Of a DNA stretch of 64,000 bases, positions 1 to 64,000 are shown piece after piece. The DNA is taken from NCBI GenBank assembly GCA_017513125.1, contig JAFWDI010000010.1, forward strand, positions 62,001 to 126,000, read 5' to 3'. Below the pieces are notes generated by a model. That model was given only the letters and a program-made list of their open reading frames with translations. It was not told the origin of the DNA and ran no database searches. The translations under genes and the position numbers were made by a program. The first letter of the stretch is position 1. The number at the start of each line of letters is the position of its first letter. Source of the stretch: Lachnospiraceae bacterium (GTDB lineage: Bacteria > Bacillota > Clostridia > Lachnospirales > Lachnospiraceae).

Positions 1-1299
1 GTAGGGCTGGCTGTGCGCGAAGAAGTCTTTGCATTCGTCGTCGGAGATGATCCGTTTCTGCTTCGTGTCCACGAGCAGGATGCGTCCCGGCGAGAGACGC
101 TTCTTTTCGATGATGTGTTCGTCCGGGATATCCAGCACACCGACCTCGGAAGAGAGGATCAGGCGGCCGGTGTCGGTCACGTAATAGCGCGCCGGACGCA
201 GGCCGTTCCTGTCCAGAGTCGCTCCGACGAGCTCGCCGTCGGAGAACAGGATCGCAGCCGGGCCGTCCCAGGGCTCCATCATGGTCGCATAATAGTGGTA
301 AAAATCCTTGCGGTCCTGCTTCATGAACTTGTCGTGTTTCCAGGGCTCAGGGATCAATGTCATCATCGCCAGCGGCAGCGGCATCCCGTTCATGTAGAGG
401 AACTCCAGGGTATTGTCCAGCATGGCGGAGTCGGACGCGGTCCGCGGAATGACGGGATAGATCTTATCGATCGCTTTCTCCAGGAACGGAGAGGACATCG
501 TCTCTTCGCGAGCGAGCATGCGGTCGATGTTTCCGCGAATCGTGTTGATCTCGCCGTTATGCGCGATCATCCGGTAGGGATGTGCCTTGTCCCAGCTCGG
601 GGTCGTGTTCGTCGAAAAACGCGAGTGCACGATCGAGATCGCTGTCTCGTAAAGCGGATCGCGCAGGTCGTCGTAGAACGCCCGGAGCTGTTTGACTAGG
701 AACATTCCTTTATATACGATCGTGCGCGAGGAGAGCGAGCAGATGTAGGTGTCGTCCGAACTCTGCTCAAATTCGCGCCGGATCACATAGAGCAGGCGGT
801 CAAATTCGAGACCGGCTTCGGTTCCGGCGGGCCGGGCCAGAAACGCTTGGCGGATCTCCGGCATGGTGTCGCGCGCGAGATCGCCGAGAATCTCCGGATG
901 CACCGGGACTTTTCTCCAGCCCAGGAGCTCGACGCCGTTCTTTTCGCAGATCACCTCGAACATGCGGATCGCGAACGTCCGCTTCAGATCATCATTGGGA
1001 AAGAAGAACATGCCGATGCCGAGATCGCCTTTCCCGATGTTTTCCGCATGGATTCCGGCCTCTGCCGCCGCCTTCGCGAAGAAGGGCGTGCAGACCTGCA
1101 CCAGGATGCCGACGCCGTCGCCGACTTTTCCCGACGCGTCCTTTCCCGCCCGGTGTTCCAGCTTTTCCACGATGCTGAGCGCGTCGTCGAGCACTTGCCG
1201 GTCCGGTTTGCCGTCGATATTCGCGACGACGCCGATCCCGCAGGCGTCATGTTCCGAGTTCAGACCCTGCAGATACTGTAGGTATTGCTCCGAGTTCAT
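1..1299 (-). CDS. gltB: Glutamate synthase large subunit, N-terminal part (runs off left edge)
   Basis: The first 433 residues are visible, from an ATG at 1299 preceded by an AGGGGGG ribosome binding site. A 19-residue propeptide (MNSEQYLQYLQGLNSEHDA) is followed by Cys20-Gly-Ile-Gly, the N-terminal nucleophile of the class II glutaminase domain, and later by the conserved blocks SIVHSRFSTNT, MIAHNGEINT, MEPWDGPAA and RNGLRPARYY. This domain splits glutamine and channels ammonia to 2-oxoglutarate to make glutamate in the cytoplasm. The FMN/synthase and GXGXG domains lie outside the window, so activity and cofactor cannot be judged. It diverges from glnN, which makes its substrate. Confidence 0.96.
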   Translation of the reverse strand, partial: MNSEQYLQYLQGLNSEHDACGIGVVANIDGKPDRQVLDDALSIVEKLEHRAGKDASGKVGDGVGILVQVCTPFFAKAAAEAGIHAENIGKGDLGIGMFFFPNDDLKRTFAIRMFEVICEKNGVELLGWRKVPVHPEILGDLARDTMPEIRQAFLARPAGTEAGLEFDRLLYVIRREFEQSSDDTYICSLSSRTIVYKGMFLVKQLRAFYDDLRDPLYETAISIVHSRFSTNTTPSWDKAHPYRMIAHNGEINTIRGNIDRMLAREETMSSPFLEKAIDKIYPVIPRTASDSAMLDNTLEFLYMNGMPLPLAMMTLIPEPWKHDKFMKQDRKDFYHYYATMMEPWDGPAAILFSDGELVGATLDRNGLRPARYYVTDTGRLILSSEVGVLDIPDEHIIEKKRLSPGRILLVDTKQKRIISDDECKDFFAHSQPY

Positions 1300-1420
1300 G
1301 AAATGGATCCCCCCTGTAAAAGATGTGTTTCGTGTTTCGGTGATATATAAATATGAAATTTTTCGCGATGAGCTTTCTGCGCGGTCTGGATCGGGCCTTT
1401 GGCCGGCCGCGTTAAGCTAA

Positions 1421-1441
1421 CGCTTATGGTGATTATAAGCG
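1421..1441. promoter_or_regulatory. Dyad overlapping the gltB promoter
   Basis: CGCTTAT (1421-1427) and ATAAGCG (1435-1441) form a perfect 7-base inverted repeat with a 7-base spacer. It covers the -10 region and start point of the gltB promoter, a position suited to a repressor. The cognate regulator is unknown. Confidence 0.45.
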
Positions 1442-1459
1442 ATTAATTATAAAAGTCAA
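1432..1459 (-). promoter_or_regulatory. Promoter of gltB (minus strand)
   Basis: Read on the minus strand, TTGACT (1459-1454) is followed after 16 bases by TATAAT (1437-1432). Predicted transcription start is near 1425, giving a leader of about 125 bases before the gltB ATG. Confidence 0.7.
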
Positions 1460-1484
1460 GAAAAAGAACTTTTAATCCAAACTA

Positions 1485-1513
1485 TTGACAGATTTGGTTA
1501 TGGAGGCTATAAA
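1485..1513 (+). promoter_or_regulatory. Promoter of glnN
   Basis: Near-consensus sigma-A promoter: TTGACA at 1485-1490, 17-base spacer, TATAAA at 1508-1513. Its -35 lies only 25 bases from the -35 of the divergent gltB promoter. Confidence 0.8.
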
Positions 1514-1530
1514 TAAAAATGTAAGACACG

Positions 1531-1575
1531 GCGTCTTCGGTGATCTCATTACCGGGGGCGCTCTATCTTTTTATA
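1531..1575 (+). promoter_or_regulatory. Terminator-like hairpin in the glnN leader
   Basis: Bases 1531-1544 can pair with 1548-1561 over 14 positions (four of them G-U) around a 3-base loop, followed by the U-rich run TCTATCTTTTTATA, immediately upstream of the glnN ribosome binding site at 1579. This resembles an attenuator, or a hairpin that limits translation. No clear competing antiterminator was found in the roughly 10 bases between the predicted start and the hairpin. Confidence 0.45.
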
Positions 1576-1593
1576 GGTAAGGAGGAAACACAA

Positions 1594-3690
1594 ATGGCGA
1601 ATGTACCGGAGCTTTTTGGGAAACTGGTGTTCGACGACAGGGTCATGAAGGCCAGGCTCACCGCGTCGGAGTACGCTTCCTTAAAGAAGACGATCGACGA
1701 GGGGCAGGGACTGGATCCTGCGATCGCGGGCGCGGTCGCGGCTGCGATGAAGAACTGGGCGGTCGAAAACGGAGCGACGCACTTTACTCACTGGTTCCAG
1801 CCGCTGACCGGCGTGACCGCCGAGAAGCACGACAGCTTTATCAGTCCTTCGCCCGACGGCGGCGTGATCATGGATTTCTCCGGCAAGGAGCTGATCAAGG
1901 GCGAGCCGGATGCATCCTCGTTCCCGAGCGGGGGCTTACGCGCAACGTTCGAGGCGAGAGGCTACACCGCATGGGATCCGACTTCCTACGCTTTTATTAA
2001 AGGAAAGACTCTCTGCATCCCGACCGCGTTTGCGTCCTACGGCGGGGAAGCCCTGGACAAGAAGACGCCGCTGCTGCGTTCGATGGAAGCGCTGAACAGG
2101 CAGGCGCTTCGCATCCTGCGCCTGTTCGGAAATGACACCGCGAAGAGCGTACGCTCCGCGGTAGGCCCGGAACAGGAGTATTTCCTGATCACGCAGGAGA
2201 TGTATGAGAAGCGCCCCGACCTGAAGTTCACCGGCCGTACGCTGTTCGGCGCGAAGCCTCCGAAGGGCCAGGAACTGGAGGATCATTATTTCGGCGTGAT
2301 CAAACCGAAGGTCGCGGAGTACATGGAGGATCTGAACGAGGAGCTCTGGAAGCTCGGGATCCTCGCGAAGACCGAGCACAATGAAGTCGCCCCCGCCCAG
2401 CACGAGCTGGCGCCGATCTACACGACGACGAACATCGCGACCGACCACAACCAGCTGACCATGGAGATCATGCAGAAGGTCGCGGCCCGCCACGGGCTGG
2501 TCTGTCTGCTGCACGAGAAACCGTTCGCCGGCGTCAACGGCAGCGGCAAGCACAATAACTGGTCGATCTCCACCGACACCGGCGTGAACCTGCTGTCGCC
2601 CGGCGAGACGCCTTACGAGAACGCGCAGTTCCTGCTGTTCCTGTGCGCGGTGATCAAGGCCGTCGACGACTATCAGGATCTGCTCCGGCTGTCTGTCGCG
2701 ACTGCGGGCAATGACCACCGCCTGGGCGCGAATGAAGCTCCGCCGGCCGTTATGTCCATGTTCCTGGGCGAGGAGCTCCAGGGGATCCTCGACGCGATCG
2801 AGGCGGACGCGCCCTACGAGGGAGCGAAGAAGACGAGCATGAAGCTGGGTGTGGACGTCCTGCCGAAGTTCAACCGCGACACGACCGATCGGAACCGCAC
2901 TTCGCCGTTCGCGTTCACGGGCAATAAGTTCGAGTTCCGCATGCTGGGCTCCTCGAACAGCATCGCCTGCGCGAACATCATGCTGAACGCCGCGGTCGCC
3001 GAGAGCCTGCGAATCTACGCGGACTATCTGGAGGGCGCGGAGGACTTCGAGACCGCACTGCACGAAATGATCCGCGAGACCATCCGCAAGCATAAGCGCA
3101 TCATCTTCAACGGAAACGGCTACGACGATGCCTGGATCCGAGAGGCGACCGAAGAGCGCGGGCTTCTGAACTACCGCACGACCCCGGACTGCATGCCGCA
3201 CCTGCTGGATGAGAAGAACGTGAAGATGCTTACCGGTCTGGGCGTGTTCAGCCTGGCGGAGATGAAGTCGCGCACCGAGATCATGCTGGAGAACTACTGC
3301 AAGACCGTCATGATCGAGGCGGGCACCATGGTCGGCATGGCGAAAAAGCAGATCGCCCCCGCGATCGAAAAATACACGGCGGCAGTCGCCGGCGCAGCGG
3401 TGGCGAAGAAGGCGGCGGCACCCGGACTCGCCTGCGAGTTCGAGGCGGAGCTGATCGGAAAGCTGTCCGGCCTGACGGACGCGATCTGGAAAGCGGCGGA
3501 AGACCTGGACGGCGCGATCGCAAAGATCGGCGGAGGCGAGACCATCGTCGAACAGTCGGAGATGATCCGCGACGAGATCCTGCCGAGAATGGAAGCGCTG
3601 CGCACACCGTGCGACGAGGCGGAGACGCTCACTGCCAGGGAGTTCTGGCCGTTCCCGATCTACGGCGATCTTCTGTTCGGGGTGAAATAA
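1594..3690 (+). CDS. glnN: Glutamine synthetase type III
   Basis: A protein of 698 residues, the usual size of GSIII, which forms glutamine from glutamate, ammonia and ATP in the cytoplasm. Family blocks seen: [11 protein letters not shown] near the N-terminus, [11 protein letters not shown] near 64, [16 protein letters not shown] near 262, [10 protein letters not shown] near 315, [14 protein letters not shown] near 372, and [14 protein letters not shown] near 435. The ATG at 1594 is chosen because AAGGAGGA at 1579-1586 sits just upstream; an open GTG frame from 1540 would run through the leader hairpin. It is followed by an ammonium channel, so uptake and assimilation are neighbours. Confidence 0.97.
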
Positions 3691-3703
3691 GGAAAGGAAA
3701 AGG

Positions 3704-3738
3704 CCGGCCTTCCGGGCCCGCATATCCCGGAAGGCCGG
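3704..3738 (+). terminator. Strong hairpin between glnN and amt
   Basis: A perfect 13-base stem (CCGGCCTTCCGGG at 3704-3716 with CCCGGAAGGCCGG at 3726-3738, 9-base loop). No U run follows on the plus strand, so it may be a processing or stability element rather than a full terminator. On the minus strand it is followed by TTTTCC. Confidence 0.45.
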
Positions 3739-3807
3739 AACGGCCCGCCGCGCGAAGGCAGTATCCGAGACGCGGCGGCAGCAGGGGGAGAAGGAGTATT
3801 TAAGGAA

Positions 3808-5625
3808 ATGAGTGAAGTCTTCAATGTATGGTTTCTGATCGGTGCGGCACTGGTGTTCTGGATGCAGGCCGGCTTCGCGATGGTGGAAGCCGGCTTTACC
3901 AGAGCCAAAAACACCGGAAACATCATCATGAAGAATCTGATGGATTTCTGCATCGGCACGGTCGTCTTTATCCTGATCGGTTTCGGCCTGCTGATGGGTG
4001 AGGATCTGGCCGGCTTCATCGGCGCACCGGGGTTCGATCTGTTCACGGCTTACGCGAACTTCGATTTTTCGAGCTTCGTCTTCAACCTCGTGTTCTGCGC
4101 GACCACCGCGACGATCGTCTCGGGCGCGATGGCCGAGCGGACGAAATTCATGTCATACTGCATCTATTCCGCGGTGATCTCCGCGGTGATATATCCGATC
4201 GAGGCCCACTGGGTCTGGGGCGGTGGCTGGCTCGCACAGCTGGGCTTCCATGATTTCGCGGGATCCTGCTGCATTCACATGGTCGGCGGCATCTCGGCGC
4301 TGATCGGAGCGAAGATCCTGGGCGCGCGCATCGGCAAATTCAAGCGCGATCCGGGCGGGAAGGTCATTAAGGTCAATGCTTTCCCGGGCCATAACATTGC
4401 CCTCGGCGCGCTCGGCGTCTTTATCCTGTGGCTCGGCTGGTACGGCTTCAACGGCGCCGCGGCGACCTCGGTCGGTCAGCTGGGTTCGATCTTCCTGACC
4501 ACGACGGTCGCACCGGCGATCGCGACGGCCGTCTGCATGGCTTTTACATGGATACGCTTCGGAAAACCCGACGTTTCGATGTGCCTGAACGCCTCGCTGG
4601 CCGGCCTGGTCGCGGTCACCGCGGGCTGCGACGTCTACGACTGCGGCGGCGCGGCGATCGTCGGCGCGGTGGCCGGACTGCTGGTCGTGTTCGGCGTCTG
4701 GCTGCTCGATTATAAGCTGCACATCGACGATCCGGTCGGCGCGGTGGCGGTCCACTGTATGAACGGTATCTGGGGTACGATCGCGGTCGGTCTGTTCGCG
4801 ACGACTTCCGCGCCCGGTTACGCGATCGCAGACAGTGCGGGGCGCACGATCAGCGGCCTGTTCTACGGCGGCGGCGGAAAGCTTTTGGGCCTGCAGCTGC
4901 TCGGTTTTGTGACAGTTGCCGCCTGGACGGCGGTCACGATCACGATCGCGTTCCTGGTGATCCGGAAGGTCATCGGCCTGCGTGTCACCCGCGAAGAGGA
5001 AATGGCGGGCCTCGACTCGACCGAGCACGGTCTGCCCTCCGCCTACGGCGGGTTCGCAATGCTGCCCGAGACCGTCGAGTACGACGCGTCCTATATTCCG
5101 AAGGAAGTGCCCGCGTTCGCCGCGGAAGGAGTCGTTCCGGCGGCTGCGGCGGGAAGTGCCGGCTCAAGCGGCGCCGACTTGGGTGCCGGTCCGGTGTTCG
5201 TGACCGGAGAAGTGCCGCCCGCAGAGGCGGTCACGGTTCAGAAGATGCCGTCCTTCGAGGGCAGGGAGCATAAGTTCACGAAGGTCGAGATCATCTGCAA
5301 GGAGGCGCGGCTGGAGGCGCTGAAGAACGCGATGGTGGATATCGGCATTGCCGGTATGACGGTCTCGCACGTGCTGGGCTGCGGCGAGCAGAAGGGAAAG
5401 CCCGAGTATTACCGCGGCGTTCAGGTCGAGGCGAGCCTGCTGCCTAAGGTGCAGGTCGACATCGTCGTCAGCAAGGTCCCGGTGCGGAACGTCATTGAGA
5501 CCGCGAAGAAGGTCCTCTACACAGGACATTTCGGCGACGGAAAGATCTTCGTCTACGACGTCGAGAACGTCGTGAAGGTCCGCACCGGCGAGGAGGGCTA
5601 CGACGCCCTGCAGGATGTGGAGTGA
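3808..5625 (+). CDS. amt: Ammonium transporter fused to a C-terminal PII (GlnB/GlnK) domain
   Basis: 605 residues. About residues 1-395 are an Amt channel with eleven or so membrane segments, starting FNVWFLIGAALVFWMQAGFA; both pore histidines are present (IHMVGG, VHCMNGIWG). A linker rich in Ala, Gly and Pro (about 395-485) leads to a complete PII domain (about 487-600) beginning KFTKVEIICK. The T-loop reads QKGKPEYYRGVQV: Tyr535 matches E. coli Tyr46, but the position of the uridylylated Tyr51 is Val540. In other bacteria a separate GlnK plugs the channel when nitrogen is plentiful; here the gate is tethered, so regulation is probably by ATP, ADP and 2-oxoglutarate only. purF starts 21 bases downstream. 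Confidence 0.95.
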   Translation: MSEVFNVWFLIGAALVFWMQAGFAMVEAGFTRAKNTGNIIMKNLMDFCIGTVVFILIGFGLLMGEDLAGFIGAPGFDLFTAYANFDFSSFVFNLVFCATTATIVSGAMAERTKFMSYCIYSAVISAVIYPIEAHWVWGGGWLAQLGFHDFAGSCCIHMVGGISALIGAKILGARIGKFKRDPGGKVIKVNAFPGHNIALGALGVFILWLGWYGFNGAAATSVGQLGSIFLTTTVAPAIATAVCMAFTWIRFGKPDVSMCLNASLAGLVAVTAGCDVYDCGGAAIVGAVAGLLVVFGVWLLDYKLHIDDPVGAVAVHCMNGIWGTIAVGLFATTSAPGYAIADSAGRTISGLFYGGGGKLLGLQLLGFVTVAAWTAVTITIAFLVIRKVIGLRVTREEEMAGLDSTEHGLPSAYGGFAMLPETVEYDASYIPKEVPAFAAEGVVPAAAAGSAGSSGADLGAGPVFVTGEVPPAEAVTVQKMPSFEGREHKFTKVEIICKEARLEALKNAMVDIGIAGMTVSHVLGCGEQKGKPEYYRGVQVEASLLPKVQVDIVVSKVPVRNVIETAKKVLYTGHFGDGKIFVYDVENVVKVRTGEEGYDALQDVE

Positions 5626-5646
5626 TCGTGTGGATTTGGAGTAAAC

Positions 5647-7074
5647 ATGAGTATTCATGAAGAGTGCGGGGTGGTCGGCGTGTATGCGCCGGCCCCCGCG
5701 AATGTGGCGGAAGAGTGTTATTACGCGCTGTACGCCCTGCAGCACCGCGGGCAGGAGAGCTGCGGGATCGCGGTCAATGACGACGGCGTGTTTTGTTCGG
5801 TGAAGGACCTGGGCCTGGTCGGCGAGGTCTTCCGGAAGGAGCAGCTGGCGCGCTTCCCGAAAGGGACGATGGCGGTCGGGCACGTCCGCTACGGGACGAC
5901 CGGCGGAACGGACAGGAAGAACTGCCAGCCGATCGAGGTGAACCATCAGAAGGGACGCATGGCGCTCGCACATAACGGAAACCTTTCGAACGCCATGGCG
6001 CTCCGGAACGAACTGGAGCTGTCCGGGGCGATCTTTCACACGACGAGCGACACGGAGACGATCGCGTATATCGTGACACGGGAGCGGTTGAAGGCTTCGT
6101 CGATCGAGGAGGCGCTCGACCGGGCCATGGACGTGATCGACGGCGCGTATTCGCTGGTGCTGATGTCGCCCCGGAAACTGATCTGTGCGCGGGACCCGTA
6201 CGGGTTCCGCCCGCTTTGTGTCGGCCGGACGGCGGACGGGACGTGGGTCGCCGCGTCCGAGACCTGTGCGCTCGCCGCGGTGGGGGCCGCGTTCGTCCGG
6301 GACGTCGAGCCGGGCGAGATCCTGGTCTTCTCGGAAGAGGGGATCCGGTCGATGCGGAGACACTGCGGGACGCGGCCGAAGAAGCTCTGTGTCTTCGAAT
6401 ACATCTACTTCGCGCGGCCGGATTCGGTCGTCGACGGAGTCCCGGTCTGCACAGCGCGCAGCCGTGCGGGAGAGATTCTGGCTAAGGAATGTCCGGCGGA
6501 AGCGGATCTGGTGATCGGCGTGCCGGACTCCGGGCTGGACGCGGCGGTCGGCTTCGCGGCCGTGAGCGGCATCCCTTACGGAATCGGGCTGATCAAAAAC
6601 AAATACATCGGCCGCACGTTCATCGCGCCGGAGGGGCGCTTCGACCAGGTGAAGATCAAACTCGCGGCGGTCGAAAACGCGGTGCGGGGGAAACGGGTCG
6701 TGATGATCGACGACTCGATCGTCCGCGGGACCACGAGCGCGCGGATCGTGAAGCTTCTGCGCGACGCGGGGGCGGCGGAAGTGCACATGCGCGTTTCGGC
6801 GCCGCCGTTTCTGCATCCGTGTTATTACGGAACGGATATCGACTCGGAGGAGCATCTGATCGCCTGCCGGCATTCGGTGGACGAGATCCGGCAGATGATC
6901 GGCGCGGACTCGCTGGGGTATCTGCCGGTCGATGCATTGCCCGAACTGGCAGGCGGCGCGGGCATCTGCAGCGCATGCTTCACCGGCGCATATCCGACGG
7001 AGGTGCCGGCGGACGGCCGGAAGGACCGGTTCGAGCGGAAGCTCTCGGAACTGACTGCGGCGGACCGTGACTGA
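5647..7074 (+). CDS. purF: Amidophosphoribosyltransferase
   Basis: 475 residues. First committed step of purine synthesis: PRPP plus glutamine gives 5-phosphoribosylamine. A short propeptide MSIHEE precedes Cys7 (CGVVGVY), the glutaminase nucleophile; LQHRGQESCGIA and VRYGTTGG follow. The phosphoribosyltransferase half carries GVPDSG and the PRPP loop VVMIDDSIVRGTTS (near 352). Cysteines typical of the Fe-S type B. subtilis enzyme occur near CRHS and the C-terminal CSACF, but cluster ligation cannot be proven here. It follows amt closely and precedes carAB, so several glutamine users may be co-transcribed. ATG chosen after TTTGGAG. Confidence 0.96.
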   Translation: MSIHEECGVVGVYAPAPANVAEECYYALYALQHRGQESCGIAVNDDGVFCSVKDLGLVGEVFRKEQLARFPKGTMAVGHVRYGTTGGTDRKNCQPIEVNHQKGRMALAHNGNLSNAMALRNELELSGAIFHTTSDTETIAYIVTRERLKASSIEEALDRAMDVIDGAYSLVLMSPRKLICARDPYGFRPLCVGRTADGTWVAASETCALAAVGAAFVRDVEPGEILVFSEEGIRSMRRHCGTRPKKLCVFEYIYFARPDSVVDGVPVCTARSRAGEILAKECPAEADLVIGVPDSGLDAAVGFAAVSGIPYGIGLIKNKYIGRTFIAPEGRFDQVKIKLAAVENAVRGKRVVMIDDSIVRGTTSARIVKLLRDAGAAEVHMRVSAPPFLHPCYYGTDIDSEEHLIACRHSVDEIRQMIGADSLGYLPVDALPELAGGAGICSACFTGAYPTEVPADGRKDRFERKLSELTAADRD

Positions 7075-7150
7075 CCGCCGTCCGGCAGACGGCATAAAAG
7101 CGGTCTCCGACAGGGGGCGCGGGTCTGAAAGGAAGGAGCCCGGGGAGACG

Positions 7151-8305
7151 ATGAGACAGAAATATGACAGAAAGATCGTGTTCGAGGACGGGACCGAGGT
7201 TTTCGGGTACGGGTTCGGCGCGCGCAGGGATGCGGTCCTCGAGATCGTGTTCAACACGTCGATGGCCGGCTACCAGGAGATCCTGTCCGATCCGTCTTAT
7301 ACCGACCAGGCGGTCGTGATGACCTATCCGCTGATCGGAAACTACGGGATGGCGGACGACGACTACGAGACTGAAATTCCGACGATCGGCGGACTGATCG
7401 TGCGCGAGTACAATGCCAGCCCTTCGAACTTCCGGAGCAGGGAGCCGCTGGGCGCGGTCATGGAGCGCTTCGGGATTCCGGGCGTTTCCGGCGTGGATAC
7501 GCGGATGCTGACGCGCTCGATCCGGGATCACGGGAGCCGGGAAGTATATATAACAGATGTTATTTATCCGAAGGAGGCGTGTCTGGAGATCCTCCGGGAG
7601 CGGGAACTGCCGAAAGATGCGGTCGCGCGGGTCAGCCGGAAGGAGATCCGCGTGAGTCCGGCGGAAAACGAAACCGGCACAGCCCCGGCTGAGGACGGTT
7701 CCGGCCCGGTTCGGCAGGAACGCTTCCGCGTCACCGCGGTCGACTGCGGGATGAAGGAAAATATCGTCCGCTCGATGAACCGGAGGGGTATGACCGTGAC
7801 GATCGTCCCATGGAACACCCCGGCGGAGGAGATCATCCGGACAGAGCCTGACGGGGTATTCCTCTCGAACGGGCCCGGCGATCCGGAGGACGTGCCCGAA
7901 ACGATCGCGGCGGTCCGCGGACTGATCGGGCTGTATCCGCTGTTCGGTATCTGCCTGGGGCACCAGATCATTGCCCTGGCCTCCGGCGCGAAGACCTATA
8001 AGCTGAAGTTCGGCCACCGCGGCGGAAACCATCCGGTCATGGACCTCACGACCGGGAAGATCGAGATCACATCACAAAACCATTCCTACGCGGTCGACGA
8101 AGCGAGTCTCGCAGGTACCGGCCTGATCGTCACGCACCGGAACCTGCTCGACGGGACCGTCGAGGGCCTGGCCTGCCCGGAGAAGCGGCTGTTCAGTGTG
8201 CAGTACCACCCGGAGAGCGCGCCGGGCCCGCAGGATTCCGCGCATCTGTTCGACCGCTTTCTGCAGCTGATGCGGGAGGCGGAAGGAGGTGAGCGTCATG
8301 CCTAA
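7151..8305 (+). CDS. carA: Carbamoyl-phosphate synthase small (glutaminase) subunit
   Basis: 384 residues. Supplies ammonia from glutamine to CarB for carbamoyl phosphate, the entry to pyrimidine and arginine synthesis. The N-terminal half has [25 protein letters not shown] and [12 protein letters not shown]. The C-terminal class I amidotransferase shows [10 protein letters not shown], the nucleophile Cys268 in GICLGHQ, and the His-Glu pair in VQYHPES. The ATG at 7151 is preferred over an in-frame upstream start at 7067 that overlaps purF, because homologous sequence begins here and AAAGGAAGGAG lies at 7128-7138. It overlaps carB by 8 bases. Confidence 0.96.
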
Positions 8306-11300
8306 ACGCAGCGACATCCGTAAGATCCTCGTGATCGGCTCGGGCCCCATCGTGATCGGCCAGGCCGCGGAGTTCGACTACGCGGGCACGCAGGCCTGTC
8401 TGGCGCTGAAGGAAGAGGGCTATGAGGTGGTCCTCGCGAATTCAAATCCCGCGACAATCATGACCGACACCGCGGTCGCGGACAAAGTTTATATGGAACC
8501 TCTGACGCTCGAGTACGCCGCGAGGATCATCCGCTACGAGCGGCCGGACGCGATCCTTCCCGGGATCGGGGGACAGACCGGACTGAACCTGGCCATACAG
8601 CTTCAGGAAAAGGGCGTCCTCGCGGAGTGCGGCGTGGAGCTTCTGGGCACGACCGGCGACAGCATTGAACAGGCCGAGGACCGCGAGCTGTTTAAGGAAC
8701 TCTGCGAGCGGCTGGGCGAACCCGTCCTGCCCTCGGACATCGCGCATTCGGTCGAAGAAGGGCTGGATGCCGCACGGAAGATCGGTTATCCGGTCGTCCT
8801 GCGCCCGGCATTCACACTGGGCGGCACCGGCGGCGGCTTCGCGGAAAACGAGGAGGAGTTCCGCGAGCTGATGAAGCACGCGCTCGCGCGCTCGCCGGTC
8901 GGGCAGGTGCTTATCGAGAAGAGCGTGAAGGGATACAAGGAGATCGAATACGAGGTCATCCGGGACGCGAACGACACCGCGATCACGATCTGCAACATGG
9001 AGAACCTCGATCCTGTCGGGATCCACACCGGGGACTCGATCGTGGTGTGCCCGTCGCAGACGCTGACGAACAAGGAATACCACATGCTCCGCGACAGCGC
9101 GCTGAAGATCATCCGCGCGCTGAAGATCGAGGGCGGCTGCAACGTCCAGTTCGCGCTCGATCCGAACTCGTTTCAATACTACCTGATCGAGGTGAACCCC
9201 CGCGTATCGCGGTCTTCGGCGCTCGCGTCGAAGGCGAGCGGCTACCCGATCGCGCGCGTTTCCGCGAAGATCGGCGTGGGCATGAGGCTGGACGAGATCC
9301 GGATCGCGAACACACCGGCGTCGTTCGAGCCCGCGCTCGATTACGTCGTCACGAAGATGCCGCGCTTTCCGTTCGATAAATTCACGGACGCCGATCACTC
9401 GCTCTCCACGCAGATGAAGGCGACCGGAGAGGTCATGAGCGTGGGACGGACGTTCGAGGAAAGCCTCCTGAAGGCGGTCCGGTCGCTGGAGACCGGGCTG
9501 TTCGATCTGCACAGCCCGAAGTTCGACGGAATGCCGGAGGGAGAGCTTCTGGCATACGTCCGGACCGGGACGGATGACCGCATCTGCGCTATGGCGGAGT
9601 TGATCCGGAGGGCGGTGAAAGAGGCCGCTGCGGACAATGCAGGAAGCCCGGATCATGCCGGCCCCGCGGCGGAGGATATGATCGCCCGGATCGCGGAGGC
9701 GACCGGCATTGACCGGTTCTTCCTGCGGAAGATCCGGAACATCACGGAGGAGGAGCGGAGACTGGCAGCTGCGCCGGGAGATCCGGAGGAACTGTATGCC
9801 GCGAAGAGGATGGGCTTCGGGGACCGGAGCATTGCCCGGCTGTGGGGCCGCACCGAGGAGGAGGTCTTCGAACAGCGCCGTGCCTGCGGATATTTCCCGG
9901 TCTATAAGATGATCGACACCTGCGCCTCGGAGTTCGACAGCTATATCCCGTACTTTTACTCGACCTGGGAGGACGAGAACGAGTCGCGCGTCTCCAGCCG
10001 GAAGAAGGTCATCGTGCTGGGCTCGGGTCCCATCCGCATCGGTCAGGGCGTGGAGTTCGACTATTCGACGGTCCACGCGGTCTGGACCATCCGAGACGCC
10101 GGCTGGGAGGCCATCATCATCAACAACAATCCCGAGACCGTCTCCACGGACTATACCTGCTCGGACAAACTCTATTTCGAGCCTCTGTGTACCGAGGACG
10201 TGATGAATATCATTGAGCTCGAGCAGCCGGAAGGGGTCATCGCCACGCTGGGCGGACAGACCGCGATCAACCTCGCCGCCTCGCTGCGGGACCGCGGAGT
10301 GAAGATCATCGGCACGGACTGCGACGCGATCGACCGGGCGGAGGACCGCGACCGTTTCGAACACCTGCTGCTCAGGCTGGGCATCCCTCAGCCGGACGGG
10401 CGCGCGGTTACGAGCATCGAGGAGGGCGTCCGTGCCGCCGAGGAGATCGGCTACCCGGTGCTGGTGCGGCCCAGTTTCGTGCTGGGCGGGCGCGCGATGC
10501 AGATCGTCGCGAAGGAGACGGACCTGCGGCATTACCTGAAGACCGCGGTCGAGATCGATGAGGATAAGCCTGTGCTCGTCGACAAATACATCCGCGGAAA
10601 AGAAGTCGAGGTGGACGCGGTCTGCGACGGCGAGCGGGTGTTCGTCCCGGGCATCATGGAGCTCGTGGAGCGCACCGGCGTGCACTCGGGCGATTCGATC
10701 AGCGTCTATCCGCCGTACAGCATCTCGCAGAAAGTCCGCGGCACGATCCTCGACTATACCGAGCGCCTGGGGCTCGGCATCGGAATCATCGGCCTGTTTA
10801 ACATCCAGTTCATCGTCGACCCTGACGAGAACGTCTACATCATCGAGGTGAACCCGCGGTCCTCCCGGACCGTGCCGTTCCTGTCGAAGGCGACCGGGTA
10901 CAGCCTCGCGGACATCGCCACGCTGGTCATGCTCGGGAAAACTCTCGCCGAGCAGGGGATCACCTGCCGGTATCCGGAGGAAAAAGGCCGATATTACGTG
11001 AAGGCGCCGGCATTTTCCTTCTCGAAGCTGCTGGGCATGGACTCTTACCTGTCGCCGGAGATGAAGTCGACCGGCGAGGCGATCGGCTACGACCGGAAAC
11101 TTCACCGGGCCATGTATAAGGCCATGATCGCCTCCGGCATGAAGCTCCGGAACTACGGGACCGTCCTGATGACGCTGGCGGACGAGGATAAGGAGGAGTC
11201 GCTTCCGCTCGTGAAGCGGTTCTACGACATGGGCTTTAACATCGAAGCCACGACCGCCACCGCGGTCTTCCTGAAGGCGCACGGCATCCGGACCAGGCTG

Positions 11301-11540
11301 CGCCGGAAACTGTCCGAGGGGAGCGAAGAGGTCCTCGACTCGATCCGTGCCGGCTATGTCAGCTATGTGATCTGCACGCGGGCGATCCTTTCGGGAGTGC
11401 ACTATGTGGACGGCGTCGCCATAAGGCGGTGCGCGACGGAGAACGGCGTGACCATGCTGACGTCGCTGGACACGGTGCGGGTGCTGCTGGATGTGCTGGA
11501 GGAGATGACGATGGGGGTGTCGACGATCGACGCGGAGTGA
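8298..11540 (+). CDS. carB: Carbamoyl-phosphate synthase large subunit
   Basis: 1080 residues, full length. Two homologous ATP-grasp halves are visible: the first begins [21 protein letters not shown], the second near residue 570 with [20 protein letters not shown]. Both carry GGQT and VNPR motifs ([26 protein letters not shown]). The C-terminal allosteric MGS-like domain follows from about 945. The ATG at 8298 lies 7 bases after GGAAGGAGGT (8281-8290), a site inside carA, suggesting translational coupling. A 986-codon antisense frame opposite this gene is an artefact of GC-rich third positions. Confidence 0.97.
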
Positions 11541-11580
11541 GAGAGGACAATACAGGCAGGCACTTCTTTTTTCCGGCGAT

Positions 11581-11610
11581 CAATGTTATCATAAACGAAG
11601 CATAACATTG
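11581..11610. promoter_or_regulatory. Inverted repeat upstream of the flavin reductase gene
   Basis: CAATGTTAT (11581-11589) and ATAACATTG (11602-11610) are perfect 9-base arms around a 12-base spacer. The position, about 75 bases before the next start codon, and the AT-rich composition suggest an operator. The binding protein is unknown. Confidence 0.45.
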
Positions 11611-11682
11611 TCCGTATCACCTGGATCCGCCGCCCGGCGCAGTTTCGCACCGCGGCAGCGCATTACCGAAAAGGAGAAGATC

Positions 11683-12366
11683 ATGTTCTACGAGACCGAG
11701 AAAAACGACCATGGCCTGGCCCGTCCCCCTTTTAAGTCCATCGCAGTTCCGCGCCCCATCGCGTGGATTTCGACCGTCGATGAAAACGGTAAGGCGAATC
11801 TGGCTCCCTACAGCCAGTTCACGAACCTGACGTTCGATCCGCCCTACATCCTGTTCTCCGCGAATCGCGACTATGACGGCGCCCGGAAGGACACGACGAA
11901 TAACATCGAGAAGACCGGCGAGTTCGTCCACAACATGGTCACCGCCGACCTGATCGAGAAGATGAACATCACCGCGGCCGCGTTCGAGCCAGGCGTGGAC
12001 GAGTTCGAGGCGGCCGGCCTGACGAAGGAACCCTCGGTCATGGTGAAGGCGCCGCGCGTCGCGGAGTCGCCGATCCATCTGGAGTGCAAATACGTCCAGA
12101 CGATCTGCCTGCCCGGCACCAGCGACGTGGGCAATGCCGACGTGATCATCGGAAAGGTCGTCGGCATCCACATTAAGGATGAGTACCTCCTGCCCGACGG
12201 AAAGATCGACATCGAGAAGATCCGCCCGCTCGCGCGCATGGGCTACAGCGACTACACGATCGTCGAGAAGGTCTTTGAGTATGTTCCTTCGGCGGCGGCC
12301 GGCGACAGCAACGACCGTGCGCTGGGACTCGAGGGCGCGACCGGCGCGTTCGGGAAGAAAGACTGA
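11683..12366 (+). CDS. Flavin reductase-fold protein (FMN-binding split barrel)
   Basis: 227 residues. Matches the flavin reductase-like family, split-barrel proteins that bind FMN. Seen: the N-terminal stretch KSIAVPRPIAWISTVDENGK, NLAPYSQFTNLTFDPPYILFS, the loop KDTTNNIEKTGEFVHNMV, and GNADVIIGKVVGIHI. These resemble the flavin-binding blocks of DIM6/NTAB-type proteins. The physiological substrate is not known. ATG at 11683 follows AAAGGAGA. A DUF218 membrane protein begins 11 bases after its stop, so the two are probably co-transcribed. Confidence 0.85.
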   Translation: MFYETEKNDHGLARPPFKSIAVPRPIAWISTVDENGKANLAPYSQFTNLTFDPPYILFSANRDYDGARKDTTNNIEKTGEFVHNMVTADLIEKMNITAAAFEPGVDEFEAAGLTKEPSVMVKAPRVAESPIHLECKYVQTICLPGTSDVGNADVIIGKVVGIHIKDEYLLPDGKIDIEKIRPLARMGYSDYTIVEKVFEYVPSAAAGDSNDRALGLEGATGAFGKKD

Positions 12367-12377
12367 CGTCTGTTCGG

Positions 12378-13169
12378 ATGGCGGAAGCGAAAGAGAAGAA
12401 ACACAGATATTTTCCCGCGAGGGTCCTGCTGATCCTGGCAGGTGTGATCGCGGCGGTACTTTTTGTGCCGCCGCTTTTTTACGGTGTCCGGGGTCTGGGC
12501 CATATCACGGGAGCGGTCATTGCCGCGGTGCTGTTCGCGGCGGGTGTCGGTTTTGACCGGCTGCGATGCGCGCTCCGGAACCTGGCCGGGACGCGGCCGG
12601 GGAAGGCCGTGATCGGCGTTATCGCGGCATTGATCCTGCTGGCGGCCGTCACGGCGGCGGCCGGAACCGTATGCATGGTGCGGGGAGCTTCGCGGGAGCC
12701 GGATCCGCAGGCGGTCCTGGTGGTGCTGGGATGCAAGGTGCGCGGAGAAACGCCCAGCATGATGCTGCGGGAGCGGCTGGAAGCGGCCCTGAACTATCTG
12801 GAAGAGCATCCCGACGCGGCCTGTGTGGTGTCCGGGGGGCGCGGCAGCGGAGAGAGCATCTCCGAGGCGGAGTGCATGTTCCGCTGGCTTACGGAGCGGG
12901 GCATCGCACCGGAACGCATTTACCGGGAAGACGCATCGACGGACACCTGGGAAAATCTGGAGTTTACGCAGCGTATCCTCGAGGATGAGGGACTGGGGAC
13001 GCGCGTGGCGCTGTGCACGAACGAGTTTCATGAATACCGTGCGGAGAAGATCGCCGGGTCGCTCGGACTGGATGCCGGCGCGGTGCCCGCGCGGACCTCG
13101 TTCTGGCTGCTTCCCGGGTACTGGGTCCGCGAACTGTACGGGTTTCTGTATGTTCTGGTCTTTAACTGA
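12378..13169 (+). CDS. DUF218 (YdcF/SanA-like) membrane protein
   Basis: 263 residues. Three hydrophobic segments (about 13-35, 39-57 and 75-97) precede a DUF218 domain from about residue 107. The domain shows VLVVLGCKVRGETPSMMLRERL, VVSGGRGSGESISEAECM, the acidic STDTWENLEF and VALCTNEFHEYRA, the order seen in YdcF, SanA and ElyC. E. coli relatives affect envelope integrity and lipid carrier use, but the biochemical activity of most members is unknown. No strong ribosome binding site is seen; tight spacing suggests coupling to the upstream gene. Confidence 0.85.
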   Translation: MAEAKEKKHRYFPARVLLILAGVIAAVLFVPPLFYGVRGLGHITGAVIAAVLFAAGVGFDRLRCALRNLAGTRPGKAVIGVIAALILLAAVTAAAGTVCMVRGASREPDPQAVLVVLGCKVRGETPSMMLRERLEAALNYLEEHPDAACVVSGGRGSGESISEAECMFRWLTERGIAPERIYREDASTDTWENLEFTQRILEDEGLGTRVALCTNEFHEYRAEKIAGSLGLDAGAVPARTSFWLLPGYWVRELYGFLYVLVFN

Positions 13170-13170
13170 G

Positions 13171-13238
13171 TGACGTCAGGAAACGTTTCGGCTTTCAAGG
13201 AAAGTTTTCTTGTTCGTGAGCATGGAACGGAATATCAT
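13171..13238 (+). promoter_or_regulatory. Promoter and palindromes upstream of the aldolase gene
   Basis: TTGTTC (13210-13215), 17 bases, TATCAT (13233-13238). Upstream lie two perfect palindromes, TGACGTCA (13171-13178) and GAAACGTTTC (13180-13189). The second slightly resembles a catabolite-response element core but does not match its flanks. Confidence 0.5.
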
Positions 13239-13264
13239 GAAAGAGGCGGCGGACAGGCCGCCGC

Positions 13265-13293
13265 GCCGCCCGGGGAGTAAAATGCCGGGCGGC
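13265..13293 (+). promoter_or_regulatory. Leader hairpin just before the aldolase ribosome binding site
   Basis: GCCGCCCGG (13265-13273) pairs with CCGGGCGGC (13285-13293) around an 11-base loop, ending two bases before GAAAGGGG. It could modulate translation or stability. Confidence 0.4.
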
Positions 13294-13306
13294 CGAAAGG
13301 GGAAAC

Positions 13307-13960
13307 ATGGAACTGTACGAGTATAAAAAGATGGTCTGCGACCGCTCGAAGGAGGCCTATGCCGAGGGTCTGCTGGAAGGCATGAACGGAAACCTCAGCG
13401 TGTTTGCGCGCGAGCACGGCTGTGTGGTCATCACGCCCTCGCAGTTTCCTTACGAGGAGTACACGCCGGAGGAGATGGTCGTCATTGACCTCGACGGAAA
13501 TCTGATCGAGGCGCCGCATAAGCCCTCGTCCGAGTGGATCATGCACACGATGGTCTATAAGGCCCGCGAGGATGTGAACGCGGTCTTTCACACGCACTCG
13601 CCCTATGCGAGCGCGTTCGCGGTCGCGCATCGGCCCATCCCGGCCATCCTGGTCGAGATGATTCCGATGCTCGGGGACTACGTCCCGCTGGCGGAGTTTT
13701 CGATGCCGGGCACCGAGGAGATGGGGCTGAACGCGTTTAAGGTCCTGGACGGTTTCGGCGGCTGCCTGCTGATGAACCACGGTGTGCTGGCCATCGGGAC
13801 GACGCTGCACGAGGCGTATCTGAGGGCCGGCTACATTGAGACTGGCGCCCGCGTCTGCGCGCTGGCCGAAAGTCTGGGCGGGGCGTTCCCGCTGACGGAA
13901 CAGCAGGCCCGCGCGGTGGCGAGCCACTACGGGATGCTGGGAACGAAAGAAGATGAATAA
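13307..13960 (+). CDS. Class II aldolase (fuculose-1-phosphate aldolase family)
   Basis: 217 residues. Zinc-dependent aldolase/adducin fold. Glu76 (SSEWIMH), His95 and His97 (FHTHSPYASA) and His158 (MNHGV) fall exactly where E. coli FucA has Glu73, His92, His94 and His155, so the metal site is intact and the enzyme should cleave a ketose 1-phosphate to DHAP plus an aldehyde. The next gene, 41 bases on, is an MtnA-like isomerase that makes such ketose 1-phosphates. The likely substrate is therefore 5-deoxyribulose 1-phosphate or 5-methylthioribulose 1-phosphate rather than fuculose 1-phosphate; this is an inference from context. Confidence 0.88.
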   Translation: MELYEYKKMVCDRSKEAYAEGLLEGMNGNLSVFAREHGCVVITPSQFPYEEYTPEEMVVIDLDGNLIEAPHKPSSEWIMHTMVYKAREDVNAVFHTHSPYASAFAVAHRPIPAILVEMIPMLGDYVPLAEFSMPGTEEMGLNAFKVLDGFGGCLLMNHGVLAIGTTLHEAYLRAGYIETGARVCALAESLGGAFPLTEQQARAVASHYGMLGTKEDE

Positions 13961-14001
13961 GGGCCGGGCGCTGCCGGCGAGTTTATAAAGAGAGGTGAAT
14001 T

Positions 14002-15069
14002 ATGGTCGACACCAGCAAATTCGATGATCTGGGCTTCCTGTTAAAACCGGAAAACGTAGCATGGTATGAGGACGGAAAGGTCCGCATCCTGGACCGCCGC
14101 ATCTACCCGGTGCGGACGGAGTTCGTGGTGTGTGAGCGCCACGAGGACGTCGCGCAGGCGATCGCGGACATGGTCACGCAGAGCGGCGGCCCCTACACCG
14201 CGGCGGCCATGGGCATGGCGCTCGCGGCGTACGAGGTGAAGGACGCTCCCGAGGCGGAGGTCCGTGAACACCTGACGAAGGCCGCGTACACGCTGTCGCA
14301 CGCGCGTCCCACGACGACCGCGAAGATGCAGGTCGTTACGGCCCGCTGCCTGGAGGCGGCGGAGAAGGCCCTCGACGAGGGCGTTCACGGCGAGGCATTG
14401 ATCGAGGTGCTCGCGCAGAAGGCGTTCGACCTGCTGGACGGCATGTACACGCAGTGCGAGTCCGCGGCGGCCCACCTTGCGAAGCACGTTCCGCAGGGCG
14501 GCACGGTCATGACGCAGTGTTTCGCGGAGGCGTACGTCGGGATGATCATCCGGCATTGCCGCCGCCTGGGCAATGAGATAAAGATGATCTGTCCGGAGAC
14601 CCGCCCGTACTTCCAGGGCGCGCGCCTGACCGCGAGCGTGGCGAGCGAGATGGGGCTGGACGTGACCCTGATCACAGACAATATGCCCGCCTACGTGCTC
14701 AGCCAGGGCATGGTCGATCTGTTCACTTCCGCGGCGGACGTCATCACGATGGACGGCTACGTCGTGAACAAGGTCGGTACGCTGCAGATCGCGATCTCCG
14801 CGAACCGCTACGGTGTGCCGTACTTCTGCACCGGCACGCCGAACAAGGGCCACCCGACGATCGATACCGTGAAGATCGAACAACGCGATCCCGAGCTCGT
14901 GACGATGGCCATGGACCTGAAGGTCACACACCCGGAGGTGAAGGGCTACTACCCGGCGTTCGACATCACGCCGCCGGAGCTCGTGGGCGCGATCGTGACG
15001 GACCGCGGGCTGTACTCGCCTTACGATCTGGAAAGCTATCCGGGTCCGCTGACGGGCGTGGGCCTGTAA
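14002..15069 (+). CDS. mtnA: MtnA-like aldose-1-phosphate isomerase (eIF2B-related fold)
   Basis: 355 residues, matching methylthioribose-1-phosphate isomerase in length and fold. Candidate catalytic residues are Cys173 (VMTQCFAEA) and Asp246 (SAADVITMDG), followed by VVNKVGTLQIAISA, comparable to Cys160 and Asp240 of the B. subtilis enzyme. The residues around them differ from classical MtnA, so a 5-deoxyribose or ribose-bisphosphate relative is possible. With the upstream class II aldolase it would form steps two and three of a DHAP shunt; no nucleosidase or pentose kinase is nearby. RBS AGAGAGG precedes the ATG. Confidence 0.82.
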   Translation: MVDTSKFDDLGFLLKPENVAWYEDGKVRILDRRIYPVRTEFVVCERHEDVAQAIADMVTQSGGPYTAAAMGMALAAYEVKDAPEAEVREHLTKAAYTLSHARPTTTAKMQVVTARCLEAAEKALDEGVHGEALIEVLAQKAFDLLDGMYTQCESAAAHLAKHVPQGGTVMTQCFAEAYVGMIIRHCRRLGNEIKMICPETRPYFQGARLTASVASEMGLDVTLITDNMPAYVLSQGMVDLFTSAADVITMDGYVVNKVGTLQIAISANRYGVPYFCTGTPNKGHPTIDTVKIEQRDPELVTMAMDLKVTHPEVKGYYPAFDITPPELVGAIVTDRGLYSPYDLESYPGPLTGVGL

Positions 15070-15164
15070 CGGGAGGCCGCCACCTGAGCGCGCCTCTGCA
15101 TGCGGCAGGGCAGCGACTCAAGGTGCGACCGGGAAGGTGCGGCCGGGAAGATCGAACCGAAAAA

Positions 15165-15227
15165 CATAACAGATATGACGGGGGAAAACGTGATCTCCGA
15201 ATCACGATGCCCCCGTCATTTGTTATG
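15165..15227 (+). terminator. Compound hairpin after the mtnA-like gene
   Basis: Nested inverted repeats: CATAACA/TGTTATG outside, ATGACGGGGG/CCCCCGTCAT in the middle, CGTGAT/ATCACG (15189-15194, 15201-15206) at the tip. Flanking U-richness is better on the minus strand (TTATGTTTTT) than on the plus strand. The rest of the 360-base gap up to 15429 holds the promoter of the two-component genes and no plausible gene. Confidence 0.6.
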
Positions 15228-15287
15228 GTTTGAGGTTCAGATATGACGTGAGCGGTGAGCTTTTCCGCCCCGCCGCATCCAAGGTGC

Positions 15288-15315
15288 TTGAGCCTTTCCG
15301 CGCGCCTGCTACAAT
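15288..15315 (+). promoter_or_regulatory. Promoter of the two-component operon
   Basis: TTGAGC (15288-15293), 16 bases, TACAAT (15310-15315) with a TGC extension directly before the -10. Confidence 0.6.
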
Positions 15316-15428
15316 AGAACTGCCGTGTTTGCTAACTTCACGGATACAACTTCATCAAATCTTAAACAGTGCCCCCCTTTTTTCTTAAAGGCGGTCTGCC
15401 CTACACTTTCTTCAGGAGGAGAGAGACC

Positions 15429-16124
15429 ATGGCCAACATTCTGATCTGTGACGACGACAGAGACATCGTGAGCGCGCTCGCGATCTATCTCTCGGACCCG
15501 GACTACACACTGTTCCGTGCGTACAACGGCCGCGAGGCGGTCGAGATCTGCGCCCGGGAGGAGATCCATCTGGTGCTTCTCGACATCATGATGCCGGTCA
15601 TGGACGGAATCACGGCCCTCGCGAAGATCCGCGAGACTTCGAACGTTCCGGTGATCCTGCTCACCGCGAAGAGCGAGGACACGGACAAGATCCTGGGCCT
15701 GAACGTCGGCGCGGACGATTACATCACGAAGCCGTTCAACCCGCTCGAGGTCACCGCCCGCGTCCGCTCGCAGCTGCGGCGCTTCCTGAAGCTGGGCGGC
15801 GGCGTGGTGCGGCCGGAGGCCTTCGCGATCGGCGGCATCGAGCTGAACGACCGCACGAAGGAAGTCACGGTCGACGGCGACCCGGTCTCCCTCACTCCGA
15901 AGGAGTACGAGATCCTGAAGCTTCTCATGGCGGACCCCGACCGGGTGTTCTCGCCGAAGGAGATCTACGAGCAGGTCTGGAAAGAGAAGCCTCTGGGATC
16001 GGAGAACACGGTGGCGGTGCACATCCGCCATCTTAGGGAGAAGATCGAGATCGACCCGGCCGACCCTCGTTACGTGAAGGTGATCTTCGGCCAGGGATAT
16101 AAGATCGGGAAGGGGCGCGAGTGA
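15429..16124 (+). CDS. OmpR/PhoB-family response regulator
   Basis: 231 residues. Receiver domain with the acidic pocket CDDDRD, phospho-acceptor Asp52 (VLLDIMMP) and the conserved Lys in DYITKPF, then a winged-helix DNA-binding domain with SLTPKEYEIL, ENTVAVHIRHLREKIE and VIFGQGYKIG. It should control transcription when phosphorylated by the kinase encoded directly downstream. The ATG at 15429 follows AGGAGGA; the frame is open further upstream but without homology. Stop overlaps the start of the kinase gene. Domain make-up resembles VanR-type regulators, but the stimulus is unknown. Confidence 0.95.
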   Translation: MANILICDDDRDIVSALAIYLSDPDYTLFRAYNGREAVEICAREEIHLVLLDIMMPVMDGITALAKIRETSNVPVILLTAKSEDTDKILGLNVGADDYITKPFNPLEVTARVRSQLRRFLKLGGGVVRPEAFAIGGIELNDRTKEVTVDGDPVSLTPKEYEILKLLMADPDRVFSPKEIYEQVWKEKPLGSENTVAVHIRHLREKIEIDPADPRYVKVIFGQGYKIGKGRE

Positions 16125-18268
16125 TGAAGAATTTTGCGAGAAGTGTGCCGGGGAAGGTCATTGCCTTTATCCTCTGCATCGTGATGCAGGTCGCGGCGGT
16201 GGGCTGCCTGGCCGCGGGCGTTCTGATGTGGGAAGGGAATTTCCATAACCACACGCAGCAGGAAGTCATCGACGACGCCGTCGAAGGCCATCTGCGCGGC
16301 AGCGCGTACGACGCGGCGGAGCGGTATATCGTGCTGAGCGAAGACGACAGCGTGACCGGGGTCCCGGATGACGGAAACATTATTCTGCAGGTCACCGGCA
16401 TGGACGGAACCGAGATGATGGCTTCGGAGAGTGCGGGCAATGTTACGGACTGGCAGTATTCCTATGTGTTCGCGCGGACGGAGTACGAGTGGGGATATCA
16501 GACGTTCTACTGGTGCGATCTGGAAGATTACAATGAGACCGCAGCAGCGGACTTCGCGGCGCAGCAGCAGGAGGACGCGCAGCGGGAGATCGCGGAGATG
16601 CAGGCTGACGCGGAGGGGTATTCCACGGAGATCGCGGAGACCGCTGCGGATCCCGATGCGCCGGATGTCGGCCGCACGACCTTCTGCATCGTGAACACGG
16701 CGCTGAAGGACGGCCTTCCCGAGCAGGATGAGATCGCGATGATCGTTTTTGCGATCAGTACACTTTATTCGGTGCGCCGGGCGGTGCTGCCGATCGGGAT
16801 CGCGGCTGCGGTCATTGCCCTGATCTGCTTCATCAGCCTGATGGCGACGGCGGCGCACAGACCCCGCACAGAGGAGCTGTTCGGGAGTCCGTTCGAGAAG
16901 TTCCCGCTGGATCTGGCGTTTATCATCTATGTGATCGCGGCGGCGATCGTGTTCGGGCTCATCGTTGACGGCCTCGGAGGGCCGGACTGGCTTCTGGTGA
17001 TCGTGGTATGCGCGGTGCTCATCGTGTTCGACTGCGTGCTGCTGGGACTCCTGATCGAGCTCGCGGCGCGGGCGAAGCGTCACACGCTGCTGTCCACGGG
17101 CATGTTTTATAACCTGTTCCGCGTGATCGGAAAGGGCCTGCGGAAGGCCGGCGCGGGACTCGCGGACTTCGGACATCACCTGCCGCTGATCCGGAAGACG
17201 GTCCTGATCATCATCGGTGTGACCGTACTTGAGGCCGTCATGTTCGGCGTGTTCGTGATCGGCGCCTGGGAGCCGGAATGCTTCCTGGTCTTCGCGGTCA
17301 TCGAGAAGATCATCGTGATCCCCATCGTGATCACCGCGGTCATCAGCATGCGGAAGCTGCAGAAAGGCGGGCAGGCGCTCGCGGCGGGCGATCTCGCCTA
17401 TCACACCGACACGAGCCGCATGCTCTGGGATCTGAAGGAGCACGGCGAGAACCTGAACAACATCGCCGGCGGCATGGCGATCGCGGTCGAGGAGCGCATG
17501 AAGTCGGAGCGTATGAAGACCGAGCTGATCACGAACGTGTCGCATGACATTAAGACCCCTCTGACCTCCGTGATCAATTACGCGACATTGATCGGAGAGG
17601 AGGCCGCGGAGTGCGGACGCGCGGCGGAAGCCGCGGAGCTGGCCGGAGACGCGGCGGACGGCATGGTTTCCTGTGACCGCGAGCGCCGCGAAAAGCTGGC
17701 GGAGTACTCCGAGGTGCTCGTGCGCCAGTCCGACCGCCTGAAGCGGCTGCTCGAGGACCTCGTGGAAGCCTCGAAAGCGCAGAGCGGGACTCTGGACGTG
17801 AACCTGATGCCCTGCGACGCCGGCGTGTTCCTGACGCAGGCGGACGGAGAGTACGAGGAGAAGATGCGCGCTGCGGCGCTCTCCCTGGTCGTGAAGCAGC
17901 CGGACCATCCGGTCATGATCATGGCCGACGGCCGCAGGATGTGGCGGATCTTCGATAACCTGATGAACAATGTCTGCAAATACGCCCAGCCCGACACCCG
18001 CGTGTATCTGTCGCTGGAGGAGCAGGCTGCCGAGGACGGAAATGCGGAGGCGGTCATCATACTGAAAAACACGTCGCGCGATCCGCTCGATATGACGGAG
18101 GAAGAGCTCATGGAGCGGTTCGTGCGCGGAGACGAGGCCCGCTCGACCGACGGAAACGGCCTGGGGCTTTCGATCGCAAAGAGTCTCGCCGAGCTGCAGG
18201 GAGGAAGCCTGCACCTGGAGATCGACGGGGACCTGTTTAAGGCGGTACTGCGGTTCCCTGCGATCTGA
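16124..18268 (+). CDS. Membrane sensor histidine kinase
   Basis: 714 residues from the ATG at 16124 (a GTG at 16121 is also possible). One N-terminal membrane segment, an acidic extracellular region of about 180 residues, then about six further segments, a HAMP-like stretch (MRKLQKGGQALAAGDLAYHTD), the dimerisation helix with phospho-acceptor His474 (NVSHDIKTPL), and an ATPase domain with N box (FDNLMNNVCKYA) and G box (GNGLGLSIAKSL). A charged insert of about 30 residues (EEAAECGRAAEAAE and onward) interrupts the usual distance after the H box. It overlaps the regulator gene and is its obvious partner. Confidence 0.93.
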   Translation: MKNFARSVPGKVIAFILCIVMQVAAVGCLAAGVLMWEGNFHNHTQQEVIDDAVEGHLRGSAYDAAERYIVLSEDDSVTGVPDDGNIILQVTGMDGTEMMASESAGNVTDWQYSYVFARTEYEWGYQTFYWCDLEDYNETAAADFAAQQQEDAQREIAEMQADAEGYSTEIAETAADPDAPDVGRTTFCIVNTALKDGLPEQDEIAMIVFAISTLYSVRRAVLPIGIAAAVIALICFISLMATAAHRPRTEELFGSPFEKFPLDLAFIIYVIAAAIVFGLIVDGLGGPDWLLVIVVCAVLIVFDCVLLGLLIELAARAKRHTLLSTGMFYNLFRVIGKGLRKAGAGLADFGHHLPLIRKTVLIIIGVTVLEAVMFGVFVIGAWEPECFLVFAVIEKIIVIPIVITAVISMRKLQKGGQALAAGDLAYHTDTSRMLWDLKEHGENLNNIAGGMAIAVEERMKSERMKTELITNVSHDIKTPLTSVINYATLIGEEAAECGRAAEAAELAGDAADGMVSCDRERREKLAEYSEVLVRQSDRLKRLLEDLVEASKAQSGTLDVNLMPCDAGVFLTQADGEYEEKMRAAALSLVVKQPDHPVMIMADGRRMWRIFDNLMNNVCKYAQPDTRVYLSLEEQAAEDGNAEAVIILKNTSRDPLDMTEEELMERFVRGDEARSTDGNGLGLSIAKSLAELQGGSLHLEIDGDLFKAVLRFPAI

Positions 18269-18332
18269 GCGGCGATCGGATCCGCCGTGCGGCCGGCGGT
18301 GCGGCCGCGCGGACCGATATGGACGGTCATTG

Positions 18333-18385
18333 AAAATACCACTGTGGTTCCGGAACTCCGTGTGCGGAGCGGCAGTGGTATTTTT
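18333..18385 (+). terminator. Terminator after the histidine kinase gene
   Basis: AAAATACCACTG (18333-18344) pairs with CAGTGGTATTTT (18373-18384), with a second GC-rich stem inside and TTTTT at the end. The A run on the left would let it work in both directions. Confidence 0.8.
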
Positions 18386-18506
18386 GTGCGAAAAATTAGG
18401 GAGAATCGGCGGATTTCCGCACGGCGGACTGCAAAAACGCTTTCTTCCGGAAAGGTATCATATTCGGGTAAGGCCGCACTGCGGCCGCGAAAAGGAGGAG
18501 ACAGCC

Positions 18507-19841
18507 ATGCAGATACTGTATTTGATATCGGTCGCGATCGGAATTCTGTTCCTGGTCTGTTACGCATATCAGCTGGCGTATATTCCGGCGGTGTGGATCG
18601 GGCGTCGGCAGGCGGAGAAGAACGCGGAGAGAACGCCGGAGACCGGTGGGACGCGAAGCGCCGCCGCATTGATCTGCGCCCGGAACGAGGAGGTCGTGAT
18701 CCGCGACCTGATCCGGAGCCTGAAGGCGCAGACATATCCGCGCGCACACCTGAAGATCTTCGTGATGGCGGACAACTGCACCGACCGGACGGCGGACATT
18801 GCCCGCGCGGCAGGCGCGCTGGTCTATGAGCGGCAGAACACGGAACAGGTCGGAAAAGGCTGGGCGCTGCAGGCGCTTCTCGGCCATATCCGGGAGGATT
18901 TCCCGGACGGGTTCGACACCTATTACGTGTTCGACGCGGACAACCTCCTCGAGCCCGACTACATCGAGCAGATGGACCGCATGTTCGCGGAGGGGTACGA
19001 GATCGTTACGAGCTACCGCAACAGCAAAAACTACGGAACGAACTGGATCAGCGCGGGCTACGCGCTCTGGTTCCTGCGCGAGAGCCGCTACCTGAATCAC
19101 GCGCGGCATCTGCTCGGCACGAGCTGCGCGGTCTCGGGCACGGGATTCGCGTTCTCGCGCGCGGTCGCGGAAGAGGCCGGCGACTGGCCGTATCATCTGC
19201 TGACGGAAGACATCGAGTTCTCGATCGACCAGATCACGAAAGGCCGGCGGATCGCGTTCTGCGAGCACGCGGTGCTCTATGACGAGCAGCCCGTGACGTT
19301 CGCCCAGTCGGTGCGGCAGCGCATGCGCTGGGTGCGCGGCTACCTGCAGGTGTTCCGGCATTACGGAAGGCGGTTGTTCGCGGGGATCTTCCGCGGGAAT
19401 TTCGCGTGCTATGACATGACCATGAACATCTTTCCGGCATTTTTCCTGTCGGCGGCGTCGATCGCGGTCAATGTCCTGCTGACGGTCTTCACGGTCCGCT
19501 CCGGGGCGGGGATGCAGCCGGTCGCGGAGAACGCGGCGCTGTCGTTCCTGCAGATGTACGGGATGCTCTTTCTGATCGGTGCGGTCACGACCGCGACCGA
19601 ATGGCGACAGATCCGGACGGCGCCGGCCCGGAAGATCGGATACCTGTTTACGTTTCCGCTTTTCATGTTTACGTATCTGCCGGTGGCGGTCGCGGCGGTG
19701 TTTAAGGATACCGGGTGGAAGCCGATCGCGCACAGCGTGACTGCCGAGGGTGCGGAAAGCATGGCCTGGAGCTCCCGCGGGCCTTGCGGGAAGCCGGATC
19801 AGTATCCCGGCGAGCTCGTGCGCCAGTCGGGCAGATTGTAA
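18507..19841 (+). CDS. Membrane glycosyltransferase, family 2 (processive type)
   Basis: 445 residues. N-terminal membrane helix (3-25), cytosolic GT-A domain with CARNEE, the DxD motif Asp143-Ala-Asp145, the catalytic acid in LLTEDIEFS (near 235) and QRMRW (near 271), then three C-terminal membrane helices. The QxxRW signature marks processive synthases of the hyaluronan, poly-GlcNAc or cellulose type; sugar and product are unknown. No accessory synthase gene is adjacent. ATG follows AAAAGGAGG and a small GGCCGC/GCGGCC hairpin (18472-18486). The tail after residue 415 is polar. Confidence 0.9.
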   Translation: MQILYLISVAIGILFLVCYAYQLAYIPAVWIGRRQAEKNAERTPETGGTRSAAALICARNEEVVIRDLIRSLKAQTYPRAHLKIFVMADNCTDRTADIARAAGALVYERQNTEQVGKGWALQALLGHIREDFPDGFDTYYVFDADNLLEPDYIEQMDRMFAEGYEIVTSYRNSKNYGTNWISAGYALWFLRESRYLNHARHLLGTSCAVSGTGFAFSRAVAEEAGDWPYHLLTEDIEFSIDQITKGRRIAFCEHAVLYDEQPVTFAQSVRQRMRWVRGYLQVFRHYGRRLFAGIFRGNFACYDMTMNIFPAFFLSAASIAVNVLLTVFTVRSGAGMQPVAENAALSFLQMYGMLFLIGAVTTATEWRQIRTAPARKIGYLFTFPLFMFTYLPVAVAAVFKDTGWKPIAHSVTAEGAESMAWSSRGPCGKPDQYPGELVRQSGRL

Positions 19842-19885
19842 TATTCTTGATGCCGCTTGTAATATTTTGAAAAAGAGAGTTGTAA
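19836..19885 (+). repeat. Iterated TTGTAA direct repeats
   Basis: TTGTAATATT occurs at 19836-19845 and 19857-19866, and TTGTAA again at 19880-19885, spaced 21 and 23 bases, that is about two helical turns. The last copy doubles as a -35 element. The first overlaps the stop codon of the glycosyltransferase gene. The pattern suggests an activator array. Confidence 0.5.
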
Positions 19886-19908
19886 AAATCCTGCGCCGGG
19901 CATATGAT
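19880..19908 (+). promoter_or_regulatory. Promoter inside the 19.8-20.2 kb gap
   Basis: TTGTAA (19880-19885), 17 bases, TATGAT (19903-19908). It faces no gene before the strong terminator at 20061. Confidence 0.55.
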
Positions 19909-19914
19909 TTTAAT

Positions 19915-20061
19915 AGCTGTTTAAGGCGGAAGAGAAATGACCGCCCGAATGCAGCCTTAAGCGTGATATGCACAGGCCCGGCGATGCTTCACGAGACAGA
20001 CACCATGGACGTCGGAGACCTGTACATATAAAAAGGGGGATGGTTTTCCATCCCCCCTTTT
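19915..20061 (+). ncRNA. Candidate small RNA or leader-type transcript
   Basis: A transcript starting near 19915 would end at the terminator at 20061, about 145 bases. It contains a GGCGG/CCGCC hairpin with an A-rich loop near 19924-19948 and only very short open frames, such as a 7-codon one beginning at the ATG at 19937. No known RNA family was recognised. Evidence is promoter plus terminator only. Confidence 0.35.
20030..20061 (+). terminator. Strong intrinsic terminator
   Basis: AAAAAGGGGGATGG pairs with CCATCCCCCCTTTTT around a TTTT loop. Works on both strands. Confidence 0.85.
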
Positions 20062-20080
20062 TGATATCTCCGGGAAGGCG

Positions 20081-20144
20081 CAGCATACTCTGCCGGGATG
20101 CGTACAGGATGAAATATCGAAATGGTGTACGGCTGAGTATGCTG
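20081..20144. repeat. Long imperfect palindrome before the phosphatase genes
   Basis: CAGCATACTC (20081-20090) and GAGTATGCTG (20135-20144) are perfect arms; extended to GCCG/CGGC they match at 14 of 15 positions. Inside, GTACA and TGTAC also pair. The right arm abuts an extended -10 (TGATATAAT, 20143-20151) for the phosphatase operon. It could be an operator, a leader structure on the other strand, or a REP-like element. Confidence 0.5.
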
Positions 20145-20151
20145 ATATAAT
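20143..20151 (+). promoter_or_regulatory. Extended -10 of the phosphatase-aminotransferase operon
   Basis: TGA-TATAAT at 20143-20151, 34 bases before the ATG. No good -35 is seen, as expected for an extended -10 promoter. Confidence 0.5.
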
Positions 20152-20184
20152 AAATGCATCAAAGATTCTGGAGAGACCGGTTTT

Positions 20185-20838
20185 ATGATCTATATCATCC
20201 GCCACGGAAAAACCGAAATGAACCGCGCGGGCGCACTGCAGGGCAGAAGCGACCACTCGCTGAACGAAGAAGGAATCGCCCAGGCGGAAAAAGCCGGCGA
20301 GCTCTTCCGCGCGGCCGGGATCACTTTTGACCGCGTGTATTCGAGTCCGCTGATCCGCGCCGTGCAGACCGCACGGCTGGTGACCGCCGATGACGCGCCG
20401 GAGATCGTCGTCGACGACCGTCTCATCGAGATGGACTACGGCCCCTACGAGGGGATGACCATGGAAGATCCGGCGCCCGAGGTGCTGGAGTTCTTCCGCG
20501 ATTTCGTACATAATCCGGCGCCCGACGGGATGGAGCAGCTGTCGTCCGTGACCGCCAGGCTCGGGGAGTTCCTTGAGGAGCTGCGGGCGGATCTGATCCG
20601 GGAGGCTGCGGCGTCCGGGGACGGCTGCGCGGCCCGGGACGCGAACATCCTGATCTCGACGCACGCGATCGCGATGAAGGGTGCGCTCGAGTATCTGACC
20701 CCGGCTTCGGGCGGCGGCTACTGGTCGAAGTTTATCGGAAACTGCGCCGTTTACGTGACGGAGATCACGGAGGACGGCTTTACGGTGCCGGCGGAGTTTG
20801 AGGCCGGCGCCGGCACTCCGCCGGAGGTCCGTCTATGA
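20185..20838 (+). CDS. Histidine phosphatase family protein
   Basis: 217 residues. Phosphoglycerate-mutase-like fold: the phosphohistidine motif IIRHGKTEMN at the N-terminus, SSPLIRAVQTA, the acidic IEMDYGPYEG, and a second catalytic His in ISTHAIAMKG near residue 155. Such enzymes hydrolyse small phosphoesters (as in CobC or PhoE); the substrate here is unknown. The stop overlaps the next start (ATGA), and the next gene is a phosphatase of a different fold, so the two may act together. Confidence 0.88.
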   Translation: MIYIIRHGKTEMNRAGALQGRSDHSLNEEGIAQAEKAGELFRAAGITFDRVYSSPLIRAVQTARLVTADDAPEIVVDDRLIEMDYGPYEGMTMEDPAPEVLEFFRDFVHNPAPDGMEQLSSVTARLGEFLEELRADLIREAAASGDGCAARDANILISTHAIAMKGALEYLTPASGGGYWSKFIGNCAVYVTEITEDGFTVPAEFEAGAGTPPEVRL

Positions 20839-21608
20839 TCTATGTGATCGCCGATATCCACGGCTGCTATGACGAGTTCCGCGAGCTGCTCGGGAAGATC
20901 GGGTTTTCGGACGCGGACACGCTCTACGTGCTCGGCGACGCGGTCGACCGGGGTCCCGAGCCGATCCGCGTTCTGCGGGATCTGATGGCTCGGCCGAACG
21001 CTTATCTGATCTGCGGGAACCACGAATACATGATGCTGCGGGTAGTGAAGAAATTCGCGGCCGAGATCACGGAGGACAATGCCGCGACGCAGGTCGGCGA
21101 GGACGAGCTCTGGGATTTTACATACTGGATGAAGGACGGAGGCGGGACCACCTGCCGGCAGTTTGCGGAGCTGTCCCGCGAGGAGCAGGAAGACATCATT
21201 GACTACGTCGGGGACGCGGAACTGTACGTGCGGATCGCCGCAGGCGGGCGCAGGTATGTGCTGGTACACGCCGGCCTGGGCAATGCCGCGGGCGGGAGCC
21301 GCAGCGGCGAAGCCTTTTTCGATGAGGACCCCGATATCGACAGCCTGACCCCGGCCGACCTGCTGATGACCCGTCCCAACTACGGGCGCCGGTATTTCCG
21401 CGATCCGGACACGTTTCTGGTGACCGGGCACACACCGACCGTAAACATCCGCGCGGACCGGCAGCCGCTGGTGTACGAGGAGAACGGCCACATCGCGATC
21501 GACTGCGGCTGCGTATTCGGTGGGAGGCTCGCCGCGCTGCGGCTGGACGACGGAGCGGTGTTTTACGTGGATGCGAAAGAAGAGGATACAGATGGCACAG
21601 CTGAGTGA
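20835..21608 (+). CDS. Calcineurin-like (PP1/ApaH-type) metallophosphatase
   Basis: 257 residues. Dinuclear metal site motifs in order: DIHGCYDE (9-15), LGDAVDRG (near 35), CGNHEYM (near 61), VHAGL (near 145) and TGHTPT (near 199). The family includes bacterial Ser/Thr phosphatases PrpA/PrpE and diadenosine tetraphosphatase; the target cannot be told from sequence. It overlaps the upstream phosphatase by 4 bases and the downstream aminotransferase by 17, a tightly coupled trio. Confidence 0.9.
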   Translation: MIYVIADIHGCYDEFRELLGKIGFSDADTLYVLGDAVDRGPEPIRVLRDLMARPNAYLICGNHEYMMLRVVKKFAAEITEDNAATQVGEDELWDFTYWMKDGGGTTCRQFAELSREEQEDIIDYVGDAELYVRIAAGGRRYVLVHAGLGNAAGGSRSGEAFFDEDPDIDSLTPADLLMTRPNYGRRYFRDPDTFLVTGHTPTVNIRADRQPLVYEENGHIAIDCGCVFGGRLAALRLDDGAVFYVDAKEEDTDGTAE

Positions 21609-22767
21609 CCGCGTACAGACGTTTACAGACTCCGTGATTCGGCGTATGACCCGGATCAGTAATCAATACGGAGCGATCAATCTCTCGCAGGGCTTCCCGG
21701 ATTTCGATCCGCCGCGGGAGCTGACAGACGCTCTGGCCCGCGCCGCGCATGACGGACCCCATCAGTACTCGATCACGTTCGGAGCGAAGAATTTCCGCGA
21801 CGCGCTGGCCGCAAAGGCGGAAAAGAGCATGGGGCGCGCGATCGATCCCGAGACCGAGATCGTCGTGACCTGCGGAAGCACCGAGGCCATGATGTGCGCG
21901 ATGATGACGATCTGCAACCCCGGCGACCGCGTGCTGGTGTTCTCGCCGTTTTACGAGAACTACGGCGCCGACGCGATCCTGTCGGGCGCGGACCCGGTCT
22001 ACATCCCGCTGGTCCCGCCGGACTATCATTTCGATCCGGAGCTGCTGGAGGCGGGCTTCCGCGAAGGCGCGAAGGCGCTGATTCTGTGCAATCCCTCAAA
22101 CCCCTGCGGGAAGGTGTTCACGCGGGAGGAGCTGACATTGATCGGGGAGCTGGCCCGGAAGTACGACGCGTTCGTTGTGACGGACGAAGTCTACGAGCAT
22201 ATCGTGTTCGATCCGTACGAGCACATCTGCATGGCCTCGCTGCCGGGCATGTTCGAACGGACGATCACCTGCAATTCACTGTCGAAGACCTACTCGGTCA
22301 CGGGCTGGCGGCTCGGCTATATGATCGGCCCCGCCGATGTGATCGAGGCGGCCCGGAAGGTCCATGACTTCCTGACCGTCGGGGCGGCCGCCCCGCTGCA
22401 GGAGGCCGCGGCGGTCGGACTCGCGTTTCCGGACAGCTACTACGAAGGGCTGAAGCAGCTCTACACGGAAAAGCGCGGCAGGTTTCTGGCCGGGCTGGAC
22501 CGCGTGGGACTGAAGCATAACGTTCCGCAGGGCAGCTATTTCGTGATGGTCGACATTCAGGAGTTCCTGGACCTGCCGGCTTTTTCCGGGATGAGCGACC
22601 TGGAGTTCTGCGAGTGGATGATCCGTGAGATCGGTGTAGCGGCGGTCCCGGGATCGAGTTTCTTCCGCGAACCGGTGAATAACCTGATCCGGTTCCATTT
22701 CGCCAGAGGAGCAGAGACGCTGGACGAGGCGGTCCGGCGGCTGGAGAAGCTGAAGAGTTATACCTGA
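21592..22767 (+). CDS. PLP-dependent aminotransferase, class I/II
   Basis: 391 residues. Fold type I aminotransferase with INLSQGFPDFDPP at the N-terminus, TCGSTEAM, NPSNPCGKVF, DEVYEHI, the Schiff-base lysine in SLSKTYSVTGWRLGY (near 229) and the carboxylate-binding Arg in NNLIRFHFA. This is close to the branch with kynurenine/glutamine transaminase and methionine aminotransferase. The exact amino acid is uncertain. ATG at 21592 after GAAGAGGA overlaps the phosphatase gene. Confidence 0.9.
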   Translation: MAQLSDRVQTFTDSVIRRMTRISNQYGAINLSQGFPDFDPPRELTDALARAAHDGPHQYSITFGAKNFRDALAAKAEKSMGRAIDPETEIVVTCGSTEAMMCAMMTICNPGDRVLVFSPFYENYGADAILSGADPVYIPLVPPDYHFDPELLEAGFREGAKALILCNPSNPCGKVFTREELTLIGELARKYDAFVVTDEVYEHIVFDPYEHICMASLPGMFERTITCNSLSKTYSVTGWRLGYMIGPADVIEAARKVHDFLTVGAAAPLQEAAAVGLAFPDSYYEGLKQLYTEKRGRFLAGLDRVGLKHNVPQGSYFVMVDIQEFLDLPAFSGMSDLEFCEWMIREIGVAAVPGSSFFREPVNNLIRFHFARGAETLDEAVRRLEKLKSYT

Positions 22768-22829
22768 ACCCGAACATTGATGTGCCTGAACGGAAAGTTA
22801 GTGCCGATGGTTGTGAAAGGAGATCGTTT

Positions 22830-23483
22830 ATGAAAGTATTAGCCATTAACGGCAGCCCGCGCCGCATGGGCAATGACGCGTACCTGCTGAGGACCATGCT
22901 CGCCCGCGCGGAAGCCGCCGGCCACGAGACCGAGTTCGTGCAGCTGTCGGCGCTGGATTTCCGCGGCTGCCGCAGCTGCTTCGCCTGCAAGCTCGACATG
23001 GAGCCCTGGAAGTCGAGCTGCGACTGTGCGGTGAAGGACGGGCTGACACCGATTCTCGGGAAGATCGACGCGGAGACCGACGTGCTGCTGGTCGCGGCGC
23101 CTATCTACTTCGGCGGCCTTTCGGCGGACACCTACGCGTTCTTCGAGCGCCTGTTCTTCCCAGCGCTGAACTATGACGCGGAGCACACGATCAACCGTAA
23201 GCGCCGGATCACCAGCGCCTTTATCACGACGCAGAACCATGACGTACCGGATCCCTATCTGCCGCTGGTCGCGAACTATAAAGCGGACATGGAGCGTCTG
23301 GTCGGTCCCTGCGAGACCCTGATGGCCGTGGAGACCGCGCAGTTCGACGATTATTCGCGCTTCGTCAGCAGCATGTTCGACGTTCCGCGCCGCGAATCGC
23401 GACGGTTTACGCCGCAGTCGGAGGACGTGAAGAAGGCCGCGGAGCTGATGGACCGTCTGCTGGAACAGGCGGCGCAGGGCTGA
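22830..23483 (+). CDS. Flavodoxin-fold NAD(P)H-dependent FMN reductase
   Basis: 217 residues. Opens with the phosphate loop AINGSPRRMGNDAYLL and has a Cys pair in FRGCRSCFACK, as in the NADPH-dependent FMN reductase and iron-sulfur flavoprotein families; a third Cys cluster SSCDCAV follows. VLLVAAPIYFGGLS is the second FMN contact. The family's 4Fe-4S motif (CxxCxxC) is suggested by CRSCFAC, but ligation is not certain. Ribosome binding site AAAGGAGA. It stands alone between the aminotransferase and transporter genes. Confidence 0.85.
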   Translation: MKVLAINGSPRRMGNDAYLLRTMLARAEAAGHETEFVQLSALDFRGCRSCFACKLDMEPWKSSCDCAVKDGLTPILGKIDAETDVLLVAAPIYFGGLSADTYAFFERLFFPALNYDAEHTINRKRRITSAFITTQNHDVPDPYLPLVANYKADMERLVGPCETLMAVETAQFDDYSRFVSSMFDVPRRESRRFTPQSEDVKKAAELMDRLLEQAAQG

Positions 23484-23577
23484 CGGTGCCGGTTCGGCGG
23501 AGCGGGGCCGACGGCGTCATCTGACCTGTCGTTTTCGTTCTGTATCCTGAAAAAACCAAGGGAAGCGCGATTCTGTA

Positions 23578-23607
23578 TTGAACAGGACCGCGTTTTCTTT
23601 TTATAAT
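23578..23607 (+). promoter_or_regulatory. Promoter of the Na/phosphate transporter gene
   Basis: TTGAAC (23578-23583), 18 bases, TATAAT (23602-23607). Confidence 0.65.
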
Positions 23608-23674
23608 GATTTCATACTGGCGGAATATGGTGCCGCACGCGGTCTCTGAGCCGCAGACGCAAGAGGAAACGAGC

Positions 23675-25627
23675 ATGAGTCCTTTTGATATCATTTCGCT
23701 TTTGGGCGGTCTCGCCCTGTTCCTGTACGGCATGCGCGTGATGGGAGACGGATTGAAGTCCGGCTCCTCGGGCGCATTGAAAGCCGTAATGGAACGCGTT
23801 ACGAATAACCCCATCAAGGCATTTCTTCTCGGCCTGGCCGTCACTGCGGTGATCCAGTCATCGACCGCGACGATCGTCATTACCTCCGGCCTCGTGGCCG
23901 CGGGTATCCTTTCACTGCACCAGTCGCTCGGCATTATCGTCGGCGCGAACGTCGGTACGACCGTCACCGGCCAGATCATCCGGCTGCTGGATATCGACTC
24001 TTCCGGAACCTCTTTCCTGCAGTTCTTTAAACCTTCGACGCTGGCACCCATCGCCCTGATCCTCGGCATCGTCCTGATCATGGGCTTTAAGAAAAAGAAT
24101 TCCCAGACCGCGGGAAATGTCGCGATCGGCTTCGGCATCCTGTTCACCGGCCTGCTGAACATGACCAGCGCGGTGGACGCGCTGACCACGTCCGGCGCAC
24201 TCGAGGGACTGATCTCCGGCATCGGAAACAACCACTTTCTGGGCTACACGGTCGGTGCGGCCGTTTCGTTCGTGCTGCAGAGTTCCTCGGCTTCCGTGGG
24301 TATCCTGCAGGCGTTCTCCCAGTCCGGCCTTCTGACGTTTAACGCGGTATATGTGATCATCGTCGGCATTTACCTCGGCGACTGCCTGACCACCTGGATC
24401 GTCTGCTCGATCGGAGCGCGCGCGGAACAGAAGCGCGTCGGCGTTGTGAACGTGCTCTATAACCTGATGAAGTCCGCACTGGTCCTGATCGTCGTCGCGA
24501 TCATTCACCGGATCGGCCTGCTGAATTCCCTCTGGGACGCGGTCGTCGACTCCAGCATCATCGCGAATACGAACACTGTGTTCAACCTCGTCTGCGCGAT
24601 CGCCCTGCTTCCGATGCTCGGCATGTTCGAGCGCGGGTCGAAGCGGCTCGTGAAGGATGACAAGGCCCCCGTGAGCCGCTACCGCGAGAAGCTCGAAGCG
24701 CTGAATACCGCGTTCTTCGACACGCCCGCGCTGGCGCTGGGCAGCTGCTATGACATCCTGAAGACGACGTTTACGGTCTCGCGGGAGAACCTGAGGCGCG
24801 CGTTCGGCCTTCTGGACCGCTTCGATCAGAAGGTGATGGAGCAGATCAATGCCGACGAGGCCGACGTTGACCTGATGACCGACGAGGCCAGCAAATACAT
24901 GGTGAACGTCCTGCCGCATCTGGCGGAGGAAGGACATGTGGCCATTCTGAACCAGTATTACCGGGACGTGACCGAGTTCGAACGCCTGGGCGACTCCGCC
25001 GTGGATATTGCGGAGGCGGCGCAGGATATGGCGGAGCAGCGGCTGGCGCTCTCCCCGGCCGCGAAGGCGGAGATGACCGTCATGGAGGAGCTGACCGAAC
25101 GCATCATCGAGAACGCCTGGATGGGGTTCGAGAAGCGCGACGTCGAGGCGGCATACCGCGTGCTGCCGATGGAAGAGGTCGCCGACGAGTTCCTGGACGC
25201 GCTGAAGGAGAACCATCTGCAGCGTATGTCCCGGGGCGAGTGCAACGTCCTCGTGGATTCGTACTTTACGAACCTGCTCGCGGACCTGAAGCGCATCGCG
25301 GGCATCTGCGCGAACGTGGCCGTCGCGACCATCGTCCGGGTCTCGCCGGAACTGGCGAACGAGAAGCATACCTATTTCGTGTCGCTGCGGTCGGGGCAGG
25401 ATGAGGCGTTCAACGCGTCTTATGCCCAGGTCCGCGGAGAGTTTTTCGAGAAGCTGGCCTCCGTAAAACAGTCTGAGGAGAGAGCCGCGGCCGGGGCGGG
25501 GGCATTGCCCGGTTCGGGCGGAGTGCTCACCATCACGCCGGAGCAGGCCATGGCGCCGTACGACGACGTCGAGGAGATGCTCGACATGCAGCGGATCGCG
25601 CCGCCGGACGAAGGCAGCGCCGTGTGA
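23675..25627 (+). CDS. Na+/phosphate cotransporter with PhoU-like domain
   Basis: 650 residues. About residues 1-310 carry two inverted PhoU-less repeats of the NptA/SLC34 type, with the signature QSSTAT (AVTAVIQSSTATIVIT) in the first and QSSSAS (VLQSSSASVGIL) in the second. From about 340 to 570 a helical PhoU-like region follows (EQINADEADVDLMTDE, YRDVTEFERLGDSAVD). It should import phosphate with sodium, with the soluble part sensing or gating. The ATG at 23675 fits AAGAGGA; the frame is open upstream. The C-terminal 60 residues are low-complexity. Confidence 0.92.
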   Translation: MSPFDIISLLGGLALFLYGMRVMGDGLKSGSSGALKAVMERVTNNPIKAFLLGLAVTAVIQSSTATIVITSGLVAAGILSLHQSLGIIVGANVGTTVTGQIIRLLDIDSSGTSFLQFFKPSTLAPIALILGIVLIMGFKKKNSQTAGNVAIGFGILFTGLLNMTSAVDALTTSGALEGLISGIGNNHFLGYTVGAAVSFVLQSSSASVGILQAFSQSGLLTFNAVYVIIVGIYLGDCLTTWIVCSIGARAEQKRVGVVNVLYNLMKSALVLIVVAIIHRIGLLNSLWDAVVDSSIIANTNTVFNLVCAIALLPMLGMFERGSKRLVKDDKAPVSRYREKLEALNTAFFDTPALALGSCYDILKTTFTVSRENLRRAFGLLDRFDQKVMEQINADEADVDLMTDEASKYMVNVLPHLAEEGHVAILNQYYRDVTEFERLGDSAVDIAEAAQDMAEQRLALSPAAKAEMTVMEELTERIIENAWMGFEKRDVEAAYRVLPMEEVADEFLDALKENHLQRMSRGECNVLVDSYFTNLLADLKRIAGICANVAVATIVRVSPELANEKHTYFVSLRSGQDEAFNASYAQVRGEFFEKLASVKQSEERAAAGAGALPGSGGVLTITPEQAMAPYDDVEEMLDMQRIAPPDEGSAV

Positions 25628-25633
25628 ATGTGC

Positions 25634-25661
25634 TTGCAAGTCCCTGCAGGAGTGCTATTAT
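25634..25661 (+). promoter_or_regulatory. Promoter of the MATE gene
   Basis: TTGCAA (25634-25639), 16 bases, TGC-TATTAT (-10 at 25656-25661). Confidence 0.55.
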
Positions 25662-25672
25662 AAGAAAGCTGT

Positions 25673-25696
25673 GCCGCGCGGCCTCGGCTGCGCGGC
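25673..25696 (+). promoter_or_regulatory. Leader hairpin of the MATE gene
   Basis: GCCGCGC (25673-25679) pairs with GCGCGGC (25690-25696), followed by TCTTCATTTTTATC. It begins a few bases after the predicted transcript start, so it could act as an attenuator or be the terminator of the preceding gene. Confidence 0.4.
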
Positions 25697-25731
25697 TCTT
25701 CATTTTTATCGAAGAGAAGGTGTAGTAAGAG

Positions 25732-27117
25732 ATGGAAAACACCGCTAAGAAGACCGGGGGCTTCGACATGCTCTCCGGGAGCATTGCCGATAAGATCCTG
25801 AAATTTGCCCTGCCGCTGGCTGCTACGGGCATCCTTCAGCAGCTGTTCAATGCCGCGGACGTCGCGGTCGTCGGCCGCTTCGTGGGTTCCGGCGCCATGG
25901 CCGCGGTCGGTGCGAACGGCCCTCTGACCAGCCTGATCATCAGTCTGTTCATCGGCCTGTCCATCGGTTCGAACGTCGTCATCGCGAAGTATACCGGCGA
26001 GCGGAACGCGAAAGCGGTGAATATCACGGTCCACACATCTCTGCTGGTGTCCTTCCTGATGGGCGTGGTGCTGGCGGTCGTGTTTCAGGTGCTGGCGCGG
26101 CCGATCCTGTCCCTGATGTCGATCCCGGACAGCGTGTTCCGCATGGCGGAGCTGTACTTCCGCGTCTACATGGCCGGCATGCCGGTGATCCTGCTGTACA
26201 ATTTCGCTTCCGCGATCTTCCGCGGGCGCGGAAACACCCGCACCCCGCTGATCTGTCTGGCGCTGTCGGGCATCGTGAATGTGGGTCTGAACGTGTTTTT
26301 CGTGGTCGCGCTTCACATGACCGTCGAGGGCGTGGCGCTCGCGACCGTGCTTTCGAACCTGATCAGCTCGATCCTTCTGCTGGTCTTCCTGTCGAAGGAA
26401 GAAGAGGCTATCCGTTTCCGCTTCCGGAGCCTGCGCATCGACCGGAAGATCCTGCACCAGATCGTCCGGATCGGCCTGCCGGCCGGATTTCAGGGCGTGG
26501 TTTTTTCGGTCTCGAACATCGTGCTGCAGGCGGCGGTGAATAAACTCGGCGAGACGGTCATGGCCGGTTCGTCAGCGGCGCTGAATATCGAGATCTTCGC
26601 GTTCTTCCTTCTGAACGCGTTCGGCACCGCGTGTACGACCTTTATCAGTGCGAACTACGGCGCGGGAAAGCCGGACCGGTGCCGGAAGATCCTGGTGATC
26701 TCACTGATCCAGGATCTGATCTGTACGGTCGTGATGGCCGCCGTTCTGCTGCTTTTCGCACGCCAGCTCCTCTCGATCTTTAACGGCGAGCCGGCAGTCA
26801 TCGCGATCGGCGTCACGCGCATGAAGATCATTCTGGCGTTCGAGGCGGTAAACGTCCTGATCGAGATCTTTTCCGGATGGATGCGGGGCTTCGGCATCTC
26901 ATTCCTGCCGTCGATGGTCTGCATGATCGGCATCTGCGGCGTCCGCATCACGTATGCCTACACGGTGTTTGCCCATAACCCCACGTTCGACACGCTAATG
27001 GTCGCTTACCCGCTGAGCTGGGCGGTGACCGCTGCGGTCATGGTCATCATGGCTGTCGTGGTTCGGAGAAAGAGCCTGGCGGGCTTTTTCGCGAAGCACG
27101 AGGAAGCGGACGCGTGA
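25732..27117 (+). CDS. MATE family efflux transporter
   Basis: 461 residues with about 12 membrane helices in two homologous halves. N-terminal signature LKFALPLAATGILQQLFNAADVAVVGRF and the matching motif FQGVVFSVSNIVLQAAVNKLG at the start of the second half place it in the DinF/NorM-like MATE family. It is expected to export cationic compounds in exchange for Na+ or H+; the substrate is unknown. It has its own promoter and terminator. RBS GAAGGTG lies rather far from the ATG, with AGTAAGAG closer. Confidence 0.93.
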   Translation: MENTAKKTGGFDMLSGSIADKILKFALPLAATGILQQLFNAADVAVVGRFVGSGAMAAVGANGPLTSLIISLFIGLSIGSNVVIAKYTGERNAKAVNITVHTSLLVSFLMGVVLAVVFQVLARPILSLMSIPDSVFRMAELYFRVYMAGMPVILLYNFASAIFRGRGNTRTPLICLALSGIVNVGLNVFFVVALHMTVEGVALATVLSNLISSILLLVFLSKEEEAIRFRFRSLRIDRKILHQIVRIGLPAGFQGVVFSVSNIVLQAAVNKLGETVMAGSSAALNIEIFAFFLLNAFGTACTTFISANYGAGKPDRCRKILVISLIQDLICTVVMAAVLLLFARQLLSIFNGEPAVIAIGVTRMKIILAFEAVNVLIEIFSGWMRGFGISFLPSMVCMIGICGVRITYAYTVFAHNPTFDTLMVAYPLSWAVTAAVMVIMAVVVRRKSLAGFFAKHEEADA

Positions 27118-27161
27118 CGGAAGCGCGGGTTTTCGGGCGCCCTCTGTGAGAAACCGGGTGA

Positions 27162-27188
27162 AACGGTTGCGAATGCAGCCGTTTTTTT
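27162..27188 (+). terminator. Terminator after the MATE gene
   Basis: AACGGTTGC (27162-27170) pairs with GCAGCCGTT (27175-27183) around GAAT, followed by a run of T to 27188. Confidence 0.85.
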
Positions 27189-27195
27189 ATATAAC
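27167..27195 (+). promoter_or_regulatory. Possible feo promoter embedded in the terminator
   Basis: TTGCGA (27167-27172), 17 bases, TATAAC (27190-27195). The -35 lies in the hairpin of the upstream terminator. Confidence 0.4.
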
Positions 27196-27199
27196 TGAG

Positions 27200-27233
27200 T
27201 TAGGGACATCAAACGGTATTAGGCACGCCAAAC
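27200..27233 (+). repeat. TTAGG-headed direct repeat upstream of feoAB
   Basis: Two 15-base copies, TTAGGGACATCAAAC (27200-27214) and TTAGGCACGCCAAAC (27219-27233), agree at 12 positions and lie just after the predicted promoter. TTAGG is the half-site of DtxR/IdeR metal regulators, but those sites are normally inverted, so this is only suggestive. Confidence 0.35.
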
Positions 27234-27293
27234 TCCCGGGCGCGTATCCGCTCCGGCGGATCCGGTATCCGGAGTGCGGCGAAGGGGAGTGAC

Positions 27294-29645
27294 ATGACAT
27301 TAAACGAACTGCGGGTCGGTGAGACCGCGGCTGTTACGGCCGTGGGCGGAACCGGCGCGCTGCGGCAGCATTTTCTGGATATGGGCGTGATTCCCGGTGC
27401 GGAAGTCACGCTGGTCAAACTCGCTCCGATGGGAGACCCCATGGAGCTTCGCATTCACGGTTACGAACTGACGCTGCGGCTGGACGACGCCGCGCAGATC
27501 GGGATCGAGCCGCTCAGCGAGAAGGAGGCTGCGGAGCTGGAAGCGGAAGCCGCGGCGGAGCTGCATCATTTCGAGCATCCCGGTCTCGGCGAGGAAGGAC
27601 GGTTCCACTCGAAGGCTGACGAACACCCGCTGCCCGCGGACCGGACCCTCCGCTTCGCGCTGGTCGGAAACCAGAACAGCGGAAAGACCACGCTCTTTAA
27701 CCAGCTGACGGGATCGAACCAGCACGTCGGAAACTTTCCCGGCGTGACCGTAGACCGTAAAGACGGCCCCATCCGCGGTCATAAGAACACGCTGGTAACG
27801 GACCTGCCCGGCATCTATTCGATGTCGCCCTACAGCAGCGAGGAACTGGTGTCCCGGCAGTTCGTGCTGGAGGACCATCCGGACGCGGTCATCGACATCC
27901 TGGATGCGACGAATATCGAACGGAACCTCTATCTGACCATGCAGCTGCTGGAGATGGATATCCCGGTGGTCGTGGCATTGAACATGATGGATGAGGTCGT
28001 CGGGAACGGCGGATACATCGACGTAAATAAGATGGAGGCGCTCCTCGGGACCCCGGTCGTTCCGATCTCCGCGGCGAAAAACCAGGGCGTGGACGAGCTG
28101 GTGCGGCACGCGCTGCACATCGCGCGGTATCAGGAAAAGCCGACCAGACAGGATTTCTGTGATGAAAACGACCACGGCGGCGCGGTCCACCGCTGCCTGC
28201 ACGCGGTCGCGCATCTGGTGCAGGATCATGCCGCGCGGGCGGGCATCCCGCTGCGGTTCGCGGCTGCGAAGCTCATCGAGGGGGATGAGCTGGTGCTGAA
28301 ACAGCTCGACCTGGACCAGAATGAGCGGGAGATGCTCGAGCACATCGTCCTGCAGATGGAGAAGGAGCGCGGGCTGGACCGCAGCGCGGCCATCGCGGAC
28401 ATGCGTTTTTCGTTCATCCAGGGAGTCTGCCGGGAGACCGTCCGGAAGCCGCGGGTGAACCGCGAGCGTGTCCGGAGCGAGAAGATCGACCGTCTTCTGA
28501 CCGGTAAATACACCGCGATCCCGATGTTCGTCGTGATCATGGTCGTGATCTTTCATCTGACGTTTAACGTCATCGGCGCCTGGCTGCAGGACCTGATCGA
28601 GACGGGGTTCGGGCTGCTGACCGCCGCTGCGGACGCGGCCATGACCGCCGCGGGGGTCAATGACACCATACACGGTCTCATCATCGGCGGTATCTTCGAG
28701 GGCGTCGGCAGCGTGCTGTCGTTCATCCCGATCATCGTCGTGCTGTTTTTCTTCCTGTCGCTGCTGGAGGATTCGGGCTATATCGCCCGCGTGGCGTTCT
28801 TCATGGATAAACTGCTGCGGAAGATCGGCCTGTCCGGGCGAAGCATCGTCCCGATGCTGATCGGCTTCGGCTGCACGGTGCCCGCGGTCATGTCGACCCG
28901 GACCCTGCCGTCCGAGCGAGACCGGAAGATGACGATCCTGCTCACGCCGTTCATGAGCTGTACCGCGAAGCTGCCGATCTACGGGTTTTTCGTGGCGGCG
29001 TTCTTCCCGGGACGCGGCGGACTGATCATGGCAGGCCTGTATTTCCTGGGCATCGTCGCGGCCATCCTGGTCGCGTGCCTGTTCAAGAATACGATCTTTA
29101 AGGGCGAGGCGGTCCCGTTCGTGATGGAGCTGCCGAACTACCGGCTGCCGAGCGGGAAGACCGTCGCGCAGCTTCTCTGGGAGAAGGCGAAGGATTTCCT
29201 GCAGCGCGCGTTCTCGGTCATCCTGATCGCGGCGATCGTGGTGTGGTTCCTGAAGAGTTTCGATTTTCATCTGAACATGGTGACGGATTCGTCCGCGAGC
29301 ATCATGGCGGCGGTCGCGGGCGTGCTGGCGCCGCTGCTGAGGCCCATCGGGCTGGGAGACTGGCATATCGTGACCGCGCTGATCTCCGGATTTATGGCGA
29401 AGGAGAGCGTGGTCTCCGTGCTGCAGGTGCTGTTCGCGAACGGCGTGCAGCACGTGCTCTCGTCGGCGCAGGCGGTGTCGCTTCTGGTCTTCAGTCTGCT
29501 GTACACGCCGTGCGTGGCGGCTATCGCGTCGATCCGGCGGGAGCTGGGGCACCGGTGGGCCGCTGGCGTGGTCGTCTGGCAGTGCGCCATAGCGTGGATC
29601 GCGGCGCTCATTGCCTGGCTGATCGCACATGCGGTGCTGGGATGA
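27294..29645 (+). CDS. feoB: Ferrous iron transporter, FeoA-FeoB fusion
   Basis: 783 residues. Residues 1-75 are a FeoA (SH3-like) domain (LRQHFLDMGVIPGAEVTL, LRLDDAAQIGIEPL). After a short linker comes the G-protein domain: G1 GNQNSGKTTLFN (near 124), G2 in PGVTVDRKDG, G3 DLPGIYS, G4 NMMD. The membrane part from about 400 has paired Gate motifs including IGFGCTVPAVMSTRTL and SCTAKLPIYGFF. It imports Fe2+ across the inner membrane. The FeoA fusion replaces a separate small gene. A Cys-rich FeoB-associated protein follows within 40 bases. Confidence 0.96.
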   Translation: MTLNELRVGETAAVTAVGGTGALRQHFLDMGVIPGAEVTLVKLAPMGDPMELRIHGYELTLRLDDAAQIGIEPLSEKEAAELEAEAAAELHHFEHPGLGEEGRFHSKADEHPLPADRTLRFALVGNQNSGKTTLFNQLTGSNQHVGNFPGVTVDRKDGPIRGHKNTLVTDLPGIYSMSPYSSEELVSRQFVLEDHPDAVIDILDATNIERNLYLTMQLLEMDIPVVVALNMMDEVVGNGGYIDVNKMEALLGTPVVPISAAKNQGVDELVRHALHIARYQEKPTRQDFCDENDHGGAVHRCLHAVAHLVQDHAARAGIPLRFAAAKLIEGDELVLKQLDLDQNEREMLEHIVLQMEKERGLDRSAAIADMRFSFIQGVCRETVRKPRVNRERVRSEKIDRLLTGKYTAIPMFVVIMVVIFHLTFNVIGAWLQDLIETGFGLLTAAADAAMTAAGVNDTIHGLIIGGIFEGVGSVLSFIPIIVVLFFFLSLLEDSGYIARVAFFMDKLLRKIGLSGRSIVPMLIGFGCTVPAVMSTRTLPSERDRKMTILLTPFMSCTAKLPIYGFFVAAFFPGRGGLIMAGLYFLGIVAAILVACLFKNTIFKGEAVPFVMELPNYRLPSGKTVAQLLWEKAKDFLQRAFSVILIAAIVVWFLKSFDFHLNMVTDSSASIMAAVAGVLAPLLRPIGLGDWHIVTALISGFMAKESVVSVLQVLFANGVQHVLSSAQAVSLLVFSLLYTPCVAAIASIRRELGHRWAAGVVVWQCAIAWIAALIAWLIAHAVLG

Positions 29646-29684
29646 CCGCTGGCGGGATGATCAGATCATTGATAGGATAAGTAT

Positions 29685-29846
29685 ATGAATGCAGCGGACA
29701 TTATTTTGATTTGTGCGATCGCGGCAGCCGTGATCGGGGCAGTCTGCGCCATCGTCAGAAGCCGCCGGAAGGGCGGCGGATGCGGGGGCTGTTCGGGGTG
29801 CGCCGGCGGAAACTGCGCGGGGTGCGTGAGAGGAGAAAAGAGATGA
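29685..29846 (+). CDS. Small FeoB-associated Cys-rich membrane protein
   Basis: 53 residues: one membrane helix (about 5-24) followed by basic RSRRK and a tail with six cysteines in a Gly-rich CGGCSGCAGGNCAGC pattern. This is the build of FeoB-associated Cys-rich proteins found downstream of feoB in Bacillota; it may bind Fe2+ or protect it during transport, a role not proven. AGGATAA precedes the ATG. Its stop overlaps the start of the flavin reductase gene (ATGA), so it belongs to the feo operon. Confidence 0.85.
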   Translation: MNAADIILICAIAAAVIGAVCAIVRSRRKGGGCGGCSGCAGGNCAGCVRGEKR

Positions 29847-30370
29847 AAAAGACGCCGATCGATGTGAATGAATACGCGAATGTGATCACGGGCGCCCTGC
29901 GGCGCGGGATCTTCCTGACGACGAAGGCCGGAGAAAAGGTGAACTCCATGGTCATCGGCTGGGGACATGTAGGCCGGATCTGGGAGCGTCCGGTGTTCGT
30001 GGCGTACGTGCGGGACAGCCGCTATACCCGCGAGATGCTGGATGAAAATCCCGAGTTTACGGTCAATGTCCCGGTGAACGGCATGGACCGCACCGCGTTC
30101 GAGGTCTGCGGCATGAAGAGCGGCAGAGACATAGACAAGATCGCCGCGGCGGGCCTGACTCCGGTCGAACCGCAGGTGATCACGGTGCCCGGGCTGAAGG
30201 AGTTCCCGCTGACGCTGGAGTGCCGCGTCATTTACCGCGAGGAGCAGGACTCTTCGCGGCTGCCGCAGGAGATCCGGGATAAGTTTTATCCCGCGGAAGC
30301 GGGCGGTGACCACGTTTCGTATTACGGCGAGATCGTCGCGGCGTATCTGATCGAAGACGGGGAGAACTGA
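29843..30370 (+). CDS. Flavin reductase family protein
   Basis: 175 residues of the FMN split-barrel type: GALRRGIFLTTKAGEKVNSMVIGWGHVGRIWERPVF in outline, YVRDSRYTREMLDENPEFTVNVP (read in pieces here), and VSYYGEIVAAYLIE at the end. It starts inside the stop codon of the Cys-rich feo protein after AGGAGAAAAG, so it is translated with the iron operon. A link to ferric iron or flavin reduction is attractive but inferred. A nitroreductase starts 2 bases after its stop. Confidence 0.86.
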   Translation: MKKTPIDVNEYANVITGALRRGIFLTTKAGEKVNSMVIGWGHVGRIWERPVFVAYVRDSRYTREMLDENPEFTVNVPVNGMDRTAFEVCGMKSGRDIDKIAAAGLTPVEPQVITVPGLKEFPLTLECRVIYREEQDSSRLPQEIRDKFYPAEAGGDHVSYYGEIVAAYLIEDGEN

Positions 30371-30372
30371 TC

Positions 30373-30873
30373 ATGAATGAGATCTTTAGCAGAGTAAGCA
30401 TCCGGAAGTATGAGGACCGGCCGGTCGAAGAGGAGAAGATCGAGCGGCTGCTGCGCGCGGCCATGGCGGCACCGTCCACCGCGAACCAGCAGCCCTGGGA
30501 GTTCTACGTGGTGACGGACCGGGCGAAGATCGAAGAGCTCTCGAAGGTCACGCCGTTTACGGGCGCGGCCGCGGGAGCGCCGGTCGTATTCGTGCCCTGC
30601 TATCGCACCACGCGGGTCAAGGACGTCGAGTGGGGCCTGCTGGATCTGTCCGCCGCGACCGAGAACCTTCTGCTGGAAGCGGTCGCGCAGGGGCTGGGCG
30701 CGTGCTGGATGGGCATTGCCCCGAATAAGGACCGAATCGCGGACTGCGACGCCATCCTGGGGATCACTGAGGCGGACGAGATTCACTCGTTCTGCATCAT
30801 CCCGGTGGGTTATCCCGCGGAGGAGCGGCCGCAGACCGACCGCTATGAGGAGTCGCGGGTGCATCGGCTGTGA
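30373..30873 (+). CDS. Nitroreductase family protein
   Basis: 166 residues, compact type. Typical N-terminus VSIRKYEDRPVEEEKI, the FMN-binding AAPSTANQQPWEF (near 33), the mid block DLSAATENLLLEAVAQGLGACW, and the C-terminal IIPVGYPAEE. Such enzymes reduce nitro compounds, quinones or flavins with NAD(P)H and FMN, usually as dimers. It is coupled to the flavin reductase gene (2-base gap). Shorter than many relatives (about 170-220), with no obvious missing core block. Confidence 0.92.
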   Translation: MNEIFSRVSIRKYEDRPVEEEKIERLLRAAMAAPSTANQQPWEFYVVTDRAKIEELSKVTPFTGAAAGAPVVFVPCYRTTRVKDVEWGLLDLSAATENLLLEAVAQGLGACWMGIAPNKDRIADCDAILGITEADEIHSFCIIPVGYPAEERPQTDRYEESRVHRL

Positions 30874-30904
30874 GCAGGCACGAAGAACTGGAATCTGAGA
30901 CATT

Positions 30905-31495
30905 ATGGCTATGACGGAAAAAGAAAAGATGCTCGCCGGCGAGCTCTATGATCCGTCCGACGCGGAACTGACCGCGCTGCGGCAGAAGGCGCATCGGCTG
31001 AGCCGGGAATTTAATGCCGTCGATGAGACGGACGAGGAGACGCGCATGCGGATACTGACAGAGCTTCTGGGCTATGTGCCGGAGCATGTGTTCCTCGCAG
31101 GTCCCGTGCAGTTCGATTACGGCTGCTTCACGAAGTTCGGCCAGAACGTCGACGTGAACTTTAACTTTACCGTGCTGGACTGTGCGCCTGTGACCGTCGG
31201 GAACGATGTCTTTATCGGCCCGAATGTGTCCATCCTGACGCCCGTCCATCCGCTGCGCCGGCAGGAGCGGGACAAGTACGACCGGGGCGACGGCGTGATG
31301 ACGGACCGCGAGGCCGCAAAGCCCGTGATCATCGGGGATCACTGCTGGCTCGCGGGCAATGTCACGGTCTGCGGCGGCGTGACCATCGGCGAGGGAAGCG
31401 TGATCGGTGCGGGAAGTGTGGTGACGCGCGATATCCCGCCGGATACGTTTGCCGCGGGTGTGCCGTGCAGACCCATTAAGAAGATACAGCAGTAG
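30905..31495 (+). CDS. Sugar O-acetyltransferase (maltose acetyltransferase type, hexapeptide repeats)
   Basis: 196 residues. N-terminal Mac domain (EKEKMLAGELYDPSDAEL) followed by left-handed beta-helix repeats such as VTVGNDVFIGPNVSI and VTIGEGSVIGAGSVV; catalytic His in VHPL (near 119). It transfers acetyl from acetyl-CoA to a sugar such as maltose or galactoside. It is close to the lacA/maa/nodL family; the real acceptor is unknown. A terminator follows at once. Confidence 0.92.
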   Translation: MAMTEKEKMLAGELYDPSDAELTALRQKAHRLSREFNAVDETDEETRMRILTELLGYVPEHVFLAGPVQFDYGCFTKFGQNVDVNFNFTVLDCAPVTVGNDVFIGPNVSILTPVHPLRRQERDKYDRGDGVMTDREAAKPVIIGDHCWLAGNVTVCGGVTIGEGSVIGAGSVVTRDIPPDTFAAGVPCRPIKKIQQ

Positions 31496-31513
31496 TCATA
31501 TACCAATAATATC

Positions 31514-31546
31514 AGCCGGCAGGGAAGCGTTTTCTGCCGGCTTTTT
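31514..31546 (+). terminator. Terminator after the acetyltransferase gene
   Basis: AGCCGGCAG (31514-31522) pairs with CTGCCGGCT (31534-31542), then TTTT. Confidence 0.88.
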
Positions 31547-31558
31547 CGATGCCTCATA

Positions 31559-31606
31559 TTGACATCGTGTCAGAAATGAAGTAGTATTTATTCTGACACG
31601 ACGTCA
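31559..31606 (+). promoter_or_regulatory. TetR-gene promoter with two operator palindromes
   Basis: Promoter TTGACA (31559-31564), 17 bases, TAGTAT (31582-31587). Operator 1, TGACATCGTGTCA (31560-31572), covers the -35; operator 2, TGACACGACGTCA (31594-31606), covers the start point. Both follow TGACR-N3-YGTCA, their centres are 34 bases apart, and the two together form a larger inverted repeat. This is the expected layout for autorepression by the TetR protein encoded next. Confidence 0.75.
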
Positions 31607-31662
31607 GAATGCTGTCGCAAAGGCGCAAAAACGCCGCAGACCGACCGCCGAAAGGAGCCTGT

Positions 31663-32301
31663 ATGCCGAAAGGATCACCCGAGAGGACCGCCGCGCGGAA
31701 AGAAGAGATCATCCGCGCCTGCGAAAAACTCTATCGGACGATGAGCTTTAAGGACATTACGCTGAAAGAGATCGGAAACGAGACCTCGTTCTCCCGTCCG
31801 ACCATCTATAACTACTTTCAGACGAAAGAGGAGATCTTCCTGGCGCTGTTCGAGCTCGAGTATGACCGCTGGAACGCGGATCTGGAGCGGATCGCCGAAG
31901 AGAACGAAACGCTCACGCGGGAACAGATCGCGGACCGCATCGCCCGATCGCTGGAACAGCGGGAGCAGCTGCTGAAACTGCTCGCCATGAATAATTACGA
32001 CATGGAGGCGAACAGCCGTCCCGAACTGCTTACGTCATTCAAGGAAGCCTACGGGCGCTCGCTGCGGAACGTCCGCGCCATTCTGGACCGCTTCTGCCCG
32101 GAGATGACCGATGCCGAAAAACAGGGTTTTCTCTATGCGTTCTTTCCGTTCATGTTCGGGATCTATCCATACACGGCGGTGACGGAGAAGCAGAGGACGG
32201 CCATGAAGGACGCCGGCGTGGACTATGTGTATCAGTCGGTCTATGAGATCACCAATCGCTGTCTGCTGCGGCTCCTGGGAGTCGGGACGGCATCATTTTG
32301 A
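31663..32301 (+). CDS. TetR/AcrR family repressor
   Basis: 212 residues. N-terminal helix-turn-helix: ITLKEIGNETSFSRPTIYNYF (about 33-53), followed by KEEIFLALF; the C-terminal ligand and dimer domain has no assigned ligand. ATG at 31663 follows AAAGGAG; an in-frame ATG at 31609 is rejected because it would add unrelated residues and lies at the edge of operator 2. It probably represses itself and the redox genes downstream, which follow with small gaps and no clear separate promoter. Confidence 0.92.
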   Translation: MPKGSPERTAARKEEIIRACEKLYRTMSFKDITLKEIGNETSFSRPTIYNYFQTKEEIFLALFELEYDRWNADLERIAEENETLTREQIADRIARSLEQREQLLKLLAMNNYDMEANSRPELLTSFKEAYGRSLRNVRAILDRFCPEMTDAEKQGFLYAFFPFMFGIYPYTAVTEKQRTAMKDAGVDYVYQSVYEITNRCLLRLLGVGTASF

Positions 32302-32381
32302 ATGACAGACCACAGAAACCGTGGATCGCTGCATTCACGGGACGGAAACATCACGCATCATAGAAAAGGAGTACAGATATC

Positions 32382-33314
32382 ATGACGAGTTTACCGAAGA
32401 TCGCTCTGGGCGCATGGGCATGGGGCAATGACGGAACCTTTGGAAATAACCTTTCGGCGGAGAGCTTAAAGCCGATCTTTGATACGGCCATGGAGCACGG
32501 CCTGAACCTCTGGGATACCGCATATGCCTATGGCATGGGCACTTCCGAGAAAGTTCTGGCAGGCTTTCTGAAAGGGCTGCCGCGCGATTCCTATCTGGTA
32601 TCGGACAAGTTCACGCCGCAGTGTGAGAACGGGAAGCCGACCGCGATGGCGGACATGATCGAAATGCAGCTGGAACTGATGGATCTGGATCGCTTCGACA
32701 TTTACTGGATCCACAATGTCTGGGGCGCGCCGAAGTGGACCGAGGAGCTCGCAAAGTATTTTGAGGGGAAGGATCAGGTCCCGCTGCTGGGCGTGTCGAA
32801 CCACAACCTCGCTGAGATCCGTCAGGCGGATGAGATCCTGAAAGCACACGGCCTGAAGCTTTCCGCCGTGCAGAACCACTACAGCCTGATTAACCGCTCT
32901 TCCGAGGACTCCGGCATTCTGGATTACTGCCGTGAGAACGGCATTCGGTTCTTCGCATACATGGTGCTGGAACAGGGCGCATTGTCCGGAAAATACGACA
33001 CTGCACACCCGATGCCGGCGGGCTCGGACCGCGCGGCCGCATATAACCCGATGCTGGATAAGCTGGAAGTGCTGAACGCGGAACTGGCGAAGCTGGCGTC
33101 GAAGTATCAGGTCGGCCCGGCGCAGATCCCGGTCGCCTGGGCGATCGCGAAGGGGACCCTGCCGATCATCGGCGTCACGAAGACCGCGCATGTGGAGGAT
33201 GCGGTGAAGGCGGCGAACGTCACATTGACCGCGGAGGAGACCGCGGAGCTCGAGCGCGTCGCGGACAGCCTGCAGATCAATGCGATCCGTTATTGGGAAA
33301 AGGAGATGAAATAA
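32382..33314 (+). CDS. Aldo/keto reductase
   Basis: 310 residues. NADPH-dependent (alpha/beta)8 barrel. The catalytic tetrad is intact: Asp45, Tyr50 (WDTAYAYG), Lys76 (VSDKF) and His111 (IYWIHN). C-terminal cofactor region IPIGVTK-like (LPIIGVTKTAHVEDAV). It should reduce aldehydes or ketones; substrate unknown. It is the first gene after the TetR repressor and is followed after one base by a flavin-reductase-fold gene. RBS AAAAGGAG. Confidence 0.92.
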   Translation: MTSLPKIALGAWAWGNDGTFGNNLSAESLKPIFDTAMEHGLNLWDTAYAYGMGTSEKVLAGFLKGLPRDSYLVSDKFTPQCENGKPTAMADMIEMQLELMDLDRFDIYWIHNVWGAPKWTEELAKYFEGKDQVPLLGVSNHNLAEIRQADEILKAHGLKLSAVQNHYSLINRSSEDSGILDYCRENGIRFFAYMVLEQGALSGKYDTAHPMPAGSDRAAAYNPMLDKLEVLNAELAKLASKYQVGPAQIPVAWAIAKGTLPIIGVTKTAHVEDAVKAANVTLTAEETAELERVADSLQINAIRYWEKEMK

Positions 33315-33315
33315 G

Positions 33316-33858
33316 ATGAGTAAGAAAAATATCGGAGCGACCCTCGCACTGTATCCCTGCCCGGTCATCGTGGTCGGAGCGATGGTAAATGATAAACCGA
33401 CCTGGACGCTCGTGGCCCATGCGGGAACCGTGGCGCACAGCCATCTGATGGTGTCTCTGGTGCAGGCGCATTACATCAACCGGGGCATCCGCGAAAACAA
33501 AAAACTTTCCGTCAACGTAGTGGACGAGTCATGGCTGAAAGATGCCGACCGTATGGGAACCGTCAGCGGCCATAAAGCGGATAAGTCAGAAGCCTTTGCG
33601 TGGACGATGGGAGAAAACGGTGCTCCGCTGATCGATGAGGCAAAGGTCTCCATTGAGTGTGAAGTGGACGGCAATTATGAGTTGGAGAATTTTGATCATT
33701 TCATCTGCAGGATCCTGGCGACCTACGCGGATGAAGCTGTGCTGAACGAGCAGGGCAAGATCGATTATCATATCTTTAAGCCGGTGCTCTTTGAGTTCCC
33801 GACCTATGAATATTTCGTTGCGGGCGAGAAGGTCGGCAATTGCGGTAAGATGAACTGA
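33316..33858 (+). CDS. Flavin reductase-fold protein
   Basis: 180 residues. FMN-binding split barrel: ALYPCPVIVVGAMVNDKPTW, GTVAHSHLMVSLVQAHYINR (flavin phosphate region), ENKKLSVNVVDESWL, and FHICRI-like strands near the end. It is the third protein of this fold in the window but diverged from the other two. Tight coupling to the upstream aldo/keto reductase suggests a shared detoxification or redox task controlled by the TetR repressor. Confidence 0.85.
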   Translation: MSKKNIGATLALYPCPVIVVGAMVNDKPTWTLVAHAGTVAHSHLMVSLVQAHYINRGIRENKKLSVNVVDESWLKDADRMGTVSGHKADKSEAFAWTMGENGAPLIDEAKVSIECEVDGNYELENFDHFICRILATYADEAVLNEQGKIDYHIFKPVLFEFPTYEYFVAGEKVGNCGKMN

Positions 33859-33946
33859 ACATCGACCAATGATGCATCGGTCATGACGGCATCCGAGAGA
33901 GGATCTGTTTCGAAAACGCAGTACGGCTTCTGAAAGGGGCGGCACC

Positions 33947-35002
33947 ATGAAGTACACAAAATTGGGCAATTCGGATCTGAACGTCTCCCGCATCTGCATG
34001 GGGTGCATGGGGTTCGGCGACGCGGCGAGAGGTCAGCACAGCTGGACGCTCGACGAGGAACACAGCCAGGAGATCATCCGGCGCGGGCTGGAGCTGGGAG
34101 TCAATTTCTATGACACGGCCGTCGGCTACCAGAACGGCACCAGCGAGCAGTTCGTCGGCAGGGCTCTCCGCGACTTCGTTTCGCGGGACGACGTCGTCGT
34201 CGCGACGAAGTTCCTGCCGCGCTTGCAGGAGGAGATCGCAGACGGGATCACCGGGCAGCAGCACATTACGAACATGATCGACACGAGCCTGCGGAACCTC
34301 GGCATGGATCACGTGGATCTCTATATCTATCACATGTGGGACTGGAACACGCCGATCTATGACGTTATGGACGGCCTGAACCGTGCCGTGAAGGCGGGCA
34401 AGGTCCGGTACATCGGCATTTCGAACTGCTTCGCCTGGCAGATTGCCAAGGCGAACGCGCTGGCCGAGAGAGAAGGTTTCGCGAAGTTCGTTTCCGTTCA
34501 GGGGCATTACAATCTGATCTTCCGGGAGGAAGAGCGGGAGATGGTGCCGTACTGCGAGGAGGAAAACATCGCGCTCACGCCGTACAGCGCGCTGGCCAGC
34601 GGCCGACTGTCCCGGCTTCCCGGTGAGAGCGGCACGAAGCGCGCCGAGGAGGACGCCTACGCGAAGTTCAAATACGACGCTACGGCGGAGCAGGACGGGG
34701 TCATTATTGCCCGCGTCGCGGAGCTCGCCGAACAACGCGGCGTGACCATGACCGAGATCTCTCTGGCGTGGCTGCTGACGAAGGTGACGTCCCCTGTGAC
34801 GGGTGCGACGAAACTGCATCACATCGAGGGCGCGGCCCGCGCCGTGGATCTGGAGCTGAGCGCAGAGGAGACCGCGTATCTCGAAGAGCCGTACGTGCCT
34901 CACCCGCTGGCAGGCGTCATGGCGCAGAACCGGCGCGCCGCGGCCGGAGAGAAGCATGTGTGGATGAGGGCAAATGAGAAGACCGGGGAGGCGGAGAAAT
35001 GA
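33947..35002 (+). CDS. Aldo/keto reductase (second copy)
   Basis: 351 residues. Barrel-type oxidoreductase of the YajO/tas-like group: LGNSDLNVSRICMGCMGFG at the start, Asp56 and Tyr61 (FYDTAVGY), Lys88 (VATKFLPR) and the His of LYIYHMWDW. Motif GKVRYIGISNC and the C-terminal SPVTGATKLHHIEGA (cofactor) are present. It is only distantly similar to the first aldo/keto reductase of this cassette. Its stop overlaps the next start by 4 bases. Confidence 0.92.
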   Translation: MKYTKLGNSDLNVSRICMGCMGFGDAARGQHSWTLDEEHSQEIIRRGLELGVNFYDTAVGYQNGTSEQFVGRALRDFVSRDDVVVATKFLPRLQEEIADGITGQQHITNMIDTSLRNLGMDHVDLYIYHMWDWNTPIYDVMDGLNRAVKAGKVRYIGISNCFAWQIAKANALAEREGFAKFVSVQGHYNLIFREEEREMVPYCEEENIALTPYSALASGRLSRLPGESGTKRAEEDAYAKFKYDATAEQDGVIIARVAELAEQRGVTMTEISLAWLLTKVTSPVTGATKLHHIEGAARAVDLELSAEETAYLEEPYVPHPLAGVMAQNRRAAAGEKHVWMRANEKTGEAEK

Positions 35003-35532
35003 AGATCATGATCCTGATGGGCAGCCCGAACCGGAAGGGTTCGACGAACATCCTGGTGGAGTCGTTCGTCCGGGGCGCGGAGGAGAGCGGACACACCTGC
35101 GAGGTGATCGACGTGTGCCATGCCGAGATCCGTCCCTGCACGGGGTGTGTGGCCTGCGGCTACGAGGGACCGTGCGTGCAGAAGGACGATGTCGAGGAGA
35201 TCCGCGGAAAGCTTCTGGCTTCGGACATGGTCGTCTTCGCCACGCCGCTCTATTATTACGGCATGAGCGCGCAGCTGAAGACCATGGTCGACCGCTTCTG
35301 CGCGTTTAACAGCAGCCTGAACAGCAGACATCTGAAGTCGGCGCTGATCACGGCGGCGTGGAATGCGGACGACTGGACGTTTGAGGCACTGGAGGCGCAC
35401 TATAAAACGCTGGTCCGTTACATCAATTTCGAGGACCGGGGCATGGTGCTGGGCTATGGCTGCGGGACGCCGCAGATGACGGCGCGCAGCAGGTATCCGG
35501 AGCAGGCGTACCGGCTTGGGAAGAGTTTGTAA
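34999..35532 (+). CDS. Flavodoxin-fold NAD(P)H-dependent oxidoreductase
   Basis: 177 residues. FMN phosphate loop MGSPNRKGSTNILVE, then a Cys-rich stretch IRPCTGCVACGYEGPC (near 46), typical of iron-sulfur flavoprotein-like reductases, and ATPLYYYGMSAQLKTMVDRF for the isoalloxazine contact. Reductase of quinones or flavins is likely; substrate not known. It ends the TetR-controlled run and overlaps the upstream aldo/keto reductase gene (ATGA). Confidence 0.9.
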   Translation: MKIMILMGSPNRKGSTNILVESFVRGAEESGHTCEVIDVCHAEIRPCTGCVACGYEGPCVQKDDVEEIRGKLLASDMVVFATPLYYYGMSAQLKTMVDRFCAFNSSLNSRHLKSALITAAWNADDWTFEALEAHYKTLVRYINFEDRGMVLGYGCGTPQMTARSRYPEQAYRLGKSL

Positions 35533-35538
35533 GAAAAA

Positions 35539-35579
35539 CGGCCGTCCGGCATAGACCGGGCGGCCGCTCTTTTGGTTTT
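35539..35579. terminator. Bidirectional terminator between convergent genes
   Basis: CGGCCGTCCGG (35539-35549) pairs with CCGGGCGGCCG (35556-35566), with CTCTTTTGGTTTT on the right for the plus strand and TTTTTCTT on the other side for the minus-strand SDR gene. Confidence 0.85.
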
Positions 35580-35623
35580 GTGCCGTGTGATTCGAATGGG
35601 ATGATCCCGTACTCCTCTTCCGG

Positions 35624-36385
35624 TCAGTTCGAGATCGTCACGCCGCCGTCGATGACCAGCTGCTGGCCGGTCACGAACTCGGACTCGTCGGATCCCAGAT
35701 AGACCGCGCCGTACGCGATGTCATCGGGCTCGCCCAGGCGGCCGACCATGACGACGTGGTCGATCATATCCTGCTGGACTTCCTTCGAGTTCTTCACGTT
35801 ATCGGGGGTCATGTTCGTATTGATCGGGCCGGGCAGGATGCAGTTCACGCGGATGCCCTGGCGCGAGAACTCCTTCGCGACGTTCTTCGACAGGGTCGCG
35901 ATCGCGGCCTTCATGGCGCCGTAGTAGTACGCGTTCAGCTCGGGCCAGATCGCGGAGATCGAAGCGACGTTGATGATATTTCCCTTACCCTGCTCGAGCA
36001 TCACGGGAATGAACGCCTGCATCATCCAGATGTACGCGCGGCAGTTCGTCTCGGTGATCAGGTCGAAGTCCTCGTCCGTGTGCTCCAGGAAGGGCTTGTG
36101 GACGAGCACGCCGGCGGCATTGAACAGGATGTCGACGCGGCCGAATCTCTCGAGCGCCTTCGCCTTAATGTTCTCGATATCCGCCTTCACGCGCAGATCG
36201 GCAGGGACGAAGATGGCCTCTCCGCCGGCGGCCTCGAGCTCCTGCACGAGTGCGGCGCCCTTCTCTTTATTACGGCCGATGCAGACGACCTTCGCGCCCT
36301 CCTTCACGTACATGCGGGCTACAGCCTCGCCGATGCCGGAGGTGGCTCCGGTGACGACGGCGATCTTATCCTTCAGTCTGTCCAT
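35624..36385 (-). CDS. Short-chain dehydrogenase/reductase
   Basis: 253 residues. Classical SDR: TGATSGIGE (12-20) for NAD(P) binding, NAAG (89-92), catalytic Ser in NVASIS (142 or 144), Tyr155 and Lys159 in YYYGAMK, and LPGPINTNM after it. Arg38 after the second strand (CIGRNK) favours NADP. It oxidises or reduces a hydroxyl/keto group of unknown substrate. RBS AGGAGG precedes the ATG on the minus strand. It diverges from the ferredoxin-nitroreductase gene. Confidence 0.94.
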   Translation of the reverse strand: MDRLKDKIAVVTGATSGIGEAVARMYVKEGAKVVCIGRNKEKGAALVQELEAAGGEAIFVPADLRVKADIENIKAKALERFGRVDILFNAAGVLVHKPFLEHTDEDFDLITETNCRAYIWMMQAFIPVMLEQGKGNIINVASISAIWPELNAYYYGAMKAAIATLSKNVAKEFSRQGIRVNCILPGPINTNMTPDNVKNSKEVQQDMIDHVVMVGRLGEPDDIAYGAVYLGSDESEFVTGQQLVIDGGVTISN

Positions 36386-36470
36386 GTGAATCCTCCTGTG
36401 TGATTTAGTTCTGATCAGACGGCGGACCGTGCCGCGGCCGCACCGCCCGGATAGACATTTTTACGAATTA

Positions 36471-36479
36471 AGTATAACA
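36471..36479 (-). promoter_or_regulatory. Extended -10 promoter of the SDR gene
   Basis: On the minus strand TGT-TATACT. No -35 is recognisable at the right distance. The same TGN-TATACT element precedes two of the MFS genes. Confidence 0.5.
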
Positions 36480-36520
36480 CGGATACGGCGCGTGTGGGGA
36501 CCGCGTTTCACCGAAAGATT

Positions 36521-36549
36521 TTGCGGTATGTAATGCGATCTTATATAAT
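36521..36549 (+). promoter_or_regulatory. Promoter of the ferredoxin-nitroreductase gene
   Basis: TTGCGG (36521-36526), 17 bases, TATAAT (36544-36549). Confidence 0.65.
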
Positions 36550-36590
36550 CGTCTCATCGGAACTTTCTGTATTACGGGAAAGGAGTGCTC

Positions 36591-37385
36591 ATGAAAAAAC
36601 ACACGATCACCGTCGACGAACTCGCCTGTGTGGGCTGCGGCGCCTGCGCGGCGGACTGCCCGGCGAATAACATGAAACTGAACCTCACGAAGGCCGCACC
36701 GGCCACGCAGGATTGTATGATGTGCGGGCACTGCGTCGCGGTCTGCCCGGTCGGGGCGATCTCGATCAGCGGGTTCGCGGAGGAACCGGTGCCGGTCCCG
36801 GCGGGCGAATACGGTCCGGCGAAGACGTCACTGGACCCGGATGCGCTGGAGACCGCGCTGCGGTTTCGGCGGAGCGTGCGGCGGTTCTCGCATAAGGACG
36901 TGCCGAAGGAGATGATCGGCCGGATCATCGAGGCGGGACGGCTGACGCCCACGGCGGTCAATGCACAGGGGACCTCTTACTTCGTCATCCGCAAACACCG
37001 TGCGGAGCTCGAGGCGGAGGCTGTGAAGCTGGTGGGAAAGTTCCTGCCGGCGGCGAAGGCCGCGGTGCCGAAGCTGCGCGGATTTCAGGTCGGCCAGAAC
37101 TTTTTCTTCCGGCGCGCGCCGCTCGTGATCGTCGTGGCGTCGAAGGATAAGGTGAGCGCGTCCCTGCAGGCGCAGAGCATGATGACCATGGCGGAGGCGC
37201 TGGGGCTGGCGGGCTTTTTCAGCGGGTTCTTTACCATGGCGGTAAATGTCTCGTCGAAGATTCGCAGCCGTATGGGCATGAAGAAAAAGGACGGGAAGGC
37301 GGTCACCACGCTGGTGCTGGGCTGGTCTTCCGTGACGTACCGGCGTTCGGCGCAGCGCGAGGAGGCGCGTGTGAAGTGGCTGTGA
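36591..37385 (+). CDS. Nitroreductase with N-terminal 2x[4Fe-4S] ferredoxin domain
   Basis: 264 residues. The N-terminal 60 residues hold two full ferredoxin motifs: Cys13, 16, 19, 23 and Cys42, 45, 48, 52. A nitroreductase domain follows (FRRSVRRFSHKDVPKEMI, RLTPTAVNAQGTSYFVI, MTMAEALGLAGFFSGFF). The fusion lets electrons pass from the clusters to FMN. Such proteins are common in anaerobes; the acceptor is unknown. ATG at 36591 follows GGAAAGGAG. The next gene begins inside its last codons. Confidence 0.93.
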   Translation: MKKHTITVDELACVGCGACAADCPANNMKLNLTKAAPATQDCMMCGHCVAVCPVGAISISGFAEEPVPVPAGEYGPAKTSLDPDALETALRFRRSVRRFSHKDVPKEMIGRIIEAGRLTPTAVNAQGTSYFVIRKHRAELEAEAVKLVGKFLPAAKAAVPKLRGFQVGQNFFFRRAPLVIVVASKDKVSASLQAQSMMTMAEALGLAGFFSGFFTMAVNVSSKIRSRMGMKKKDGKAVTTLVLGWSSVTYRRSAQREEARVKWL

Positions 37386-38464
37386 GGCGTTTTCGCGTTA
37401 TTCGGGTATGGACCGTGTTTCTCTGCTGCGTTCTGGCGGCAGGGCTTTTTGCGGGCTGTGCCGGGACTGCCGCGGACATGACCGAAACGGGGGCCGGGGA
37501 GCTTTCTGTATTGCCCGACGGGGAGTCGGAGGCGCCCCCTGCCATGGCTGAGGCCGACGAGACCGCTCCCGTGATCTGGCCGCTGCCGTCTGCGCAGACC
37601 GGGCGGCCGGAGGAGAACACGGACCGGCTGCTCCCGAATTACACCTACGAACTCGCGGAGGTCAGTGAGGTGGACGGGCGTCAGGGTATTGCCTGGGCGG
37701 ACGGGAAATACTACGTGAGTGGGAGCACGACATTAAGCCGATATGACGCGGACTGGATCCCGGAGGCGTTCACCGACGAGCCCTTCACGGAGTTTGGGGC
37801 GGAGGTGAACCATATTGGGGACATTGACGTTTACGAAGGCGAGATCTACGCCGGCGTCGAATGGTTCATGGACGGCGCAGCGTCAAATATCCAGATCGCT
37901 GTCTACGACGCGGAGACGCTGGAAATGACGCGCACCTGGCCGTTCGAGCCTGAGAGCGGCCAGACCGAGGTTTCGGGCATCGCGGTGGATCCGGACAGCG
38001 GGTCCGTCTGGATGTGCTCGTGGGCGGACGGCGAGAGCGGGAGATATCTATACCGGTACGATCTCGCGACCGGCGCATATCTTGGAAAGCTCCACCTGCA
38101 GGCGCCGCCGCAGTGGATCCAGGGGATCGTGTATCATGACGGTTGGATCTACATGACCGCGGACGACGGGACCGCGGACCTGGGCGAGCCGGACCATGTG
38201 TATCGGTGCGATGTGAGCGCGTTCGCCGGAGCGGAAAACGCGGGAGCGGAACCGACCGCGGCGCCTGTGTTCCTCGAACGCACACTGGACGACGTGACGC
38301 TGCAGGGCGAGATTGAGGGGATCTCGTTCGACACGGACGCGGGGCGGCTGCTCGTGAGCTATAACCGCGGCGCGCGGATCGTGCTGGGGATGCCGTCGGG
38401 GTTTTACGAGGGATATGCGGAGGAGATTCATGAGGTGTTCGCGTACGAAATGACGGTGAATTGA
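37376..38464 (+). CDS. Putative lipoprotein with beta-propeller-like repeats
   Basis: 362 residues from a GTG at 37376 preceded by GGAGG, overlapping the upstream gene by 10 bases. Basic N-terminus, hydrophobic segment and lipobox LFAGC (Cys about 28) predict a lipoprotein anchored outside the membrane. After a Pro/Glu-rich stretch, repeated units such as RQGIAWADGKYYVSG, IGDIDVYEGEIYAGV, VSGIAVDPDSGSVWM and QGIVYHDGWIYM suggest a beta-propeller sensing or binding domain. No enzyme motif was recognised, and its link to the nitroreductase is unclear. Confidence 0.8.
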   Translation: MAVRRFRVIRVWTVFLCCVLAAGLFAGCAGTAADMTETGAGELSVLPDGESEAPPAMAEADETAPVIWPLPSAQTGRPEENTDRLLPNYTYELAEVSEVDGRQGIAWADGKYYVSGSTTLSRYDADWIPEAFTDEPFTEFGAEVNHIGDIDVYEGEIYAGVEWFMDGAASNIQIAVYDAETLEMTRTWPFEPESGQTEVSGIAVDPDSGSVWMCSWADGESGRYLYRYDLATGAYLGKLHLQAPPQWIQGIVYHDGWIYMTADDGTADLGEPDHVYRCDVSAFAGAENAGAEPTAAPVFLERTLDDVTLQGEIEGISFDTDAGRLLVSYNRGARIVLGMPSGFYEGYAEEIHEVFAYEMTVN

Positions 38465-38478
38465 TACGCGAAGAAGAA

Positions 38479-38505
38479 AATAACACTTGTTATTTATCCG
38501 GATAA
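38479..38505. promoter_or_regulatory. Two adjoining palindromes before the second acetyltransferase gene
   Basis: AATAACA-CT-TGTTATT (38479-38494) and TTATCCGGATAA (38494-38505) are perfect and share one base. The first has too small a loop for an RNA hairpin terminator and looks like a protein-binding site. Confidence 0.45.
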
Positions 38506-38545
38506 GACGTTTTGGACTGCTTTTCGGGGGAAGGAGACATCACAG

Positions 38546-39133
38546 ATGGACCTGAAGGAATTTCTGGATATATTAAACAGCGGTGCCGAGATCGAGGGCG
38601 GTTCGGAGACGCACCTGTTTATGCACGGAGTATCGCAGGAGGCACTGCGCGTGACCGCCGAGATCAACGGCTCCTATCATGAGCCGGCGGAGCTGCGCAC
38701 ATTGATGGAGAAGCTGACCGGAGAGGAGATCGACGAGAGCTTCGGGCTGTTTCCGCCGTTTTACACGGACTGCGGAAAGAACATTCATTTCGGCAAGCGC
38801 GTGTTCGTGAACTCCGGCTGCCGGTTCCAGGACCAGGGCGGGATCTGGATCGGCGACGACGCGCTGATCGGGCACAATGCCGTGCTCGCCACGCTGAACC
38901 ATAACGCGGATCCGGAGAAGCGCGCGAACCTGATCCCGGCGCCCATCCATATCGGGAACAAGGTGTGGCTCGGGGCCAATGTCACGGTCCTTCCCGGCGT
39001 GACCATCGGCGACGGTGCGATCATCGCCGCGGGGGCGGTCGTCACGAAGGACGTACCTGCGGGCGCGGTGGCTGCGGGTGTGCCGGCGCGTATTATCAAG
39101 CAGTCCGGCGAAGCGCACGGCGAAAGCCGGTGA
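38546..39133 (+). CDS. Sugar O-acetyltransferase, hexapeptide-repeat family
   Basis: 195 residues. Beta-helix acyltransferase: [22 protein letters not shown] (with the catalytic His), [19 protein letters not shown], and [31 protein letters not shown] read in parts. Unlike the acetyltransferase at 30.9 kb it has no Mac domain and a different N-terminal helix. The acceptor sugar is unknown. Ribosome binding site GGAAGGAGA. It is followed by a near-perfect bidirectional terminator. Confidence 0.92.
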
Positions 39134-39167
39134 AGCGCTCCCTGAAGGACCAAGGTCTCACACATTA

Positions 39168-39219
39168 AGAAAAGCGAGGGGAATGTTTGTGCGGATACAA
39201 ACATTCCCCTCGCTTTTCT
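39168..39219. terminator. Bidirectional terminator between acetyltransferase and MFS genes
   Basis: Perfect 23-base arms (39168-39190 and 39197-39219) around a 6-base loop, with A run on the left and T run on the right, serving both convergent transcripts. Confidence 0.92.
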
Positions 39220-39237
39220 ATGTGTTCGATCTGTTCT

Positions 39238-40449
39238 TCACAGCCGCACACCTTTTTTCTTCTGAATGCCAGCGTAAATGACATAGAACACGAGGCCGAA
39301 GACCATTACGACCGAACTCATCGCGAAAAGCGGCGTGTAGGTCAGCTGGGTCCCCACGCTGGTCAGCTCGGCGATCTTTCCGCCGGCCATCGGAGCTCCG
39401 CCCTGGAACACGTCCATGAAAAGATAGAAGGTGCTCGAGGCGACGCCGCGCTGTTCGTCCGGCACCGCGCGTACACAGGCGGTCTGGAACGCTCCGAAGG
39501 AAGTGCCTTCGCCGATGGCCATCAGCACAGCGGTCAGGGCAATGCCCGCGAAACTGGTGGTATACGCGACGACCAGCATGGCGAAGAACGCGCAGATGAA
39601 GCACGGGACGGCGATGATGGTCAGCCCCTTCCGGTCGTACAGTTTTCCCGCGAACGGGCGCAGAACGACCAGGACCACGGCCATGATCGTAAAGTACAGG
39701 CCGACGTGGGGGATGCCGCGTCCCTCCGCATGCAGTGCGATAAAAGAGATCAGAATGCCGTTCGTGATGCCGAACAGTCCTGAGAGGAACGACAGAGGGA
39801 TCAGCTTCACCGAGATGAGGTCGGAGAAGCGGATCTTTCTTTTGGCCTTCTGGTCCGTGGGCATCTTCGGCGGGCGGGTGAGTCCGACCAGGACTGCCCC
39901 GACGAAGAAGATGATGCCGCCGATCAGAAATGAGATCTTATAGCCGAGCATGTCGGCGAGACCCAGACCGATGGAGGGACCAATCGCGGTCCCGAGGATG
40001 GATCCCAGCGAGAGCCAGCCGATGCCTTCGCCCATGCGCTCCTTCGGGATGAAGAAGCTGCCGTAGACGACCGTGACCGTACCGGCGAACGAGAAACCGA
40101 CCGCGTGGACGATCCGGCAGAAGACCAGTCCGGCGATCGAAGGGAAGAAGCCGTAGCCCGCGCCGAAGACCGCTTCCAGCGGAAGCGCGATAAGCAGTAC
40201 GATCTTCGGGGAGATGCGGTCGGAGAGCAGACCCGTGAACGGGCGCGCGACCAGCGCGGTGAACGAGAACAGGCCGGCAATGATCCCGGCCACCGTGATC
40301 GAGATCCCCATGCTGGTGATGTAGCCGGGCAGGACCGGCTGGAAGAAATAGAAGCCGACAGAGAGGCAGACATTGACCAGCATCATCAGGATAAAATCCC
40401 GGTTTACCAGAGACTGCTTCTGCGGCTCCCGGACCGCGGTTTCGCTCAT
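39238..40449 (-). CDS. MFS transporter (first of three tandem paralogues)
   Basis: 403 residues, twelve membrane segments. Starts NRDFILMMLVNVCLSVGFYFFQPVLPGYI; the loop 2-3 motif RPFTGLLSDRISPKIV is the MFS signature. Shared with its two neighbours are KERMGEGIGWL, GTAIGP, a cytosolic middle loop with TRPPK, and PDEQRGVASST followed by DVFQG. It is probably a drug or metabolite exporter; substrate unknown. It lies 66 bases after the stop of the second copy, so both may share a transcript. RBS AAGGAGCGAG. Confidence 0.93.
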   Translation of the reverse strand: MSETAVREPQKQSLVNRDFILMMLVNVCLSVGFYFFQPVLPGYITSMGISITVAGIIAGLFSFTALVARPFTGLLSDRISPKIVLLIALPLEAVFGAGYGFFPSIAGLVFCRIVHAVGFSFAGTVTVVYGSFFIPKERMGEGIGWLSLGSILGTAIGPSIGLGLADMLGYKISFLIGGIIFFVGAVLVGLTRPPKMPTDQKAKRKIRFSDLISVKLIPLSFLSGLFGITNGILISFIALHAEGRGIPHVGLYFTIMAVVLVVLRPFAGKLYDRKGLTIIAVPCFICAFFAMLVVAYTTSFAGIALTAVLMAIGEGTSFGAFQTACVRAVPDEQRGVASSTFYLFMDVFQGGAPMAGGKIAELTSVGTQLTYTPLFAMSSVVMVFGLVFYVIYAGIQKKKGVRL

Positions 40450-40515
40450 GGCTCGCTCCTTAAAACGATGGACTGTGACAACCGGCCGCGGCCGAAAACA
40501 GCCGCGTGCCCGCGG

Positions 40516-41730
40516 TTACAGCGGCTCTCCCTGCCTACGCTTAATGCCTGCGTAGATCAGATAAATGATCAGTCCGAAGATCAGAATGCCCGATCCCAGT
40601 GTGTACAGCGGGACGTATGTGACCGTCGGCCCGGGACTCGTCAGCTCCGCGAAACGGCCGCCGAACATCGGGCCCAGGCCCTGGAAGACGTCAGAAAAGA
40701 CAAAATAGGTGCTCGAAGCGACGCCGCGCTGCTCATCCGGCAGCGAGCGCACGCAGGTGGTCTGGATCGCGGTCATGCCGGTGCCCTGCCCGGCACCCAG
40801 GACACCCGCCAGCGCGAGGTATCCGAACGAGTTCGCGCGGGAGATCAGGAAGAGACCGAGGGCGCACACGATAAAGCACGGGATGGCAATGACCGAAAGC
40901 CCCTTCTTATCCACGATCTTTCCGGCCAGCGGCCTCGTCACGACGAGGGCGATCGCCATGATCGTGAAGTACAGGCCGACATGCTCGATACCGCGGGAGG
41001 CCGCATGGAGCGCGAGAAACGCGGTGCAGAAGCCGTTCGCGAGCGCGAGCAGACCCGCCATGAAAGAGAGCGGGAACAGCTTTACCGAGAGCATATCCGA
41101 CAGACGGATGGATCTCTTTTCCTTCGGCTTCTCGGTGACGCTCTTCGGCGGACGGGTCATGAGCAGCAGAATAAAGCCGATCATGAAAATGGCTCCGCCG
41201 ATCAGGAAGGTGGCCTTAAAGCTCAGCTTCTCGGCGATCGTCAGACCGAAGGTCGGACCGATCGCGGTGCCCAGCACCACGCCCATGCCCAGCCAGCCGA
41301 TGCCCTCGCCCATGCGCTCCTTCGGGATGAAGAAGCTGCCGTAGACCAGCGTGACGGTGCTCGCCAGCGCGAAGCCGACCGCGTGGATCACGCGGCAGGT
41401 AACGATCCAGGGGAGCGACGGAATAAGCCCGTAGCCCGCGCCAAAGACCGCCTCCAGCGGAAGCGCGATCATCAGGACGACTTTCGGGGAGATCCGGTCC
41501 GCGAGAAGGCCGGTGAAGGGCCTCGCGACCAGCGCAGTGATCGAGAACAGTCCGGCGACGATGCCGGCGATCGCGACAGAGATACCCAGGCTCGTGATGT
41601 AGCTCGCCAGGATCGGCTGGAAGAAATAAAACGCGATCGACAGACAGATGTTCACGAAGACCATCAGGATATAGTTACGGTTCAGTAGAGGCATCTGGCC
41701 GGACGTCTCGGCTGCGGCTGAATTACCCAT
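40516..41730 (-). CDS. MFS transporter (second of three tandem paralogues)
   Basis: 404 residues. Same architecture as the flanking copies: NRNYILMVFVNICLSIAFYFFQP at the start, RPFTGLLADRISPKVV, KERMGEGIGWLG, TRPPK, and PDEQRGVASSTYFVFSDVFQG. It is closest to the first copy, as judged by long identical blocks. The ATG at 41730 is taken since AGGAGG lies upstream; an open frame reaches to 41787 without homology. Its own extended -10 promoter is seen upstream. Confidence 0.93.
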   Translation of the reverse strand: MGNSAAAETSGQMPLLNRNYILMVFVNICLSIAFYFFQPILASYITSLGISVAIAGIVAGLFSITALVARPFTGLLADRISPKVVLMIALPLEAVFGAGYGLIPSLPWIVTCRVIHAVGFALASTVTLVYGSFFIPKERMGEGIGWLGMGVVLGTAIGPTFGLTIAEKLSFKATFLIGGAIFMIGFILLLMTRPPKSVTEKPKEKRSIRLSDMLSVKLFPLSFMAGLLALANGFCTAFLALHAASRGIEHVGLYFTIMAIALVVTRPLAGKIVDKKGLSVIAIPCFIVCALGLFLISRANSFGYLALAGVLGAGQGTGMTAIQTTCVRSLPDEQRGVASSTYFVFSDVFQGLGPMFGGRFAELTSPGPTVTYVPLYTLGSGILIFGLIIYLIYAGIKRRQGEPL

Positions 41731-41763
41731 TTGCGGAATCCTCCTGAAAGTGTAGCGTCCTAC

Positions 41764-41772
41764 AGTATAACA
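41764..41772 (-). promoter_or_regulatory. Extended -10 promoter of the second MFS gene
   Basis: On the minus strand TGT-TATACT, 34 bases before the ATG; no clear -35. Confidence 0.5.
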
Positions 41773-41883
41773 CCGCGGCCGGGGCATGACTATAGAGAAA
41801 CGAACAAAAACCGCCGGGGCGTTTCGAAAATGTTTATAAGAAGCCCCGCGCCGGGCGGGCCCGTCCGCGGTTCCGTGGGCTGT

Positions 41884-43140
41884 TTACAGCGGATCCCCGC
41901 GGCGTGTCCGATGGGCGGAATAGAGCGCGAACGCGAAGATGCCGGCGATGAACACGCAGGCGGTCAATGAATACATGGGCCGGTAGTTCGCCGCGAGCAG
42001 TCCGATGCTGACCGCCGCGGTCAGGCGCGCGCCGGCCATTGGGCCGAACCCCTGAAAGATATCCAGCAGGACGAAATACGTGCTCGTCGCGACGCCGCGC
42101 TGTTCGTCCGGGAGCGCACGGATGCAGGCGGCCTGCAGGGCCGCCATCGCGGTCCCCTGGCCGCAGCCCATAAGAACGGCGATGGGGATGAACATCCACA
42201 CCGCACGGACGTTGGCGATCAGGAGCAGGGCGACCGCGGTCATCGCATAGCAGGGGATCACGATCACCGGGAGCCGGTGCCGGTCCGCGAAACGCCCGAT
42301 AAACGGGCGGATCGCCAGCATCACGACCGCCAGCGCGGTAAAGAACACGCCGGCGCCGCCGATTCCGAGGGATGCGACGTGGACGGCGAGGAAGGCATTG
42401 ACCAGGCCGATCGAGAGTCCGTAGAAGCCGTCGAAGACCGCGAGCGGCAGAAGTTTTACAGAGATCATGTTCGAGAGACGGAAGGAGGTCCGCTTCGCGC
42501 GGGCGGCCGCGATCTCTTCGGGGGTCTTTTTCGGCGGGCGCGTCAGCAGCAGGCAGACGAAGCCGGCCATGATCACGCCGCAGCCGACCAGGAACGAATA
42601 TCGGAAACCGATCGTCGCGCCCATCGCCAGGCCCAGGCTCGGACCGATCGCGGTGCCGAGGATGTTCCCCAGCCCCATGTAGCCGATCGCCTCGCCCATG
42701 CGCTCGCGCGGGGCGAAACTCGTGCCGTAGACCATGCCGACCGTGGTCGCGAACGAATACCCGACGCCGTGGAAGACGCGGGCGGCCGCGAGCCCCGCGA
42801 CCTGCGGAAAGGCGACGTAAAGGATGCAGGCGAACGCCTCCAGGGGGAGCGTGAACGCCAGGATGAGTTTCGGTGAGATCCGGTCGCTCAGGATGCCGGT
42901 GAAAGGCCGGACCGCGAGCGCCACGAATGAGAACATGCCGGAGATGATGCCGGTGATCGTCAGGGCAATGCCCAGACCCTCCATATAAGGGGTCAGCACC
43001 GGCTGCACGAAGTAGAAGCCGACCGAGGAGCCGACATTGACCAGGAGCGCAAGTATGAAGTTTGCGGTCCAGAGGCGGGGTCTGGAACCGGGTGAGACGG
43101 GCGAGCCGGGAGCGGTTCCCCGGGCGGATGCTGCGGGCAT
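41884..43140 (-). CDS. MFS transporter (third of three tandem paralogues)
   Basis: 418 residues. Same family as the two downstream copies but the most diverged: N-terminal extension rich in Ala, Gly, Pro and Ser, then FILALLVNVGSSVGFYFVQPVL, RPFTGILSDRISPKLI, RERMGEAIGYMG, TRPPKK and PDEQRGVATSTYFVLLDIFQG. It has RBS AAAGGAG and its own promoter. An alternative long frame (41834-43174, minus strand, another phase) is a shadow. Confidence 0.93.
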   Translation of the reverse strand: MPAASARGTAPGSPVSPGSRPRLWTANFILALLVNVGSSVGFYFVQPVLTPYMEGLGIALTITGIISGMFSFVALAVRPFTGILSDRISPKLILAFTLPLEAFACILYVAFPQVAGLAAARVFHGVGYSFATTVGMVYGTSFAPRERMGEAIGYMGLGNILGTAIGPSLGLAMGATIGFRYSFLVGCGVIMAGFVCLLLTRPPKKTPEEIAAARAKRTSFRLSNMISVKLLPLAVFDGFYGLSIGLVNAFLAVHVASLGIGGAGVFFTALAVVMLAIRPFIGRFADRHRLPVIVIPCYAMTAVALLLIANVRAVWMFIPIAVLMGCGQGTAMAALQAACIRALPDEQRGVATSTYFVLLDIFQGFGPMAGARLTAAVSIGLLAANYRPMYSLTACVFIAGIFAFALYSAHRTRRGDPL

Positions 43141-43214
43141 AGTGCGACTCCTTTCCGAAACGGCGGGCCGGCATCGGATGTCATGAACAGATCACGGAAA
43201 TGCCCGCTGAAAAA

Positions 43215-43223
43215 AGTATACCA
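43215..43223 (-). promoter_or_regulatory. Extended -10 promoter of the third MFS gene
   Basis: On the minus strand TGG-TATACT; a weak TTCCCG lies 17 bases upstream of the -10. Confidence 0.5.
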
Positions 43224-43297
43224 CCGATATCGAAGTTCGGGAACACGGACGGCGGCGGATGAGAGGAGCGGTTTTTCGGGCAATGCCGGGGGAACTG

Positions 43298-43306
43298 TGA
43301 TAGAAT
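43298..43306 (+). promoter_or_regulatory. Extended -10 promoter of the epimerase gene
   Basis: TGA-TAGAAT, 32 bases before the ATG at 43338; no good -35. Confidence 0.4.
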
Positions 43307-43337
43307 ACGAGGGAATACTATTCGGGAGGATTTCGAT

Positions 43338-44432
43338 ATGATCGACCTGAGCGGGAAGAGCGTTCTCGTGACAGGAGCGGCCGGTTTTATCGGGGCGGCT
43401 GTGGTCCGGCAGATGATGGAGGGAACCTGGGAAAAACTGACGATCGTCGGTTTGGATTCGATGAATGATTATTACGATCCGGCTCTGAAAGAGTACCGTC
43501 TGGAGCGGATCGGGATGACGGCGGCTTCCGAGACTTCGAGGGAAAAGGACATTGACTGGCGGTTTGTGAAGGGCAATATCACGGACAGGGCGCTTCTTGA
43601 CGAACTGTTTTCGGAATACAGGTTCGATATCGTCGTTCATCTGGCGGCGCAGACCGGCGTGCGCCGCAGCATCGATCACCCGGACGAGTATATGGAGAGC
43701 AACGTCATCGGGAGCTTCTGCATACTGGAAGCCTGCCGGCTGTCCGGATGCGTGCGGCACTTGGTGATGGCATCCTCGAGCAGCGTTTACGGAGAGGGGA
43801 ACCCGGTCCCTTACGGTACGGAGCAGAAGACGGATACGCCGGTCTCGCTCTATGCCGCCACGAAGAAATCGATGGAGCTGACCGCGCGTGTATATGCGAA
43901 GCTCTACCGGATCCCGGTGACCTGTCTGCGTTTCTTTACGGTCTACGGACCCGGGGGACGGCCCGACATGGCATACTTCAAATTCGCGGACATCCTGCGC
44001 TCGGGCGGCATTATTCCGATCTACAACTACGGAAGGTCACGCAGAGATTTTACTTATATCAACGATGTGGTGAAAGGCGTGCTGCGCGTCGTGCAGAAAG
44101 AGCCGGAGGAGACGGCGGGAAACGATGCGGAGGGCGCGGCTCCGAATGATCGGGAGAGCGTTCCGTTTGCGGTCTACAACATCGGCCGGGGGTGCCCGGT
44201 GAACATGAACGGGTTTGTCCGGACGCTGACAGAAGAACTGATCCGCTGCGGCGTTCTGCCGGAGGGTTTCCGCACGGAAGAGCATATGGAGCTCCTGCCG
44301 CCGCAGCCGGGCGACGTGGAGGATACCTGGGCGGACTGCGGAACGTTTGAGAGGACGTTCGGCTATCTTCCGGAGACGGATCTCCGCGACGGACTGCGGG
44401 CGTTCGCGGAGTGGTATCGGGAGTATCATTAA
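43338..44432 (+). CDS. NAD-dependent epimerase, UDP-glucuronate 4-epimerase type
   Basis: 364 residues. Extended SDR with GAAGFIG for NAD, HLAAQTGVRRSIDHP, catalytic Ser in MASSSSVYG, YAATKKSMEL (Tyr-x3-Lys) and RFFTVYGPGGRPDMAYFKF in parts. The AAQ-GVRRS block and GRPDMA are typical of UDP-glucuronate 4-epimerases; a related UDP-sugar is possible. It begins the surface polysaccharide region but has GC-rich codon use like the chromosome. A short insert (PEETAGNDAEGAAPNDRES) lies near 255-273. RBS GGGAGGA. Confidence 0.9.
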   Translation: MIDLSGKSVLVTGAAGFIGAAVVRQMMEGTWEKLTIVGLDSMNDYYDPALKEYRLERIGMTAASETSREKDIDWRFVKGNITDRALLDELFSEYRFDIVVHLAAQTGVRRSIDHPDEYMESNVIGSFCILEACRLSGCVRHLVMASSSSVYGEGNPVPYGTEQKTDTPVSLYAATKKSMELTARVYAKLYRIPVTCLRFFTVYGPGGRPDMAYFKFADILRSGGIIPIYNYGRSRRDFTYINDVVKGVLRVVQKEPEETAGNDAEGAAPNDRESVPFAVYNIGRGCPVNMNGFVRTLTEELIRCGVLPEGFRTEEHMELLPPQPGDVEDTWADCGTFERTFGYLPETDLRDGLRAFAEWYREYH

Positions 44433-44454
44433 AAAAAGTTTATAATTGTTCCTA

Positions 44455-44482
44455 TTGCCGTTGAATAATGTTATTATATAAC
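44455..44482 (+). promoter_or_regulatory. Promoter of the polysaccharide operon (glf)
   Basis: TTGCCG (44455-44460), 16 bases, TATAAC (44477-44482), overlaid by the palindrome GTTAT-TAT-ATAAC (44470-44482). The transcript leader would be about 75 bases. Confidence 0.45.
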
Positions 44483-44563
44483 AACATATGAGGTGGAATC
44501 TGTTCGGATACACATAATCATGTGTTTTGACAGCAAAAAAGAACGGCAGAAAAGGAAACGCTT

Positions 44564-45676
44564 ATGTACGATTATCTGGTAGTCGGCGCGGGGCTCTACG
44601 GAGCCGTCTTTGCACACGAAGCGAAACAGAGAGGAAAGAGCGTCCTGGTCATTGACCGGCGCCCGAACATCGCCGGGAACGTCTACACCGAGCGCGTCGA
44701 GGGCATCGTCTTCCATAAATACGGCGCGCATATCTTCCACACGAATAACACGCAGGTGTGGGAGTACGTGCAGCGGTTTGCGACGTTCAACCGCTTCACG
44801 AACTCACCGGTCGCGAACTATAAAGGCGAGCTCTATTCGCTCCCCTTTAACATGTACACCTTTAATAAGATGTGGGGCGTCGTGACGCCGGACGAGGCGC
44901 AGGCGAAGACCGATGAGCAGCGCGCGGAGATCACCGGCGAGCCGCAGAACCTCGAAGAACAGGCGATCAGCCTGGTCGGCCGCGACATCTACGAGAAGCT
45001 GATCAAAGGCTACACCGAGAAGCAGTGGGGCAGAGACTGTAAGGAACTGCCGGCGTTTATCATCAAGCGCCTTCCGGTCCGCCTGACCTTCGATAATAAC
45101 TATTTTAACGCGCTGTATCAGGGTATCCCGGTCGGCGGCTACACGAAGATGGTCGGGCGCATGCTCGAGGGCATCGAAGTGCGGCTCGGCGAGGATTACC
45201 TCAAGAAGAAGGCCGAGTACGACGCGATGGCGGAGAAGGTCGTGTACACCGGCGCGATCGATGCGTACTTCGGATACCGCCTCGGACCGCTGGAGTACCG
45301 TTCGGTGCGATTCGAGAACGAGATTCTCGATACGCCGAACTTTCAGGGGAATGCCGCGGTGAACTACACGGACCGTGAGACCCCCTGGACCCGGATCATC
45401 GAGCATAAGTGGTTCGAGTTCGGAAAGGGCGAGAACGGCGAAGATCTTCCGAAGACGATCATCAGCCGCGAGTACTCTTCCGAGTGGAAGCCCGGAGACG
45501 AGCCGTACTATCCCGTTAATGACGAGAAGAACGGTGCGCTGTATCAGCAGTATAAAGCGCTGGCAGAGCAGGAGACGAACGTGATCTTCGGCGGCCGTCT
45601 CGGCGAGTATAAGTACTATGATATGGATGCGGTGATCGCCGCTGCACTGGAGAGGGCGGAGCGGGAGCTCGGCTGA
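44564..45676 (+). CDS. glf: UDP-galactopyranose mutase
   Basis: 370 residues. FAD enzyme that interconverts UDP-galactopyranose and UDP-galactofuranose in the cytoplasm. N-terminal GAGLYGAVFA dinucleotide fold, HKYGAHIFHTN, FNRFTNSPVANYKGELYSLP in parts, GYTEKQWGRDCKELP, and the conserved Arg/Tyr residues of PLEYRSVRFE and LGEYKYYDMD. It implies galactofuranose in the surface glycan. High GC codon use. RBS AAAAGGAAA. It is followed by the initiating transferase with a 64-base gap. Confidence 0.97.
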   Translation: MYDYLVVGAGLYGAVFAHEAKQRGKSVLVIDRRPNIAGNVYTERVEGIVFHKYGAHIFHTNNTQVWEYVQRFATFNRFTNSPVANYKGELYSLPFNMYTFNKMWGVVTPDEAQAKTDEQRAEITGEPQNLEEQAISLVGRDIYEKLIKGYTEKQWGRDCKELPAFIIKRLPVRLTFDNNYFNALYQGIPVGGYTKMVGRMLEGIEVRLGEDYLKKKAEYDAMAEKVVYTGAIDAYFGYRLGPLEYRSVRFENEILDTPNFQGNAAVNYTDRETPWTRIIEHKWFEFGKGENGEDLPKTIISREYSSEWKPGDEPYYPVNDEKNGALYQQYKALAEQETNVIFGGRLGEYKYYDMDAVIAAALERAERELG

Positions 45677-45740
45677 TCTTTTAGAGTGATGTTCTCGGCC
45701 GGCCGGAATATGCGGCTGCGCTGAGACATGAAGGAAGATT

Positions 45741-47132
45741 ATGATCAAACATAATAAACAGCGACTGAATACGATCAATGTCCTGACGGACATCGTACTG
45801 CTGTTATTCTCATATTTTCTTGCCTGGCTGATTCGCTTCCGCGTGCTTCCGGGCATACCCAGCTGGGAGATCAATAACGTCGAGTATGTGGCTCTGGGCA
45901 TTGCCCTCATGATTTTTACGATTCTCGTTTTCGCGCTGGCGAGACGGTATGAGATCAAGCGGTTCCTCGAGCCGGTGCGCGATATCCCGATCGTCATCAT
46001 CCTGAACGTCATCTGCGCGGCGGTGCTGTTGGCGTTCGTATACCTGCTACATATCTCCTCGCTTTCGAGATTAAATATCTTCTTATATTGCGCAATCTCC
46101 AGCGTGCTCCTCGCAGTGAAGCGGGTGATTATGAACCGGGTCCTGATGCACTATCGCAGGCTGGGACTGGACATGAAGCATGTGGTCCTGGTCGGCGCGG
46201 GGCCGAACGCGCAGCAGTATTTTCAGGATATCTCCTCCGAGAAATATCTGGGCGTCTATGTCGACGGTTTCGTCGGGGACGAGGACGACGCCGTAGCGGA
46301 CGTCCCGCGGATCTGCGGTTATGCCGACCTTGACAAATGGCTGTTGGCACATGAGATCGACGAGATGGTCATCGCACTTGAGTACGGGCAGATGGAGACC
46401 ATGAAGACCGTGATCGGAGCTGCGGACCACAGCGGTGTCCGTACGAGCCTGATCCCGTTCTACTCGGGGATCATCCCTTCCCATCCGGTCATCGAGAAGG
46501 TCGGAGACACGAAGATCATCGATCTGAGCGCTACACCGCTGGACAATGCCGGCATGGCCTTCCTGAAGCGCCTCGGCGACGTGATCGGGGGATGCATTCT
46601 GGTGGCACTCTCGAGCCCGCTGATGCTGATCGCGGTGATCGGCGTAAAGCTCTCGAGCCCGGGACCGATCCTGTTTAAGCAGGAGCGCGTGGGTAAGAAC
46701 AGGAAACCCTTCTACATGCTGAAGTTCCGCAGCATGCGCGTCACCGGCACCGAAACGACCGGCTGGAGTACGGATGAAGATCCCCGAAAGACGAAGTTCG
46801 GCAGCTTCATCCGCAAGTACAGCATCGACGAGCTCCCGCAGTTCTTTAATGTCATCAAGGGCGATATGTCGCTGGTCGGGCCGCGCCCGGAAGTGCCGTT
46901 CCACGTCGAGCACTTCAAGGACGAGATCCCGCTGTACCTGGTCCGTCAGCAGGTGCTTCCGGGCATTACGGGCTGGGCACAGATCCACGGACTGCGCGGC
47001 GACACTTCGATCGAGCTGCGCGTGCGCTACGACATTGAGTATATCGAGAACTGGACCCTCTGGCTGGATATCCAGATCCTGTTTAAGACGTTGTTCGGCG
47101 GGTTCGTGAACAGCGAGAAGGTGCAGAAATAG
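45741..47132 (+). CDS. Polyprenyl-phosphate sugar-1-phosphate transferase (initiating enzyme)
   Basis: 463 residues. Four N-terminal membrane helices, a CoA-binding-like domain (VVLVGAGPNAQQYF), a fifth helix (about 281-300) and the C-terminal phosphoglycosyltransferase core: KQERVGKNRKPFYMLKFRSM, the catalytic Asp-Glu in KYSIDELPQFFNVIKGDMSLVGPRPEVP (in parts), and GITGWAQIHGLRGD. It loads the first sugar phosphate onto undecaprenyl phosphate (WcaJ/CpsE type) and so starts repeat-unit assembly. The sugar is likely glucose or galactose but is not fixed by sequence. Confidence 0.95.
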   Translation: MIKHNKQRLNTINVLTDIVLLLFSYFLAWLIRFRVLPGIPSWEINNVEYVALGIALMIFTILVFALARRYEIKRFLEPVRDIPIVIILNVICAAVLLAFVYLLHISSLSRLNIFLYCAISSVLLAVKRVIMNRVLMHYRRLGLDMKHVVLVGAGPNAQQYFQDISSEKYLGVYVDGFVGDEDDAVADVPRICGYADLDKWLLAHEIDEMVIALEYGQMETMKTVIGAADHSGVRTSLIPFYSGIIPSHPVIEKVGDTKIIDLSATPLDNAGMAFLKRLGDVIGGCILVALSSPLMLIAVIGVKLSSPGPILFKQERVGKNRKPFYMLKFRSMRVTGTETTGWSTDEDPRKTKFGSFIRKYSIDELPQFFNVIKGDMSLVGPRPEVPFHVEHFKDEIPLYLVRQQVLPGITGWAQIHGLRGDTSIELRVRYDIEYIENWTLWLDIQILFKTLFGGFVNSEKVQK

Positions 47133-47144
47133 GGAGTTTTTTCA

Positions 47145-47861
47145 ATGGCGAATATCGCGATTATTATCGCCGGGGGTTCCGGCCACAGAATGGGGCAAAA
47201 GATTCCCAAACAGTTTATCAATATTTATGACAAGCCAGTGATCATTTACACGCTGGAGGGTTTTCAGAAACACCCGCAGATCGATGCAATCGAAGTTGTG
47301 TGTATTGACGGGTGGCATGACGTTCTTGAAGCATATGCGAACCAGTTCGGAATCACGAAACTGAAATGGATCGTCAGCGGAGGGGAGACCGGACAGGAAT
47401 CGATTCGGAACGGAGTATATAACCTGGAAGGAAAGTGCGCTCCGGACGATACAATCATCATTCATGACGGCATCCGCCCCCTCGTGGATGCTACAGTGCT
47501 GACCGACGTGATCATGACCTGCCAGAAGTACGGAAACGGTGTCACGTCCATGCCCTATAACGAGCAGATCTTCGTAATAAACGAAGAGGATGAGACGACC
47601 ACGAAACAGTACATACCGCGGGAGACATTGCGCCGGGTATCAACGCCGCAGGCGTATAAGTACCGGATTCTGAATGAGAGGTATCATGAGGCGTTCGAAA
47701 AGGAGATCGGTATCTACGGTTCGTCCTATACGAATACTATGATGGTAGAGTTGGGCGAGACACTTCATTTCGCTGCAGGTTCGGATAAGAATATTAAGCT
47801 GACGACGCCGGATGACCTCGAATTGTTTAAGGCGTATCTGAAGATGGACAAAAAACTGTGA
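47145..47861 (+). CDS. IspD/TarI-like cytidylyltransferase
   Basis: 238 residues. Nucleotidyltransferase with IIAGGSGHRMGQKIPKQF at the N-terminus, IHDGIRPLVD (near 105) and STPQAYKYRIL, as in IspD and in TarI (ribitol-5-phosphate cytidylyltransferase). The gene context, with LicD and a sugar epimerase, favours making a CDP-activated alditol or sugar for the surface polymer rather than isoprenoid synthesis. Here the AT-rich segment begins. The next gene, 9 bases on, is an epimerase and probably its functional partner in place of the usual TarJ. Confidence 0.9.
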   Translation: MANIAIIIAGGSGHRMGQKIPKQFINIYDKPVIIYTLEGFQKHPQIDAIEVVCIDGWHDVLEAYANQFGITKLKWIVSGGETGQESIRNGVYNLEGKCAPDDTIIIHDGIRPLVDATVLTDVIMTCQKYGNGVTSMPYNEQIFVINEEDETTTKQYIPRETLRRVSTPQAYKYRILNERYHEAFEKEIGIYGSSYTNTMMVELGETLHFAAGSDKNIKLTTPDDLELFKAYLKMDKKL

Positions 47862-47870
47862 GGAGATGCT

Positions 47871-48935
47871 ATGAGATTCTGGGAGCATCCAAAGTATAAA
47901 GAGGATATCGAAAAGATCATGGAGATGCCTCTTCCATGGGAGAGACTGAGAGGAAAAAAGATACTGATCACAGGAGCTGCCGGCATGATCGGCAGCTGCC
48001 TTATTGATACGCTGCTCGGACTGGATAAGCGGATGGGGATCTCCTGTGAAGTTTGGGCTGCGGGCAGGACGAAGGTGAAGCTCGAATATCGTTTTATTCA
48101 GTATCAGAACGATCCGCGGTTGCATATCCTGGTTTGTGATGTGAACGAAAAGCTGTCTGCAGACCTTTTCCCTCAAGGGTTGGACTATATCTTTCATCTG
48201 GCCAGCAATACACATCCCGTCGCGTATGCCTCGGATCCGATCGGGACGGTAACTACGAACATCATTGGGACGAATAACCTGCTGGAACTGGCGGCCGAGA
48301 TTAAAGCCGAGAGGTTCGTATTTGCATCTTCCGTAGAAGTCTATGGCGAAAACCGCGGAGACCAGGAGCGCTTCACCGAGGACTACTGCGGCTATATCGA
48401 CTGCAATACCATGCGGGCCGGCTATCCGGAGAGTAAGCGCGCCGGTGAGGCGCTCTGTCAGGCATATATCCGTCAGAAAGGGGTGGATATCGTCATTCCC
48501 AGACTCTCCAGGACTTATGGACCGAGTGTGTTGAAGACCGACACGAAGGCCATCTCGCAGTTCATCTTAAAAGGAACAGCCCGGGAAGATATCGTGCTGA
48601 AATCCGAGGGAACTCAGCTGTACTCCTACAGTTACGCGGCAGATTCTGTCGGAGGACTGCTCTGGGCCTTCTTTAAAGGCGAATGCGGTGAGGCATATAA
48701 CATCGCGGACGAAGCCTCCGACATCACATTAAAAGATCTGGCGGTGATTATCGCGGAAAATGCCGGAACGAAGGTCGTTTTCGATCTGCCGGACGCGGTG
48801 GAGCAGGCTGGGTATTCGAAGGCGACGAAAGCCATGATGGATTCTCAGAAGCTGCAGGGTTTGGGATGGCATGCCCTTTTTGATATGAAGGCGGGGCTGG
48901 AGAGGACGTTGGAGGTTCTCCGTGAGGCGGAGTAA
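47871..48935 (+). CDS. NAD-dependent epimerase/dehydratase
   Basis: 354 residues. An N-terminal helical extension of about 28 residues precedes the extended SDR fold: KILITGAAGMIGSCL for NAD binding, FHLASNTHPVAYASDP, SSVEVYGEN for the catalytic Ser, YPESKRAGEALC (Tyr-x3-Lys), and RTYGPSV. Substrate unrecognised; pairing with the cytidylyltransferase suggests a CDP-linked sugar or alditol precursor. RBS GGAGAT. The 3 bases to the next glycosyltransferase show operon continuity. Confidence 0.88.
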   Translation: MRFWEHPKYKEDIEKIMEMPLPWERLRGKKILITGAAGMIGSCLIDTLLGLDKRMGISCEVWAAGRTKVKLEYRFIQYQNDPRLHILVCDVNEKLSADLFPQGLDYIFHLASNTHPVAYASDPIGTVTTNIIGTNNLLELAAEIKAERFVFASSVEVYGENRGDQERFTEDYCGYIDCNTMRAGYPESKRAGEALCQAYIRQKGVDIVIPRLSRTYGPSVLKTDTKAISQFILKGTAREDIVLKSEGTQLYSYSYAADSVGGLLWAFFKGECGEAYNIADEASDITLKDLAVIIAENAGTKVVFDLPDAVEQAGYSKATKAMMDSQKLQGLGWHALFDMKAGLERTLEVLREAE

Positions 48936-48938
48936 AGG

Positions 48939-49958
48939 ATGAGCGCAAAGAAACCGAAAATTAGTGTTATCATGCCGTTTTTCAACGGAGATCCGCAGTT
49001 CCTGAAAGAGGCTGTGGGCAGCGTACTGTGCCAGACTTTTGAAGACTTCGAACTGATATTGGTCAATGACGGCAGCGATGCTTCTTATGATACCCTGATA
49101 AAAGAGATTAAAAAAAAGGACGATCGTATCAGAGTTATTGAGCAGTCAAATCAGGGAGTATCTTCGGCCAGAAATCACGGAGTTCGGGAAGCGCGCGGAG
49201 AGTATGTAACTTTTGTGGATGCGGATGACCTGGTCATGCCCAAGTTTTTGGAGGCAGCAGTTCGGGCAACAAGAGAGACAGGTGCAGAGTTTGTGGTTGG
49301 TGGAGCATCATATCAAAACAGCCGCATTGATATGCCACAAATAAACGAATACAAGATTCGTCAGATATCGTATGAGCAGATTTCATCCTTTAAGCCTCAT
49401 CTGGTTTCTGATCCTGTAAAAATCGACGGAGGCGGGCATATTCCTAGAGGTTCTGTTGCTAGATTAGTAAAAACGGAGATGGTTCGAAAGGTTCCTTTTC
49501 ACGAAGATATCTCGATCGGAGAAGATATTATCTGGAATCTGGAATTGGTCAAGTTGTATCGGAATGCCTGCCTAGTTGATCAGATTTGGTATATCTATTA
49601 TGAGAACGCTTCTTCAGCCACTCATAGGTATGATCCAAAAATGTTTGACAAATGTGATTCAGAATTAAAAACGGTTGCGGGATTAGTTGATCTGACGAGG
49701 GATGATGAATATAGATCGTTTGTGAATTACATTTATGAGGAATTGCAGCGAGTGATTTCCTGTAGTTTTCGGTGGAAACAGTGGCAGAAAGAAACTGCTG
49801 AACCACAAAAAGTGTTGGATAAAGTTTATCATGAAGCTCCTTGGAAAGAAATGACCTGTGAGAGATATGGAAAGCTGGTAAAAGGAAAAAGAAAAATACG
49901 CTATTATCTCCAAAAAAGCAAACTATTTATTAAACTGTATTCCATACTGGGAAAGTGA
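48939..49958 (+). CDS. Glycosyltransferase family 2
   Basis: 339 residues. GT-A domain with ISVIMPFFNGD, ILVNDGSD, QGVSSARNHG, and the metal-binding Asp-Ala-Asp in TFVDADDLVMP (near 90), followed by an acidic acceptor loop with HEDISIGEDIIWN. The C-terminal part is basic and aromatic (KGKRKIRYYLQKSK), likely binding the membrane. Probably adds one sugar to the lipid-linked repeat unit; donor unknown. AT-rich codon use. The flippase gene begins directly after its stop codon. Confidence 0.93.
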   Translation: MSAKKPKISVIMPFFNGDPQFLKEAVGSVLCQTFEDFELILVNDGSDASYDTLIKEIKKKDDRIRVIEQSNQGVSSARNHGVREARGEYVTFVDADDLVMPKFLEAAVRATRETGAEFVVGGASYQNSRIDMPQINEYKIRQISYEQISSFKPHLVSDPVKIDGGGHIPRGSVARLVKTEMVRKVPFHEDISIGEDIIWNLELVKLYRNACLVDQIWYIYYENASSATHRYDPKMFDKCDSELKTVAGLVDLTRDDEYRSFVNYIYEELQRVISCSFRWKQWQKETAEPQKVLDKVYHEAPWKEMTCERYGKLVKGKRKIRYYLQKSKLFIKLYSILGK

Positions 49959-51425
49959 ATGAAAAGAGAAGGTTCCTTAAAACTGAATTTTATAATGAAC
50001 GCCATCCTCACGATGTCGAGTCTGGTGTTTCCTATCATAACTTTTCCGTATGTATCAAGGATTCTACTCCCGATTGGTACTGGAAAAGTAGCTTTTGCGA
50101 CCTCTGTTATCTCATATTTTAATATGTTTGCTCAGCTGGGAATACCAACATACGGTATCCGTGTGTGTGCACAAGTGCGCGACGACAGGGAAAAACTGAC
50201 CAAAGTCGCGCAGGAATTGCTCATCATTAATCTTATCCTGTCAGTCGTTTCATATGCGGCGTTGTTTGCAGCGATCGCATTTGTACCCAAACTGCGAGAA
50301 GAAAAAACATTATTCTTTATTATTAGTGCCACGATATTGCTTACGGCTATCGGCATGGAGTGGCTTTATAAAGCGCTCGAGCAGTACACTTATATCACGG
50401 TTCGATCCGTGATCTTTAAGATCATCGCTTTGGTCGGGATGTTTCTTCTGATACATCAGCAGAGCGACTATGTGATCTACGGAGGTATCACGATCTTTGC
50501 GGCCAGTGCATCGAATATCCTTAATTTCATAAATGCCCGTAAATATATCGATATGCGGCCTGTGGGGGGATATCATTTCCGTCCGCATCTGAAAGCGCTG
50601 CTTGTCTTCTTTGCAATGTCCTGCGCTACCACCATTTACTTACATATGGATGCCGTGATGCTGGGCTTTATGAAGGATGATACAGAAGTCGGTTATTATA
50701 ATGCTGCGGTAAAGATCAAGACGATCCTGGTGAGCATCGTTACGTCTCTGGGAACCGTGTTGCTTCCGAGAGTATCGTATTATATTCAGCAGGGGAATAT
50801 AGCCGAGTTTCGGAGAATTACTAAAAAGGCTATCAACTTTGTGTTTCTTGCCGCGTGTCCGATGACTCTGTTTTTTATCTTTTTTGCTAGGCAGGGTGTT
50901 CTGCTTCTTTCCGGTTCAGAGTATATGCCGTCCATTCCCTGTATGCAGATCATCATGCCGACGCTTTTATTTATCGGATTGTCAAACATTATGGGAATCC
51001 AGATGTTGGTCCCAATGGGGAAGGAAAAAATCGTCCTGTATTCTGAGATTGCCGGAGCGATCACAGATCTATTATTGAATGCAATTCTGATACCGAAACT
51101 GGGGGCTTCCGGTGCTGCAATCGGAACAGTGGTGGCGGAAGCTGTAGTGTTCCTTGTACAGTATGTCTATCTTCGAACGGAAGTGACACATGCATTTCGT
51201 GCGGTACAGTATTGGAAGATGATTATTGCTATGATCGCGGGAAGTGCGGCAAGCCTTTGGGTTATACGCTTGGATATAGGCAATTTTCTTATGCTGCTCA
51301 TTGCGGCTGTACTGTTTTTCGGGGTATATTTGATAATATTATTATTATTAAAAGAACTTCTTGTAAAAGAGATCGTGTCGCAGATACTTAGTAAAATCAA
51401 AAAGAAAGTGATTCATGCAGGATAG
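49959..51425 (+). CDS. wzx: Polysaccharide repeat-unit flippase (Wzx-like)
   Basis: 488 residues with about 14 membrane helices. Family start KLNFIMNAILTMSSLVFPIITFPYVSRIL, then GIRVCAQVRDD and the second-half block MGIQMLVPMGKEKIV typical of MOP-superfamily O-antigen flippases. It should turn undecaprenyl-linked repeat units to the outer face for polymerisation by the Wzy-like protein. The start follows the upstream stop with no gap; ribosome binding sequence is weak (GGGAAAG), suggesting coupled translation. Confidence 0.95.
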   Translation: MKREGSLKLNFIMNAILTMSSLVFPIITFPYVSRILLPIGTGKVAFATSVISYFNMFAQLGIPTYGIRVCAQVRDDREKLTKVAQELLIINLILSVVSYAALFAAIAFVPKLREEKTLFFIISATILLTAIGMEWLYKALEQYTYITVRSVIFKIIALVGMFLLIHQQSDYVIYGGITIFAASASNILNFINARKYIDMRPVGGYHFRPHLKALLVFFAMSCATTIYLHMDAVMLGFMKDDTEVGYYNAAVKIKTILVSIVTSLGTVLLPRVSYYIQQGNIAEFRRITKKAINFVFLAACPMTLFFIFFARQGVLLLSGSEYMPSIPCMQIIMPTLLFIGLSNIMGIQMLVPMGKEKIVLYSEIAGAITDLLLNAILIPKLGASGAAIGTVVAEAVVFLVQYVYLRTEVTHAFRAVQYWKMIIAMIAGSAASLWVIRLDIGNFLMLLIAAVLFFGVYLIILLLLKELLVKEIVSQILSKIKKKVIHAG

Positions 51426-51445
51426 TTATAGATAGGAGCAGATAC

Positions 51446-52588
51446 ATGGAAGAAAAAGGTAGACTTATCGATTTAAGACAGTTCTTCATATACCTGTCGC
51501 ATAGGTGGGCCCCTGTGCTTATTGTCGCGGTGGTTTTTGCCGCTGGGATGCTAGGATACAGTTATAGAAAGCAGAACAACAGTTCAGTAAATGTAAGTCT
51601 TAATGCCATCAGAACACAGAATCAGACAGCATATTTTCGGGGGGCATCCGTTTCGCTGAATACAGATGCAGATGCACCGGAAGGCACTTACAATTCGCGG
51701 GTAAGGCTTTATGTGGATTTTGATATTTCATCCTATGAGTCACAAGAGAGTATTGACTTAACGACGGTCAATACGGTGTTTCAACGAGATTTTCAGACAG
51801 TGGCTGTCAGCTATGATCTAATGGAAGATGTTATCGAGGATTTGCATCTTCGTGATTATGATGACATGAGTTCAATCACGGGAGAGGAGCTTCGGTGGAT
51901 GGTGAATCGCAGCTTCGAAGGAACGCATGTTTTTAATCTATCAGTTACGGATGTTGACCCTGAGAGAGCGCAGGATATTGTGACAGCAATTGCGGAAAAG
52001 CTCATCGATCGAGCCGATGATTTCGTTCGGATTAAAAATATAAGAATGTTGGATCATGCGACTCTGGAGACGGTTCGAAGTACGGGAGTCCAAATCAGCA
52101 CAAAAAAAATGATCAAGTACGGGGCAGTTGGATTTGTCGGAGGAATCATTGTTGCTGTTATTTTTTACCTGATAGTCTTCATTGGTATGGATGTTGTAAT
52201 GAACCGCTCTGATGTTGAGTATGCAGGGACACATTTGTTCGGAAATGTTTCTCGAAAGAATAAAGACGAGGAATACAAAATAATAGCTGCCTGTCTGCAA
52301 CTTCATGAGAATGTAAAGACAGTCGTGGTATCTGCAGTTGATAAGACATGTGATGCAAAGGAGCTGGCAGACAAGATCCAGAGCTGTTTGACTGAGTCCG
52401 GCAGTGATATTCAAGTTCAATTTGCGAATGCGATTATGAATCGAGCCGATGCAATTACTGCCGCGGCTCAGAGTGATGCAGTTCTTTTAGCAGCGAAGAG
52501 GGAGAAAACAGCGGTTGAAAGAATTGCTGAGGCAGTGTGCGTATTGAATGATGTTAAGGTGCGGATACTTGGAACGGTTTTGGTCTGA
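51446..52588 (+). CDS. Wzz/CpsC-like chain-length protein with degenerate kinase-like C-terminus
   Basis: 380 residues. Membrane helices at about 20-40 and 222-248 bracket an external region of about 180 residues, as in Wzz/CpsC. After the second helix the chain continues for 130 residues in the order of a BY-type tyrosine kinase (CpsD): a KTVVVSAVDKTCDAKELADK stretch aligns where the P-loop GEGKST should be, but no Walker A Gly-Lys-Ser/Thr is present, and SDAVLLAAKREKTAVERI with VKVRILGTVLV matches the C-terminal strand. It probably sets polymer length; the tail looks catalytically dead. This comparison was made by eye. Confidence 0.82.
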   Translation: MEEKGRLIDLRQFFIYLSHRWAPVLIVAVVFAAGMLGYSYRKQNNSSVNVSLNAIRTQNQTAYFRGASVSLNTDADAPEGTYNSRVRLYVDFDISSYESQESIDLTTVNTVFQRDFQTVAVSYDLMEDVIEDLHLRDYDDMSSITGEELRWMVNRSFEGTHVFNLSVTDVDPERAQDIVTAIAEKLIDRADDFVRIKNIRMLDHATLETVRSTGVQISTKKMIKYGAVGFVGGIIVAVIFYLIVFIGMDVVMNRSDVEYAGTHLFGNVSRKNKDEEYKIIAACLQLHENVKTVVVSAVDKTCDAKELADKIQSCLTESGSDIQVQFANAIMNRADAITAAAQSDAVLLAAKREKTAVERIAEAVCVLNDVKVRILGTVLV

Positions 52589-52602
52589 CGCATCAAATAG
52601 AG

Positions 52603-53865
52603 ATGAATATACCTTGTCATCAGGATATGATAATAAGAATTGGAAGCGGAAAACTTTATAAGCCCGAGGCATTGTTTTTTGTGTCATATATAATTTTTCT
52701 GACACTTATGATGTTGCGAACCACGATGCTTTCTGTGACTATTGGCGAGACAGCGTATAAGCTGGTGTCTTTGGGGGGCCTGTGCTTATTATTAGTTAAA
52801 GAGTACATAGACCAAAAGCAACCGATGCCGGTCTTGATTTATCTACTGTTTTTGGCTCTGTTTTTTATTATCATTAAAAAGAACGCATCATTTCTTACTT
52901 CCGCTTCTCTGTTTTATATCTATTCAGGAAGGAATATTGATTTTAAGAAAATCGCAAAGGTTACGATCTGTGTGGAATTGATCGTTTTGCTTGTTATCAT
53001 CTCAAGCAGTTTAGCGGGTTTGATCGAAAACTATCATTTTGACACTTTGACCGATCGGCCAAGAGAGTTTTTAGGCTTCTTATATGCGCTTTACCCCCAG
53101 GCTTATGTTGCGAACATAGCGGGTCTTTGGTTCTATGTAAACAAAGAGAAGGTAAGTATCCTAAGCCTCTTCTTGTTAGAACTATTCAGTTATTGGATCT
53201 TTTCCAGGACAAATTCCAGACTGTGTTTTCTTCTAACAACATTTTTGTTGATTTCGGCACTGTTTTACAAGGCTGTTTACTACATAAAGCGAGATAGAAT
53301 TAAAAGCATTGTTAAAGTAATTGTTGCGTTAGGATTTGTCTTCTCGTTCGTTACTTGCTATATAGGCAGCTTATGGATCCACATTAAATATGATTCCGCT
53401 GTTTCTTGGATGTCGCGTATCAACAGCCTTTTAGGAAATCGTTTTTATTACGGAAATATGTCATATATTCAATATGGCATTTCCGCTTTTGGAAAACATA
53501 TACAATGGTTGGGGAATGGACTGGATCCCACTGGAAAAGTCTTAACTGGACAGTACTTGTATGTTGATAATCTTTATTTGCAAGTCTCTCAGAAATATGG
53601 TCTTCTTTTAACAATGCTGGCATTAGTAGCGATAACAGTTACGCTTTATGTATGCTGGAAACAAAAAGACTATGTGCTGTTGTTCATCTTCGGTACAGTA
53701 GCGCTTCATGCTTTGATCGATGATCTAGTTCTTCACCTATGGTATAACACATTCTGGTTTGTTGTCGGACAGGCAATCTTTGTTAATGTTTGGCGGACAC
53801 ATAAGAAACGTGTACAAAAGAGGGAAAATGAAATATGTCAAATGACATCCGAATCATTCAATTAA
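52603..53865 (+). CDS. O-antigen/capsule polymerase (Wzy-like)
   Basis: 420 residues with about 11 membrane helices and a larger external loop around residues 255-330 (SWMSRINSLLGNRFYYG, WLGNGLDPTG), the usual build of Wzy polymerases, which join repeat units outside the membrane. Sequence identity in this family is always low, so the call rests on topology and on neighbours (flippase, Wzz, glycosyltransferases). The start is uncertain: ATG 52603 has a weak site, and ATG 52630 follows CAGGAT. It overlaps the LicD gene by 31 bases. Confidence 0.85.
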   Translation: MNIPCHQDMIIRIGSGKLYKPEALFFVSYIIFLTLMMLRTTMLSVTIGETAYKLVSLGGLCLLLVKEYIDQKQPMPVLIYLLFLALFFIIIKKNASFLTSASLFYIYSGRNIDFKKIAKVTICVELIVLLVIISSSLAGLIENYHFDTLTDRPREFLGFLYALYPQAYVANIAGLWFYVNKEKVSILSLFLLELFSYWIFSRTNSRLCFLLTTFLLISALFYKAVYYIKRDRIKSIVKVIVALGFVFSFVTCYIGSLWIHIKYDSAVSWMSRINSLLGNRFYYGNMSYIQYGISAFGKHIQWLGNGLDPTGKVLTGQYLYVDNLYLQVSQKYGLLLTMLALVAITVTLYVCWKQKDYVLLFIFGTVALHALIDDLVLHLWYNTFWFVVGQAIFVNVWRTHKKRVQKRENEICQMTSESFN

Positions 53866-54653
53866 AAGAATTGGATATTGTCAGGGCGTTCGTTCAGGTT
53901 TGCAATGACAATGACCTGACTTATTATATGGTGGGCGGAACTCTACTGGGAGCAGCGCGACACAAGGGTTTTATTCCTTGGGATGATGATATGGATTTTG
54001 CCATGCCCAGAGCGGATTATGAGCGCTTTCTGGAAGGACTTTATAAACAGCTGCCTGAGCATATCAAAGTTGATCACTTCAGGTTCGATCCTTCAGTCTA
54101 CTTTTACCCTCTGAAATTGATGAACACAGAGGTAAAAGTTACTGAAAGACGTTTGGAGAAGTTCGATCAGGTGTCCTATCTGAGCATCGATGTTTTTCCG
54201 GTCGATGGCCTTCCAAACAATTGGCTGAAGAGAAAGCTTTATAAACTAAAGTTTTATTATTATAAGATGATGATCGGCTTTTGCAATGTTGACCGTTTGA
54301 GGACAAATGTTAAGCGGTCCGCATATGAAAAGATTCTGATTCGGTTTGCAGAAGTCTTTCAGTTAAATAAAAGGCTGAGCCTGACGAAGATCAGAAATAA
54401 GTATGATCGTTTTTTAAAGAAAAATAGCAGAGAACACTGCGACCTGATCGGGGATATTACCGGCAGATACGGTTTTAGAGAATTTGTGCCGCGTGGATAT
54501 TTCGGAACTCCGAAAAAACTGCCATTTGAGGACATGGAGCTAGCTGCACCGGCGCGTTATGACGATTATTTGAGGCATATCTACGGCGACTATATGAAGC
54601 TGCCGCCGGAAGAAGACAGAGTCTCAGATCACTTGATGATCGTGCGAGGATAG
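53835..54653 (+). CDS. LicD family phosphotransferase
   Basis: 272 residues. LicD signature YMVGGTLLGAARHKGFIPW followed by Asp50, Asp51, Asp52 and Asp54 (nucleotidyltransferase-type metal ligands), then SIDVFPVDGLP. LicD proteins move phosphocholine or another phospho-alcohol from a CDP carrier onto glycans. The IspD-like cytidylyltransferase at 47.1 kb could supply the CDP donor. No choline kinase or choline uptake gene is in view, so phosphocholine is not assumed. It starts within the polymerase gene. Confidence 0.93.
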   Translation: MSNDIRIIQLKELDIVRAFVQVCNDNDLTYYMVGGTLLGAARHKGFIPWDDDMDFAMPRADYERFLEGLYKQLPEHIKVDHFRFDPSVYFYPLKLMNTEVKVTERRLEKFDQVSYLSIDVFPVDGLPNNWLKRKLYKLKFYYYKMMIGFCNVDRLRTNVKRSAYEKILIRFAEVFQLNKRLSLTKIRNKYDRFLKKNSREHCDLIGDITGRYGFREFVPRGYFGTPKKLPFEDMELAAPARYDDYLRHIYGDYMKLPPEEDRVSDHLMIVRG

Positions 54654-54656
54654 AGG

Positions 54657-55631
54657 ATGGAAAAAACACTTTCGGTTTCGGTTGCTGCATATAATGTGGA
54701 AAAGTATATCCGGGAAACCCTGGACTGTTTTCTGGTTCCGGATATCATGGATGATCTGGAGATTCTGATGGTGAACGATGGCAGTAAGGATTCGACACCG
54801 GAGATCTGCGATGAGTATGTCCGTAAGTATCCTGAAACATTTGTTCTGGTCAATAAGGAGAATGGAGGCTGGGGATCTACTGTTAATAAAGGGATCGAAG
54901 TAGCCACGGGCAAATACTTTAAACAGCTGGACGGAGACGATTATTTCGACAGAGGAATGCTGACGGACTTCGTTCGCATTCTGAAAGAGCATGACGAAGA
55001 TCTGATCTATACCAATTATCGCAGTTTTGATGATGAAACTGGAAAGCTGATAGAAAATGTCGAGGTTCCCAACAAGTCATTGGTCAACAAACATTTTGAT
55101 TTGGACGAACTGGGTTTGGATCGGATGAATTTTACTCTGGCAATGCATGCATGTACATTTAGAACAGCCATGCTGCAGGAGTTCCCGATCGATATCACGG
55201 AGCATTGTTTCTACACAGATATCGAATACTTACTAAAAGCTTTGCTGCGGGTTAAGACCGTGTTCTTCTACCCGATTAGTGTTTATTGTTACAGATTAGG
55301 CCGTGAAGGTCAGAGCGCAAGCGTTACCGGTTTCAGAAAACACTATAAAGAGCATCTTGCCGTAACCTTAAAACTATTAAATATTTACGGCAGTCTTAGT
55401 GTGAATGATAATTTGAAAGATTTGATATTCCGCAGGATAAAAGAAATGGTGGATTATCAATATTATGTATTTCTGAATTTGGAACCGACAGCAGAACACG
55501 CTGCGGAACTGAGAGAATATGATAATACTCTTAAGCTCCAGTATCCTGCGTTTTATAAAACAGACAAAAAGAGAGTCAAGGCTTTCAGACTTCTGGGAAA
55601 TCGATGCTATTCTCGAATCGTTTATAAATGA
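54657..55631 (+). CDS. Glycosyltransferase family 2
   Basis: 324 residues. GT-A fold with LSVSVAAYNVEKYIRETLDC, MVNDGSKDST, ENGGWGSTVNKGIEVATGKY in parts and the Asp-x-Asp in FKQLDGDDYFD (near 91). The GGWGSTVN block and the DGDDYFD loop are shared with a clostridial clade of capsule transferases. It adds one sugar or a phosphosugar; donor unknown. Three bases separate it from licD, so both are likely translated together. Confidence 0.92.
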   Translation: MEKTLSVSVAAYNVEKYIRETLDCFLVPDIMDDLEILMVNDGSKDSTPEICDEYVRKYPETFVLVNKENGGWGSTVNKGIEVATGKYFKQLDGDDYFDRGMLTDFVRILKEHDEDLIYTNYRSFDDETGKLIENVEVPNKSLVNKHFDLDELGLDRMNFTLAMHACTFRTAMLQEFPIDITEHCFYTDIEYLLKALLRVKTVFFYPISVYCYRLGREGQSASVTGFRKHYKEHLAVTLKLLNIYGSLSVNDNLKDLIFRRIKEMVDYQYYVFLNLEPTAEHAAELREYDNTLKLQYPAFYKTDKKRVKAFRLLGNRCYSRIVYK

Positions 55632-55637
55632 AAAAGA

Positions 55638-57710
55638 ATGTTTAAGGATCTTGTAAAACGGTATTATAAGCAGTTTCTGTGCGTTGTATTAATTTGCCTT
55701 GTAATAGAAATAATTGTTTTTAATTTCAGACACTGGGAATCATATACATATGCAGCGCCGGAAAATCCCGTTTTTCAAGTGACGGGAGATATTGAGCAGA
55801 TTGATGATGCTGTTTATCGAGTCATTGGCGACAGTGCAGAAATTTCGATTACAGCTATAAATGTACCTCTTAAAAATCTGCAGCTAAGTTGTTTTGATCT
55901 ATGGGAGGCTGCAGCAACTCCCGGACAAAGTATCGATCTTCGTTTGTCAGCGGCGGATGCTGCCAGCAGTGCGTTAAGAGTTCTTCCTGATACAGAAGTC
56001 GTGGCAGGTCTTCCTGAAAGTCATTACATTCGATTGCATCTGACAGGTAATACAACCAGCATCCGTATACAGTTAACTCATTTTCGGGATGGAATTTTTG
56101 ATCTAAACGGTATAAAGCTTAATGCTGTACGGCCGTTTGTTTTCCATCCGTTGAGATTCCTGGGGATTTGCATAGTGGGCTTTTTGTATCTGGCTTTTCG
56201 CAGGAAATCAGGATTGTATCAGGTGGCACTGAATTGGAAGAATCCCCTGAATAAAACTGCCATTATAATCGTACTTTTGTTGAATGTTCTGCTGATCGGA
56301 ATGATAGGGCATACATTCCGTGATGAGAACTGGAGAAGCACTACATGGATCGCGAATAATCAGTATGATTATCTGGCGCAATCAATTGCTGATGGGCATG
56401 TGACGCTGAATTTTGATCCGCCGGGATATCTCTCTGAAATGGAGAATCCATACGATGCCGCAGCAAGAGGGGCGCTTCAGCAGGAGACGGGAGAAACATA
56501 TATCATTGATTTCGCATATTATAACGGACACTATTACAGCTATTTCGGGATAGTTCCGGTCATCCTCTTTTATCTGCCATATTTGTTGTTGACAGGAGAT
56601 CTGCTTCCGACCTGGGCTCCGGTCATCTTATGCGGGCTGTTGTTTGTTTGTGCTGCATTTTGGTTCTGGTATTCTTTTTCAAAGAAGTATTTCCGAAAAA
56701 CCTCCCTGGGGTTATATCTTCTGATCAGCAGTGTATTTGTAGCCGCTTCTGAGATTACATATTGCGTCCAGGTACCGACAATATACTCACTGCCTATCAT
56801 AGTGGCAGTTTTATTTGGTATGGTCGGAATCACATTTTGGATCAAAGCTTCAGACGGTGAGGGAAGAATACTTAAACGACGACTTGTTTTTGGAGCGGTA
56901 TTCATCTCGTTAATTATTGGCTGCAGGCCACAGCTGGCGGTTGTCCTGTTTTTGGCCATTCCCATTTTCTGGAAAGATATCAAGAACAGAAGGTTCTTCA
57001 GCAGAAAAGGCATAGTTAATACATTATGCGTGATACTCCCATTCATCATCGTAGGCATTGGGCTGATGTATTATAATTATATCCGCTTTGACAGTTTTTT
57101 GAATTTCGGCGCCACATACAATCTGACAGGATTTGACATGACGCACAGGGGTTTTATCTTTGATAGATTTTGGTTGGGATTTTACGAGTACTTTATACAA
57201 CCGTTAAACATACATGCCGGGTTTCCGTATTATGCTACTGTTGTTGGTCAAATGGGTTTGTCAGCGGATTATCAGGGACAGATCATTAACGAACCCCTGA
57301 TGGGGGGATTCTTTGCTTATAATCTTATCGGGTTATTTGCATTTGGTGTATTGTGGTTTAAGAAGCAGCTGCAAAAACATGGTGTATGGGCCTTTTCCCT
57401 GATATCCCTTCTTTTGGCGGTGTTATTGGTGGCCGTCGATATCCAAATGGTGGGAATGACACTCAGATATCTGACGGATTTTTCTGCTTTATTTATGGTT
57501 GCGGCCTTGGCTGTTATACTGGTATTACAGGATGAATTTTATGAACGGGAGGGATATAAGTACTTCCTGTTTGTTGTACTGTTACTGGCCATGTTGTGCG
57601 TTATTGTAAATTACAGTTCATTGATGGCAGACGGCCGGGACTATTCGTTGAGATCGTCTTCACCGATGATGTTTTACCAATTGAAATATTTGTTCTTTGC
57701 GTTTCGATGA
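55638..57710 (+). CDS. Large polytopic membrane protein, possible GT-C glycosyltransferase
   Basis: 690 residues. One N-terminal helix, an external beta-rich domain of about 140 residues (roughly 35-175), then about 12 membrane helices. The first loop after the third helix has Asp/Glu pairs (FRDENWRSTTW, EMENPYDAAARG), and DFAYYNGHYYSYFG follows, reminiscent of GT-C enzymes that use polyprenyl-phosphate sugars. No family was firmly recognised. A lipid-linked sugar donor could be made by the GtrB-like enzyme at 62.3 kb. Confidence 0.65.
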   Translation: MFKDLVKRYYKQFLCVVLICLVIEIIVFNFRHWESYTYAAPENPVFQVTGDIEQIDDAVYRVIGDSAEISITAINVPLKNLQLSCFDLWEAAATPGQSIDLRLSAADAASSALRVLPDTEVVAGLPESHYIRLHLTGNTTSIRIQLTHFRDGIFDLNGIKLNAVRPFVFHPLRFLGICIVGFLYLAFRRKSGLYQVALNWKNPLNKTAIIIVLLLNVLLIGMIGHTFRDENWRSTTWIANNQYDYLAQSIADGHVTLNFDPPGYLSEMENPYDAAARGALQQETGETYIIDFAYYNGHYYSYFGIVPVILFYLPYLLLTGDLLPTWAPVILCGLLFVCAAFWFWYSFSKKYFRKTSLGLYLLISSVFVAASEITYCVQVPTIYSLPIIVAVLFGMVGITFWIKASDGEGRILKRRLVFGAVFISLIIGCRPQLAVVLFLAIPIFWKDIKNRRFFSRKGIVNTLCVILPFIIVGIGLMYYNYIRFDSFLNFGATYNLTGFDMTHRGFIFDRFWLGFYEYFIQPLNIHAGFPYYATVVGQMGLSADYQGQIINEPLMGGFFAYNLIGLFAFGVLWFKKQLQKHGVWAFSLISLLLAVLLVAVDIQMVGMTLRYLTDFSALFMVAALAVILVLQDEFYEREGYKYFLFVVLLLAMLCVIVNYSSLMADGRDYSLRSSSPMMFYQLKYLFFAFR

Positions 57711-57722
57711 CAGGAGAATGTA

Positions 57723-59711
57723 ATGGGTCGGGAAAAATGGATCGACAATGCAAAGGGTATTGCCATAATATTAGTGATCATTGGGCATGTCAGTTATGGT
57801 ATGGAAGGGGCCTTTAACTGGGATTTTGTCCATGGATTTCATTTGATCATTTTTTTCCTGTTGTCCGGGTATACTTTGAAAAACGTGCCGCTTAGCAAAG
57901 AGTGGATCGGGAAAAAGTTTTCTCGTCTTATGGTGCCGTATTTCATTACATGTTTCGCGATCATGATCATGGATATCGTCAATCTGGGGAGTTTTGATCG
58001 CGCCGGGAGTATCGGATCTGTCACGCTATCAATCAATACGGATCTCGTCAGGAGCTTCTTTGCGTCTGGATGGTATCAAGAATTTGCAGGTATAGAACTC
58101 AATGGTGTTATTGGGGCGATATGGTTTTTTCCAGCATTGTTCTTTGCGCTGCTGATCGTTCTACTGTTTTTAAATAAAACAGAGAATTCTCTTTACTTAG
58201 GGCTGTTTACAGGAGGATGCGCTCTGATGGGAATCATCACAGCTCGTTTTATTTGGCTGCCGTTCAGCGTTCAAAGCGGTATGATGGCTTCTTTCTTTGT
58301 GTGGATCGGCTATGAGATCAAGCGGCGGGATATTTTGCAAAAACTGAAGCGACATCATTTTGTTATTAGCTTTCTCGTTCTTATTGTCGGAAGCATAATG
58401 GGTTTCTCCGCTGTATGGATCTCAACAGCGAATATGAAAGATTGGGTGCTTTCATTTATTGTTGGTATGTCCGGCTTTTTGGTCATTTACTGGATTTCCA
58501 TTCACGTTCGAAAGACAAATGTGCTTTCTTATTTCGGCAAAATATCTTTATATATCCTCTGTGTTCATGAATTTGCCATTTATACGCTGGATCGGTATTT
58601 CGATGTTCTTTTAGATCATTGGGGACTGGTTGGCAATCCTAGGGTATGGATCAGAATCTTGCTGAATGTGATATTTGCTGTTGCTGTTGCAGCTATTATT
58701 GAAACAGTAAAACGGAATGTATCTGGAAAAGTGTTCAATTCGAAAAGCTTCTCACATGAGAGGGGAATTGAGGGAATAGTTTATATATGCTTCGGAATCT
58801 CGATTTTACTCCTATTAACAGGACATTTTCCAATCGCCGAGTCATTGAGAAAGACCATCTACTCATTCCATATAGCGGCATTGATTCTTTTGAATGGTTA
58901 TCTTTTTGCTTCGCAGAAGGAGCGAGGACAATATTTAAAAAAGATCTTTTTCTATCAGCTCATTCCTTACTTGTTGTTTGTACTTGCTGAATTATTGAAA
59001 ACGTTCAAATCACAAGGCTTTATGGAACCTCCCCATATGGATGCGCTGATACGTGACTGGCTCCATGGCCCTGCGCGAGTGTTATTGATCGTAATCATAG
59101 TAGGAGTTATTTATTGTTTATTGGATCGTCTGTTGAGTGAGCATATATTTACCAGGATGGGTCTGATCATAATTCTGTCAGTATGCGGATATTTATTAAG
59201 CAGAAATGGAATACAACTGCCCTTCGGTTTTGATATTGCATTATACAGTATGGTGTTTTTCGAGGTCGGTGTGTGGATATTTAAATACGATTTGATTTCA
59301 AAGATCAAAAATAACAGCGTTATTTATTTTTTGGCTTCCCCTGTTTGGGTTTATATGATCTATGCCGGTAGTATGGATCTGGAGATTGGTGATCTGGGGT
59401 CGTATGGAATTGGGATTATCGGGGCTGTTGCAGGTGTGATAACGGTTCTTTTATTGGCTGGGTATATAAGCGATCGCATTCCCTGTCTCAGAAGATTCTT
59501 GGCTTTTTCCGGTAAATGTTGGGTGATTGTGCTCCTAGTACATTCCTTAATTGCAGAAAAGCTTAATAATACTCTGCCACGCTTTTTGGACAATCAGGGT
59601 ATGCCGTTTCTGACAGTGTCTGTCGCAGTTCAAGTTTTCATTGCGTTAATAATATCCTTTGTGTGTATTAAGGTCAGGGATACAAGGCTCCCAAAGGTAC
59701 ATCCATTATGA
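57723..59711 (+). CDS. Tandem acyltransferase-3 membrane protein
   Basis: 662 residues, about twice the usual size. The N-half (1-330) is an acyltransferase-3 domain with Lys11-x10-His22 (KGIAIILVIIGH) and FHLIIFFLLSGYTL. The C-half (from about 350) repeats the pattern with LTGH (His368), then YSFHIAALILLNGYLFA, but the basic residue eleven places before His is Phe. It seems to be a fused pair with an active first and a degenerate second copy. It would acetylate or otherwise acylate the glycan at the membrane. It is the last of the AT-rich genes before DUF4422. Confidence 0.85.
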   Translation: MGREKWIDNAKGIAIILVIIGHVSYGMEGAFNWDFVHGFHLIIFFLLSGYTLKNVPLSKEWIGKKFSRLMVPYFITCFAIMIMDIVNLGSFDRAGSIGSVTLSINTDLVRSFFASGWYQEFAGIELNGVIGAIWFFPALFFALLIVLLFLNKTENSLYLGLFTGGCALMGIITARFIWLPFSVQSGMMASFFVWIGYEIKRRDILQKLKRHHFVISFLVLIVGSIMGFSAVWISTANMKDWVLSFIVGMSGFLVIYWISIHVRKTNVLSYFGKISLYILCVHEFAIYTLDRYFDVLLDHWGLVGNPRVWIRILLNVIFAVAVAAIIETVKRNVSGKVFNSKSFSHERGIEGIVYICFGISILLLLTGHFPIAESLRKTIYSFHIAALILLNGYLFASQKERGQYLKKIFFYQLIPYLLFVLAELLKTFKSQGFMEPPHMDALIRDWLHGPARVLLIVIIVGVIYCLLDRLLSEHIFTRMGLIIILSVCGYLLSRNGIQLPFGFDIALYSMVFFEVGVWIFKYDLISKIKNNSVIYFLASPVWVYMIYAGSMDLEIGDLGSYGIGIIGAVAGVITVLLLAGYISDRIPCLRRFLAFSGKCWVIVLLVHSLIAEKLNNTLPRFLDNQGMPFLTVSVAVQVFIALIISFVCIKVRDTRLPKVHPL

Positions 59712-59761
59712 TAAAATAAAAGAACACTCAGTATAAGTTTTTGATTGAATGGAGAGACATC

Positions 59762-60580
59762 ATGTCTACGACCATCATAATTGCAACACATAAAAAATTC
59801 CGCATGCCGGATGACCCGGTCTATCTGCCGCTTCATGTCGGAGCGGAAGGAAAGACCGATGAGACCGGCGCACCGTTGGATCTGGGGTATTGCAAGGATA
59901 ACACCGGCGATAACATCTCGGATCAGAACCCTCAGTTCTGTGAGCTGACGGGCCTTTACTGGGCATGGAAAAATCTGGACGCGGATCACATCGGACTCGT
60001 TCATTACCGCCGCTACTTTAAGGGGAAAGGATCAGGAAACGATCCCTTTGATAACATCCTGACCGGTGCTGAGATCGAGGCACTGATTTCGCAGTATCGT
60101 GTGATCATACCAAAGAAGCGTCATTATTATATTGAGACGCTTTACTCCCACTATGAACATGCGCATCATATCGAGGAGCTGGATACGGCAGAGGCGATCC
60201 TGCGGGAAAAATATCCCGAGTACGGTCCGACCTACGATCAGGTGATCAAGAACCGCACCTGGGGATACATGTTTAACATGATGATCATGGACCGGGCACT
60301 GGTCGACGAATACTGTACCTGGCTGTTCGACATTCTGTTCGAATTGGCAGAACGCCTTACGGGTGATGGACTTACTTCATTCGAAAACCGCTTCCCCGGC
60401 AGAGTGAGTGAGCGCCTGTTCAATGTCTGGCTGGAGTACCAGCTCTCGACCGGACATATCCGTGCCGATGAAGTGCATGAAGTGCCGTTCATTTACATGG
60501 AAAAGATAAACAAGCTGAAGAAGGGCGTTTCTTTCCTGGAAGCGAAGTTTATGAGGAAAAAGCCGCAGAAGAGTTTTTGA
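59762..60580 (+). CDS. DUF4422 glycosyltransferase
   Basis: 272 residues. Family blocks IIATHKKFRMPDDPVYLPLHVG in parts, GDNISDQNPQFCELTGLYWAWKN in parts, HIGLVHYRRYF (near 80), RTWGYMFNMMIMDRAL, and SFENRFPGRVSERLFNVWLEY in parts. These proteins are found in capsule and exopolysaccharide loci and act as glycosyltransferases; donor unknown. Codon use is GC-rich, unlike the genes on both sides, so it may have a separate origin. ATG at 59762 after GGAGA; a TTG at 59741 in frame is less likely. Confidence 0.92.
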   Translation: MSTTIIIATHKKFRMPDDPVYLPLHVGAEGKTDETGAPLDLGYCKDNTGDNISDQNPQFCELTGLYWAWKNLDADHIGLVHYRRYFKGKGSGNDPFDNILTGAEIEALISQYRVIIPKKRHYYIETLYSHYEHAHHIEELDTAEAILREKYPEYGPTYDQVIKNRTWGYMFNMMIMDRALVDEYCTWLFDILFELAERLTGDGLTSFENRFPGRVSERLFNVWLEYQLSTGHIRADEVHEVPFIYMEKINKLKKGVSFLEAKFMRKKPQKSF

Positions 60581-60601
60581 GGCATCATCAGACAAACACT
60601 A

Positions 60602-62290
60602 ATGGCAAAGATACAGTTTGGGAAGAAGAGAATTCATATATTGTTTTTGATAGCCTTTTTTGTCGTGCTGTCTGTTTTAACTGTGGTCTGCGAGACCATA
60701 TATAAAAATGGGAGTGTAAGTATTTCTTCGGCTTCGCAGCTGGCCTTTTTGATTGCCAAAATCATTGTTTTTACACTGGTCTTTTTGGCTCTGTTCAAAT
60801 TGATGCAATTCGGGACAGAACTGGCAGAGAATACTTCAAAGACATCGTGGCTGAGCTGGAGCAAAAAAGACTGGTTTCGCTGTGCGTTTTTCCTGTTTTT
60901 GATATATCTGGTTTATCTGATCATTTTCTATCCGGGGGTATGTAATTATGATACCACGAACGAGATCTATGATCTGATATCCGGCAGTGCTCCGATTCCG
61001 TTTGATTGGATCGGAGGACAGGTAGAGATTTCTGTTTTTTTAAATGATCATCATCCGATATTTGATACTTTGCTTTTCGGCCTGTTTTATAAAATCGGGG
61101 GGAAGCTCGGCGGTTATAATATCGGCGTGTTTATCTATGTGCTTTTTCAGGCGGTGCTTACGTCAGCAGTGTTTTCGACTGCACTGTGTGTGTTGGACAG
61201 GTTTTTAAAGAAGGCTTACTATTTTCAGGTGGTGGGATTTGTTTATTTTGCCGCCATGCCTTTCATAAGCCTGTATGTCATAAACATGGTCAAGGATTCG
61301 CTCTATGCGATGATCTTTGTGGCATACTTCATTGTATATTTGTTTATCATAAAAGAAGGGGTTGACAAAAAGAAACTGGCATTACTGATCATATTATCTG
61401 TTCTTCAGGTATTGACCAAAAAAACCGGGGTCTACGCTGTTCTGATCTGTAATGTTGTATTGTTGTTCCTGCCGACTGTCCGTAAAAATCTCAGACATTT
61501 CGTCGGCGTTCTGGCATCGATGTTTATTCCGGCGCTTCTTATTTTCGTCATTTTTTCAAAGATATTGTTCCCGGCTCTAAATATTTATCCCGGAGGCAAG
61601 CAGGAAATGCTGGGATTGTGTTTTCAGCAGGCAGCTAGAGTGGTTGTGGAGCACGAAGAAGAATTGAGTGATGATGAGCGAGTGATCATAGCAAATGTGA
61701 TCGATTATGACGGAATACGTGAGAATTATAATCTCAATTGTACGGACAGTATCAAAGACACTTATAATTATTATGCGACAGACGAAGAAATCAAAGACTT
61801 TATACGGCTATGGATTTCGTTAGGCCTGAGATATCCCATGGATTATATCTATTCGGTAATCGGGGTCAACGGCGGATATTTTGCGCCTGTATCAACGATT
61901 AATGTGTATCGGCAGATAGCAAATAATGAATTGGGCTTATATAATGTCTCGGCCTTGTCCGGCGCCAGAGATTTTGTTATTAATACCTATACATGGATCA
62001 CTGAAAATCCTGTTTTTTCCGTGCTGTTTTTTATCGTTACGTATGCATGGTGGATACCGGTATTTATCTTGGTATATTTATTTGAGAAAAGAGATCGGCA
62101 CAACATGTTATGTATGGTTCCGATACTGGTCTCGATCCTTTTTCTGATAGTAAGTCCGCTTACAACTTCCAGATATGTTTTGCCGCAGTTGTACACAATG
62201 CCGCTGGTTGTAGGACTGTTGGGGAGGAGTAGGAATAACAGTTCAATTGAATTGAACGGAATGAACGATGAAACAACGGGGGTAGTCTGA
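60602..62290 (+). CDS. Polytopic membrane protein of the DUF6020 type (possible GT-C enzyme)
   Basis: 562 residues with about 12 membrane helices. Conserved-looking motif after the third helix, FYPGVCNYDTTNEIYDLISG, and NDHHPIFDTLLFG, as in DUF6020 proteins that accompany clostridial surface-glycan genes. An extracellular acidic segment (EHEEELSDDERVIIANVIDY in outline) lies near residues 350-420. Probably transfers a sugar from a polyprenyl carrier; this is inferred from topology and the GtrB-like neighbour one base downstream. Family name recalled from sequence pattern, not from a search. Confidence 0.72.
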   Translation: MAKIQFGKKRIHILFLIAFFVVLSVLTVVCETIYKNGSVSISSASQLAFLIAKIIVFTLVFLALFKLMQFGTELAENTSKTSWLSWSKKDWFRCAFFLFLIYLVYLIIFYPGVCNYDTTNEIYDLISGSAPIPFDWIGGQVEISVFLNDHHPIFDTLLFGLFYKIGGKLGGYNIGVFIYVLFQAVLTSAVFSTALCVLDRFLKKAYYFQVVGFVYFAAMPFISLYVINMVKDSLYAMIFVAYFIVYLFIIKEGVDKKKLALLIILSVLQVLTKKTGVYAVLICNVVLLFLPTVRKNLRHFVGVLASMFIPALLIFVIFSKILFPALNIYPGGKQEMLGLCFQQAARVVVEHEEELSDDERVIIANVIDYDGIRENYNLNCTDSIKDTYNYYATDEEIKDFIRLWISLGLRYPMDYIYSVIGVNGGYFAPVSTINVYRQIANNELGLYNVSALSGARDFVINTYTWITENPVFSVLFFIVTYAWWIPVFILVYLFEKRDRHNMLCMVPILVSILFLIVSPLTTSRYVLPQLYTMPLVVGLLGRSRNNSSIELNGMNDETTGVV

Positions 62291-62291
62291 T

Positions 62292-63221
62292 ATGGATAGA
62301 ATTGCAGTTCTGGTTCCCTGCTATAACGAAGCTCAAACGGTAGAAAAAGTCATTCGGGATTTTCAGGGAGTTCTGCCGGAAGCTGTTATCTATGTGTATG
62401 ATAATAACTCTTCTGACGGAACTGCGGAGATTGCGGACAGGGCAGGCGCTGTGGTGCGTCATGAATATCAGCAGGGGAAAGGAAACGTTATCCGTCGTAT
62501 GTTTCGTGAGATCGATGCGGAGTGTTATATCATGACAGACGGAGATGATACTTATCCTGCGGAGTATGCCCGTGAGATGTGCGATAAGGTGCTCGAGAAG
62601 CATGTGGATATGGTGGTGGGGGATAGGCTTTCCTCCACGTATTTTACAGAAAATAAGCGCCCTTTTCACAACTTTGGGAATTCCCTGGTGCGGGGCACTA
62701 TCAATAGACTGTTTAAGTCTGAGATCAAGGATATCATGACTGGATATCGTGCGTTCAGTTATCAGTTTGTGAAGAGCTTTCCTGTTCTTTCTAAGGGCTT
62801 CGAGATCGAGACTGAGATGAGCATCCATGCCGTGGACAAGAATATGTATCTGGATAATGTGATTATTGACTATCGTGACCGGCCGGAAGGGAGCGAGTCA
62901 AAACTGAATACGTATTCAGACGGCATCAAGGTCTTATTGACGATCGCCCGTTTATTTAAAAACTATAAACCGCTGCAGTTTTTTGCATTGATCAGCCTGA
63001 TCCTTTTGATCGTTGCAGTGATCTTCTTCATTCCCGTAGGAGTCGATTTCGTCAGAACCGGAATGGTAGCCCGTTTCCCTACGCTTATCGTTTGCGGGTT
63101 TGTTGTGCTGGCAGCTATTCTGTCCTTCTTTGCGGGCGTTATTTTACAGACGATTCGCCAGAAAGACAGGCAGGATTTTGAGATGCGATTGATCGAGATA
63201 GAAAACAGTAAAAACCAATAA
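62292..63221 (+). CDS. Polyprenyl-phosphate glycosyltransferase (GtrB/DPM1-like)
   Basis: 309 residues. GT2 domain with AVLVPCYNEAQTVEKVI, VYDNNSSDGTAEIA, MTDGDDTYPAEYA (Asp-x-Asp near 80), DIMTGYRAFS and FEIETEMSIHA, then two C-terminal membrane helices (about 232-253 and 268-290). It should make undecaprenyl-phosphate-sugar from a nucleotide sugar. The carrier-linked sugar could feed the two GT-C-like membrane proteins in this locus. Start one base after the upstream stop; RBS GGGGGTAG. Confidence 0.93.
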   Translation: MDRIAVLVPCYNEAQTVEKVIRDFQGVLPEAVIYVYDNNSSDGTAEIADRAGAVVRHEYQQGKGNVIRRMFREIDAECYIMTDGDDTYPAEYAREMCDKVLEKHVDMVVGDRLSSTYFTENKRPFHNFGNSLVRGTINRLFKSEIKDIMTGYRAFSYQFVKSFPVLSKGFEIETEMSIHAVDKNMYLDNVIIDYRDRPEGSESKLNTYSDGIKVLLTIARLFKNYKPLQFFALISLILLIVAVIFFIPVGVDFVRTGMVARFPTLIVCGFVVLAAILSFFAGVILQTIRQKDRQDFEMRLIEIENSKNQ

Positions 63222-63293
63222 ATAAAGGGTGTTATTTATAAACAAGACGGCGGTGTTTTAGCAATAAATTAGATACATATACTTATTATTATT

Positions 63294-63328
63294 AAGAGTG
63301 GAATGCTTTAATGTGTGCCGCTCTTTTT
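63294..63328 (+). terminator. Terminator at the end of the polysaccharide operon
   Basis: AAGAGTGG (63294-63301) pairs with CCGCTCTT (63318-63325, one G-U), followed by TTT. Confidence 0.7.
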
Positions 63329-63365
63329 CGTATTATTAATCTTTTTACAATATCTGGGGGACCTC

Positions 63366-64000
63366 ATGAAGAAAGTCAATAAAGTGAAAATCATTTGTCT
63401 GCTGTTATTTGCGATCCTTGTAATGACTGCATTTCCGTTTCCGGAGTCTCTGGCATATGCGGAGGAAGCTCCGGTTGTAATGATTGATGGAAATGTGCAG
63501 GCTGCTTCTGATGAGGAAAATGTATCCGACGGCCTGACAGCAGAGACTGGAGACGGCAATGTTCTTTCAGAGACTTTAGAACCTGAAGTTCAGGAACCTG
63601 TAATTATTGAAAATGACGATGCAGAAATAAGCGAAGATATAGATGTATCGGTTGAGGATACTGTCATACCGGAAGAAACGGAGGCTATAGTTGCCGTAAC
63701 GAGGAGAGCTGCAGTTACAGTGTCTGAGCCGATTGAGGAAGAGACTGTTGAAGAAACACCGGCAGTTTTAGGCGCGACCAGAGCATCTGTAAGTACTGGC
63801 TTTCAAATGGAGACGTTGCCCGATGGTCGGAGAATCATTGTATATTATCTCAATGGTGCGAAGGTATACGGTCAAAAGCATATCGGTGATTACTGGTACA
63901 TGTTCGACATGGACACAGGTGCAATGGTGACCGGCTTCTTCCAGCATACTGCCCAGACAAATCCGGTCGGAGGTCCGAAGATCTGTTATTACGATGCGAA
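63366..64000 (+). CDS. Secreted acidic protein with putative cell-wall-binding repeats (cut by right edge)
   Basis: The first 211 codons are in view. Signal peptide: basic MKKVNKVK, hydrophobic core, probable cleavage after LAYA. A Glu/Asp-rich, low-complexity region of about 110 residues follows (EDTVIPEETEAIV, EEETVEETPAV), then KVYGQKHIGDYWYMFDMDTG and TGFFQH, which look like the YG-type choline/glucan-binding repeats of clostridial surface proteins. The enzyme or binding domain is beyond the window. It lies just after the glycan operon and could bind its product. ATG after GGGGGAC. Confidence 0.8.
   Translation, partial: MKKVNKVKIICLLLFAILVMTAFPFPESLAYAEEAPVVMIDGNVQAASDEENVSDGLTAETGDGNVLSETLEPEVQEPVIIENDDAEISEDIDVSVEDTVIPEETEAIVAVTRRAAVTVSEPIEEETVEETPAVLGATRASVSTGFQMETLPDGRRIIVYYLNGAKVYGQKHIGDYWYMFDMDTGAMVTGFFQHTAQTNPVGGPKICYYDA

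Follow-up and report, generated by a model that had tools for sequence, protein, structure and literature searches.

A FucA-type aldolase and a variant MtnA-fold isomerase as a probable 5-deoxyribose disposal pair in a Lachnospiraceae bacterium

The aldolase–isomerase locus

The window analysed here, a stretch of 64,000 nucleotides from a Lachnospiraceae bacterium, contains two neighbouring open reading frames on the + strand, which were recovered at the coordinates given in a preliminary description of this DNA. The upstream gene, A (13307–13960, + strand), encodes a class II aldolase of the FucA/AraD superfamily with 217 amino acids (Pfam Aldolase_II, PF00596, 162 bits), and the downstream gene, I (14002–15069, + strand), encodes an isomerase of 355 amino acids with the MtnA fold (Pfam IF-2B, 157 bits). 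The 41 bases between them (13961–14001, + strand) include GAGAGGTGA ahead of the ATG of I, which on inspection resembles a ribosome-binding site.

The neighbouring genes do not suggest a sugar pathway: flavin reductase-like and DUF218 genes lie upstream of A, and a response regulator and a histidine kinase lie downstream of I. Profile scanning over about 8.5 kb on either side of the pair detected no gene resembling those for MtnK, purine nucleoside phosphorylase (PNP) or uridine phosphorylase. A promoter and terminator scan of positions 12950–15500 found no + strand site 5' of A and one promoter-like site past I (15288–15315; 0.5 expected by chance). The search for regulatory RNAs between 11000 and 16500 returned two sub-threshold matches only, so a riboswitch reading was dropped.

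The isomerase and its clade

Isomerase I scores 318.7 bits against the broad NCBIfam model PRK05720 (cut-off 271) and 188.1 bits against the MtnA model TIGR00512, 91 bits below the equivalog cut-off of 279. It also stays below the cut-off of the ribose-1,5-bisphosphate isomerase model TIGR00511 (146.9 against 314.1 bits) and reaches only 65 and 35 bits against eIF2B-type models. A PDB search with I ranked MtnA-type chains first, and I includes the N-terminal part of MtnA. The AlphaFold model of I (pLDDT 85.7, with residues 300–318 poorly modelled) matches MtnA-type structures best (TM 0.73–0.78 by query length), followed by ribose-1,5-bisphosphate isomerases (0.54–0.68). A reading of I as an eIF2B-like translation factor, the grouping that the preliminary description had named as its refuting case, is rejected on these family scores and fold matches, the solved relatives being of the MtnA type.

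By its position in a FastTree phylogeny of 153 sequences, I is a member of a clade apart from MtnA proper. This clade holds 110 distinct members and the fragmentary relative L134 (local support 0.999) and is separate from the MtnA clade of 41 sequences (local support 0.896), which includes four PDB chains, the MtnA of the E. coli record L184 and the copy on contig C2 of the genome of the window itself. Ribose-1,5-bisphosphate isomerase was chosen as the root, so the tree is silent on whether I groups with that enzyme. In genome samples, clade members scored at least 269 bits against the window protein, and MtnA-type matches 150 bits or below. Including the genome of the window, the clade occurs in 9 of 196 sampled genomes of the order and 17 of 393 of the class, and this genome is the sole carrier among 22 sampled from its family. 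When genomes of named species were searched with clade patterns, at least 550 of at least 591 matching stretches (matches, not distinct loci) encoded a relative; the 80 loci of named species used below are the best among the matches listed rather than a random draw.

The catalytic residues expected from homology, Cys173 (14518–14520, + strand) and Asp246 (14737–14739, + strand), are present as had been described, and are kept in 110/111 and 111/111 clade rows, respectively. The Arg and Thr of the ARPT motif and the QG and NK motifs are likewise common to the clade and MtnA, each being kept in 111/111 clade rows. The MtnA proteins of B. subtilis (2yvk) and T. maritima (1t9k) share these residues and the fold (TM about 0.77) with I, but are about 30% identical to it and differ at several positions that are fixed or nearly fixed on both sides. 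The RGAP motif found in 41/41 MtnA sequences is replaced by Q-S-x-G-P in all 110 clade rows with letters there (Q60, S61, G63 and P64 each 110/110; Q60-S-G-G-P64 in I, 14179–14193, + strand). The loop carrying the catalytic cysteine is seven residues shorter in the clade, and the N-A-G that follows the cysteine in MtnA (41, 40 and 41 of 41) becomes F/W/Y, then A/G, then E (109/111) or D, in agreement with the earlier remark that the surroundings of Cys173 are unlike those of classical MtnA. The Arg after the catalytic Asp in MtnA (GADR, 41/41) is replaced by V, A, S or T in 107/111 clade rows (Val247 in I), and the Asn before PAFD (41/41 in MtnA) by Tyr in 111/111. As judged from the alignment, the pocket of the clade is remodelled relative to MtnA by fixed changes, despite which family models call these proteins MtnA. 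Because the predicted pocket differs at fixed positions from that of MtnA, including the E. coli L184 protein, the substrate of I could differ as well.

The aldolase and its active site

Glu76 of A (13532–13534, + strand; equivalent to DrdA Glu76 by alignment), the metal ligands His95 and His97 (His95-x-His97, 13589–13597, + strand) and the third metal ligand His158 (13778–13780, + strand) are each invariant in 76/76 aligned aldolase rows. Among the 25 listed of the 31 NCBIfam families matched by A, none scored over its cut-off. In E. coli FucA, Glu73, the base, and Tyr113' are catalytic, and the part of the literature consulted describes Tyr113' as essential (PMC11841055). The corresponding position in A is Val116, followed by Glu117 (13655–13657, + strand); the earlier claim that A has all FucA metal and catalytic residues thus stands for Glu76, His95, His97 and His158 and fails at the tyrosine.

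This replacement is a group property. Tyrosine occupies the position in 22/22 DrdA-like rows, DrdA among them, whereas the rows of the group of A have Ile or Val there and, at the next position, a Glu conserved in 41/41. The remaining 13 of the 76 rows belong to neither group; the aldolases of L184 and L134 are among these, and both have the tyrosine. The branch formed by the 41 Glu-type rows has only 80% support in the aldolase tree, where A itself is a long end branch with a best identity of 52%. Glu117 aligns with a Glu of the RhuA-like aldolase of the same genome, which we take to be catalytic, as does the corresponding Glu of the aldolase on contig C2 (a small alignment with one profile match, judged by eye). 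The invariant Glu117 may be a stand-in for FucA Tyr113.

Aldolases of both groups adjoin clade isomerases, with kinase and with phosphorylase neighbours. The C2 aldolase clusters in the tree with four aldolases from MtnA loci. The proposal of one aldolase kind per isomerase type was dropped, the aldolases of the MtnA loci L017 and L021 being on the DrdA side.

Other pathway genes in the same genome

The genome of the window (2.23 Mb in 36 contigs, 87% complete) holds two IF-2B-family genes, three class II aldolases and two PF01048 (nucleosidase/phosphorylase) genes, both of the latter away from the window contig. A genome search for MtnK and MtnN, suggested in the preliminary description, found both over curated cut-offs together with a canonical MtnA. 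On contig C2, genes for MtnK (384 bits, cut-off 275), canonical MtnA (TIGR00512, 426 bits, cut-off 279), a ribokinase-like protein and a class II aldolase follow one another, and this locus is likely a complete DHAP shunt. Transporter-like genes precede the C2 cluster (8124–12.3k; L001, L003 and L046). On contig C26, MtnN adjoins a DeoD-type phosphorylase, each over its cut-off, and the third class II aldolase, on C23, resembles rhamnulose-1-phosphate aldolase.

As MtnK, MtnN and canonical MtnA are encoded elsewhere in the genome, the window pair constitutes a second, kinase-less set. The first steps had been described as missing locally, which holds for the roughly 8.5 kb around the pair, but the accompanying word "partial" is misleading: rather than a broken pathway, the window holds a duplicate pair made up of variant enzymes.

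Neighbourhoods of the clade isomerase in relatives

Neighbouring genes were clustered and searched with profile HMMs over 112 loci, 110 of which contain a clade isomerase, with the genes of relatives called by conservation scoring. Two loci repeat a genome (L165 = L089 and L166 = L128, with contigs of equal length and identical isomerases). An aldolase gene is directly adjacent to the isomerase gene on the same strand in 37/110 loci, upstream as in the window in 25 and downstream in 12; without the two repeated genomes the count is 36/108. Neighbours within about 8.5 kb were counted at the 73 distinct loci that are flanked by 5 kb or more of sequence on each side. An aldolase is present in 49/73 of these loci and an MtnK-like kinase or nucleoside phosphorylase in 56/73, which backs the earlier reading of the pair as the last two steps of a DHAP shunt. 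Taken separately, PNP occurs in 28/73, an MtnK-like kinase in 27/73, a deaminase in 16/73, a BmpA-type (Bmp/PnrA) importer in 13/73, a uridine phosphorylase-like gene in 9/73 and a cytidine deaminase-family gene in 6/73; with repeats counted in, a DeoR-type regulator occurs in 28/75 and an iron alcohol dehydrogenase in 27/75.

Each cluster was named from one representative, or two for MtnK. The kinases of L039 and L130 score over the MtnK cut-off; the uridine phosphorylase-like representative reaches 259.5 against a cut-off of 280.3, and the deaminase representative resembles 5'-deoxyadenosine/MTA deaminases, below their NCBIfam cut-offs. An annotated plasmid cluster of L. intestinalis comprises mtnK, the isomerase gene and L-fuculose-phosphate aldolase. 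Aldolase–isomerase pairs without a nearby kinase or phosphorylase, as in the window, recur in L099, L105, L170 and L175, and 29 of 108 clade rows have no kinase, phosphorylase or deaminase nearby, partly owing to contig ends. Kinase-linked and phosphorylase-linked isomerases were alike at those active-site columns that were compared, and the columns at which they differ most (for example position 283) lie outside these; the lack of an active-site difference by context suits one substrate with two entries.

Several loci stand out for other reasons. The clade isomerase adjoins one or two AMP-binding acyl-CoA synthetase-like genes in L076, L081, L090 and L104 (also L121 and L127), and none of the profiled aldolase, kinase and phosphorylase genes was found near it there. 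The MtnK–isomerase clusters of L049–L052 and L059 run into thiolase-like and pyridine nucleotide-disulphide oxidoreductase genes, with a ChsH2-type zinc-ribbon/OB-fold gene in 4/5 of these loci, which is odd for sugar salvage. In L093, a clade-type isomerase lies about 6.4 kb from one of the MtnA type, and L051 has an aldolase flanked by two MtnK-like genes. L184 (NZ_CP141089.1) is a 4.9 Mb E. coli record filed as a plasmid, and carries MtnK-like, MtnA and aldolase genes.

Proposed function and alternatives

The pair most likely converts 5-deoxyribose 1-phosphate, and perhaps methylthioribose 1-phosphate, to DHAP and an aldehyde, a reading to which we give a probability of roughly 0.6. I would form the 1-phospho-ketose from 5-deoxyribose 1-phosphate, and perhaps from methylthioribose 1-phosphate too, by Cys173/Asp246 chemistry as in MtnA, and A would split this ketose with a divalent metal bound at Glu76, His95, His97 and His158, yielding dihydroxyacetone phosphate and acetaldehyde (or methylthioacetaldehyde). 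The substrate would be supplied in trans by the nucleosidase MtnN and the kinase MtnK, with the pair acting as the kinase-less set alongside the canonical MtnK–MtnA–aldolase locus. We infer these substrates, the direction of the reactions, the coupling to MtnK and the role of Glu117 from the families, residue changes, genome content and neighbourhoods described above. The pathway guess of the preliminary description is probably right in kind.

The pathway is known, and it is the enzyme variants that are new. A kinase–isomerase–aldolase cluster of B. thuringiensis (DrdK/DrdI/DrdA) converts 5-deoxyribose to DHAP and acetaldehyde, and the consulted parts of the same report also name C. botulinum and, with a phosphorylase, C. 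phytofermentans (Beaudoin 2018, PMC6079011). The window pair resembles this system in that an MtnA-superfamily isomerase lies beside a FucA-type aldolase, that the genome also encodes a canonical MtnA paralogous to the isomerase, and that many relatives of I have an MtnK-like kinase, with entry by kinase or phosphorylase. It differs in that the window locus has no kinase, and in that DrdA has the tyrosine where A has Val116-Glu117. A DrdA query against 395 genomes of another class matched three at E ≤ 1e-40, at most 60% identical, and DrdI is thus absent from the isomerase tree. The DHAP shunt of extraintestinal E. coli (MtnK–MtnA–Ald2) has the same predicted reactions; if L184 is taken to represent it, its MtnA differs from I in falling within the MtnA clade, with RGAP and a long Cys loop, and its aldolase has the tyrosine. 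As in that shunt and in 5-deoxyribose disposal, isomerase and FucA-type aldolase genes are clustered in the window, but here no kinase or phosphorylase gene is clustered with them. Kinase and phosphorylase are both known entries, to 5-deoxyribose disposal (PMC6079011) and to the DHAP shunt (PMC10986504), as far as the consulted parts of these sources go. The deaminases of relatives resemble 5'-deoxyadenosine deaminase, which together with PNP is a known type of entry to 5-deoxyribose disposal. Counting against this function are the lack of deoB in 27/36 phosphorylase-context genomes, the lack of Tyr113' in A and the lack of a kinase at the window locus, and the uridine phosphorylase-like (9/73) and cytidine deaminase (6/73) genes of relatives are unexplained by 5-deoxynucleoside salvage.

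These nucleoside genes, together with the PNP (28 of the 73 loci) and the Bmp/PnrA-type importers (13), would fit a different substrate: the isomerases of the clade would act on ribose 1-phosphate, I would form ribulose 1-phosphate and A would cleave it to DHAP and glycolaldehyde, replacing the phosphopentomutase DeoB; we regard this as unlikely. Among 75 entries, with repeats removed and eight with both or neither entry gene set aside, deoB scored over its cut-off in 9/36 phosphorylase-context and 22/29 kinase-context genomes (Fisher 6e-5, kinship ignored), a test that covered 50 of the 80 named loci, in genomes of unstated completeness. It was likewise found in 8/25 isomerase-bearing and 35/55 isomerase-free genomes (p 0.015), the latter hand-picked and mostly of the same families. 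However, tree-aware pairing of 63 of the 65 rows (two were lost with the repeats) left only six supported independent pairs with a median p of 0.5, although on average the association pointed the way this reading predicts (2.0 vs 0.3). Moreover, deoB was present in 5/10 loci with uridine phosphorylase or cytidine deaminase and 4/26 other phosphorylase loci, the opposite of the prediction. The genome of the window has a DeoD phosphorylase and no detected deoB, which is weak evidence because the assembly is 87% complete. In favour of ribose 1-phosphate, the short Cys loop is like that of ribose-1,5-bisphosphate isomerase, and haloarchaeal nucleoside breakdown, in the non-carboxylating pentose bisphosphate pathway, likewise ends in a FucA-type ribulose-1-phosphate aldolase giving DHAP and an aldehyde; according to the consulted part of that source it proceeds via ribose 1,5-bisphosphate and a phosphatase (PMC9700705), whereas a direct 1-phosphate isomerase is proposed here. 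Against ribose 1-phosphate also speak the likeness of kinase- and phosphorylase-linked isomerases at the active-site columns examined and the report, in the part consulted, that the MtnK-like DrdK is inactive on ribose (PMC6079011). As the deoB link is weak once relatedness is taken into account and no active-site column examined separates the two contexts, 5-deoxyribose 1-phosphate is kept as the main substrate. A bacterial route from nucleosides to glycolysis through the clade isomerase and the Glu-type aldolase, bypassing DeoB and the pentose phosphate pathway in parallel to the canonical shunt of the same genome, is quite doubtful, although clade isomerases adjoin nucleoside phosphorylases in many genomes of anaerobes with no phosphopentomutase detected. 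A literature search covering few subscription papers found the haloarchaeal pathway and recognised no bacterial ribose 1-phosphate isomerase route, which may have been published.

Plain redundancy with MtnA, in which I would act on methylthioribose 1-phosphate and A on methylthioribulose 1-phosphate for sulfur or carbon salvage, would suit the PRK05720 score, the presence of MtnN and MtnK in the genome and the E. coli DHAP shunt, which in the consulted part of its description takes sugars derived from both MTA and 5'-deoxyadenosine (PMC10986504). It is improbable given that a canonical MtnA already accompanies MtnK in this genome, and that I misses TIGR00512 and forms its own clade with fixed pocket changes. 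That I is a ribose-1,5-bisphosphate isomerase or an eIF2B-like regulatory protein is most improbable: the fold is shared and the Cys loop is as short as that of the T. kodakarensis ribose-1,5-bisphosphate isomerase, but the TIGR00511 and eIF2B scores, the MtnA-type N-terminal part and the ranking of PDB chains all argue against it.

Implications

5-Deoxyribose stems from 5'-deoxyadenosine, which the consulted part of the source describes as a toxic by-product of radical SAM enzymes (PMC6079011). The aldolases with Glu in place of Tyr lend themselves naturally to testing how class II aldolases cope without a residue that is described as essential in FucA. Once known, the substrate of the isomerase clade would allow the annotation to be put right in many genomes and would tell whether the ribose of nucleosides also goes this way.
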